A stretch of 40,252 bases of DNA from positions 1-40,252 of the forward strand of contig QNVF01000006.1 of NCBI GenBank assembly GCA_004347965.1. Direction: 5' to 3'. The stretch is from Candidatus Nezhaarchaeota archaeon WYZ-LMO8. GTDB taxonomy: Archaea > Thermoproteota > Methanomethylicia > Nezhaarchaeales > WYZ-LMO8. Both the position numbers and the translations under genes were made by a program. Positions 1 to 40,252 of the stretch are shown here, piece after piece. Positions within the stretch are counted from its first letter, which is position 1. Each line of letters begins with the position of its first letter. The notes under the pieces were generated by a model that had not been told where the DNA came from, made no database searches, and saw only the letters and a list, made by a program, of their open reading frames with translations.

Positions 1-838
1 CAGATAATCTCGTGCTTGTAAGCTTCTTCAACTCTCTCTTAATCCCACTTACAAACTTCTCATCGCCTTTTATCCAGCACCATCCCATCCTATAGCCTGG
101 AAGACACCAGTTCTTGGATAACCCACCAAATCCTATAATGTTGACGTCTTTACCTATAGAGCCTATGCAGCAATGTTGTCCTTCAAATACCCACTGATCA
201 TAAAGCTCGTCGAAGGCCACAATAAGTTCATGTTCAGCAGCTAAATCTAGAATTTCCTTTAAGTTCTTCTCCTTCAATATCGATCCTGTTGGGTTATTAG
301 GTGTACACACCATGATGTACTTGGTCCTAGGGGTTATCTTCCTCCTCATGCGATCTACGTCCACTCTCCACCCCTCTTCCTCTATCACTTCGTATGTCAC
401 GGGCTTACCGTCGAATAAGTAAACGTAGTTAGGATAGGCAGGATACCAAGCTGATGGAATTAAGGCCTCATCACCAGGATTTATGAGCACAGCGTTTAAA
501 TACATAAATCCCTCCGACGTGCCTAAGAACGAGAAGACGTCGTCAGGATCAACTTCGTTACCGTGATACCTCCTTTCGTAAAACGCTACAGCCTCTCTAA
601 ATTCAAGACTTGCCTGAGAATCTCCGTAAAATGCCCAGTAAAGGTTCTTCTCGTCGTTTGAAGCCTCAATAAGCGCCTCTCTAACATGTTTAGGAGGCTT
701 AAATCCCGAAGCTCTTACAGCATCTCCAAAGCTTAATGAGATGATTCTCTTACCTCTCTTTGAATACTCCCTTGCTAGTTCTAGCATATCGATTATTGGA
801 TAAGTTATCGGCTCAACTCTTTTCGAGAATTCAATCAT
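1..838 (-). CDS. Class I/II pyridoxal-phosphate aminotransferase (3' end outside window)
   Basis: Partial gene: the reverse strand is open from the ATG at 838 to the window edge, giving about 279 residues of a fold-type I aminotransferase normally near 390-410. Visible motifs are the TPNNPTG loop, a DELYDQW segment around the cofactor-binding Asp/Tyr, and GGLSKNWCLPGYRMGW with the lysine expected to form the Schiff base with PLP. The family transfers amino groups between an amino acid and 2-oxoglutarate or pyruvate in the cytoplasm; the exact substrate cannot be read from the sequence. A TTTAAATTT-like TATA element on the minus strand near 870-885 sits about 40 bp upstream of the ATG, consistent with a short leader. 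No ribosome site is obvious. Confidence 0.9.
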   Translation of the reverse strand, partial: MIEFSKRVEPITYPIIDMLELAREYSKRGKRIISLSFGDAVRASGFKPPKHVREALIEASNDEKNLYWAFYGDSQASLEFREAVAFYERRYHGNEVDPDDVFSFLGTSEGFMYLNAVLINPGDEALIPSAWYPAYPNYVYLFDGKPVTYEVIEEEGWRVDVDRMRRKITPRTKYIMVCTPNNPTGSILKEKNLKEILDLAAEHELIVAFDELYDQWVFEGQHCCIGSIGKDVNIIGFGGLSKNWCLPGYRMGWCWIKGDEKFVSGIKRELKKLTSTRLS

Positions 839-1005
839 GGTCGTTCGATTTTGTACACTAATGCGATTAGAAATTTAAAATTAACCCAAGATTATAGCTC
901 CTAAGCAATAGCAAAGTGAATCTTTAATTTAACGAGCTTTCATGAGAACTAGTCGTTCTAGCCAATTAAGCACGTGTACAGATGCGTCTCATTGCACAAT
1001 GCGTT

Positions 1006-2271
1006 TTAGACAGCTATCTTATCGCCTGGCTCACTTAAGTAGAATTCACGGTTCTCTATCAGTCTCTTCAGGTACTCTGATAAGACCTCAGCCTTCTTCC
1101 TACATGACTGTCTCAACTTAATTGGTATCTCCACATTACCTAACTTCACGCTTCCCAACTTCGCTTTAAAAGCACCTTGAGGGCACAGCCAAGTACATGC
1201 ACCACACTCAAAGCACTTGTACTTCACTAAATCGCCTTTACCACGAAATGCTTCCGTTGGACAGTACAATGCCACAGGGCATGGTGAAATTTGGCATGTC
1301 TCACACATACTCTTATTGTAGCTTACTTCCAAATCTGTTCCCTGCCAAACCTTAGCGTAGCTGTCGAAGCCTATCACCTCCCTGTTGTTCACATCAGCTA
1401 TGGGTAGTTGCACTTCTTCGTCGATTCTCTTGACTCCTTTGAGAACTTCATAATCAATTATTGGAATAGCTGCGGCTATTGTGATGAAAGGTTCAGGACC
1501 TAACGACGTTATAAATTGACCCACATAGTACGAACTCATACCCTTAATATCAGCGGATATTGATAGATTTGGTCTCTCTCTTGTAGCTCTAGTACCAGCT
1601 CCAATTACATATCCATAAGCTTTGTTCACTAAAACTTTTGTACCAACACCTATAGTCTTAAGTAGTGGGTCCTTCTCCAATGGATTTATCTCGCCGCATC
1701 CAGATACACTCGCCATCTTCAAACCTTCCTTCATCTCCAAGATCGAGAATATCGATTTTACAGGCTTGTCTCGAGGATTTACGAAGGCCATGTAATTTCT
1801 AAAACACGACCTAGTAGTTATCATCTTGGCATAGATCATTTCTTGCAATGTGATATTGCTCTCTATCACCTTCCCCTCAACGCTTTCAACCCTCACCTCA
1901 ATCCTCTTTCCCTCTATCAAGTCTCTGATGAGGCCTCCTCCTCCATACTTAGTAGGATTGTAGATGCTCGTGCTAGTCCCATACAAGACTACGTCGACTA
2001 TACCTAACCTTTCGTTTGGACACGGTCCTGGAAATGCAGGTACGTCATTCAGTAAGACGCTCTTGGCCTTAGTAAAAACACCCTTCTCTGTAACCTTAAA
2101 TGATAGAACAGCCATGGTGCCACTCATGACGCCGCATGTAGCTGAGGTAACAACGTCAACATCTTCTATTTTCTCTCCTCTCCTAACCATATTACAGAGT
2201 TCTTTCGCTGTAAGAACAACGGCTTCTCCCTTCCTTATTCTCTCATTTATCTCCTTAATTGATCTCAACAT
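1006..2271 (-). CDS. Homocysteine biosynthesis protein (COG1900/DUF39) with C-terminal ferredoxin domain
   Basis: This 421-residue protein has the DUF39/HcyBio domain in residues 1 to about 350, with conserved Cys residues in the TSATCGVMSGTMAV and GPCPNERLG segments. It is followed by two 4Fe-4S-type Cys clusters (CETCQISPCPVALYC and CFECGACTWLCP). In Methanosarcina, COG1900 proteins together with a ferredoxin-type protein are known to convert aspartate semialdehyde and sulfide to homocysteine; here both parts are in one chain. It is divergently transcribed from the COG2122 gene at 2350, whose homologue aids sulfide assimilation, so both probably serve methionine/sulfur metabolism. The start is the ATG at 2271, about 36 bp from the shared TATA at 2307. 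Electron-donor role of the ferredoxin part is inferred. Confidence 0.9.
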   Translation of the reverse strand: MLRSIKEINERIRKGEAVVLTAKELCNMVRRGEKIEDVDVVTSATCGVMSGTMAVLSFKVTEKGVFTKAKSVLLNDVPAFPGPCPNERLGIVDVVLYGTSTSIYNPTKYGGGGLIRDLIEGKRIEVRVESVEGKVIESNITLQEMIYAKMITTRSCFRNYMAFVNPRDKPVKSIFSILEMKEGLKMASVSGCGEINPLEKDPLLKTIGVGTKVLVNKAYGYVIGAGTRATRERPNLSISADIKGMSSYYVGQFITSLGPEPFITIAAAIPIIDYEVLKGVKRIDEEVQLPIADVNNREVIGFDSYAKVWQGTDLEVSYNKSMCETCQISPCPVALYCPTEAFRGKGDLVKYKCFECGACTWLCPQGAFKAKLGSVKLGNVEIPIKLRQSCRKKAEVLSEYLKRLIENREFYLSEPGDKIAV

Positions 2272-2306
2272 ATCACTCCCTCACTTATCGAGTCTTGAAG
2301 GATATC

Positions 2307-2315
2307 TTTAAATTT
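2307..2315. promoter_or_regulatory. Shared bidirectional TATA element between COG1900 and COG2122 genes
   Basis: TTTAAATTT lies 36 bp from the minus-strand start (2271) and 35 bp from the plus-strand start (2350). Being nearly palindromic it can serve as TATA box in both directions, with start sites predicted near 2284 and 2338. Inverted heptamers CTTGAAG (2294-2300) and CTTCAAG (2334-2340) flank it and could be half-sites of a regulator. This is read from sequence only. Confidence 0.5.
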
Positions 2316-2349
2316 CCCTCGAAGCTGTAAGAACTTCAAGTGTGATGCA

Positions 2350-3063
2350 ATGAAGCTTCTTAGAAGACATTATTGCATAAAAGAGTCTAGCGGAGAAATA
2401 ATATGCGACTCCACAGTTGGATTAGAAACCGCATTAACCTCGATAGCTTATCACAGAGAATGTTTAGAGAACTATGTTCGTAGGAACCTCGTCTTCAAGT
2501 ATGCCCTAAGCCCTATAGGGGCTGAGGATGATGCCCCCCTCGTTGTTAAGAGAATGGTGGAGTGCTCTAAGATCGCGAACGTAGGACCCATGGCCTCAGT
2601 AGCAGGCGTCTTAGCTGATTTAGCTGTAGAAGCAGCATTAAAGTCAGGGGCAAGAATCATCTTGGTGGAGAATGGTGGAGAGATTGCTGTAGCCGGAAGT
2701 GGAGAGTTCGTAATCGGTATAAGGGCTGGCAGCATCATACCCTTTGGCCTTAAGGTAAAGCCCTGTGATTTGCCCATCGGGATAGCCACAAGCTCGGGAA
2801 GATATGGTCATGCGCTAAGCTTTGGAGAAGCAGATGCCGTCACCGTAATAGCAGACAATGCAGGATTAGCTGATGCTGCTGCCACAGCGATATGTAATGC
2901 TACAAGAGGAGAAGATGCTATAGAGAGAGGCATAGAGAGGGCTATGGAGATTAAGGAGATAAGAGGTGTAATAATAGTAGTTGGAGACTTGATAGGCATT
3001 TATGGAAGACTCCCAGAACTAATCGAAGTAAATTGCGACCACTTAAACGCAAAGACATTATGA
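2350..3063 (+). CDS. UPF0280 (COG2122) protein, ApbE-like, linked to sulfide assimilation
   Basis: The 237-residue product matches the UPF0280/COG2122 family in length and in conserved glycine-rich segments: GPMASVAGVLAD, ILVENGGEIA and ATSSGRYGHALSFGEADAVTV, the last resembling the flavin-transferase ApbE. In Methanosarcina acetivorans the homologue MA1715 supports efficient use of sulfide for homocysteine formation, but its chemistry is unsettled. The head-to-head arrangement with the COG1900 gene, sharing one promoter region, supports the same job here. The start is the ATG at 2350, preceded by a short leader and the TATA at 2307. No membrane segment or signal peptide is seen, so it is cytoplasmic. 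Confidence 0.88.
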   Translation: MKLLRRHYCIKESSGEIICDSTVGLETALTSIAYHRECLENYVRRNLVFKYALSPIGAEDDAPLVVKRMVECSKIANVGPMASVAGVLADLAVEAALKSGARIILVENGGEIAVAGSGEFVIGIRAGSIIPFGLKVKPCDLPIGIATSSGRYGHALSFGEADAVTVIADNAGLADAAATAICNATRGEDAIERGIERAMEIKEIRGVIIVVGDLIGIYGRLPELIEVNCDHLNAKTL

Positions 3064-3425
3064 ATAAGAGACTCTTAATGTAAAACGTAAGACCTCACTT
3101 AGTCTCTGATAATGAGAGCATTAATTTCTAACATAAGTACTGCCTTGGTTTTGAGGATCTCGAGAGCTTAACCCATCATTGAAGGCTATGCGCATTTAAG
3201 GGTTACGGCTGATAATCAATGAACCTCTAGAAAAATCCTCACATCTTAATTAAGCCTTAATGCTCCATGATATGCTTTCACACCGAAAGTGATATTGGAT
3301 ACTTTTATAGCCAGTAGCAAACTATGCTGTTTTACGACTTAAATCTTTGGTTGTCCCATCTATGGTATACTAAAATGTCCAAAAAGTATATAAAAATTTA
3401 TCTGCAAGAAAGAGAGGGGGTCTTT
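3064..3425. other. Intergenic region upstream of the ABC importer operon
   Basis: About 360 bp with no supportable gene. An open frame begins at 3324 and runs into the binding-protein gene, but its first 34 codons overlap the TATA element and are unlikely to be translated. There is an interrupted dyad CTTTC-N5-GAAAG at 3275-3289, with ATAT on both outer flanks, about 110 bp upstream of the TATA; it could bind a regulator. I looked for a TPP riboswitch core and did not find one. Confidence 0.4.
3387..3396 (+). promoter_or_regulatory. TATA box of the ABC importer operon
   Basis: TATATAAAAA preceded by an A-rich stretch. A start site about 25 bp downstream (near 3415) would put the ribosome site GAGAGGGGG (3412-3420) at the very 5' end of the message and argues for translation from the ATG at 3426 instead of the upstream ATG at 3324. 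Confidence 0.55.
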
Positions 3426-4481
3426 ATGGGCAGGTTAAGTAAATGGCTTCTAGCTATCTTAGTGATAGCAGTTGTAGCTTCCATAGGAGCTATAGCTTTA
3501 GTGCTCACGCCCTATTCTAAACCTGCTACCACTCCTGTTGAAGTACGCATAAGCTATCAGCCAAGTTGGCATCATGCCACCTTCTTCGTAATGGTTGAGA
3601 AGGGATGGCTTGAAAAGATCTTTGGTGACCAAGTTAAGATCACTATAAGAGAAATTTCAACTGGACCAGAGCAGATGACTGCCTTAGTTGCTGGTGAATT
3701 AGATGTAGTGTACGTTGGTGCTACGCCACCACTCCCAGTAATAGCGAAGGGCTTTGGAGCAAGAATAGTGGCGGTAGCTAATACTGAAGGGTCAGCGTTA
3801 GTTAGTAGAGCAGATCTCAATTATCAAGGACCAAGCTCCCTCGTGGGGAGGACAGTTAGCACTTATCCTCCAGGCTCAATACAACACACCTTAATGAACT
3901 ATTGGTTAAAGAAGAACAACATAGATCCAGGGACGGTTAAGATTATAGGTCAATCACCAGCAGATCAGCTAAGTTCATTTGTAGCTGGAGCCGTGGATGC
4001 TATACTAACTCCTGACCCGCATACCTACACGGCAGTTTTAAAGTATGGAGGTAAAATAGTGGTTACTTCAGATGAAATGTGGCCTAAACATCCTTGCTGC
4101 ATAGTTCTAATGACCAAGGAGTTTATCGACAAACACAGGGACTTGGCAGCGAAGTTCGTTGCACTACACATTATAGCGAGTGAATACATAATGAACCCCA
4201 AGAATAGGGAGGATGTGAAGGGAATACTGTTGAAGTGGCTGCCCATAGAGAAGGAAGTGGCAGACTACTTTCCAGGTTCAACGAGGTTTCATACAGATCC
4301 AAGAGATCAAGAATGGCGTAGTGGCTTAGACCTCATGTGTCAAGTGCTATATGAGCTTGGACGAACTGCGAATGCTGAAGGTAAGCTCGTGAGATTAAGA
4401 GTTGAGGACGTGGTCGATACAGCGCTTTACGAGGAAGCATTAAAAATAGTTCCTCAAATAAAGGCTAAGTTAGGTCTCTAA
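3426..4481 (+). CDS. ABC transporter substrate-binding protein, NMT1/SsuA (COG0715) type
   Basis: From the ATG at 3426 the product has 351 residues. Residues 5-28 form one hydrophobic segment after MGRLSKW, either a signal peptide or a membrane anchor; no lipobox Cys is visible. The rest is a type II periplasmic-binding fold of the nitrate/sulfonate/taurine/thiamine-precursor group: the segment MTALVAGELDVVYVGATPP and the later SFVAGAVDAILTPDP are typical. A HPCC motif occurs near residues 222-225, and a similar YPCC occurs in the regulator at 34940. The protein should capture a small ligand outside the cell for the permease and ATPase that follow directly. The ligand is not readable. Start choice rests on the GAGAGGGGG ribosome site and TATA position. 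Confidence 0.88.
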   Translation: MGRLSKWLLAILVIAVVASIGAIALVLTPYSKPATTPVEVRISYQPSWHHATFFVMVEKGWLEKIFGDQVKITIREISTGPEQMTALVAGELDVVYVGATPPLPVIAKGFGARIVAVANTEGSALVSRADLNYQGPSSLVGRTVSTYPPGSIQHTLMNYWLKKNNIDPGTVKIIGQSPADQLSSFVAGAVDAILTPDPHTYTAVLKYGGKIVVTSDEMWPKHPCCIVLMTKEFIDKHRDLAAKFVALHIIASEYIMNPKNREDVKGILLKWLPIEKEVADYFPGSTRFHTDPRDQEWRSGLDLMCQVLYELGRTANAEGKLVRLRVEDVVDTALYEEALKIVPQIKAKLGL

Positions 4482-4482
4482 A

Positions 4483-5268
4483 GTGAAGTTTAAAAACCTC
4501 TTACTATACCTTACCTCTCTCATAGCATTTCTCTTAGTTTGGGAGCTATACTGCCAGCTGATTGTGAGGAACCCAATGTTCTTACCTCCTTCATCAAGAG
4601 TTTTCGCTACATTCATTGAACTAATGATTTTTGGAAGACCTCCTAGCTTCTTCCTACCCTACGACATGCTTTACAGTCTCTTCCACTATTCCATAGGCTT
4701 CAGCTTAGCGCTAATCGTAGGTTTTAGCATGGGGCTTATTACTGGATGGATCAAACTTGCCAATGAGCTTTCATACCCTATAATCGAATTAATAAGACCC
4801 ATACCACCAATAGCGTGGATACCGATAACAATATTGATGTTGAAGTTAACTGATGCTGCAGCAGGCTTCATAATATTCATTGGAGCGGTATTCCCCATGC
4901 TCCTGAATACGAGACATGGAGTTGCCTCTGTTGAAGTTAGATACCTTGAAGCAGCCATGACCCTTGGAGCGACAAGCAGCTTAACCCTCATCAGAAAGAT
5001 CGTTATACCAGCAGCTTTACCATCAATCATGACCGGTATCAGGGTCTCTTCAGGAGTAGCATGGATGTGTGTTGTAGCTGCTGAGCTTTTTGGCGTAGCA
5101 CCATATGGACTAGGTTACAAGATAGATCTAGCAAGGTTCTACTTAGCTACTGACATAATAATAGCCTACATGATCGCAATAGGGATCTTAGGTTTAATGC
5201 TCGATAGAGTGTACAGGGCAATTGAAGAGAAAGCTCTGGCTTGGAGGGTTGGACTTGTCATTGCGTGA
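4483..5268 (+). CDS. ABC transporter permease, NitT/TauT (SsuC) family
   Basis: This 261-residue integral membrane protein begins with GTG one base after the stop of the binding-protein gene, so the two are translationally linked. Five to six hydrophobic helices are visible. The cytoplasmic EAA loop, seen as EAAMTLGATSSLTLIRKIVI around residues 155-175, ends in the IPAALPSIMTG segment that contacts the ATPase in BPD_transp_1 permeases. It forms the channel of the importer. Sequence is of usual length for SsuC/TauC proteins, and no defect is seen. Substrate is unknown for the same reason as for the binding protein. Confidence 0.92.
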   Translation: MKFKNLLLYLTSLIAFLLVWELYCQLIVRNPMFLPPSSRVFATFIELMIFGRPPSFFLPYDMLYSLFHYSIGFSLALIVGFSMGLITGWIKLANELSYPIIELIRPIPPIAWIPITILMLKLTDAAAGFIIFIGAVFPMLLNTRHGVASVEVRYLEAAMTLGATSSLTLIRKIVIPAALPSIMTGIRVSSGVAWMCVVAAELFGVAPYGLGYKIDLARFYLATDIIIAYMIAIGILGLMLDRVYRAIEEKALAWRVGLVIA

Positions 5269-6052
5269 AGTGGTCTTAAGTGTAAGGGGGTTAAAGAAGG
5301 TGTTTGAGGGTTCTCCTAGCGTTGTTGCTATCGAGAGCTTGAACATGGACGTTTATGATGGGGAGTTCCTCTGTATAGTGGGGCCAAGCGGCTGCGGCAA
5401 GACGACGCTACTTAGAATTCTTGCCGGGCTTGAGAAGCCAACGAGTGGAGAAGTTCTGCTTAAAGGGAAGCCGATTAAGGGTCCAGGCCCTGATAGGGTC
5501 ATGGTCTTTCAAGAGTATTCCCTCTTTCCTTGGAGGACTGTTCTAGGTAATGTCATGTTCGGCTTAGAGCTGAAGGGGTTATCTAGGCAAGAAGCTATCA
5601 GGGAGGCTATGAAGTACATAATGCTTGTAGGCCTTGAAGGATTTGAAAACATGTATCCTCACGAACTATCCGGTGGGATGAAGCAGAGGGTGGCGTTGGC
5701 AAGGGCTTTAGCTTGCAACCCAGATGTCCTCTTAATGGATGAGCCACTAAGCGCATTAGATGCTCAGACAAGAAACTACATGCAAGAAGAGCTCATAAAG
5801 ATATGGGATAGGACTAGGAAGACCATAATCTTTGTAACTCACAACGTTGAAGAAGCTGTGTACCTAGGCGATAGGGTCATGGTGTTGACGGCTAGACCAG
5901 CTAAGATCAAAAGCACAATCGAGGTAAACATTGAGAGACCAAGAAATAGATTTGCATCAGAATTCTTAAAGTTACGAATGAAAATACTAGATATGCTGAG
6001 AGAAGAAATAGAAAAGGTAATGATTAGAAGCAATCATAGTCTAAGACCTTAA
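5255..6052 (+). CDS. ABC transporter ATP-binding protein, NitT/TauT (SsuB) family
   Basis: ATPase of the importer, with Walker A GPSGCGKTTLL (about residues 43-53), Q-loop VFQEYSLFPW, signature LSGGMKQRVALARAL near 138, Walker B LLMDEPLSALD near 159 and the switch His in VTHNVEEA near 196. I place the start at TTG 5255, because a GGAGGG ribosome site at 5243-5248 lies six bases before it; an earlier in-frame TTG at 5222 has no such site and adds residues not typical of the family. The gene overlaps the permease end by 14 bp. Hydrolysis of ATP would drive import. Length (265 residues) fits SsuB/TauB. Confidence 0.92.
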   Translation: MSLREVVLSVRGLKKVFEGSPSVVAIESLNMDVYDGEFLCIVGPSGCGKTTLLRILAGLEKPTSGEVLLKGKPIKGPGPDRVMVFQEYSLFPWRTVLGNVMFGLELKGLSRQEAIREAMKYIMLVGLEGFENMYPHELSGGMKQRVALARALACNPDVLLMDEPLSALDAQTRNYMQEELIKIWDRTRKTIIFVTHNVEEAVYLGDRVMVLTARPAKIKSTIEVNIERPRNRFASEFLKLRMKILDMLREEIEKVMIRSNHSLRP

Positions 6053-6076
6053 TTTAAGCTTGAGGAGTTCCTCAAA

Positions 6077-6640
6077 ATGGAAAAGCGACTACGTGACTTA
6101 GGCTCAAGATCTTTGAGAGTGCTATTGGCTTCTCTGAAGTCCGATGAAGAGCTAGCTAAAGAGTTAAAGAGGATCCTTGAGGACTTAGGGATTAGCGTTA
6201 GCAAGTTCTCTTCGTTGTCAGGCGTGCCGCTTAGCACTATAAAGAAGATCTTGAGGGGGAGAGGAGGAGTGACCTTGTCAACGCTTCGAAAAGTACTGAA
6301 GGCGATAGAGTTAGTGGAGGAAGGACCTAAGAAACCATTCGTGGCCATTATAGCTGCTGTAACCACTCTAAGTAGGCTGCGATCGCTAACCCTTAAACTT
6401 CAAGATCGCATTATAACCATTAAGGAGTATGGGGTATCAACCCTTGATGAGGCTATTAAAGCAGCTCTAAGAGCTCAAAGCGACGGTGCGGCAGCGATAG
6501 TATGTGCCCCGATAGTCGCTTACCTCATAAAGGATTTCGTGACAATTCCGATAGTGACGTTGGATGTGTGTTATGAAGACATGGAGCGAGCCATTAAGAT
6601 AGCTGCTGAGAAGATCATTGAGAGATCCAAAGGGATGTGA
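6077..6640 (+). CDS. HTH (XRE-like) regulator with a C-terminal PrpR_N-like sensor domain
   Basis: The 187-residue protein starts 24 bp after the ATPase gene with a GAGGAG ribosome site (6062-6067), so it is likely the last gene of the importer operon. Residues 30-80 are a Cro/CI-type helix-turn-helix (LGISVSKFSSLSGVPLSTIK). The C-terminal half, about residues 95-185, contains DGAAAIVCAPIVAYLIKDF and the following IPIVTLDVCYEDMERAI, which resemble the ligand-binding PrpR N-terminal fold in which a small molecule is sensed. I infer that it controls the importer in response to the imported compound or a product. The domain assignment of the C-terminal half is by pattern and moderately certain. 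Confidence 0.72.
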   Translation: MEKRLRDLGSRSLRVLLASLKSDEELAKELKRILEDLGISVSKFSSLSGVPLSTIKKILRGRGGVTLSTLRKVLKAIELVEEGPKKPFVAIIAAVTTLSRLRSLTLKLQDRIITIKEYGVSTLDEAIKAALRAQSDGAAAIVCAPIVAYLIKDFVTIPIVTLDVCYEDMERAIKIAAEKIIERSKGM

Positions 6641-6720
6641 GCTTCTCTATTCAGTCATGTAGCATAAGGTTGAATCTAAAGCGCTTACAACAAAGATTAT
6701 AGCTTGTCTCTCACAAGCTT

Positions 6721-7977
6721 ATGGTGGGTGAAAGTTTGGAAAATAACGAGGTTCTAGAGAAGCTACTCAAAAAAGAGATAAAGCCCTATGAGGTTGAAAG
6801 ATTCGTTAGCGACGTTAACAAGGCTGCTGAAATAAGAAGAATCTTCTTGGAAAAGACTCTAAGCATACAACTTAGGAACATAAGTTATTACTCCATAGAC
6901 CTCAACATCACCGCTAAACGCAATATAGAGAGCCCCATAGGAGTTTGCCAAGTACCCATGGGGATAGCAGGCCCCTTAAAGGTTAAGGGTGATTATGCTG
7001 ATGGAGAGTTCTACATTCCGCTTTGCACAACTGAAGGAGCTTTAGTTGCTAGTGTTAATAGAGGATGTTCAGCTATAACCGAGTCTGGTGGAGCAAGAGC
7101 GAAGATAATAAGAGACTACATGGCTAGAGCACCATTGTTCATAACGCCAAGCGTTGAACACGCGTACAAGCTAGTTCAATGGGTCAAAGAACATCGGAAG
7201 GAGATAGAGGAGACGTTTAACAGCGTAGATCCTTTTGTGAAACTAATAGATGTACAACCTTGGATTGTTGGTAGAAACGTATGGCTTCGCTTTATGGCTA
7301 ACACCTTCGACGCCATGGGCATGAACGGGGTCACACTAGCTTGCGACAAGACTGGTAGGTTTATCGAGGAGAACGTGAAGTTTGCAAGAATGGTCAGCTT
7401 AAGTGGAAACCTATGCGTCGACAAGAAGCCAAGTGCTGTAAACTGGCTTCTTGGTAGAGGCAAGACCGTGGTTGCTGAAGCAATTATAAAGAGAGAGGTA
7501 GTAATGGAGAAGCTTAAGACCACGCCTGAAGATGCAGCTGATGTTTGTGTTAGGAAGAATCTTATTGGGAGCGGACTTGCACATGCTTACGGACTAAATG
7601 CTCATGTAGCTAATATAGTCGCTGCCATATTCATAGCTACAGGACAAGACTGTGCTCAGGTCGTAGAATCATCAATGGCCATAACGACGGCTGAGGTCAC
7701 TTCTGACGGGAACCTCTACATATCGATAACCATGCCGTCACTCGAAGTAGGAACTATTGGAGGTGGAACGGGTCTTCCAACTCAGAGAGAGGCTTTAGCA
7801 ATAATGGGTTGTGCAGGACCGGGAAACCCTCCTGGCTCTAATGCTAAGAAGTTCGCTGAAATAGTTGCGGCAGCATGTCTAGCAGGAGAGCTCTCATTGC
7901 TTTCAGCACTAGCAGCAGGTCACTTAGCTCAAGCTCATGCTAGACTTGGTAGGGCCGCGGTCATTCCATCGAGGTAA
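6721..7977 (+). CDS. hmgA: 3-hydroxy-3-methylglutaryl-CoA reductase (class I)
   Basis: This enzyme reduces HMG-CoA to mevalonate with NADPH, the committed step to isoprenoid membrane lipids. All catalytic elements are visible: Glu in CTTEGALVAS (near residue 105), Lys in the DKKPSAVNWLLGRGK segment (near 240), Asp in GQDCAQ (near 310), GTIGGGTGLPTQ near 343, and the general acid His in AAGHLAQAHARLGR near 400. The 418-residue length and absence of membrane helices match the soluble archaeal class I form. ATG at 6721 is used; TTG at 6736, preceded by GGTGA, is an alternative that would remove five residues. It stands alone, followed by convergent VapC. Confidence 0.96.
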   Translation: MVGESLENNEVLEKLLKKEIKPYEVERFVSDVNKAAEIRRIFLEKTLSIQLRNISYYSIDLNITAKRNIESPIGVCQVPMGIAGPLKVKGDYADGEFYIPLCTTEGALVASVNRGCSAITESGGARAKIIRDYMARAPLFITPSVEHAYKLVQWVKEHRKEIEETFNSVDPFVKLIDVQPWIVGRNVWLRFMANTFDAMGMNGVTLACDKTGRFIEENVKFARMVSLSGNLCVDKKPSAVNWLLGRGKTVVAEAIIKREVVMEKLKTTPEDAADVCVRKNLIGSGLAHAYGLNAHVANIVAAIFIATGQDCAQVVESSMAITTAEVTSDGNLYISITMPSLEVGTIGGGTGLPTQREALAIMGCAGPGNPPGSNAKKFAEIVAAACLAGELSLLSALAAGHLAQAHARLGRAAVIPSR

Positions 7978-8158
7978 GGCTTGTTGAGACTTAGAATCAT
8001 AGATCTACGTAGAACTTATATGACATAAGTCACATCAAGACATGCTCCTAATATCGTAGACTACATAGTTGAGTTAATGATTACCATCATATCGCTGTGC
8101 TAAAGAGGGGTTACAACATACCATACAAAACCTATTTTTTACATCATTGTGATATGCA

Positions 8159-8572
8159 TTACGTAGACTCCATATGGTGATCAACTAACTTTATACCAAG
8201 CATTTCTGCGATTTTTGCTTGTGCTTGATCTAGTGTGAGTAGAGGTTCTTTTAGTTTCAGTGCTAGCGCTACGTATAGTGCATCGTATACTGTGATGTTG
8301 TGCTCTAATGCTAACATGAAAGCTTGGTCTATTAACTCTTTTTCATCAATTAATTTTACGTTTACGTCCACCATTTTCCGTAGTGCTTGAATTTTTAGGA
8401 GAGCATCTTCAATTGATATGATGTTCCTTTTATATGCCCTCCATATAGCATTAAATACTTCTTTTAAAGCATGATCGACTGTACATGAATTCTTTAATAG
8501 ATCCACGAGTTTCTCCCAACCAGGTTCCATGAGAACAAAAGATACTAGGATGGAGGCGTCAACCACTATCAC
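8159..8572 (-). CDS. vapC: PIN-domain ribonuclease toxin, VapC-like
   Basis: A 137-residue PIN domain begins MIVVDASILVS with the first acidic metal ligand at residue 5, has the Glu of KEVFNAIW near residue 40, and the Asp pairs of VYDALYVALALK and LLTLDQ near 100 and 115. These are the expected metal-binding residues of a VapC RNase that cleaves structured RNA when freed from its antitoxin. It overlaps the upstream antitoxin-like gene by 14 bp, the usual VapBC arrangement. The target RNA is unknown. The convergent HMG-CoA reductase gene ends 180 bp away; a T-rich stretch near 8133-8139 may terminate transcription between them. Confidence 0.88.
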   Translation of the reverse strand: MIVVDASILVSFVLMEPGWEKLVDLLKNSCTVDHALKEVFNAIWRAYKRNIISIEDALLKIQALRKMVDVNVKLIDEKELIDQAFMLALEHNITVYDALYVALALKLKEPLLTLDQAQAKIAEMLGIKLVDHHMEST

Positions 8573-8789
8573 GATCTTCCCTCACGAGAACAGTAGCGAT
8601 TCCACTAGGAACTTCACTAGTCTTCTTCAATAACTCTACTACCTCCCTCATATTCAATTCTCTTTCAATTTCCTCTAACCTCTTAACAAGATATTTCCTA
8701 AGCTCCTCGTTCCAGTTAACATAATTCTTCAACTTCTCCATCTTCTTCTTGACATGTGAAGGAACCTTGAAGCTCACAACGCTAGACAA
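8559..8789 (-). CDS. vapB: VapB-like antitoxin
   Basis: The gene upstream of and overlapping VapC encodes a short, charged helical protein whose SSVVSFKVPSHVKKKMEKL beginning and following VNWNEELRKYLV segment resemble archaeal VapB proteins of the ribbon-helix-helix/CopG-like group, which bind DNA through the N-terminal strand and block the toxin with the C-terminal helices. The open frame extends to an ATG at 8846, but two TATA-like elements (8804-8831) lie inside that extension. I therefore favour TTG 8789 or GTG 8777 as start, giving 76 or 72 residues. It probably represses its own operon. Confidence 0.75.
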   Translation of the reverse strand: MSSVVSFKVPSHVKKKMEKLKNYVNWNEELRKYLVKRLEEIERELNMREVVELLKKTSEVPSGIATVLVREDRDSG

Positions 8790-8803
8790 GGTAGACTCAA
8801 CAA

Positions 8804-8831
8804 GGTATATTATATAAGTAGACTTATATAG
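8804..8831 (-). promoter_or_regulatory. Double TATA-like promoter of the vapBC pair
   Basis: Reading the minus strand, ACTATATAAGTC and CTTATATAATATACC lie in tandem 15-40 bp upstream of the preferred vapB start. The nearly repeated TATATAA cores may give two start sites or provide an operator for VapB autoregulation; this is inferred. Confidence 0.45.
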
Positions 8832-8846
8832 TTTACCTAGGATCAT

Positions 8847-9483
8847 AAACTTAGAGAAAACTATGTTCTAAAGATCCTTCATCTCTTCGTGTAAAGGATC
8901 TCTACATCTTGACCTTAATGTCTCATAGGTAATTTGTCTTATAATGATCTTTTTACTTGGTGTTATGATTTAAGGTTTACCTCTTATTAAACTTTCTAGT
9001 TAAACTCTCCAATCGTCATTTTATTAAAATTGTATTTACTTATTCATCTAAATAATGAAAGTGGTGAGATATTGGTGTTGCTAGACTCTTACTTTGTGAT
9101 CGTAATGTTTACTAGTTAGTCTATAAATCATAAGGCGTCTTTTTAGTTGTAAAGCGATATCTGCATGAAGTTTGTTTTCATAAATTTTTAAACGCCTTTA
9201 GAAGACGATTTAAAAGCTTATGAGATCTAGAGTAATGCGTTAGAACACTTCAGATAAGCTTTGACGCATTACATAGCGTGGTCAAGGGAAGGTATGGAAA
9301 TTTGAAGATTGTTAATGCTAGAGCTACAAGAAGTCGATCCTAATTTTGGTTAAAATGTCTAGGGGTGATGGAGGTCTTGAATTTGTTGCTGAGTACTTGC
9401 TCGATAAAGGTCCTCAACCGTTTTAAGTTATGTAATCTTGAACTTGAAGATAGAGGTAAACTAAGCCCCAGGTACGAAGACAG
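8847..9483. other. Gene-poor AT-rich interval between vapBC and nth
   Basis: About 640 bp in which I see no supportable gene, tRNA or repeat. The longest coding-like piece is a 23-codon frame from the ATG at 9355 (MSRGDGGLEFVAEYLLDKG and four more residues); it has a gene-like composition but no recognisable family and may be a relic of a lost gene. The rest has many stops in all frames. Confidence 0.4.
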
Positions 9484-10152
9484 CTAGGTTCTAACGTTGC
9501 TTGACTTACATACATCGTTTAAAGGGCACTTGTGACAATTAGGTCGCCTCGCTTTGCAAACTTCTCTTCCAAACTTTATGAGAGCTAAGTGAAATAGAGC
9601 TCGCTCATTGGGAGAAACGAAGGATTCAAGAATCGCCCTCACGCCCTCATATCCAGCTCCCTCATCAACCAATCCAAGTCTCTTGACTATCCTCTCAATA
9701 TGAGTGTCTATTGGTATCACTGGTGCATTAGCTTTAAAGGCTAGCATGACATCAGCTGTCTTGTAGCCCACAGCTGGAAGTTCCATCAACTTAGATCTTG
9801 CATATTCAAATCGCATTGCTAGAATTTCCTCCAAACTCATGCTCCAGCTCCTAAGTTTTTCAGCTATTTCCTTAATCCTTCGAGCCTTAACCCTGTAAAG
9901 CCCAGCGACCTTCAATGCATCCTCGATTTCTGAGACATCGGCTTTGAGTATGCTGTCAGTCGACAGTAAACCTCTATTCTTCATATTAGCTATGGCCTTC
10001 TCAACATTCTTCCAGTTAGTATTCTGAGATATTATTGTGCTTATCAATAATTCAAAGGGGTTTAGGGACGTGAGCCTTAGTAGTATTGGAGCAATGTCGT
10101 CATAAAAGCATCTAATGATGTTAAGTAACTTGGACTTCAAGTAGGAGGTCAA
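9484..10152 (-). CDS. nth: Endonuclease III (DNA glycosylase/AP lyase)
   Basis: The 222-residue protein excises oxidised pyrimidines and cleaves the abasic strand in base-excision repair. It shows the helix-hairpin-helix LPAVGYKTADVML (about 127-139) with the catalytic Lys, the catalytic Asp in VIPIDTHIERI, and the C-terminal 4Fe-4S loop with spacing C-x6-C-x2-C-x5-C in VCKARRPNCHKCPLNDVC. Length is standard. ATG at 10152 is the natural start. It is divergent from the DUF1922 gene, with 169 bp between them; it is followed by a long empty interval and seems monocistronic. Confidence 0.95.
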   Translation of the reverse strand: MTSYLKSKLLNIIRCFYDDIAPILLRLTSLNPFELLISTIISQNTNWKNVEKAIANMKNRGLLSTDSILKADVSEIEDALKVAGLYRVKARRIKEIAEKLRSWSMSLEEILAMRFEYARSKLMELPAVGYKTADVMLAFKANAPVIPIDTHIERIVKRLGLVDEGAGYEGVRAILESFVSPNERALFHLALIKFGREVCKARRPNCHKCPLNDVCKSSNVRT

Positions 10153-10270
10153 TAAAGCGCCACCCCAAGCTTACAGCGTTCTATACAGCATTTAACTGAG
10201 GTATTCAAAATCTCTGGCCATTTTAATTGTGCTGTCCTCACATAATTTCTTAAGCCAGACTTGTGAAAGC

Positions 10271-10280
10271 GTTATATATA
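10271..10280 (+). promoter_or_regulatory. TATA box upstream of the DUF1922-DUF2099 genes
   Basis: GTTATATATA, predicted to start transcription near 10303, leaving a short leader that carries the AGGGA ribosome site (10311-10315) six bases before the ATG at 10322. This supports 10322 over the later in-frame ATG at 10337. Confidence 0.6.
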
Positions 10281-10321
10281 CGGTCCTATGAACCCTTCAC
10301 GAGGAGACTGAGGGATTCGAG

Positions 10322-10558
10322 ATGTTGCCGCTATCGATGAAGAGGTTTGTGGTAGCACTATGCCATAACTGTGGAGAACCTAGAGTAGTAAGGATGCCAG
10401 CAAGATCGTTCATGTGCTTTAGATGTGGTTCTAGAAACGCAGTCTCAAAGGTAAAGCTCATAGGTGCTACCGATGACATAGATGAAGCAACTTACATAGC
10501 TAAAAAGTTCAAGATGGGAAGGTATAATTCTTCGTTCTTCTCAGAGGGGCTTTCGTAG
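10322..10558 (+). CDS. DUF1922 zinc-ribbon protein
   Basis: A 78-residue protein with one four-Cys zinc ribbon, CHNCGEP followed by MCFRCGSRN at about residues 19-43, then a helical tail (DDIDEATYIAKKFK). The pattern fits the small archaeal DUF1922 family, whose structure is a rubredoxin-like zinc ribbon and whose role is unknown. It is the first gene of a likely operon with the DUF2099 gene, 26 bp downstream. A role in nucleic-acid or protein binding would be a guess. Confidence 0.8.
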   Translation: MLPLSMKRFVVALCHNCGEPRVVRMPARSFMCFRCGSRNAVSKVKLIGATDDIDEATYIAKKFKMGRYNSSFFSEGLS

Positions 10559-10584
10559 GGAGGTTTGCATAGAGGCTAGCCTTC

Positions 10585-11433
10585 ATGGCAAGACACCTGA
10601 TCATCTGTTGTGGTGCTAGAGTAGAGATAGCTGGCTCTGAAGTCATAGTCCTCGATGAACCGCTGACGAAGCGCTGCCCCTTACAGACCATAGCCTACGG
10701 TTATGATGTGATTGATAGAGAAGTTGTAAAGAGAAAAGTAGAAATGAAGATAAATAAGCTGGGTTTCGCATCTAAGGAAAGGCTCTTTATAACTGAGCCT
10801 AGAATACCCTATGGAGCTTCAGAGATCATAATGTCGTGCCTGGAGGACGGTCTATTTGACTGTGCCGTAACAGTATGTGAAGGTTCTGGAACAGTGCTAG
10901 CTTCGACTCCAGAGCTTGTTCAAATGATTGGTGCCTTTCTATCGGGGGTGGTGGAGACAACGCCTGTACCTGAAATAATTGAGAAGTTAAAAAAGAATGG
11001 TGGAATAATTCTCGACGAAATCCGAGCAGCGATAGATCAAGTGGGGGGTGTAGAGCTCGCTGCTAAGAAGGGCTATAGGAGGATAGCAGTGACAGTAGCT
11101 GGATTCAGAAGCTGGGAGATCCCAAAGATAAGAGAATTGGAAAGGAAGTACGAAGTGAATGTCACGATATTTGGCGTCTGCACAACTCGCTGTGAGCTTG
11201 GTGATCTCGAAAACCTCGCGTTATCAGACCTGTTGTGGGGCTGCAACTCAAAACTTATTAGAGAAGAGATAGCTCCTAAAGCACTATTTCAGCTAGGAGT
11301 ATCGATACCGGTCTTCGCATTAACTGAGAGGGGTAAGAGGGCTCTATTGATCCATTTAGCGAAGATGAAGGAGCCTCTTGTTGCTTTCAGAACAAAACTT
11401 CCATACTTAGTCCCTGGAAGGTCTCCTGAATGA
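10585..11433 (+). CDS. DUF2099 family protein (methanogenesis marker protein 8 type)
   Basis: The 282-residue product matches the DUF2099/methanogenesis marker 8 family: it has the N-terminal ICCGARVEI segment, Cys-rich KRCPLQTIAYG, the TVCEGSGTVLASTPELVQM stretch, and a conserved C-terminal GVCTTRCELGDLENLA region followed by LLWGCNSKLIREEIAPKALF. Markers of this group correlate with methanogens but also occur in related non-methanogenic archaea, and the biochemical role is unknown. Several invariant Cys suggest metal or iron-sulfur binding. It follows DUF1922 by 26 bp, with start ATG 10585, and precedes the PHP gene by 34 bp. Confidence 0.85.
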   Translation: MARHLIICCGARVEIAGSEVIVLDEPLTKRCPLQTIAYGYDVIDREVVKRKVEMKINKLGFASKERLFITEPRIPYGASEIIMSCLEDGLFDCAVTVCEGSGTVLASTPELVQMIGAFLSGVVETTPVPEIIEKLKKNGGIILDEIRAAIDQVGGVELAAKKGYRRIAVTVAGFRSWEIPKIRELERKYEVNVTIFGVCTTRCELGDLENLALSDLLWGCNSKLIREEIAPKALFQLGVSIPVFALTERGKRALLIHLAKMKEPLVAFRTKLPYLVPGRSPE

Positions 11434-11467
11434 CGTAGTTTCATGGACTAGTAAAGCGTGAATTAGT

Positions 11468-12028
11468 ATGAGGTACCTTAAGCTAGATCTTCATACTCAT
11501 CCATTTGAAGCATTAGGTTTCCCAAGCCCTAGCATAGATGTGGTAGCCAAAATAATCAGGCAGGTAAAGAGGTTGGGTCTCGATGGCATAGCAATAACTG
11601 AACACGAGGAGAAACTCTATGGCTTTAAAGCTGCAGAAATAGCGAGAGAGTATTTCCCTGAAGTGATCATAATACCAGGCGTGGAGATTGAAGTTAATGG
11701 CATAGGTCCTGCGACACACAGGCAAGTTGTAGAGCTATACTTAAATGATAAGGTTTTCAGATTTCAAGTACATCCATACGATGAGCGCCCTGAAATACTG
11801 GTTACTTGTCAAGGTATTGAGATTAAGAACTATCTACACAAGGAAATAGACGAAGAGCTAGCCCTACAGTTAGCATCAAAGTTCAGCTTACTACCACTAA
11901 GAAACTCAGATGCGCATAGGCTCGAAGACATAGGTAAGTACTACAACGTGGTTAGTCTTGAGCTTCTATATAGCAAGAGCCTTCCTAGACCTTCTATCGC
12001 ATCTAGAAACGCTAAATCCTTTCATTGA
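11468..12028 (+). CDS. PHP-domain metal-dependent phosphoesterase
   Basis: A 186-residue PHP domain with the metal-binding motifs in order: DLHTHPFEAL at the N-terminus, ITEHEEK near 44-50, PGVEIEVNG near 75, and the C-terminal RNSDAHRLEDIGKYYN near 160. PHP enzymes hydrolyse phosphate esters; stand-alone small members include histidinol phosphatase-like and nucleotide phosphoesterases, and I cannot tell the substrate. It lies 34 bp after the DUF2099 gene and may be cotranscribed. The region HRQVVELYLND is shorter than in histidinol phosphatases. ATG 11468 is preceded by an unremarkable GTGAATT leader. Confidence 0.85.
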   Translation: MRYLKLDLHTHPFEALGFPSPSIDVVAKIIRQVKRLGLDGIAITEHEEKLYGFKAAEIAREYFPEVIIIPGVEIEVNGIGPATHRQVVELYLNDKVFRFQVHPYDERPEILVTCQGIEIKNYLHKEIDEELALQLASKFSLLPLRNSDAHRLEDIGKYYNVVSLELLYSKSLPRPSIASRNAKSFH

Positions 12029-12195
12029 TATTATGGGCTCAGCATTGGAGTCAAACATCATTCTTCAGACATGCAATGGGACATCATTGCCCAAAAACTT
12101 ATATCAGGACACTTCCTCAAAAACTTATTTGAGACTCTCTAAACCTCTAAGGTAAAGCTTGGCGTGGAAGAATCGAGAAACGTGAGGTATGATTC

Positions 12196-12441
12196 ATGGA
12201 CCTGATGTTCCTCATCGGGTTATTGCTGACAGTGATTGGGGCAGTTCTCGTGGTGATTTCATCCATTAAGATGATTAGGATGAGTGGTGGGAAGTATGAA
12301 TCATCAGGAATAATATTGATAGGACCCATACCAATTGTATGGGGTACTTCTAAGAAGCTTATGGCAGTTATGGGAGTTGTGACTGCCATAGCACTACTAA
12401 TCATAGCCTTATTGTGGACTGCAAGCTTAATTGGTGGTTAA
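12196..12441 (+). CDS. DUF131 (TIGR00304) small membrane protein
   Basis: An 81-residue protein with two hydrophobic helices (about residues 4-26 and 52-78) flanking a conserved ESSGIILIGPIPIVWG loop that is the hallmark of the archaeal DUF131 family, function unknown. It precedes and overlaps a second gene carrying the same kind of membrane pair. A TATA-like AACTTATATC near 12096-12105 may serve both genes. Membrane location is clear from the sequence; no catalytic residues are evident. Confidence 0.85.
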   Translation: MDLMFLIGLLLTVIGAVLVVISSIKMIRMSGGKYESSGIILIGPIPIVWGTSKKLMAVMGVVTAIALLIIALLWTASLIGG

Positions 12442-12892
12442 AGTGAGCTATGTCAAGGTAGTTTTTCTAAAAGATGTTGGAGCCTTCGTTGGTAGTGATG
12501 GCAAGATATACGGACCCTACAAATCCGGTGATGAAGCAGTAATACCAGAAGATGATGCTAAGGCTCTAGCACTTAGAGGTGCTGTGGCAAGGATTGGAGG
12601 TTACGTTATCGAGGAGGGTACTAAACCCAGTCCCGCAGCCCTTAAGAGCCTTCCATCAAAGATGGAATTCCCGCTCCTGTTCCCCATCCTAATGTCCATA
12701 GGGTTCATTCTGATAATTGTGGGTCTAATGCTCATGTCGCTTTCAGCGATGAAAGTCTCTGGTATTATAGCTATATTCCCATTTCCTCCGATAGTAATTT
12801 CAGGGCCTGAAGCTATACTGATAGCTATACTACCAATGGCCATAATCTTAACTCTCATCATCTTATTCTTATATCTAATCACGAGGTTTTAA
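12431..12892 (+). CDS. GINS B-domain-like module fused to a DUF131-type membrane pair
   Basis: The 153-residue product joins two parts. Residues 9-55, with FLKDVGAFVGSDGKIYGPY and AVIPEDDAKALALRGAVARI, closely resemble the small B domain of archaeal GINS subunits (phe/gly, YGP, LP..nA..L..rG pattern). Residues 80-152 form two membrane helices around a SGPEAI loop, as in DUF131. A replication function is not implied; the B-like fold may simply bind a partner at the membrane. It overlaps the preceding DUF131 gene by 11 bp if TTG 12431 is used; GTG 12434 or 12443 are alternatives. Its stop overlaps that of the convergent SFM1-like gene. Confidence 0.75.
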   Translation: MVVKVSYVKVVFLKDVGAFVGSDGKIYGPYKSGDEAVIPEDDAKALALRGAVARIGGYVIEEGTKPSPAALKSLPSKMEFPLLFPILMSIGFILIIVGLMLMSLSAMKVSGIIAIFPFPPIVISGPEAILIAILPMAIILTLIILFLYLITRF

Positions 12893-13476
12893 TTCTTAAA
12901 TCCTAATTGAACAATATCAGTCTTCAACAGACAGTCAATAAGCTTGGGGCTTATCACAGGTTTACCATTCACAAGTGGGTAGCTGAAGGGCAAGTAGATC
13001 TCGAGATCGCCACACTTTAAGGTTAAGCTATCAGCTACAGGGATATCACTCAGCTCTACTCCTTGAGCCACCTTGAGGGCCATGTATATCGCTCCATCTA
13101 TGGAAAATTGTCGATTACCTAGACTTCTAGCCCTAGCTCTCCTCATTTTTGATGTTATTAAAGTGAATGTCCTACCCCTAGGAGGATGATCTCCAAGTAT
13201 TCCTCCAACTACTACGCTTTCAACATCATTGAAATCTGATGGTTCTAAGAGCTTGTCAGCTCTAGGATCGAGAACTATAACTCCCTCGTTGTCGAAGAGT
13301 TCGACAGCGCTCTCTCTGTATACTTTCCCAAGTTTCTCTAACGTCTTAAATCCCCTCTTCACGTTTGTGAAAGCTAAGTTATCCTTCCCGACAATCAGTG
13401 ACGCATGCTCATACTCTATGAGGACCCACTTGCTTAAGCGAGGCTCTAAGTGTTCTATCACAAAAAGTTGACTCAA
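12889..13476 (-). CDS. SFM1-like SPOUT methyltransferase (DUF431)
   Basis: The 195-residue protein has the SPOUT-family SAM-binding core seen as VVVGGILGDHPPRGRTFTLI (about 95-114) and the following RSLGNRQFSIDGAIYMALKV segment, which match DUF431. The yeast member SFM1 methylates an arginine of ribosomal protein uS3; archaeal members are predicted protein or RNA methyltransferases. The N-terminal IEHLEPRLSKWVLIEYEH stretch is also typical. ATG 13476 starts the gene; its 3' end overlaps the convergent GINS-like gene by four bases. The substrate here is inferred only by family. Confidence 0.85.
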   Translation of the reverse strand: MSQLFVIEHLEPRLSKWVLIEYEHASLIVGKDNLAFTNVKRGFKTLEKLGKVYRESAVELFDNEGVIVLDPRADKLLEPSDFNDVESVVVGGILGDHPPRGRTFTLITSKMRRARARSLGNRQFSIDGAIYMALKVAQGVELSDIPVADSLTLKCGDLEIYLPFSYPLVNGKPVISPKLIDCLLKTDIVQLGFKN

Positions 13477-13552
13477 TAAGCTGCACCAACCTCTTTAGCT
13501 ATTACCTCAAATAAGAGACTAGCTCCCTATATCTTTACGGGCTCTTGAGCTG

Positions 13553-14431
13553 GTGAAAATGAAGTTAAAACCTGAATGTATACCATGCATATTAGACGTG
13601 AGACGACGAGAACTAGAGATGCTCGGGCTAGAGGAAGAAGAAGCATCTAAAGTAATGGTCGAGGTGACTAAGTACATGAGTAAGCTACTGAGTACGGACG
13701 TGAACGTCACCAGATTAGCATCATTGATCTACAGGAAGTTTAAGGAACTAACGCTTGAAGATCCATACTTCTGTATTCGCGAGAGGGCGTTAAGCAGGTT
13801 TAATGAAATAAAGGATTTTTGCCTTAGAATTCTTGAGGGATTTGAGGGTTACAAGAGGTTTAGTGAAGCTGTTAAACTATCTCTTTTAGGCAACAGCTTT
13901 GATTATGGTGTAGCTGAGTTTAAACCTCCAGAGCTAGGGTCCATAACTGAGCTTGTGAGCTCAATGATCATAGAGAAAGATCAAATACCTCAGCTCTACG
14001 AAACGTCAAAAGCAGCGAAAATTGTTTTCTTGTTGGATAACGTTGAGGAACTACCTTTTGATTACGTTCTTCTAAGTGAGCTTAAAAGGTTGGACTCGAA
14101 GATCACGGTCATAGCTAAGTCGGGCACGTTTCAGAACGATACTACTATAGATGACACCAAGAAGGTTGGTCTTCATAAACTAGTAGATAAGTTGATGGAT
14201 AGCGGAAGTGATGGTTCCAGTATATTCTTAGAAGAGGTGTCAGAAGAGGTCAAGAGAGACCTCATGACCTCTAACCTCATAATAGCTAAGGGGATGGCTC
14301 ACTACGAGTACATAGCAGATACACCTCTTAAAACTAAAACCTTCTTCCTCTTAAGGGCTAAGTGCAAGGTTGTAGCTAGAGAGCTTGGCGTGAACGTTGG
14401 GAGTTACGTTGTTTTTCGAGCTCTTCCTTAA
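13553..14431 (+). CDS. DUF89 (ARMT1-like) metal-dependent phosphatase
   Basis: A 292-residue DUF89 protein. The N-terminal LKPECIPCILDVRRREL motif with two Cys, the metal-site Asp/Asn in FLLDNVEELPFDYVLL (near 160), the AKSGTFQNDTTIDD segment and the late IIAKGMAHYEYI motif define the family. DUF89 enzymes are damage-control phosphatases acting on sugar or nucleotide phosphates with Mn, Co or Ni. It begins at ATG 13559 or GTG-like codon 13553; the track of conserved residues begins at LKPEC, so both are compatible. It is divergent from the SFM1-like gene. Confidence 0.85.
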   Translation: MKMKLKPECIPCILDVRRRELEMLGLEEEEASKVMVEVTKYMSKLLSTDVNVTRLASLIYRKFKELTLEDPYFCIRERALSRFNEIKDFCLRILEGFEGYKRFSEAVKLSLLGNSFDYGVAEFKPPELGSITELVSSMIIEKDQIPQLYETSKAAKIVFLLDNVEELPFDYVLLSELKRLDSKITVIAKSGTFQNDTTIDDTKKVGLHKLVDKLMDSGSDGSSIFLEEVSEEVKRDLMTSNLIIAKGMAHYEYIADTPLKTKTFFLLRAKCKVVARELGVNVGSYVVFRALP

Positions 14432-14480
14432 ATGCTTTCAAACGGGGTTCAGCTCCTATACAAGTTTACGTAAGTTGATT

Positions 14481-14985
14481 TCATGCCACATTTTGTTCCC
14501 CTGCATCGGTCTTGGGTCTGCATCGCCCCTCGGGGGCGTTCAGGGGCACCCCTAGACCTCCACATCTTGCGCATCTTACCAACAGGTTTATACACGCTAT
14601 GATGTTTCTATCGCCTATAAAACCGCATTTGGTGCACCTCAGCACTCTACCACTAGAATCTTTAAGCCTACCTCCGCATCTAGGGCACGTAGATGATGTC
14701 TTCCTCGGATTAACATGCTAACATGTCTAATCTCAAGACCTCTCTAGAGCTTCGTAGCCTACGGTAAACTGAATCCTCCCGTAGAACCACAGAAATAGCT
14801 TCTTGTTGAAAGCACTATTACCGTTAACTCTGCTTCTAAGCTTGTTTAGGTTTTCGAGAACTACGATAGAGCTATATTCATTGGCTAGCTCTGTTACTTT
14901 TTCACTTATCCTGTGAGCGTAGTCCCATGCGATGCTCTTCATTCTTTTACCGTGTCTCTTAACTGCTCTAACGTGATGAGGTCAA
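14481..14985 (-). pseudogene. Decayed TnpB (IS200/IS605 OrfB) remnant
   Basis: The minus strand encodes the C-terminal half of a TnpB RNA-guided nuclease, N-terminal part missing. Upstream piece: IVVLENLNKLRSRV (RuvC-II Glu region) to GYEALE; downstream piece: HVNPRKTSSTCPRCGGRL, LRCTKCGFIGDRNIIACINL (zinc finger and RuvC-III Asp) and a terminal NAPEG motif before the stop at 14481. Between the pieces, stops at about 14716-14741 are explained by one extra base plus an 8-bp tandem duplication of CATGTTAG (net +9, so frame is restored). No TnpA, end sequences or omega-RNA boundary were recognised. It is therefore a fossil insertion. Confidence 0.85.
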
Positions 14986-15078
14986 AGAGCATTAAAAAGC
15001 TGGGTGTCATAGTGTCTTGTAGAGCTTCACGCGTAACACAATTAACTCTGACACTCCTACAAAATTTATGGTAAAATC

Positions 15079-15783
15079 ATGTTCTCACGTTATGCAGCTC
15101 TAGTTAAGAACATGAGGGGAGTCGTAGCATTTGACCCAGCTGAGGATATCTCACAAGATCTTAAGTGGCTCATTAGCAGGTTTAAGTATCGAGTTCTCGG
15201 TATTTCTCCATCCCTTGCAAAGAATTTGACGAGGGTTGTTAAGCCACTAGTACCCTTAGTATATCCTCATCGAGAGGTCATGGAATTCGTGGACTTCGTG
15301 TCTAAGGTCTTGAACTTAAGGCACGATATTGCTGAGGCGATATGTCTGGCCTCATGCTATGTTAGCCCCCTACTTACATTAGGGTCTAGAGCACAAAGCA
15401 TCATAAAGGAAATAGCAGTGAATGAAGTAACTTCAAAAGTTGAGATTGGTGTAAGAGATTGGAAGCTTCATCTCAGGATAGCGGACTACAGCGTTCTCGA
15501 TCTCTATGAGTGGAGTACGACTCAAGCGCAGAAGTTATGGCTTAATGACGTAAACGTGGAGGAGATAATGTCTGAGAGAGCTTTAGCAATAATGAGGGAT
15601 GAGAAGCGATATTGGCGGCTTCAAAGAGGAAGCCTAGAGCCAAGGACCTTCCTAGTCTATTTAGACCTCATACAAAGCCTTCACAAGAAGGGCATGGACC
15701 TCAAAGCCTTAACCAAGTATGATGGGAACGTGGTTTCAGCATGCTTAGCAATAAACGTCTCAGTTCTCGTGAAACCATGCTAA
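15079..15783 (+). CDS. Conserved hypothetical protein
   Basis: I do not recognise this 234-residue protein. It is mostly helical, without signal peptide, membrane segment or Cys cluster. Notable stretches are MRGVVAFDPAEDISQDLKWL near the N-terminus, VVKPLVPLVYPHREVMEFVD, and EKRYWRLQRGSLEPRTFLVY near the end. Codon use resembles neighbouring genes and the frame is long and uninterrupted, so it is probably real. It sits between the TnpB relic and the convergent Trm14-like gene, five bp from the latter's stop. The ATG at 15079 has no clear ribosome site; a weak AAAATTTA lies just upstream. Confidence 0.65.
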   Translation: MFSRYAALVKNMRGVVAFDPAEDISQDLKWLISRFKYRVLGISPSLAKNLTRVVKPLVPLVYPHREVMEFVDFVSKVLNLRHDIAEAICLASCYVSPLLTLGSRAQSIIKEIAVNEVTSKVEIGVRDWKLHLRIADYSVLDLYEWSTTQAQKLWLNDVNVEEIMSERALAIMRDEKRYWRLQRGSLEPRTFLVYLDLIQSLHKKGMDLKALTKYDGNVVSACLAINVSVLVKPC

Positions 15784-15788
15784 GGAAG

Positions 15789-16928
15789 TTAAGATACCCT
15801 GATTTTGTAGACCCTAGCCGGTAGATTTCCATGCTTTACGCTTCTTGAATCTAAAACTTTGAGATTCACGCTCTCTAATGCCGTCTCGAAGATTTTTGGG
15901 CAACCAACTATTGCTGTTAAGATTGTGCCACTAAGATTTTGTGAGATAGCTTTTAAGAAATTCGTGTAAAGATCTTTAATGGCTTTCGGCCTACCATGTC
16001 TAATACCGTAAGGTGGATTAACAATTACGAACTTCGTGCTCAAATCACTATACGTTTCCTTCCTTGTGCAGTCTCTAACTGCAAATTGTATTGTGTCATC
16101 AACTCCTGCAGACGAAGCATTTGACAATGCTCCTTTAATGTGCTTTGGTGATATATCAAACCCATAGATTTCAAAGTGATCTCTATTAGCTTCCTCCAAT
16201 GCCTTCTCCACCTCTTCTCTATGAACTTTGGGATCGTAGAGAGGTAACTTCGTGAAAGCCATGCTCTTCCTAAAGAAGCCTGGAGGAAATCTTCTAGCCA
16301 TGAGGGCTGCCTCTATAACTATCGTCCCTCCACCACACATTGGGTCTAAGAGCCCCTCACCCTTCCATCCCGAGAACCTCAACATACATGCTGCCAAAGT
16401 AGTCTTTAAGGCCGCTGGATGATCATAGACTCTGTAATTCCTCTTGTGAAGTGATTCTCCTGTGGTGTTGACGCCTATTACGACCTCGGAATCTTTAACG
16501 TAGACATCCACCTCTACGTCAGGGTTCTTGAGGTCTACGCGGGGTCTAACACCCTTAACTTCCTTGAAGCTATCCACTATGGCTTGTCCGACCATAGCTG
16601 AAGCATCGATGCTTGTGTAATCGTGTTCTCCAACTCTTGTGGTCCTTACAGCAAAGCTTTGGTCTAATTTCATGACTTCGAAGTAGTTGATCGACTTAGC
16701 AAAGCGATAAATATCGTTTAGTCCAAGAGCTTGACCACGACCGAGCACTAACATCAATCTATGAACGCACCTTGACCTGATGTTCACTCGATACATTAAG
16801 TTAGCTTCTCCTCGAAAAAACACTCTAGCAGTCTTAACTTCGATACTACGTCCCCCTACATCCTTAATCTCTTGAGCAGCTACGTCCTCGAAACCCTCAA
16901 TCGTTGTAATCATGAACTCTAAGCTCAT
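15789..16928 (-). CDS. THUMP-domain tRNA (guanine-N2)-methyltransferase, Trm14-like
   Basis: The 379-residue protein has an N-terminal ferredoxin-like and THUMP region (about 1-165; tRNA acceptor-stem binding) and a Rossmann methyltransferase domain with the SAM motif LLDPMCGGGTIVIEAAL near 195 and the catalytic motif FVIVNPPYGIRHG near 300. NPPY marks amino-group methylation. Length and order match archaeal Trm14, which forms m2G at tRNA position 6; the related TrmG10 enzymes are usually shorter, but cannot be excluded. ATG 16928 is used. A possible small frame overlaps its start. Confidence 0.87.
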   Translation of the reverse strand: MSLEFMITTIEGFEDVAAQEIKDVGGRSIEVKTARVFFRGEANLMYRVNIRSRCVHRLMLVLGRGQALGLNDIYRFAKSINYFEVMKLDQSFAVRTTRVGEHDYTSIDASAMVGQAIVDSFKEVKGVRPRVDLKNPDVEVDVYVKDSEVVIGVNTTGESLHKRNYRVYDHPAALKTTLAACMLRFSGWKGEGLLDPMCGGGTIVIEAALMARRFPPGFFRKSMAFTKLPLYDPKVHREEVEKALEEANRDHFEIYGFDISPKHIKGALSNASSAGVDDTIQFAVRDCTRKETYSDLSTKFVIVNPPYGIRHGRPKAIKDLYTNFLKAISQNLSGTILTAIVGCPKIFETALESVNLKVLDSRSVKHGNLPARVYKIRVS

Positions 16929-17052
16929 TAAATCTAGCCTTCAAGTTTCTCTCTATTAAACTCTTAGCCAAGCACTCTATATACTGGAATCTCAACTCTC
17001 GTTTCAAAGAGTCAATTAAGGCTTCTATTAGCTTTTTGTTATTATAAGTCAA
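16897..17052 (-). CDS. Possible small ORF overlapping the start of the Trm14-like gene
   Basis: Reading the minus strand in another frame, a TTG at 17052 opens 51 residues (for example NNKKLIEALIDSLKRELRF and LAKSLIERNLKARF) that end at a TGA inside the methyltransferase gene. Amphipathic, charged helices and gene-like codon choice suggest a true or once-true coding segment, and the frame stays open without a start for 19 more codons upstream. No family is recognised; it may be a decayed remnant. Confidence 0.3.
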   Translation of the reverse strand: MTYNNKKLIEALIDSLKRELRFQYIECLAKSLIERNLKARFNELRVHDYND

Positions 17053-17826
17053 AACATGCCTTACCTCTGAAATGTTTAGGATCAGTCTACTCGGCTTTAA
17101 CTGTGAAATCTTTAGTTATTTAGGTCTTCGTTGAAACTTATTCAATAAATTATCTATGAGGTATAGCTTCGTTAAATCACAAGCTGAACTTAGTTTACCA
17201 AACTGTCCACCATGAACAAAACAAAGATAAGGTCCTAAATAAGTCTCCAAGAACGACCATGTAAACCATAATCTTAAGCATGTATAGCTAGGTTGAAAAG
17301 TATTGTTCAAGCGGTCATAGCTTCCCAACTCTAGGGTTCTGAGACATTAAATATTTCATGGTAACAAGGTTCTGAAGTTCTTCTATCCATAGTTAAAGGC
17401 TTTCTTCTGACATTCTTTATGTTATTAGAGTTTAACCTCCAGAAGACCTCTTTGTCACGTATTTGGCGTTTTTATAGCATCCTTATTATTTGGGGTTACA
17501 GCAAAAGTAGACATCTTCTGCACTATGTAATATTCTTCATTTCATTAATACTTAAACATGAGCTATATACGCATTGATGCTTCACCAATTACCAAGAGAG
17601 CTTAACGAGCTCATTTCATCAGCCCTGGTAGCATGCATACTCTAAGATATTTCATAAAACCAAGCTCACTAAAATCTTAAGTTTTATTTTAATATCATTT
17701 CTGTTTGGTTATTTTGATCATTGATTTCTAATTAATATTTGACTACGACTTTGGTGGAATAGGGTTGAGTAGCAGGTAATGTATATGTTTGGTTTGGGAA
17801 TTAAAAATGAAAATTCAGGTTGAATT
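17053..17826. other. Gene-poor AT-rich interval
   Basis: About 770 bp with frequent stops in all frames. One 70-codon frame on the minus strand (17116-17328) has an unusual Trp/Cys/Phe-rich composition and no family resemblance, so I do not call it. No tRNA, repeat array or inverted-repeat ends of an element were found. The interval, with the isolated FAD oxidoreductase beside it, looks like an insertion-tolerant site. Confidence 0.4.
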
Positions 17827-19383
17827 TTAATACTTTGCTATCTCTTCTTCTGGCACATCCGGTTCTCTTCTCTTAAAGACAAGACCCAGACTTTTTATAA
17901 CTCGATAAGGTTCAAGGGCCTCTGGGGGAACTTCTTTTACTGAAACTATTACTCCTTGTTTTCTTAGTGTGTCTTGTAAAAGTGTCACGTCTAGATCTGT
18001 TGGACTAACATTTGTTTTTATTGATAGTGCAGCTGCTGTCCCAGCTGCTTGACCAGTACAAATGCTTGGTGTACAGTACCTCAATCCACCAATTGCAAAG
18101 AGCCCTGCAGAAATCACAGTCCCAGCAGCTAACAGATTAGGAATGTCTTTAGAAACAAGAGCGCGATATGGAATATCATGTGGTAGTATCTCGTATCCGA
18201 ACCTGCCAACTAACTCAAATATATCCGGAGGCATATTATTGATCGCTACGGAATCTTCGAACGCCCTTCCTTCCCGCATATCCCCGACAGTAATTACGTA
18301 CTTGCCTACAATTCTATGACCACTTAAAACTGGATATGCCGGTGTTCGCTCCACGTAAGCTTTTTCGAAGCCAGGAACGTTTTCTTTAAGAACTTTAAAT
18401 ATTGCCCAAACCTGTTTCCTCATATCTTTTTCTGCATTTGTAAGTTCTTCTACGGACCATGGAGGTTTATCATCGAATGCGTATACTGGCCCCATTACAT
18501 AAACTCTTCCAGCATTGTACACGTCAAAGATCGTTGCACAAACTAGAGCATCGTGTTTTATGTATGCGCCCTTTTCTTTTGCTTTCTTCACGATGTCCAT
18601 GCCACAATACATCTGACCCCATTGCTCTGGATTTGATAACCTGAAATTAACGAACTTCTGGTAGTCTACCCCACCAACAAAGAATGCTATCAAGGTTCCA
18701 GGATACTGACCTTTTCGCTTTCCTACTGGTATGCCTTCATCTCCCATGCATGCTGCTCCAGACTTCCATGCAACTAAGCCTGTACCAGTTGTGTCTATTA
18801 CAACTTTTCCGAGAATTGCCTTTCTACCTTCAGGTGTTTCTACTATAACTCCTCTAAGTTCGTTCTCCTCTTTTAGAACGTCAACAACTAGAGTGTGATA
18901 AAGTGTTTTTACTCCAGCTTCATCCATTAAAGTATCTAGCAACAGCTTATAGTATTCTAGATCGAATGTTACCCCCCACGCTCCCCACCATCCAACATCG
19001 GTTTCAAGTACTCTCTTTGGAATCCTATCCTTGCCTAGAAGCGAAATTAGTATCGACTTCATTCTTCCACGTTCATAAGGTGGTATTTCCTCAAATTTTC
19101 TTAGGGCTCCAGCTTCTCTCAGTCGTTTAAGAATCTCTATAATAATTCCTCCATGTAATGCGGGATCTACAAAGGTAAAAATCGGATTGTTACCTTGAGT
19201 TTGAAGACCACCTAATGAATTGAACTTCTCTAGTAAAATAGTTTTAGCACCATTTCTCGCTGAAGCTAAAGCTGCACCAATTCCAGCTGGTCCCCCGCCA
19301 CAAACGATGACATCTGCCGAAGCTAAGACGTCTAGTTTTTTAGGAGACTCATATATCTCCATAATTTCATCCTCCATCCTCAT
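17827..19383 (-). CDS. FAD-dependent oxidoreductase (FAD_oxidored, PF12831-like)
   Basis: The 518-residue flavoprotein starts with a dinucleotide-binding motif, VIVCGGGPAGIGAALASARN (about 27-46), followed by LLEKFNSLGGLQTQG typical of this family, and ends with a second FAD contact, GGLRYCTPSICTGQAAGTAA near 455. The conserved VIDTTGTGLVAWKSGA segment near 200 is also diagnostic. Members oxidise diverse organic substrates, often linked to sugar-acid or tricarballylate-type catabolism; the substrate here is unknown. It is flanked by about 770 and 570 bp of empty AT-rich DNA, without partners, which suggests recent acquisition. A TTTATAAA TATA lies so close to the ATG at 19383 that the message is probably leaderless or uses ATG 19377. 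Confidence 0.85.
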   Translation of the reverse strand: MRMEDEIMEIYESPKKLDVLASADVIVCGGGPAGIGAALASARNGAKTILLEKFNSLGGLQTQGNNPIFTFVDPALHGGIIIEILKRLREAGALRKFEEIPPYERGRMKSILISLLGKDRIPKRVLETDVGWWGAWGVTFDLEYYKLLLDTLMDEAGVKTLYHTLVVDVLKEENELRGVIVETPEGRKAILGKVVIDTTGTGLVAWKSGAACMGDEGIPVGKRKGQYPGTLIAFFVGGVDYQKFVNFRLSNPEQWGQMYCGMDIVKKAKEKGAYIKHDALVCATIFDVYNAGRVYVMGPVYAFDDKPPWSVEELTNAEKDMRKQVWAIFKVLKENVPGFEKAYVERTPAYPVLSGHRIVGKYVITVGDMREGRAFEDSVAINNMPPDIFELVGRFGYEILPHDIPYRALVSKDIPNLLAAGTVISAGLFAIGGLRYCTPSICTGQAAGTAAALSIKTNVSPTDLDVTLLQDTLRKQGVIVSVKEVPPEALEPYRVIKSLGLVFKRREPDVPEEEIAKY

Positions 19384-19951
19384 TTTGGATGTTGATTTAT
19401 TTATAAAATTTTTTACTTTGACAAATTACTGTTGATTTGATACCATATTCTCCAAGCTTCATTAAAAATATCGCATGCAAGAAAAGCTTAGAGATTGACG
19501 GGTAAAATGAAGGTTAAGGTTTAGGGATTTGATTATTCCAATCTATAAAACTTTTCCTCTTACATCGTTCCTCGTATGTAACTATAGATAGGTCAACACC
19601 TCATTTCTCCGTTTTTACCATCCTAATGGTCTCCTTAAGATAGCGTGAAGATTCCAAAATCCTATTTCCTAAAAATACATCTCAAGTACATGTGAGTTCC
19701 TTGACAGACAACCAAGAGGTTAAGCTTGTTCCTCGTGAGCTGAACCATGTGAAACAAGAACGTCGTTAAGAGCCGAAATACTGGTCCATAAGCTCTGCTT
19801 TGGATCAAGCATCAATTTGCTCTAAATATTGACATTAACTTTGACTTAAAAGTGTTTTCCCCGTCCTCATGGTCCATTACGCTTTTAAGAATGTCGAAAC
19901 CTAAATTTCTCGATAACCACTTACCAATGCAGGCCTCTAGGTGATGATCTA
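19384..19951. other. Intergenic interval between the FAD oxidoreductase and cysS
   Basis: About 570 bp. The left end carries the TATA element for the FAD oxidoreductase (19396-19412, minus strand). A minus-strand frame at 19812-20006 overlaps the beginning of cysS, has no family resemblance and is regarded as a shadow. I see no RNA gene or repeat. Confidence 0.4.
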
Positions 19952-21373
19952 TTGGTAATAAAGGTCTATAATACCCTAACTCATAAGATGGAGGTTTTTG
20001 AGCCATTTAATCCTCCAATAATCAGATTGTATGTTTGCGGTCCCACGGTGTACGATTATACGCACGTGGGGCATGCTAGGACTTACGTCGCCTTTGACGC
20101 CATTAAGCGTTTTCTTAAGCTTAAAGGATTTGAGACAGTTCACGCTCAAAACATCACTGATATAGACGACAAGATAATCGACAGAGCTAATAAGGAAGGT
20201 GTGAGCTGGAGAGATATAGCCGAAATTTATACCAATGACTATCTTGAAGCACTAGAGAAGTTACGCATTGAAGTGGATTTTAGCCCTAAAGCAACTCAGC
20301 ATGTAGACGAGATGATAGACTTCATATCCAAGCTCATCGAAGCTGGTTTCGCTTACGAGAGCCATGGAAGCGTTTACTTCAATGTCGATAAGTTTCTAGA
20401 ATACGGTAAACTATCAAGAAGAACCAAGGGTGAGGAGTGGAGACAGGAAGAGCAGTTTATGCGAGAAAAGAGGAAGCCATATGATTTCGTTCTCTGGAAG
20501 AAAGCAAAGCCAGGAGAGCCTTATTGGGAGAGCCCTTGGGGTCCTGGGAGACCTGGATGGCATATAGAATGCTCAGTTATGAGCTGCTTCTATTTAGGCA
20601 CAAAGATAGATATTCACGGTGGAGGAACTGACCTGATATTTCCACACCATGAAAATGAGATAGCTCAGAGCGAGGCTAGATATGGAGTAAAGCCGTGGGT
20701 CAAGTACTGGCTTCATACCGGATTCCTAACTATTAAGGGGGAGAAGATGAGCAAGAGCTTAGGAAACATAATACCTCTGAAGGACGTCTTTAAGGAACAT
20801 AAACCCGAAGTGCTCAGATTAATGCTAGTACTTACACACTACAGGAGCACCATCGATTTCTCTTACGAGCTCCTAGAGCAGTACGAAAGAATCTATGATA
20901 GGTTAAGGAGCTGTGTAGATCTTCTGATTAGAATAGCGCATAAAGAGAACCTAAACTTCAAGATCTCTAACCAAGATCTAAAGATAGCTGAGAGAATAGA
21001 CGAGTTTCTCTTAGGTTTCATAAAGTCTATGGAGGACGACTTCAATGGTGCGAAAGCTGCACCTTACCTCCACGACCTCATCTCGATATCGTACACTTCT
21101 ATAATACCATCAGGTAAGGCTGAGTTAGCACTAAGAGCTCTTAATGCCTTCAAGAGGATGAACCAAGTTCTAGCCGTACTTGACGACGTTTTCCACACCA
21201 AAGGGTTTGAAAGAGAATTCGTAGACAAGCTAGTGAAGATAGTAATCGATGTAAGGCATATGCATAGAGCTCGTGGAGACTACGAGGTAGCTGATAAGAT
21301 AAGAGAGCTATTGGCGTCTCTTGGAATAAAGGTGATGGACTCAAAAGATGGATCAACGTGGAGCTACGTCTAA
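19952..21373 (+). CDS. cysS: Cysteine-tRNA ligase
   Basis: Class I aminoacyl-tRNA synthetase of 473 residues that charges tRNA-Cys. It has the zinc-ligand Cys in YVCGPTVYDY (residue 29), the HIGH signature as HVGH (38-41), the further zinc ligands in GWHIECSVMS and FPHHENEIAQSEA, and KMSKS near 265-269. The C-terminal helical part with VRHMHRARGDYEVADKIREL is typical. The start is TTG 19952, with a GGTGATGA ribosome site 4-11 bases upstream; the next ATG would cut off the conserved VYNTLTHK beginning. Its presence indicates direct cysteinylation, so the Sep-tRNA route is not required. Confidence 0.97.
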   Translation: MVIKVYNTLTHKMEVFEPFNPPIIRLYVCGPTVYDYTHVGHARTYVAFDAIKRFLKLKGFETVHAQNITDIDDKIIDRANKEGVSWRDIAEIYTNDYLEALEKLRIEVDFSPKATQHVDEMIDFISKLIEAGFAYESHGSVYFNVDKFLEYGKLSRRTKGEEWRQEEQFMREKRKPYDFVLWKKAKPGEPYWESPWGPGRPGWHIECSVMSCFYLGTKIDIHGGGTDLIFPHHENEIAQSEARYGVKPWVKYWLHTGFLTIKGEKMSKSLGNIIPLKDVFKEHKPEVLRLMLVLTHYRSTIDFSYELLEQYERIYDRLRSCVDLLIRIAHKENLNFKISNQDLKIAERIDEFLLGFIKSMEDDFNGAKAAPYLHDLISISYTSIIPSGKAELALRALNAFKRMNQVLAVLDDVFHTKGFEREFVDKLVKIVIDVRHMHRARGDYEVADKIRELLASLGIKVMDSKDGSTWSYV

Positions 21374-21690
21374 CCCAATCTACAAGGAAAACCATTCGTA
21401 GTGATGGTGGTATAGCGTCATCACCACCTAACTAGGTAGGAAATTATGAGGAAACCAATCTTACAACGATTTTAACTTCATCGATGTTCATGGACCGTAA
21501 AGATAGCTAAGAAGACTTTGAGAGGTGAAGTAAACAGTCCTGAAACCGGAGCCCCTTAATAAAATGTTGCACCTCTCAGTTAAGGCTCTTTAAAACGACT
21601 TTAAGAACTGAACAACTCGAAGACAAAAGGTTTATCTGGCTTTACAAAGGATCTTCTCACTCTAGTGTTAGCTAAGGAAGTGAAAGATCT
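21374..21690. other. Intergenic interval between cysS and the LutA-like gene
   Basis: About 320 bp without a supportable gene. It holds two mutually exclusive hairpins shortly after the cysS stop, described separately, and nothing else that I recognise. Frames are interrupted by many stops. Confidence 0.4.
21401..21428 (+). terminator. Alternative hairpins downstream of cysS (weak terminator candidate)
   Basis: GTGATG (21401-21406) can pair with CATCAC (21419-21424), or GGTGGT (21406-21411) with ACCACC (21423-21428); the two stems exclude each other. No T-run follows directly, so termination is only a suggestion. Confidence 0.25.
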
Positions 21691-22434
21691 TTGGACGGAG
21701 AGTTGTTGCTATGGATTGGATGTACGTCATCCTATAGAGTTCCTGACTTGGCATCATCATTCATGCATATACTGAGGGCACTTAAAGTAGATTTCAAGTA
21801 CCTCGGCTCTAATGAAGGGTGCTGCGGCTCCATACTGCTTAGGCTTGGCTTGAGGAAGGAGTTCTCAGAGGTTGCGAAGAAAACGCTTAACTTAATACGT
21901 AGCACGGGAGCTCGAAAGCTTGTAACTCACTGTCCTGGTTGCTTGAGAGCCTTCAGATTAGACTACCCACTGCAATTAGGCACAGATCTGGGTTTGGAGG
22001 TTCAACACTCAACTCAAATTATCCTCGACCACGTAAAGCCCTCGATTCTTAAGCCAGTTGAGATTAAAGCCGTATATTTTGATCCATGCCATTTAGGCAG
22101 GCATATGAACGTGTATGAACCACCTCGCCACCTCTTGAACATGATACCGGGCATGAAACTAATAGAGTTGAATGAGAGTAGAGAAGCATCACTTTGCTGC
22201 GGAGCTGGAGGAGGTGTTAGAGCATGCTTCGAAGAGTTAGCGCTAGCAGTAGCTCAAGAAGTTTTAGATTACATCAAGCTTACGGGTGCTGAAGCCATCA
22301 TAACTGCCTGCCCCTTCTGTTATCATAACTTTAAGACGGCCTCAGATGGATCTCTTAAAGTTTTGGATATAACTCAGGTAATCCAAGCATCCATAGAAGG
22401 GGGTCTCCATGGATCATTGGGCGGAAGATCTTAG
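21691..22434 (+). CDS. LutA/GlcF-like cysteine-rich (CCG) iron-sulfur protein
   Basis: The 247-residue protein has two CCG domains. The first has GCTSSYR, GCCGSILLRLG and THCPGCLRAF; the second has FDPCHLGRH, LCCGAGGGVRACFEE and TACPFCYHNF. Such pairs bind 4Fe-4S clusters as in HdrB, GlcF and LutA. Length and the following LUD-ferredoxin gene make a LutA-like role in electron transfer from a 2-hydroxyacid (for example lactate) oxidation plausible. The TTG start at 21691 is preceded by AAGTGAAAG; no earlier in-frame start is seen. It overlaps the next gene by 26 bp, indicating cotranscription. Heterodisulfide-reductase-like function is an alternative. Confidence 0.85.
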   Translation: MDGELLLWIGCTSSYRVPDLASSFMHILRALKVDFKYLGSNEGCCGSILLRLGLRKEFSEVAKKTLNLIRSTGARKLVTHCPGCLRAFRLDYPLQLGTDLGLEVQHSTQIILDHVKPSILKPVEIKAVYFDPCHLGRHMNVYEPPRHLLNMIPGMKLIELNESREASLCCGAGGGVRACFEELALAVAQEVLDYIKLTGAEAIITACPFCYHNFKTASDGSLKVLDITQVIQASIEGGLHGSLGGRS

Positions 22435-23722
22435 AACACAGATATTGGAGGGCTTGGCGGATCAAATTAGAAGAATAGCATTAAAAAGAGCATGGATCTC
22501 CTACGTTTCTAGTAAAAGTGCAACTCTTTCTAAGCTACTTCACTTAAAAGAGCTAGGGCTTGAAGTTAGGAGGATCAAGGAACACTCCATTGAAAAGATG
22601 TATGAGCTCGTGAAAGAGGCTTCTGAAGCCATAGAGGAGTGCAATGGACACATTTACTTAGCTAAGACTGGTGAGGAAGCTAGGAGGATAGTGGCTGACA
22701 TAGTCGGCAAGGGAAAGCTGGTAGTTAAGTCGAAGTCATTGACTTGTGAAGAGATAGAACTAAGAGAGTACTTGGAGGAGGTCCTAAAGTGCAAGGTCCT
22801 TGAAACAGACTTAGGAGAGTTTATAGTTCAACTTAGGAAGGAGAAGCCTACCCATATAATCAATCCATCAATTCACGTGCCTAAAGAGGAAGTAGCTAAG
22901 ACGCTCTCAAAGCTTGCTGGTAAAGAACTACCAGATGACACTTCAGTCCTAGTATCATTTGTTAGAGAGTACTTAAGGGAGTATTACGTCAAAGCTGATG
23001 TAGGACTAAGTGGTGCTAACGTTGTTGCAGCACAAACTGGAACTATTTTCATAGTAGAAAACGAGGGAAACGCTAGGTTCTCAACTAACGCACCACCAAT
23101 ACACATTTGCGTAGTCGGAATGGAGAAGGTGGTACCCACTTTCAGCGATGCCTTTAAGATAATCGAACTACTTCCAGCCTACGCATCTGGCATACCAATG
23201 GCTTCCTACGTCTCGCTCATTACTGGTCCAAGTAAGACAGCAGATATAGAGAAGAGACTCGTTTACGGCGTTCATGGACCGAAGGAGCTACACGTGATAT
23301 TCCTAGACAATGGAAGAACCGAGATCGCTAAGCATCCAGTACTTAGAGAGGCCCTGTACTGTCTCAGGTGTGGAGGATGCTTATATGAATGCCCGATATA
23401 TCGGATTCTCGATGGAAGGTTTGGTCATAACTACTTTGGAGGCATAGGGTCTATATGGACGGCATATACGAGGGGATTTGATAAAGCCCTCTTTGCCTAT
23501 TTGTGTACAGGTTGCGGTAGGTGCAAGGAAATGTGTCCAGTTAAGATAGACGTGCCAAAGCTAGTTGAAGAGTTAAAAGCAGAGCTCGTAAAGCTAGGCT
23601 TTAGACATCCTAAAGTCGAGATCCTCTTTAAGAACATACTTTCAAGTGGAAATCCATGGGGAGCCCCTCAGGAACTTAGAGAGCTGCACGCTAAAAATGC
23701 CGGAATCACGATATCAGCGTAA
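22409..23722 (+). CDS. LutB-like LUD-domain protein with two 4Fe-4S motifs
   Basis: The 437-residue product has a LUD (lactate-utilisation) domain in about residues 60-300, with the conserved LSGANVVAAQTGTIFIVENE stretch near 200 and LITGPSKTADIEKRLVYG near 270, followed by two 4Fe-4S clusters: CLRCGGCLYECPIY near 310 and CTGCGRCKEMCP near 370. This order is that of LutB, part of the LutABC system oxidising L-lactate, though many archaeal homologues are of unproven role. The start ATG at 22409 follows GGGGGT. LutC and a lactate permease are not in the window. The downstream neighbour is the convergent DNA ligase gene. Confidence 0.87.
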   Translation: MDHWAEDLRTQILEGLADQIRRIALKRAWISYVSSKSATLSKLLHLKELGLEVRRIKEHSIEKMYELVKEASEAIEECNGHIYLAKTGEEARRIVADIVGKGKLVVKSKSLTCEEIELREYLEEVLKCKVLETDLGEFIVQLRKEKPTHIINPSIHVPKEEVAKTLSKLAGKELPDDTSVLVSFVREYLREYYVKADVGLSGANVVAAQTGTIFIVENEGNARFSTNAPPIHICVVGMEKVVPTFSDAFKIIELLPAYASGIPMASYVSLITGPSKTADIEKRLVYGVHGPKELHVIFLDNGRTEIAKHPVLREALYCLRCGGCLYECPIYRILDGRFGHNYFGGIGSIWTAYTRGFDKALFAYLCTGCGRCKEMCPVKIDVPKLVEELKAELVKLGFRHPKVEILFKNILSSGNPWGAPQELRELHAKNAGITISA

Positions 23723-23880
23723 TAGCTCATGTGCAACTTCATCGTACCAGTGTAAAAAGCGGAGGCTAGCTACACCATTCATTCTTTTCATGGTATGAGG
23801 AATGGAAGAGCATGAAATCAATAATTTCAAGAACTTATTCAAGTGACCTTATTTTAAGCGAGTCCTTCGAAATGAAGGCT

Positions 23881-25560
23881 TCAAGTTGCTTCTTTTCTTC
23901 GACCTCTCTGCTCCTCAAAGATCTTACTTAACGTTTGAATGGTGTCAACTTCCAGTGGTGACTTATCGTCCCTAATTCTAATTATCCTTGGGAACCTCAA
24001 TGCCAAGCCGGATTTATAGTGTGGGCTCTTCTGAACTTCGTCAAAGGCTACTTCAACAACTATTTTAGGCTCAACGTAGACTACTCTGCCTTCTTCCTTG
24101 ATAGCTACTTCTTTCAGTCTCTTAGTTATCCAAATGAGCTCCTCGTCAGTTAGACCGGTAAAGCACTTCCCAACAACCTCAAATTCGTTGTTTTCAGGAT
24201 TGTAAGCCGCTAAGTACAAGTCACTTAGCATTGAAGCTCTATATCCATGACCGTACTCAGCTGCTATAACTACAAGATCTAGGGTATTGAAAACTGGCTT
24301 TATCTTTAACCACTTCTTACCTCTAACTCCCGGTGTGTAAGGTGATTCTAAGTCTTTAGCTATGAGGCCTTCGTGACCATCCTTGAGAGCCTTCTCATAG
24401 AAGGTTTGAGCCTCTTCGTACTTGCTCGTAATTAGAGTTTCGATAATCACATCCTCGCTGACTACGCTTCTTAATATCTTCCTCCTCTCAATGTACGGTT
24501 TGTCTATCAACGTCTCACCATTTAAGTAGAGTATATCGAAGAAGTAGAGCTTCAATGGTATTTTGCTTACTAGCTCGCTCACACTTCTCTGTCTTCTAAA
24601 CCTCCTCATTAATAGCTGGAATGGAGCTGGCTTACCATTACTCGTAAGCGCTATTACCTCACCTTCAAAGACAGCGCTCTCAGCTGCAACCCTTTTTACT
24701 ACTTCAACTACCTCAGGTAGGCTTGTGGTCACGTCGGTTGCTCTTCTGCTAAATATCTTCACTTTGTCGTTGAGTTTATGAACTTGTACGCGAGCCCCAT
24801 CAACCTTAATTTCGAATGAAGCTCTTCCTCCCAACTCCCTCAGAGCTGATAGTAAGTCGTTAGCCTTCTCTGCTAGCATTGGCTTAACAGGGTGAAAAAG
24901 AACTATCCTCTGTCTTCTAAGTCCCTCAACTCCTTTAAGTTTAGCTATTCTCGCCGTCAAGCCAAGATCGCTTGTAAGCATATGAGCTCTCCTAACGAGC
25001 TCGTATGGCAAGTTAAAGGCATCAGCGATGGCTTCCTCCATTAATCCCTCGCTAAACCCATGTCTTCTCTCACCTAAAGCGAGCTTCACAAGGTACTTCA
25101 CCTCTACTGGTCTTCTAGCCCTCAATAACAGCCCATGAAAGAGCCTAATCTTCTTACGTCTAGAACCTTCTCCAGAAGCTCTTGCTATTGATTTAAATCC
25201 CTCGTAGACGTCCTTGATTGTTAAGTCGCCCTCAGAAGCCGTAAGCAACGGTATGCATCCTATCTTCTCAGCTATTCTCATGGACGCTAGGCCCAAGTCG
25301 CCGGTCGACTTGAAGACCTTGAAGAACTCACTCTTAGATGACGAGAACACCTTGATAACGCACCCAATAACTCCAGAAGCTCCAAGCCCTATCTCTGGCT
25401 CCCATGGCGGAAATAGTTCACCAATTATGAACCTAACTGCAAGCTCAAGATCGTTCACTTCTAGGTTCTTAATAAAGTTCGATACTAGAGAAATCATGGA
25501 GCTTCTAGAGCTAATAGCTTCGATCTCATCACAGAGTCTACATACATCGACGAAGAGCAT
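23881..25560 (-). CDS. lig: ATP-dependent DNA ligase (archaeal replicative type)
   Basis: From ATG 25560 the product has 559 residues, the usual length of archaeal LigI. It has an N-terminal helical DNA-binding domain, the adenylation domain with motif I EIKVDGARVQVHK (nucleophilic Lys near 250), SRRATDVTTSLPEVV, EGEVIALTSNGKPAPFQLLM, the LKDGHEGLIAKDL and KWLKIKP motifs, and a C-terminal OB fold ending in ALRFPRIIRIRDDK. It seals nicks in Okazaki fragments and repair. The frame extends upstream to 25596, but the added residues are hydrophobic and non-homologous. It lies 100 bp downstream of a primase-like gene on the same strand. Confidence 0.95.
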   Translation of the reverse strand: MLFVDVCRLCDEIEAISSRSSMISLVSNFIKNLEVNDLELAVRFIIGELFPPWEPEIGLGASGVIGCVIKVFSSSKSEFFKVFKSTGDLGLASMRIAEKIGCIPLLTASEGDLTIKDVYEGFKSIARASGEGSRRKKIRLFHGLLLRARRPVEVKYLVKLALGERRHGFSEGLMEEAIADAFNLPYELVRRAHMLTSDLGLTARIAKLKGVEGLRRQRIVLFHPVKPMLAEKANDLLSALRELGGRASFEIKVDGARVQVHKLNDKVKIFSRRATDVTTSLPEVVEVVKRVAAESAVFEGEVIALTSNGKPAPFQLLMRRFRRQRSVSELVSKIPLKLYFFDILYLNGETLIDKPYIERRKILRSVVSEDVIIETLITSKYEEAQTFYEKALKDGHEGLIAKDLESPYTPGVRGKKWLKIKPVFNTLDLVVIAAEYGHGYRASMLSDLYLAAYNPENNEFEVVGKCFTGLTDEELIWITKRLKEVAIKEEGRVVYVEPKIVVEVAFDEVQKSPHYKSGLALRFPRIIRIRDDKSPLEVDTIQTLSKIFEEQRGRRKEAT

Positions 25561-25660
25561 TATTAACGAGCCCCCAACTATGGGCAAGATAAGCATGCAA
25601 TAACATTCTTACAAGTTAAATTGTCCACCGACTTAGAGCATCAACATAGCTACTCATGAA

Positions 25661-27067
25661 TTAATCCTCTCGTCTATCGTTGAACCACTTAAACAGTCCT
25701 CTAGGCTTAAATGTTCTCCTTCTTGAATTTAGAACTACATCCTCAAGGAATCTATCCCTAACAGGTTCATAGACCTCTTTGAAGAACTTCTGCTGGTCTA
25801 AAAGTACTTCCTTCTTAAAGCTCTTCAGGTACTCTAAGGCTGCCTGCCACGCTTTCTCATAAGCAACTACAGTGTTTATGTTCTGCATTATTTGCCTATC
25901 GTAGTCTTCAGGTCTTTGTTCTTGATCTCCTATGATAAACCAGCCTCTATCAGACACGAAAGCCAATTCATCACCTACTTGAATAGCTTTCTCCTCCCTC
26001 ATATCTTCACTCATCCTCTTCACGATCTTCGCCATCTTCTTAGACGATACCTCTTTGGCATGTCTCTTAGCCCATGCGTAAAATATTGCTCTATTCAATC
26101 CAAATGACTTTGCCTTCTCTAAGTCTCCAGTCAATAAGTAGTAGCGGGCTGCTTGAAGTAGTCCCATGACTTGAAATCGCCCAATTCTTCCTTTCCTCTC
26201 GATCTCCGCGACCTTGGGAGCAGCAATGGTGGTCCTAGCTTTCACTTCTATGGTACCAAGCCAGCCCTTATAACCACCTATCACTTCAAGGGCTTTAATG
26301 GCAGCTTCATCGCCCTCACCATCAACAAAGCCTCTCCACTCCTCATCATGCTTAAAGTTCTTAGGATCAGCCCACTCGAGCTCGAAGCTGTCTAGAATGC
26401 TGGGCTTAAAGCATACACAGCATAAATCCCTTCTCCTATGAAGTGCCAAAGGAGCTGTGAATACTCTTTTCAAGTCTATCTCATTTTCCACCTTAAGTCC
26501 GCTAGATCTTGACGCTACATCAAGTATACTGCTCCTACATCTTTCTAAGACGTAGTCCACTAATGAGTACGCAATGTCCAATGGATTATGTTTAAGCAAA
26601 ACATCGCTTGAAAAGCACTTTTCATGTACGTGAACGTGAGCCCCCTCACCACTCCACTTTATGAAGACAGAGTTAATTACTCCCAACTTCTCGAGCTCAT
26701 CAACTATGATTCTAGCTACCTCTATTACGTCTCTCCACCTCTCCAATTCTCCATCTATATCCCATATTGGGGAAGCGTAGGCTATGTTCTCGCGCTTCTC
26801 CAAGTCAAGCTTCGTAGCTAACTTACCATAAACATTCACGGATCCGTAAATGGTTCTGGGCTTAACACCTTTAAACTGCTTAATTAAACTCTCAACATCA
26901 AGTGGCGTATCAATCTTGAGGGGCCTTCCATCCCTCCAATACCTCAAGAAAACTCTGCTACCTAAAGTTCCTCCTTCGAGGGCAACCCACCTGCCTTTGC
27001 AGTAATCGGATATTTCCTTCTTAACCACCTCCTTCGAGTAATGTTGCTCAACGAGCTCGTAGTCCAC
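25661..27067 (-). CDS. Archaeo-eukaryotic primase (AEP) superfamily protein, PriS-like
   Basis: With a GTG start at 27067 this protein has 468 residues, starting with DYELVEQHYSKEVVKK. AEP motifs are present in order: catalytic acidic pair in IWDIDGELE (residues 103-105), SGEGAHVHVH (139-148; sxH motif), and RVFTAPLALHRR (201-212). A CCVCF segment follows. It differs from the canonical small primase in the N-terminal KGRWVALEGG region and the long C-terminal part, so it may be a paralogue or divergent primase-polymerase. The frame extends to 27196, but that adds a hydrophobic stretch and passes a TATA-like AATAATT (27084-27090), suggesting a leaderless GTG start. DNA ligase follows directly. 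Confidence 0.78.
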   Translation of the reverse strand: MDYELVEQHYSKEVVKKEISDYCKGRWVALEGGTLGSRVFLRYWRDGRPLKIDTPLDVESLIKQFKGVKPRTIYGSVNVYGKLATKLDLEKRENIAYASPIWDIDGELERWRDVIEVARIIVDELEKLGVINSVFIKWSGEGAHVHVHEKCFSSDVLLKHNPLDIAYSLVDYVLERCRSSILDVASRSSGLKVENEIDLKRVFTAPLALHRRRDLCCVCFKPSILDSFELEWADPKNFKHDEEWRGFVDGEGDEAAIKALEVIGGYKGWLGTIEVKARTTIAAPKVAEIERKGRIGRFQVMGLLQAARYYLLTGDLEKAKSFGLNRAIFYAWAKRHAKEVSSKKMAKIVKRMSEDMREEKAIQVGDELAFVSDRGWFIIGDQEQRPEDYDRQIMQNINTVVAYEKAWQAALEYLKSFKKEVLLDQQKFFKEVYEPVRDRFLEDVVLNSRRRTFKPRGLFKWFNDRRED

Positions 27068-27214
27068 GAAAACACACCAACAAATTATTAAGCCAAGGAG
27101 TCCAATAAAGTTAAATAGAAATTGAATGACTTCAGCTAATAGCTCGTATGTACTCCTTGATCGCGACGCAAGCTTTATAAAGAGTAAGCATAGCAAGACT
27201 GGCAGGTGCTAAGG

Positions 27215-28454
27215 ATGCTTGGTGATCTAGTTTACCTCGACTAGCGACTTAGCACATCTTCAGCTCGAGAGATTTAAGTGGACTATAGAACAAGCATCTA
27301 AGAGCTCCCTTTACTCCAACAAGCTTAAGAGGGTTGATGTCCACTCCCTCAAGGATCTAACGAAATTACCGTTTACAACAAAGCAAGACCTTTTGTCTTC
27401 ATATCCATATGGTGCTTTAGCAGTCAATTTAAGCGACGTTATCCTCATACTCTCGTCTTCTGGTACTACTGGGAAACCAGTATTAACATTCTACACGGAG
27501 AAGGATTACAAGCTGTGGATGGAGAGGTTAGTCAGAAATCTCGAGCTCATTGGGATAGGTAAGGGAGATATCTTCGTAAACACCTCAAATCAAGGGATGT
27601 TTACGGGTCGAGGATATAGCGAGGCAGCATTACTCGCTGGAGCAGCATCTATACCTATAGGCCCAGCATCACCGGAGAGACACTTAAAGTTCATGGTAGA
27701 TCTCGGCGTAACTTCATTTCACGCAATACCATCATTTGCGCTTAAAATGGCTAATTTAGCTAAAGATACTGGGTTGACTGAGAAGCTGAGACTTCGAAAA
27801 GCTGTTATAGGAGCTGAGACTTGGAGCGAATCTACGAGGAGAAGGATAGAGGAATCTCTTAATGTAGACGCATACGACAACTATGGTGTTGCAGAGCTAG
27901 GAGGTCCAGGGATAGCGATTGAGTGTTCAGAGAAGAATGGCTTGCATGTCTGGGCAGACCATTATTTAGTGGAAGTAGTGGACATCAAGACAGGGGAGCA
28001 GGTATGTGAAGGCGAGGAGGGAGAGCTCGTTGTAACAACGCTAACTAGGGAGGCTATGCCCCTCATAAGGTATCGTACTGGAGACATAGTTGAGCTGCTA
28101 CCAAGTGAATGCTCTTGTGGTCTCAAGACACCGAAGGTATCGAGGATCAAGGGCAGAGCTGACGAAATGGTTAAGGTTCGTGGTATAAGTCTATACCCCA
28201 AGATCATAGAGGAAGTAGTCTCCAGCATGCCAGAACTTACAGGAGAATATCAGATCGAGCTTTCAAACATAGACGACATAACCGTGATCGTCGAGGTCAA
28301 GAAGTGGGTTCAAGAAGTTGATAGACTTGTCAACGAGCTCAAGAGCAAGATAAAGGAGTTAACGTTACTCAACGTAGCCATAAAGATTGTATATGAAGGC
28401 AAGATAGAGCACCAAGGAAAAGCTAAGAGAGTTTTAGATCTAAGACAACTATAA
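27215..28454 (+). CDS. Phenylacetate-CoA ligase-like (PaaK) adenylate-forming enzyme, with +1 frame change after codon 9
   Basis: The body is a clear PaaK-type acyl-CoA synthetase: ATP motif SSSGTTGKPV, the NYGVAELGGPG segment, RYRTGDI, and the C-terminal KVRGISLYPKIIEE and KIEHQGKAKRVLDLR. The N-terminal motif SDLAHLQLERFKWTIEQ and LPFTTKQDLLSSYPYG are in the same frame but have no start codon before TTG 27393. ATG 27215, with an AGGTG ribosome site at 27204-27208, opens MLGDLVYLD and then a UAG at 27242; skipping one base there joins it precisely to SDLAHLQ. So it is either a +1 frameshift, a sequencing or natural one-base insertion, or a dead gene. With the join it has about 412 residues, the family's length. 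A T-run at 28478-28484 may terminate transcription. Confidence 0.8.
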
Positions 28455-28534
28455 CGCATTCCTCCCGAGCTTTTAGCAAACTTTTTTACTGTTCTCTTTA
28501 ACCACCTATCTTTAAGACCTTCGGAGGGTTTACT

Positions 28535-29242
28535 TTGGAAGTTTTAGGCTTAGTATCAAAGAGAAGGAAGATTAGCAAAGACGACTTCTACAAGAAGCTC
28601 ATTTACGGTAAGGGAACAGTATACGGTGTCGACAGGGACGTCCTAGTCAATGCCATAAATAACCTATCATTAGAAATGTCTTCAACGCCATTCGGTTTAG
28701 CGTGCAAAGTTCTCTCAGCAACAGCTAAAAAAGATATTGGAAGCATAGTTGTTCTCAGCGAAGTAAAGCCATTGGCCAAGGAGCTTAGAGAACTGCTGAT
28801 ACTGACTGGCTTAGCTGCAGACGACATTTTAGACCTCCCTTACGCCAAGGACATATTTACGTCGAAGAAGGCTAAGAGGTCCGTTGTCTATAGTCACATA
28901 AGATCAACCGCCGAATGCTTCATCATAAGCTCTCTGCTAAGAGGAGAGATCCCTCAATCGCTAACAGAGAAGATCTTGGAAGCTACATTAATGATTCAAC
29001 CATCAATAGTCAAGGCGGTGGAGAAAGCTGGTAAAGACGGCTTACATGTATGGAACATAGCGTGGAATGCACTATCTTCAGTTAAACCACTTATGGACGT
29101 ACAGAACATCCCCCTAATGCTTTTAGCATTACCTTATGCAGCTCAACAAGTAAAGTTGACTGCTGCCTACATGTACATGAAGAAGAGACTTCAAATCGAC
29201 ATAGATACTTTATTGGCACAGTCGATTGTGAAGTTAAAGTAG
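28535..29242 (+). CDS. Conserved hypothetical helical protein
   Basis: I do not recognise this 235-residue protein. It is predicted to be mostly helical and soluble, with N-terminal VSKRRKISKDDFYKKL, a middle LAKELRELLILTGLAADDIL stretch and a C-terminal MLLALPYAAQQVKLTAAYMY region that is hydrophobic but interrupted. The TTG start at 28535 is supported by GGAGGG (28523-28528), six bases before. It stands between the PaaK-like gene and a DUF457 gene without overlap, and codon use is like that of its neighbours. Confidence 0.7.
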   Translation: MEVLGLVSKRRKISKDDFYKKLIYGKGTVYGVDRDVLVNAINNLSLEMSSTPFGLACKVLSATAKKDIGSIVVLSEVKPLAKELRELLILTGLAADDILDLPYAKDIFTSKKAKRSVVYSHIRSTAECFIISSLLRGEIPQSLTEKILEATLMIQPSIVKAVEKAGKDGLHVWNIAWNALSSVKPLMDVQNIPLMLLALPYAAQQVKLTAAYMYMKKRLQIDIDTLLAQSIVKLK

Positions 29243-29364
29243 CTCCTTCATAACCATTATCGATCAAAAAACTTGGCAACGTTAAGTGAAGCTCGGTGAG
29301 CTTAAGACTTAGAGGCTCTATAATTATTAAGTTTAATAACTATTAATGACGTGAATTTAGGATT

Positions 29365-29814
29365 GTGAATCGAGAAGGCCATATAGGCTTAACATTGGCA
29401 GTCACTAGCTTGATCCTTCAAGTAATCAATGTAAAATTGCACGAAAGCGTCCTACTAATTTTGCTCTCTACCAGCCTATCGGTACTTCCAGACATAGATC
29501 TTAGACTTGAGGTTAAGCATAGAAGATATACCCACAACATCGTTGTTGCGATACCAATCAGCATCCTTATAGGTCTCCTGACGAGCCATCTTAGCCTAAG
29601 CTTCTGGATAGGCTTCGTAGCAGGTCTCTTAGGCTTCATCTGCCACATAGCTGGCGACGTCTTAACGTACTCAAGCTTCCCACCACTGTGGCCTATAGTC
29701 AAGAGTGAAGTGAGCTTGAAGCTATTTAAGTCCAATGACAAGTTAGTGAACTCCCTCTTCATGTTCATAGGAATATTGCTCTTCTTAGTACTTATTGTTA
29801 AGTTAACTAGTTAG
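29365..29814 (+). CDS. DUF457/YdjM-type membrane-bound metal-dependent hydrolase
   Basis: The 149-residue membrane protein starts with MNREGHIGLTLAVTS, carries VLPDIDLRL, the KHRRYTHNIVVAI motif (about 51-63) and GFICHIAGDVLTYSSFPPLW (about 89-108), then a last helix. His and Asp residues on these helices form the presumed metal site of the DUF457/YdjM (LexA-regulated) family; the reaction is unknown. Four to five hydrophobic segments place it in the membrane. GTG at 29365 is the start; a TATA-like AAGTTTAATAAC lies about 30 bp upstream, near 29328-29340. Confidence 0.83.
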   Translation: MNREGHIGLTLAVTSLILQVINVKLHESVLLILLSTSLSVLPDIDLRLEVKHRRYTHNIVVAIPISILIGLLTSHLSLSFWIGFVAGLLGFICHIAGDVLTYSSFPPLWPIVKSEVSLKLFKSNDKLVNSLFMFIGILLFLVLIVKLTS

Positions 29815-29923
29815 CATTCATTGTGAGGTCTTGTGATCTTCACAGAAGCTTGTTAAGTTAGAAGAGTTAGAGATCAAGCTGGTACCCTGAACCTTTAAGA
29901 CCTCTAACTCGAAGTGAGCTTTC

Positions 29924-30544
29924 GTGCGTAAGAAGAGGGTGATATTCCTTGGTAGGCACATTATGATGAAGAAGGACTTTGCAGAGTTAGTACTAGCTGG
30001 TATCAAGACTGCGACCATAAGGCTCGGAATAGTGAAGCCAAAGAAGAAGTATGTTTTGCTCCACAGCGGTGGTAAGGTTCTAGCAGAGCTCGAAATAACT
30101 GGTGTTAAGGTCAAGAAGGTTCGAGAACTCGTAGACGAAGATGCTAAGCAAGATGGCTTTGAGAGTAAGGAGGCCTTCATCGAGGCCCTCAAGAAGATTT
30201 ATGGAGATGTCAAGGAGGACGACGATGTTACAATCCTAAGCTTTAATGTTTTGAGGAGGATAGAAGGTTCAGAGGCTAGTGAGACCTCTCGATATTTGGG
30301 CTTAAGACCAGCTGACGTGGCCAGCATAGCCTTACGATACGGTGTTAAGCTTCATCCAAGGGACCTCATCATCCTTAAGAAGGTTGCTGAGACTGGAAGC
30401 ATTAGGAGAGCTGCAGTTGCACTCTTTGGCGATGTGACTAGGAGGAAGGCCATAAGGGTAGCTTTAAATAAGGCCATAAAGAAGCTCATTGAGTTAGGAG
30501 TCATAGCTAAGAAGGACCTTGAAGAAGGTAGAACCCAAGGCTAA
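29924..30544 (+). CDS. ASCH-domain protein fused to a helical HTH-like domain
   Basis: The 206-residue product has an ASCH (PUA-like) domain in residues 1-108: KRVIFLGRHIMMKKDFAELV, the LAGIKTATIRLG motif that gives the family its binding pocket, and VTILSFNVL at the end. After a linker comes a basic helical domain (about 125-200), LRPADVASIALRYGVKLH and TGSIRRAAVALFGDVTRRKA, which looks like a LysR-like or Fis-like HTH with TGSIRRAA at the turn. ASCH domains bind RNA or act on modified nucleosides. I infer a nucleic-acid-binding regulator. GTG 29924 is the start. It is convergent with the alanine dehydrogenase gene. Confidence 0.75.
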   Translation: MRKKRVIFLGRHIMMKKDFAELVLAGIKTATIRLGIVKPKKKYVLLHSGGKVLAELEITGVKVKKVRELVDEDAKQDGFESKEAFIEALKKIYGDVKEDDDVTILSFNVLRRIEGSEASETSRYLGLRPADVASIALRYGVKLHPRDLIILKKVAETGSIRRAAVALFGDVTRRKAIRVALNKAIKKLIELGVIAKKDLEEGRTQG

Positions 30545-30592
30545 GTCGAAGGAGTATTTAAGGAAATCTAACTGAACTGAAAAGCTTTAAGA

Positions 30593-31639
30593 TTAGACTA
30601 CGAGCCTAACCTTCATTCCCACGCATCTGGATAAGGCTTTATCATAAGCAAGTTTGGCGGTGACAGCATCTTGGATTGCTAAACCAGTTGATGTGAAAAC
30701 CGTTATCTCGTTAAGCTCTTCTCTACCTCTCTTTAGGCCAGCAACTATCTCCCCCAATTCACCGTACACCTGCTCCCTCTTGAATAAACCTTTAGCTATT
30801 GGCACATTGATCTCTCCACCATGGATAGCCTGCTCCAAGTCATCGACCACAACCTTAGCCCTCAGTAATATGTTTGGATCTATCTCCTCCTTGCCTGGTG
30901 CATCAGCACCTATGCAGTTGAAGTGCACCCCAGCCTTAATCCACTGATCCATGACTATTGGTTCGCGAGAAGGTGTAGTGGTGACAATGATATCAGCCCC
31001 TTCAACGGCCTCTTTTGGCCTCTCATGCACCTGAACTCCCACACCACTAAGCATCTTTGAAGCGTAATTCGCGAATGCCTTAGCGTTCTCCTCAACCACA
31101 TCATAAACCCTTATCTCCTTCAAGTTCTTTAGTACAGTGCTTATGGCCATAAGCTGAGTTCTAGCTTGAGTACCAGCTCCTATAAAGCACACAACCTCAG
31201 AGTCTTCGCGGGCAAGGTACTTAACAGCAATCCCACCAGCTGCACCAGTCCTCATGGCTGTCAACCAGCTCCCACTCATTATAGATAAAGGGAATCCCGA
31301 CTTTGGGTCCACGAGAACAACTATGGCCATAACTGTTGGCAGTCCATACGCTATCCTGTTTCGCGGATGGGAGTTTACGACTTTGACTGCAGAAATCTCT
31401 AGATTCTCAAGGTATGAGGGCATGACCCTCAAGTCGCCATCGTACTTTGTGTAGAAAAGGTAGACCTTTGGGGGCATCTGGACTTTGCCAAGACACTTCT
31501 CTCGAAACGCTACTTCTACTACTTCAATGACCTCTCGCATATCAAGAAGCTCTTTCACATCGTCATCAGTTAAGATGAGGGTCTCGTACAACAAACTCAC
31601 CACAATAGGTCTTACCTCAAAGACTAAATGCCTTTCCAT
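30593..31639 (-). CDS. ala: Alanine dehydrogenase, archaeal (ornithine cyclodeaminase/mu-crystallin family)
   Basis: The 348-residue protein shows the Rossmann motif CFIGAGTQARTQLMAI (about 150-165), the AMRTGAAGGIAVKYLARE segment and GADAPGKEEIDPNILLRAK followed by VVDDLEQAIHGGEINVP, which are close to Archaeoglobus alanine dehydrogenase (AF1665). That enzyme interconverts alanine and pyruvate plus ammonia with NAD. Ornithine cyclodeaminase is the alternative, but the GADAPGK/DDLEQ pattern favours the former. ATG 31639 is used, with a TATA-like TTAATTAA at 31673-31680; GTG 31603/31600 after GAGGT would shorten the N-terminus by 12-13 residues and fits the family better. It follows the creatininase gene by 69 bp. 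Confidence 0.85.
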   Translation of the reverse strand: MERHLVFEVRPIVVSLLYETLILTDDDVKELLDMREVIEVVEVAFREKCLGKVQMPPKVYLFYTKYDGDLRVMPSYLENLEISAVKVVNSHPRNRIAYGLPTVMAIVVLVDPKSGFPLSIMSGSWLTAMRTGAAGGIAVKYLAREDSEVVCFIGAGTQARTQLMAISTVLKNLKEIRVYDVVEENAKAFANYASKMLSGVGVQVHERPKEAVEGADIIVTTTPSREPIVMDQWIKAGVHFNCIGADAPGKEEIDPNILLRAKVVVDDLEQAIHGGEINVPIAKGLFKREQVYGELGEIVAGLKRGREELNEITVFTSTGLAIQDAVTAKLAYDKALSRCVGMKVRLVV

Positions 31640-31708
31640 AATTTACTAGCTGAGAACATGAAGATCAATAAAGTTAATTAACTTATTGATGAGGTCATAA
31701 ACATACCA

Positions 31709-32467
31709 TTAAGCTCTCCTTTCGAATATATCAATCCCCCTCCTCCACCTCTCTATTACGTTCTCCACCTCCTTAGCCAGATACTCGCAAACCTCCTCAA
31801 GGAACCTCTTAGCCTTCTCCACATCAAAATCTAAGATCGGCTTCTCTTTCCTGTAAGCTAGTGCTGAAGCTGGAAGGGGGTAAGCCCAAAGCCCCTCTTG
31901 ATATGGGACGTACTCATCATCGTCGTAAAGCTCCTTCTTTAGAAGATCATCTCTAGAGGCTATTAGTGCCGCGGTCTCTTCAGCTAATGCATGCCCTTGA
32001 CCAACTGGATAGTACTTGTCGACTACGCTTCTAGCTGCAAGCCACCAGTCAATCACCATGCCCTTTACGCCGACCTCCATGTAGGCCTCTCTAATTGCCT
32101 CCTTTATTGAATCCGTGTTTCCTCCATGACCGTTAACGAAGATGACGTGCTTAAAGCCCTTCTTGCCAAACGAGATTGCGAGCTCCTTGATCATGGACCT
32201 GAAGGTCCCCGCAGTCAATGTGAGGGAGCCAGGATACCCTATCATGCTTCTAGTGACTCCGTAGGGGATGGTTGGAGCTAAGACCCCGCCGATCTTTGAG
32301 CACAGAACTTCAGCTATCTTTTCTGGGATGTAGACATCAGTACCCAACGGCAAGTGCTTGCCGTGAGCTTCAATTGTGCCCACAGGCACGAAGACAGTGT
32401 CAAGCCCCTCATCCAGTAATTTCTTGAGCTCAACCCACGAGAGCTCAGCTAGCTTCAAGACCTTCAA
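31709..32467 (-). CDS. Creatininase-family amidohydrolase (ArfB/MftE-like)
   Basis: This 252-residue enzyme has the creatininase metal and active-site motifs: PVGTIEAHGKHLPLGTD near 28-44, VNGHGGN near 113-119, WWLAAR, and GHALAEETAALI near 158. In archaea, family members include the FAPy deformylase ArfB of riboflavin/F420 biosynthesis; others act on creatinine or peptide cofactors. The GTIEAHG and HGGN motifs fit ArfB but do not decide. The start TTG 32467 has GGTGA about eight bases upstream; TTG 32458 is an alternative. It is between the thymidylate synthase and AlaDH genes on the same strand, with gaps near 70 bp. Confidence 0.85.
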   Translation of the reverse strand: MKVLKLAELSWVELKKLLDEGLDTVFVPVGTIEAHGKHLPLGTDVYIPEKIAEVLCSKIGGVLAPTIPYGVTRSMIGYPGSLTLTAGTFRSMIKELAISFGKKGFKHVIFVNGHGGNTDSIKEAIREAYMEVGVKGMVIDWWLAARSVVDKYYPVGQGHALAEETAALIASRDDLLKKELYDDDEYVPYQEGLWAYPLPASALAYRKEKPILDFDVEKAKRFLEEVCEYLAKEVENVIERWRRGIDIFERRA

Positions 32468-32534
32468 GTCTCGTCACCGCTAAGCTTAGCGACAATAGAG
32501 GATATAAACATTGCAAGCAAGATCGCTCATCGCC

Positions 32535-33209
32535 CTAGACTCTATAGAGCAGCCTGAATGGAGCTACGTACTTCTCAACAACTTTATAGTCAGACTCGTA
32601 TATGTGAGCGCTGGTGGACAAGAGAGTAAGCCTTCTAGTACCTCTCGGATACATCTCCTCAGCCAGCGATGCTATCGCATAGAGGTTTGGGTATAAGGCT
32701 TTGGCGTAATCGTGGCTCCTAAAGACTGCGGTTATGTGGAGCTTTCCCTTTCTTAACCTGAACTGAACCCAATTCCAGCACGGTGGGTCGTTGTGCCGAG
32801 TGCTATCTGAGTCCTTTAAGGGATTGTACAGTACGGCGACCGCCTGATTTGTATTTGGGAACTTCGATAGCTTCTCCTTAACGAACGCTACTTGATCAAA
32901 CGTTGCACCGCACCTTGGACAAGCATAAGCTCTAAGTCTCTCACCATACGTGTACGTGAAGCCCATCCTATCTGATGACATGAACTGCTTGACATAAGCT
33001 TCTAATTGAGTTGAGCTTAAGCACCCTATGTTCTCAAGAACCTCTGGATGCTTCGTGGGCTTCGATAAGTCCTCAACGTAGAGAATCAAGTCCTCTACTT
33101 CTAGGATCTTGGAGTCCTCCTTCGTAACCCAAGAGCCGTGATCCAATACTGCTAAGACAGCCTTAAACCACCCATCGTATATGCTCCTAGCCCTCACTAG
33201 AAGAGGCAT
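32535..33209 (-). CDS. thyA: Thymidylate synthase (archaeal ThyA-type)
   Basis: The 224-residue protein has the signatures of the ThyA fold in order: YTYGERLR near 86-93, nucleophile Cys144 in DPPCWNWVQFRL, the phosphate-binding FRSHDYAKALYPNLYAI (RSxD, Asn175), and STSAHIYESDY near 198-208. The length matches the short archaeal enzymes (MTH774/MJ0511 type), which methylate dUMP, probably with a modified folate. A CPRC pair at 97-100 is an unusual addition of unknown role. dUMP or dCMP hydroxymethylation is an alternative. ATG 33209 follows GGTGAGAG. It is the first gene of a three-gene minus-strand run. Confidence 0.85.
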   Translation of the reverse strand: MPLLVRARSIYDGWFKAVLAVLDHGSWVTKEDSKILEVEDLILYVEDLSKPTKHPEVLENIGCLSSTQLEAYVKQFMSSDRMGFTYTYGERLRAYACPRCGATFDQVAFVKEKLSKFPNTNQAVAVLYNPLKDSDSTRHNDPPCWNWVQFRLRKGKLHITAVFRSHDYAKALYPNLYAIASLAEEMYPRGTRRLTLLSTSAHIYESDYKVVEKYVAPFRLLYRV

Positions 33210-33373
33210 CTCTCACCAATTAAAGGTTGGAATTGAAGCTATTTATCTCAGTCGCCTAAGAACCTCAAAGTCACAAGCCACAATTAAGCTCTCCGAGGAG
33301 ACGTCGAGGAACCGAACAACTACGTGGTAAAGAAGGGTTTGAGGTTGGGCTAGCCACCCTCACCCTCTGGTTG

Positions 33374-33943
33374 CTATTGTAACCAGGGTATATTGATCAC
33401 TATCTTGATCTCTAAGTCGGTGTATCCAAGGCTTCCGATGCTAGCGTAGAAGATCTTCGTAAACAGGTTGTACATCGTGGCAGAGGCGATCTCCTGTACC
33501 ATGCCTTCAGGGAAGTCAGCGACAGTCATATTTACTCCATTGAGCGTTCCACCACTACTACAGAGATATACAGCCTCCATCTTCACATTTTCCATACTGG
33601 CTTCTCCGAAGGTAAGGATCGCTGAAACGTAAATCGGACCTGGAAGACTTGGTATATCTACTTTGAGCGTTCTATTTACAACTTGACCTCCTGGACAATT
33701 TATGGACCCTACCTCTTGGATTATCACGGGGGCAGCTAGCTCTGTTGTTTCGTCAATAACCACTTCGCTCTGTCCACCTTTCATGACTACGTTAGTGAGG
33801 TGGGCTTCTGGAATGGTGATGTCGATGGTCTCGTATATTGCATGTGCGTAGAGCACTGCACCCCATACTACCTGCGCTACCGACATGGCTAGCAGTAGTA
33901 GCACTACTGCCGCAAGCCCTCCCACTGTTATTTTCCAATTCAA
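33374..33943 (-). CDS. Hypothetical membrane-anchored or secreted protein
   Basis: The 189-residue protein has one N-terminal hydrophobic helix (about 7-30, GGLAAVVLLLLAMSVAQVVW) followed by an extracellular, beta-rich domain with two Cys (SINCPGG and YLCSSGG) and a terminal EIKIVINIPW. Nothing identifies a family; the shape recalls small pilin-like or LEA-like surface proteins. The start TTG 33943 is seven bases after a strong GGGGAGGG ribosome site. It follows a membrane protein gene (stop 33973) with a hairpin between, so the two may form a short operon. Confidence 0.65.
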   Translation of the reverse strand: MNWKITVGGLAAVVLLLLAMSVAQVVWGAVLYAHAIYETIDITIPEAHLTNVVMKGGQSEVVIDETTELAAPVIIQEVGSINCPGGQVVNRTLKVDIPSLPGPIYVSAILTFGEASMENVKMEAVYLCSSGGTLNGVNMTVADFPEGMVQEIASATMYNLFTKIFYASIGSLGYTDLEIKIVINIPWLQ

Positions 33944-33960
33944 ACTTCAACCCTCCCCTT

Positions 33961-33992
33961 CCTCTCAAGCGGCTAACCGCCGCGTTGAGAGG
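33961..33992 (-). terminator. Strong hairpin between two membrane protein genes
   Basis: CCTCTCAAGCGGC (33961-33973) pairs with GCCGC-G-TTGAGAGG (33979-33992) as a 13-bp stem with one bulged base and a 5-base loop. It covers the last codons of the upstream gene and ends directly before the ribosome site of the downstream gene (minus strand). No T-run follows, so it may be a processing site or translational switch instead of a terminator. Confidence 0.5.
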
Positions 33993-34776
33993 GGGACCAG
34001 GAGTGGGCGCACGCCCCTCCTAGGATTGCTAATATGCTTCCTAGAGTCATCCCTCCGAAGCACGTGAACCACGATATGAAGCCTATGAAGGGGAGTATGA
34101 GGCCAACAGCTTTAGCTGCACCCTCTCTTGGGTAGGAGAGGAGGAAGAGTGAGGGTAATGCTAGAGCTCCAGCTGTACCGAAGAACTTCGGCCACTCAAT
34201 GAGCCATAGCTGAGGAAGCGTGAGAATTGGGTAGAGACAGAGGAATGCTGCTAGGAGACCTAGGTAGGACCCCCAGAATGGCACCCTAGCCCTCAACCTC
34301 CTCCACTTCTCCCTCAAGAGGAAGTAGCCTATCGTTGGGGGGATAACTATGGCCAACGTGACCATGGGGGTCACAGTCATAGCGTTGAGTATGGCGAACA
34401 AGAAGGGGAGGGGAGGGGGAGGAGCCACTCCAACCAGCATTAGAGCGAGGTACAATAGGACTCCTATAACCACGAAGATTGCTATTAAGGAGCCAACAAC
34501 TACTCTAGGCACTCTCTCAAGCGGAATAAAGCCTGCCTCTATCGAGTCGATGACTATGGTTCCTAAGAGGAGGAAGGTGAGGAAGACGACCGTTATGGTT
34601 ATCGCCGCAAAGAAGGATCCGAGGACGAAGGCGTAGGTGCGAGGTACTACCCCTATTAACATCCATGAAGCCAATGTTGCAAGGAAGAGAAGGGGGAGAA
34701 CAATCCTCCTCCTATTCCAAAGTTCAAGAAACCACATTACGATGCTGCCTATCAAGGAGTACGCATCCCTTCCCAT
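33973..34776 (-). CDS. Polytopic membrane protein of unknown function
   Basis: A 267-residue protein made almost wholly of about eight hydrophobic helices, beginning SLIGSIVMWFLELWNRRR. A proline-rich GVAPPPPLPF loop and a REKWRRLRARV cytoplasmic loop are visible. No transporter or enzyme family is recognised. It is the first of two genes in a minus-strand pair, ahead of the anchored protein at 33374; its promoter likely lies in the AT-rich stretch near 34800-34835. The ATG at 34776 starts after ACCCTTTC. Confidence 0.65.
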   Translation of the reverse strand: MGRDAYSLIGSIVMWFLELWNRRRIVLPLLFLATLASWMLIGVVPRTYAFVLGSFFAAITITVVFLTFLLLGTIVIDSIEAGFIPLERVPRVVVGSLIAIFVVIGVLLYLALMLVGVAPPPPLPFLFAILNAMTVTPMVTLAIVIPPTIGYFLLREKWRRLRARVPFWGSYLGLLAAFLCLYPILTLPQLWLIEWPKFFGTAGALALPSLFLLSYPREGAAKAVGLILPFIGFISWFTCFGGMTLGSILAILGGACAHSWSPSQRGG

Positions 34777-34812
34777 GAAAGGGTCCTCTACATCAAAATA
34801 TTAGTATTTTTG

Positions 34813-34831
34813 TTATTATTATTATTATTAC
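34813..34831. repeat. Short TTA/ATT trinucleotide run
   Basis: (TTA)6 followed by C-T-rich sequence, in the intergenic stretch between the membrane protein gene at 34776 and the HTH-SBP regulator. It is in AT-rich promoter-like DNA and may vary in length. Confidence 0.6.
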
Positions 34832-34939
34832 TTTTATTTCTCTTGCCTTACATTTAAACCTTATCTCATTTCACTCTCGAAGTCTAGCTTTCTTAGATAA
34901 GTACGTAGAGGTACTGAAGATGAACAGAATCGAGTTCCC

Positions 34940-35947
34940 CTACGCTACTCTTCCATAGCCTCTCAATCCTCTTGAGATCCAAGGTATTGCAATCTCAAGT
35001 CTAACAGCCTTCAGATACCTATTGATGTCCTTGACCTCGAAGGTTGGTTGAAAGGTGTATTCTAGAATGCTTTTTCGTACAATGCTTGGCTCTACATCTA
35101 TTAGGTTACTTAGCTTAGTTGCTTGGTCTACATAGTCTCTCTTTGACAATGAATCTATGAGCTTCTCGATCATTAAGTTAGCAAGTTCCTCTTCCACTGG
35201 ATTTACAGCCAGTACACAGCAAGGATAAGGACCTATGTAGTCGCTGAACCTAACCATCCTCTCATGACCCTTAGACTCTAAGATGCTCGCGTAGGGCTCC
35301 CATATGCTTAGCATTTGAACCTCCTTCCTCTCTAACGCTTCGACCATGCGCTGCGGGCTTTCGAAGTAAATAACCTCAACATCGCTAAGACCTCTCTCCC
35401 TCAGATAAGTTGCCAAGCAAGCGTCCATTGTGGAGGCAAATGTTGAGCCAGCCCTCTTAACTTCGTTTAACTTAACTCCCCTCATCAAAACAATGCTTCC
35501 ACCACCACTAACCCCAGATGCTACGATCCTAAACTTCCCCCTAGACGTAGCATAGAAGACCAGCTGTGTTATGAGTGGTGAAAAGCAGGCGTCTATCTTG
35601 CCCTTAACCAAGTCACTCATTACTGCAACTCCATCATTGTAGACCTTCATGTAGACTCCAAAACCTTCCTCTTCAAGTCTAGACTTAAAGTCGAATATGA
35701 AGGGGTATTCAGCAGCTCTCACAATACCAATCCTTATAAGCTTGCTTGGTGACTCTACTCCCTTCAACCAAACCCTGAAGCCGGAGCCGGGAACCCTCCT
35801 TCTAACGATAGTCCCCTTACTTTCAAGCTTCGATAAAAAGTAGGATATAGTCGATTTGGAGAAACCTATGCGCTCAGCTAATTCAGATTGAAGGACCCCC
35901 TTAGCGCCCCTCTCTCTCAAAAGCCTTAGTATGGCTTCCTCTGCCAT
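34940..35947 (-). CDS. HTH regulator fused to a substrate-binding-protein domain (NMT1/SsuA-like)
   Basis: The 335-residue protein joins a winged HTH (about 1-62; GVLQSELAERIGFSKSTISY, helix-turn-helix at 18-38) to a type II binding-protein fold (about 70-310) of the NMT1/ThiY/SsuA group. No signal peptide is present, so the ligand domain is cytoplasmic. Marks of the fold are MSDLVKGKIDACFSPLITQL, the ALERKEVQMLSIWEPYAS hinge, and PYPCCVLAV near 240-248. This is the architecture expected for a one-component ligand-responsive repressor. It is divergent from the DUF3311-symporter-Thi4 genes across a palindrome, its likely operator. The ligand may be a thiamine precursor or related compound. ATG 35947 is about 25 bp from the TATA, consistent with leaderless translation. 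Confidence 0.85.
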   Translation of the reverse strand: MAEEAILRLLRERGAKGVLQSELAERIGFSKSTISYFLSKLESKGTIVRRRVPGSGFRVWLKGVESPSKLIRIGIVRAAEYPFIFDFKSRLEEEGFGVYMKVYNDGVAVMSDLVKGKIDACFSPLITQLVFYATSRGKFRIVASGVSGGGSIVLMRGVKLNEVKRAGSTFASTMDACLATYLRERGLSDVEVIYFESPQRMVEALERKEVQMLSIWEPYASILESKGHERMVRFSDYIGPYPCCVLAVNPVEEELANLMIEKLIDSLSKRDYVDQATKLSNLIDVEPSIVRKSILEYTFQPTFEVKDINRYLKAVRLEIAIPWISRGLRGYGRVA

Positions 35948-35970
35948 CTCCTAGGGAATTGATGGAAAAA

Positions 35971-35980
35971 CTTATATATT
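35971..35980. promoter_or_regulatory. Shared TATA box of the HTH-SBP regulator and the DUF3311-symporter operon
   Basis: CTTATATATT can be read as TATA in both directions. It lies 24-33 bp from the regulator start (35947) and about 25-30 bp before the predicted plus-strand start site near 36003. This favours ATG 36013 over TTG 35959 as the start of the small membrane protein. Confidence 0.6.
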
Positions 35981-35985
35981 TTCTT

Positions 35986-36007
35986 TTCGAATTGGTAGTA
36001 ATTCGAA
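35986..36007. promoter_or_regulatory. Perfect 8-6-8 palindrome, candidate operator
   Basis: TTCGAATT (35986-35993), spacer GGTAGT, AATTCGAA (36000-36007). It begins five bases after the shared TATA box and covers the predicted plus-strand transcription start, the classic position for steric repression. The adjacent HTH-SBP protein is the obvious candidate binder. Its sequence is seen directly; the binding is inferred. Confidence 0.6.
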
Positions 36008-36012
36008 GAAAA

Positions 36013-36189
36013 ATGAAGAGCTGGTTAGTAATCACTTGCTTCATAGCCTTACTATTGCTAGCCTACTTATTCCCTTACACAATCCTAAGATCTCCAGAGC
36101 TTACTTGGTTCACGTACCTCTTCTGGTGTATTGATGCGCTGGTAGCCATAGCCTTAATGTTCTACGTTATGAGAAGCTGGAGGGTCTAA
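36013..36189 (+). CDS. Small membrane protein, DUF3311-like
   Basis: From ATG 36013 it has 58 residues: MKSWLVITCFIALLLLAYLF is the first helix, and a second helix CIDALVAIALMFYVMRSW ends the chain. DUF3311-like proteins are found immediately before sodium:solute symporter genes, as here, and presumably assist the carrier. A longer frame from TTG 35959 exists but would run over the TATA box and palindrome. The next gene follows after one base; a GGAGGG near its end is that gene's ribosome site. Confidence 0.7.
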   Translation: MKSWLVITCFIALLLLAYLFPYTILRSPELTWFTYLFWCIDALVAIALMFYVMRSWRV

Positions 36190-36190
36190 A

Positions 36191-37687
36191 TTGGACCCTA
36201 TGACCGTTTTAGTCTCAATAATAGCTTTTCTTGCTATATGCTTCTTCATAGCTCATCAAGGCAAGCTAAGGACTGAGAGGACCATTGAGGATTACTTCAT
36301 AGCTAGAAGGAGAATAGGGGGCTTCATAGCGGCTATGACCTACTCAGCTACAACATATAGCGCTTTCATGATGGTTGGTCTCGTTGGATTGACAGCTATA
36401 CACGGTGTTGGAGCATTAGGCTTCGAGCTCGTGTACTTGATGGGCTTGATGCTTGCTGTTCTACTTGGCTTGAGGTTCTACGTTGCTGGTAAAAAGCGGA
36501 ACATCATCACACCAGCTCAACTGCTTACGGAGAGGTATGGGAGTCCATTGCTTGGAATGACAGTTGCCATTCTCTATCACGTTTTCCTGATACCCTACAT
36601 GGCAGCTCAGTTGATAGGTGTGGGTGTTTTGGTTAGCGGATTGACTAATAACGCCATACCATTCGAGATAGGTGCACTGCTAGTAATTGTAGCGACCCTT
36701 GCCTACACATTATGGGGTGGAATGAGGGCCGTTGCTTGGACGGATACACTGCAAGCTATCGTGATGCTTGCATCGTCCCTCACAATGCTCTTCATAGCGT
36801 TTCAGCTAGCTGGAGGTGTGGGTGCGGTCTTTGAAAAGTTAGCTCAAGATTCGAGTGTGCTAGGAGTTCCTGGTCCTCACAATAGGTTTACGCTAATAGC
36901 GTTCATCAGCATGACCGTGCCCTGGTTCTTCTTCTGCGTATCCAATCCCCAAGTTGTTCAAAGATTCTACATACCGAAGTCTGTTGGAGCTCTTAGGAAC
37001 ATGATAGGAGGCTTCTTAATCTTTGGCTTCATCTATACGGTGATAGTGACTCTGTTAGGTCTCGTCGCTCACATACTTGTTCCTCACATCAGAGATCCGA
37101 ACATGGTCACTCCCACACTACTCACCATGATATGGGAGCCTATAGCAATACTCGTACTCCTAGGAATATTGGCTGCTAGCATATCGACCCTCGACTCGAT
37201 AATGCTCACTCTTAGTTCTGAGTTTGCAATGAACGTTGTGAAGGTCGTAAGGCCAAGATACGACGAACTCAAAGCTTTAATGATTAGCAGAGCTTTCATG
37301 ATAGTCATAGTGTTAGCGACGATAGTATTCTCCTTCACTAGGGGCTTCATAGTGGAGCTAGCAGTTATGTCCTCAAGCTGGCTTCTACAGTTTGTTCCAG
37401 CCTTCATAGCTGCTCTGGTGTGGAAGCGTGCAAATAAGATCTCAGCTTACGCTAGCATAGTAGTAGGTGTTGCCGTAACCGGGATACTAACCCTTGCGCG
37501 CTACATACTACAACCAGGTAAACTGAGTTCGTGGATGCAAACTATATTACAACTCGATCCAGGGGTTTGGGGTCTCTTAGCAGCAACGCTGACCTTGCTA
37601 GCCTTTTCTGTCTCTACGAAGACTGATGAGAGGGGGCAACGCTTCGTTAAGGAGATCGAAGAAGCATTAAGAGAGCTTCTTAAGTAA
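36191..37687 (+). CDS. Sodium:solute symporter family transporter
   Basis: The 498-residue SSS-family carrier shows about 13 hydrophobic helices and family motifs: EDYFIARRRIGGFIAAMTYS near the N-terminus, GLRFYVAGKKRNIITPAQLL, TLWGGMRAVAWTDTLQAIV (about 170-188), and ASISTLDSIMLTLSSEF near 330. It imports an organic solute with Na+; the substrate is not readable, but the flanking regulator and Thi4 gene suggest a vitamin-related compound or acid. The start is TTG 36191, seven bases after GGAGGG (36179-36184). It is cotranscribed with the small membrane protein. Confidence 0.92.
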   Translation: MDPMTVLVSIIAFLAICFFIAHQGKLRTERTIEDYFIARRRIGGFIAAMTYSATTYSAFMMVGLVGLTAIHGVGALGFELVYLMGLMLAVLLGLRFYVAGKKRNIITPAQLLTERYGSPLLGMTVAILYHVFLIPYMAAQLIGVGVLVSGLTNNAIPFEIGALLVIVATLAYTLWGGMRAVAWTDTLQAIVMLASSLTMLFIAFQLAGGVGAVFEKLAQDSSVLGVPGPHNRFTLIAFISMTVPWFFFCVSNPQVVQRFYIPKSVGALRNMIGGFLIFGFIYTVIVTLLGLVAHILVPHIRDPNMVTPTLLTMIWEPIAILVLLGILAASISTLDSIMLTLSSEFAMNVVKVVRPRYDELKALMISRAFMIVIVLATIVFSFTRGFIVELAVMSSSWLLQFVPAFIAALVWKRANKISAYASIVVGVAVTGILTLARYILQPGKLSSWMQTILQLDPGVWGLLAATLTLLAFSVSTKTDERGQRFVKEIEEALRELLK

Positions 37688-37758
37688 CTTCTTAAACGAT
37701 TTAAATCTCACTTAGCTTAAAATTACTCATACTTAGCTTTCTTCAGGAGCTGACGTCT

Positions 37759-38544
37759 GTGATAGTAAGGAGCCTACCTGAGGATGAGATTACCAAGATA
37801 ATAGTTGAGCACGCTTGTAAAGACTGGATTAAGATATCAAGGACTGACATCATAATTGTTGGAGCAGGACCCTCAGGTATGACGGCAGCAAGATACTTGG
37901 CTAAGAAGGGCTTTGAAGTAGTGCTTTTTGAAAGGAGATTGAGCTTCGGTGGTGGTATAGGAGGAGGCGGCATGCTCTTCCACAAGGTTGTGCTGGGAGA
38001 GCCAGCCGATCAAATATTGAGAGAGGTTGGCTGCAAGCTAACTCCAGTTGGTAATGGGATCTACGTAGCAGATGCAGCAGAAATGCTTGCTAAGCTAGCT
38101 TCAGGAGCAATTGATGCAGGTGCCAAGGTGATACTAGGTGTTAGCGTGGACGACGTGATATTTAGGGAGAACCCATTGAGGGTTGAAGGGGTAAGCATAC
38201 AGTGGAGTGCGGTTCAAATAGCTGGCCTCCACGTAGACCCAATGTTCGTTAGATCTAGAGCAGTGATAGACGCTACAGGTCACGATGCTGAGGTTGTGAC
38301 TGTTGCTTCTAAGAAGATACCCGATGTGTCGATAACCCTCATGGGGGAGAAATCTGCTTACAGTGAATTATCAGAGCAGCTAGTCGTAGAGAAGACGGGA
38401 AAGGTTATAGAAGGTCTTTACGTTGCTGGAATGGCGGTAGCAGCGGTTTATGGTCTTCCAAGAATGGGACCCATATTCGGCTCAATGCTTCTATCGGGGA
38501 GAAGGGTAGCTGAGATCGTTGAGAAGGATTTGAGAGAAAGATGA
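37759..38544 (+). CDS. thi4: Thiamine thiazole synthase (Thi4), sulfide-type
   Basis: The 261-residue enzyme makes the ADP-thiazole precursor of thiamine from NAD and glycine. Seen are the dinucleotide motif [17 protein letters not shown] (about 31-47), [12 protein letters not shown], and the C-terminal [19 protein letters not shown] and [11 protein letters not shown]. At the position of the suicidal Cys of yeast Thi4 it has His158 (AGLHVDP), as in the Methanocaldococcus enzyme, which uses free sulfide catalytically with iron. GTG 37759 is supported by GGAG (37746-37749). It overlaps the following small gene by four bases (ATGA). The ribose-1,5-bisphosphate isomerase label sometimes given to this family does not apply. 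Confidence 0.93.
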
Positions 38545-38675
38545 TTTGCGCGATATGCAGAGCTAGAGTAGCTCAAATGGTCTGTAGAAGGTGCTCAAGG
38601 CATATCTGCCAACAATGTCATGCAGGGCACGGTCTCTGTACACTTTGCAAGCGAGAGCTGCCGAGAGCAACTTAA
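38541..38675 (+). CDS. 44-residue Cys/His-rich zinc-binding protein
   Basis: A short gene overlapping the Thi4 stop (ATGA). The product [18 protein letters not shown] continues with [16 protein letters not shown] and ends ELPRAT. It has four CxxC pairs and three His, arranged as CxxC-x8-CxxC-x4-CxxC-x6-CxxC, a B-box/RING-like cross-brace pattern able to hold two zinc ions. No family is recognised. The translational coupling suggests a partner for Thi4, perhaps in metal or sulfide handling, which is speculative. A T-rich tract (38679-38690) follows. Confidence 0.8.
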
Positions 38676-38678
38676 GCC

Positions 38679-38690
38679 TTTTTGCTTTTT
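38679..38690 (+). terminator. T-rich terminator after the thi4-zinc protein pair
   Basis: TTTTTGCTTTTT four bases after the stop of the zinc protein, the form of an archaeal intrinsic terminator. The next gene starts at 38714. Confidence 0.55.
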
Positions 38691-38713
38691 AGAGTACTTA
38701 TTTGTGAGAGAAC

Positions 38714-39466
38714 TTGAATGACGAGATTCTTAAGCTACCTATAGTTAAGAAGAACGAAGTTGAGATATCCAAGATACTTGTTGGGACATCACCCTTCATA
38801 GCTGCAGGTCAATTCGAGAAAAGCTACTTATACTATCTCGAGTTCGTGATGAAGAGAGGTGAAGTGGCTAAGATATTGTCCTGGTGCTTAAATAATGGAT
38901 TCACTTGGATTCAGGCTATTGACGTAAGCTTCCTAGCAAGCGAAATAGGCATAGCTTATGAGCATGCTAGTCAACCTCCCATAATAGTCCTTAGTACGTG
39001 GGACAAACCTAATAGAGCTATTGAGAGGTTCAAGAAGTTCGACGTGAAAATTGTTTTGGCTCATGCATCAGTAGTCGATCACCTTGATGTCCCTCTAATT
39101 AAAAAGTTTCTAGCTCAAGTTAGAGAATTGGGATTTACTCCTGGAATTGCAACCCATACACCTAACAAGACCCTACATAAGCTGAAGCATGTTGATGAGA
39201 TAAGGGTCGTAATGGTGCCTTTAAATTATGCAGGGCTATTTAATGAGGACGTTGATGAAACCCTTGAAATTTTGAAAGAGATGAACGTTGTCGTAATAGC
39301 TAAGAAGGTTCTTGGAGCTGGAAGGCTACCGGTAGAAAGATCTCTTCTATGGGCTCTCAGTAGACCTGAGATAGACTCTATTGCTTTAGGAGTAGCTTCA
39401 CTTAGCGAAGCGGAATACACATTGCTCTTAGCTCGTCAGCTAGCTTGTAGAGCTAGCGTTAACTGA
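38714..39466 (+). CDS. Aldo/keto reductase-like TIM-barrel protein, function unknown
   Basis: The 250-residue product looks like a TIM barrel: the N-terminal LVGTSPFIAAGQF, the alternating strands VIVLSTW-like and VKIVLAHASV, and the C-terminal VIAKKVLGAGRLPVERSLLW followed by EIDSIALGVASLSEAEYTLL, which resembles the end of aldo/keto reductases. The DYKH tetrad of that family is not evident, so it may not be an oxidoreductase. TTG 38714 is the start. Its 3' end overlaps that of the DUF4443 gene by 27 bp, tail to tail. It is separated from the Thi4 genes by a likely terminator. Confidence 0.7.
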   Translation: MNDEILKLPIVKKNEVEISKILVGTSPFIAAGQFEKSYLYYLEFVMKRGEVAKILSWCLNNGFTWIQAIDVSFLASEIGIAYEHASQPPIIVLSTWDKPNRAIERFKKFDVKIVLAHASVVDHLDVPLIKKFLAQVRELGFTPGIATHTPNKTLHKLKHVDEIRVVMVPLNYAGLFNEDVDETLEILKEMNVVVIAKKVLGAGRLPVERSLLWALSRPEIDSIALGVASLSEAEYTLLLARQLACRASVN

Positions 39467-40099
39467 CTTAGACTGTTCCAATGCTAAGCTCCATGCAGCC
39501 ATTAACGCGCCTCTTTCAGCCATTGAGTATTGGTCTGCGATACCTATCAGAATAGCGTCTCCTTCTTGAGGCTTAATAGCATCAAAGATGTACTTTGAGA
39601 CGTCAGGCCATCTAGCCATGACGTCATCCTCCACGGTCGGTATGGCTAGCTTCCCTTTAACTAGGAGCATGGTTATCAAGGCCTTTGCCCCCCTTCTAAC
39701 TGCTTCGTCTCTAAGCTTGATGACGTCAACTCTGGGTGGAGCACCTTTAACTAGAACTCCAACGCCAACACCACTGATACCGAAGCTCTCTACGGGAACT
39801 CTAGTTATACATGAGATCTTAGAGACAATGACATCAGCTACATCTCGCCCACTAGGTGTTAAAGAGCACCCCTTCCTTGATTCCTCTATTAAGCCCATGG
39901 ACTTCATTCTTGTGATTAAAGTCCTAGTAGATCCCTCACCTAACATCAAGATCTTAGACAGCCTGGTTCTTCCGATGGATCCCTCCTTGAGCAAGGTCAT
40001 TAATAGCTTAATCACGTGATACTCATCGAACTTAGGTGAAGGACCAATAGCACTAGATGTGAGCGTCTCAATGATACTTACAACCTTACTTAACATCAT
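39440..40099 (-). CDS. Winged-HTH protein with DUF4443-like C-terminal domain
   Basis: The 219-residue protein has a winged HTH in about residues 28-95 (KEGSIGRTRLSKILMLGEGS and the following GLIEESRKGCSLTPSG wing) and a C-terminal domain of about 100 residues with GVGVLVKGAPPRVDVIKLRD and GDAILIGIADQYSMAERGAL, matching DUF4443 of archaeal regulators. The C-terminal part probably senses a small ligand, unknown. ATG 40099 starts the gene, and ATG 40096 is next in frame. Its target may be itself, as its neighbours are convergent or transcribed away. Confidence 0.78.
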   Translation of the reverse strand: MMLSKVVSIIETLTSSAIGPSPKFDEYHVIKLLMTLLKEGSIGRTRLSKILMLGEGSTRTLITRMKSMGLIEESRKGCSLTPSGRDVADVIVSKISCITRVPVESFGISGVGVGVLVKGAPPRVDVIKLRDEAVRRGAKALITMLLVKGKLAIPTVEDDVMARWPDVSKYIFDAIKPQEGDAILIGIADQYSMAERGALMAAWSLALEQSKSVNASSTS

Positions 40100-40157
40100 A
40101 AGTGTCTCACGTAGTTTCTCTCACTGTAATTTTTATACGTTGAATAAGCTCTTTAGC

Positions 40158-40252
40158 TTAATGGTTGCTTCTACGGTTTAAGCATTGCCCACCATAGTGC
40201 TTTGAGTAGTACTCGTTTACATCCACATAACATCCACAATAAGGGCAAAGCA
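40158..40252 (-). CDS. 3' end of a zinc-ribbon protein (truncated by window edge)
   Basis: The minus strand is open from the window edge to a TAA at 40158. The last 31 residues include LCPYCGCYVDVNEYYSKHYG followed by GQCLNRRSNH, a CxxC pair plus another Cys and His residues, as in a C-terminal zinc ribbon or zinc finger. The body is outside the window, so the function cannot be given. Confidence 0.6.
   Translation of the reverse strand, partial: LCPYCGCYVDVNEYYSKHYGGQCLNRRSNH

Follow-up and report, generated by a model that had tools for sequence, protein, structure and literature searches.

The window, a stretch of 40,252 nucleotides, contains at positions 12431–12892 (+) the second gene of a DUF131 tandem pair found across Thermoproteota, and the encoded protein carries a GINS B domain in front of two membrane helices, a new architecture from known parts. 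We consider it fairly likely that the protein is the B subunit of the pair and that its GINS B head is a cytosolic, membrane-anchored docking domain. Subunits A and B would be paralogous two-helix hairpins, inserted in opposite orientations as an antiparallel heterodimer, with the soluble N-terminal domain of subunit B facing the cytosol. There, the head would be a small domain to which a client docks and is thereby brought to the membrane anchor, filling the slot of the zinc finger in relatives. Most relatives either lack this N-terminal domain or have a B-box-like zinc finger there. One Methanomethylicia lineage gained the GINS B head once, after which the two-gene cassette spread.

The GINS B domain

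Read from TTG, the open reading frame at 12431–12892 (+) comprised 153 codons. Residues 8–54 matched the Pfam model Gins51_C (PF22090) over profile positions 1–47 of 48 with E = 3.3e-11 and 43.2 bits (cut-off 27 bits). This domain, which is predicted to form the cytosolic head of subunit B, was placed at 12452–12592 (+), with PF22090 scores of 43.2 and 45.3 bits. With phmmer, the PDB matches were Gins51 chains only, the best being 5ghr_B (E = 1.4e-4). An hhalign comparison with an alignment of canonical Gins51 (ten proteins from Thermoproteota) scored 99.1% (E = 1.1e-18), with 50% identity over 56 columns. The AlphaFold2 model, for which the window protein and six homologues served as input, had a pLDDT of ~87 in the B region and low confidence in the linker after it. 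The top PDB matches of the model by Foldseek were likewise Gins51 (3anw_A with E = 1.4e-4, 5ghs_D and 5ghr_D), and 5ghr_D was aligned over 53 columns at 1.1 Å with a TM score of 0.86 on the target. The first-pass annotation, made from the letters alone, had placed a GINS B domain at the N-terminus and named HMM–HMM comparison and structure prediction as checks; both agreed with it, the latter giving the fold of the Gins51 C-terminal domain. The module additionally resembled the small domain DUF7210 (residues 700–723 of the solute-binding protein at L112) and, weakly, the C-terminal domain of gpFI (2lsm, Foldseek rank 38), hinting at a wider small-domain superfamily around it.

The protein shares B-domain sequence and predicted fold with archaeal Gins51, in which the B domain is C-terminal. 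In contrast to Gins51, its B domain is N-terminal and followed by two membrane helices; the helical A domain of GINS was absent from the protein by Pfam and AlphaFold2, and the remainder consisted of linker and the two helices. The gene is also not located beside priS or aIF2-alpha, and a separate canonical Gins51 exists. The latter was found elsewhere in the same genome (C43), upstream of an aIF2-alpha-like gene, and in G039 the orthologous gene is additionally preceded by priS (genes named by their sequence). Gins23-type genes were located between rfcS and mcm in the family members G038 and G036. Given these separate canonical Gins51 and Gins23-type genes, the membrane protein is an addition and not the GINS subunit.

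Elsewhere in the window, a 511-aa protein (25661–27196, −) had only a weak match to the LigD primase-polymerase (E = 0.03) and adjoined an ATP-dependent DNA ligase (23881–25596, −); the two may form a primase-ligase pair not yet characterised in archaea. The family has its canonical PriS elsewhere. Short open reading frames at ~14481–14942 (−) looked by eye like a decayed TnpB-type transposon protein with a zinc ribbon (CTKCG...CARCG).

The tandem DUF131 pair and its exchangeable heads

Subunit A (12196–12441, +), a two-helix hairpin with an IGPIPI motif in a basic inter-helix segment, scored above the cut-offs of both PF01998 (DUF131; 38.3 bits, cut-off 22 bits) and TIGR00304 (51.5 bits, cut-off 33 bits). 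In subunit B, the AlphaFold2 model contained transmembrane helix 1 at model residues 83–108 (12677–12754, +), DUF131-like by hhalign, and transmembrane helix 2 at model residues 126–152 (12806–12886, +). The segment between them (12755–12805, +) had an IFPFPPI motif and no positive cluster and, from its charge and the model, is predicted to lie outside. The helix pair is too divergent for the curated TIGR00304 cut-off of 33 bits, matching that model only weakly (E = 0.013, 15.2 bits), although the hairpin aligned with the DUF131-A profile in a profile–profile comparison (90%, E = 1.6e-6, 38 columns), in line with the DUF131-like helices recognised in the first pass.

In four genomes (G000, which is the window's own, G039, G030 and G031), the stop codon of the DUF131 gene was followed by one base and then by an in-frame GTG or ATG of the second gene. 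Since this geometry is kept, the true start of subunit B is probably GTG 12443 (12443–12892, +; 149 aa) and not TTG 12431 of the longest open reading frame. The earlier description of two adjoining genes thus holds, whereas their overlap was dropped in favour of a 1-nt gap.

Approximately 50 loci collected around DUF131 genes yielded 30 tandem pairs. With a simple hydropathy helix caller, subunit A had on average 4.8 Lys and Arg residues between the helices vs 0.9 in the tails, while subunit B had 4.2 in the tails vs 0.9 between the helices. This bias was found in 29 of the 30 A subunits and equally in 29 of the 30 B subunits, and in the sole B exception (L119) the helix caller was thrown off by an additional region at the C-terminus. 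This region (in the B subunit at L119:2494–3015) was soluble and HSP20-like by eye, with no Pfam or NCBIfam match. By the positive-inside rule, the opposite charge bias places both ends of A outside and both ends of B inside, so that the two are predicted to be hairpins of opposite orientation with the B head and the A loop in the cytosol. From these orientations, A and B probably associate as an antiparallel heterodimer. The 12196–12892 pair shares the two-helix hairpin, the adjacent A gene and the opposite charge pattern with the other DUF131/TIGR00304 pairs. That the gene is the second subunit of such a general tandem pair, with an exchangeable head, had been missed in the first-pass annotation.

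Three states of the subunit B head were observed: no head (L167, L168, L171, L173, L189, L190 and L192), a B-box-like zinc finger (L039–L041, L118, L170, L172, L183, L187, L188 and L193) and the GINS B domain, which in the 12431–12892 protein replaces the zinc finger or the lack of a head of other DUF131 B subunits. The best Pfam scores of the zinc-finger heads were to B-box/HIT-like models, with 28 bits for zf-HIT in L039 and a zf-B_box score just under the cut-off in L172. A zinc-finger type pair was present in G034, which belongs to the same order as the window (L170). Each GINS-B genome had at most one PF01998 match, so the GINS-B and zinc-finger versions look like alternatives, and the two heads appear to replace each other. 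The presence of the GINS B domain in the place of the zinc finger of relatives suggests a fold that serves as a mobile module for docking, beyond its part in replication.

Distribution, transfer and constraint

Full-length GINS-B homologues were found in 7 of the 398 Thermoproteota genomes searched, namely in the window's own family (G000, G039, G038, G037 and G035) and in a single genus from a different order (G030 and G031). The GINS B head on a DUF131 hairpin was confined to these seven Methanomethylicia genomes, and a pattern scan of one genome per species (84,980 species) revealed no lineage beyond Methanomethylicia. A related-locus search with the single 12431–12892 protein gave no match, and the same search with an alignment gave four Methanomethylicia-type loci and two other B-domain proteins. 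A DUF131-A gene lay just upstream of the B gene in six of the seven GINS-B genomes. The two genes were separated by 0–1 nt or overlapped shortly in five genomes and were ~170 bp apart in G035. The only GINS-B gene without an adjacent upstream DUF131-A gene was that of G038 (L037:1–3505), on a contig of only 3.5 kb.

In a tree of the DUF131 hairpins built without the GINS columns, all GINS-B pairs were placed in one clade (100/100). Grouping the G030/G031 pair (g20) with its own family was rejected (p-AU 1.6e-7), and the gene order around the pair differed between the own-family and the G030/G031 groups. The hairpin tree and the differing gene order indicate that the head travelled together with the B hairpin and the A gene; by this phylogenetic evidence, the GINS-bearing pair had a single origin and passed from one order to another as a unit of two genes. 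Between G000 and G039, the B domain had a dN/dS of 0.14 and the helices one of 0.18. In the G000–G037 and G000–G038 comparisons, dN was 0.15–0.20 for the B domain vs 0.41–0.49 for the helices. The GINS B head is the most conserved part of the protein. A promoter and terminator scan gave signals no more frequent than expected by chance.

The same module in other proteins and the role of the head

With the alignment-based search, archaeal peptide-binding proteins of the SBP_bac_5 family with one or two Gins51_C modules were detected (L108, L109, L110, L111, L112, L113, L115, L116, L117 and L121). They consisted of a signal-peptide-like N-terminus, the SBP_bac_5 body, the Gins51_C module or modules, a linker that is coiled-coil-like or rich in Thr, and a membrane anchor at the C-terminus, and both Pfam models were above cut-off in all four of the four proteins scanned. 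If the anchor is read in the usual way, the module must be extracellular in these proteins. As in the 12431–12892 protein, the module is near a membrane anchor, and both types have the DGKxYGPY...IPxxDA core in common; the solute-binding type differs in being extracellular, C-terminal, sometimes in tandem and part of a transport protein. A tree of the B domains (53 columns) did not place the DUF131-type module closer to either the solute-binding type (p-AU 0.31) or Gins51 (p-AU 0.14). A precedent is the C-terminal domain of PriS, which has the fold of the GINS B domain (Swiatek and MacNeill 2010, PMC2861644); it lies inside the replication machinery, whereas the reuse described here is on a membrane hairpin. 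Going by profile matches, the B fold is reused outside replication at least twice beyond PriS; for the 12431–12892 protein, the reuse surmised in the first pass was upheld by PF22090, Foldseek, hhalign and the DUF131 profile–profile matches. Winged-helix-like regions combined with a Gins51_C B domain were observed in a 616-aa protein beside apparent mobile-element genes (L114:6075–7925) and in a 274-aa protein near a HerA-like ATPase (L078:1–825). A literature search on DUF131, TIGR00304 and the occurrence of GINS B domains on membrane or solute-binding proteins returned nothing useful from the collection of papers searched.

A role in replication was weighed against docking of a different client. 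The membrane B domain could bind Cdc45/GAN (RecJ-like), GINS or MCM as Gins51 does, and so anchor the fork or unbound GAN to the membrane as a tether or decoy; we regard this as unlikely. The crystal structure described in PMC5484177 has the Gins51 C-terminal domain bound to GAN, as Psf1 binds Cdc45, and this speaks for such a contact, as do the strong conservation of the membrane copy, which keeps the DGKxYGPY core, and three DHH proteins above cut-off in the own genome, which leave room for a GAN-like partner. Genes for repair and replication (RPA-like OB, NucS, EndoIII, RecF-like ATPase and UDG) also recurred beside DUF131 pairs, with 22 cases vs 1 in a control of similar size, a count in which the gene families were picked post hoc and several loci are close kin. 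These loci (L118, L167, L168, L170, L172, L181, L185, L187, L193, L155–L158 and window 9484–10152) are suggestive and serve as a lead only. However, the same conserved core occurs in the extracellular solute-binding proteins, where there is no replisome, and relatives swap the head for a zinc finger or nothing. Moreover, the pair has no replication gene as its neighbour in the GINS-B genomes, the EndoIII gene of the own family being ~2 kb away. The first-pass annotation had considered a replication fold at the membrane unexpected; the domain is indeed present on a membrane hairpin, but this need not mean replication, and with the B module also extracellular in peptide-binding proteins, membrane placement alone does not point to Cdc45/MCM. 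Improbable in our view is also the broader proposal that the antiparallel DUF131 pair ties replication or repair machinery to the membrane, the GINS B domain binding a GAN/Cdc45-like protein or GINS/MCM and the zinc-finger versions doing likewise by another contact.

That the head instead lies outside the cell, like the module of the peptide-binding proteins, with an extracellular ligand to sense or bind, is hardly more than a slim prospect. In SBP_bac_5 proteins, which have a signal peptide, the module lies between the body and the C-terminal anchor, the solute-binding and membrane types share DGK and EDA, and their joint clade was not rejected. Against this, the 12431–12892 protein had no signal peptide, positive residues flank the ends of its helix pair and are nearly missing between the helices, and relatives have a zinc finger at the same place.

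It is very improbable that the membrane copy supplies in trans a function that Nezhaarchaeales Gins51 lost with its B-domain motif. The canonical Gins51 of G000, G039 and G036 kept the A domain and had a very divergent B region without YGP (degenerate-B Gins51 of family f1: L068:20–535, L070:1510–2028 and L063:1519–2052), and the membrane copy was the sole PF22090 match in its own genome. Yet G030 and G031 have an intact Gins51 plus the membrane copy, and in the f2 genomes G032 and G033 the B domain of Gins51 is weakened but there is no membrane copy; loss of the Gins51 B domain as the cause of the membrane copy was rejected on this misfit. Finally, a chance resemblance to GINS or an annotation artefact, which nothing but the short domain length would favour, was ruled out for practical purposes by independent profile, profile–profile and structure scores far over cut-off and by seven conserved homologues with low dN/dS.

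With a membrane-anchored docking head as the preferred reading, the GINS B domain, so far seen as belonging to the replisome, is a mobile module used by archaea in membrane proteins, where it apparently occurs on either side of the membrane. The uncharacterised DUF131 family thereby gains a concrete architecture, in which two genes would encode a pair of hairpins of opposite orientation with an exchangeable head.
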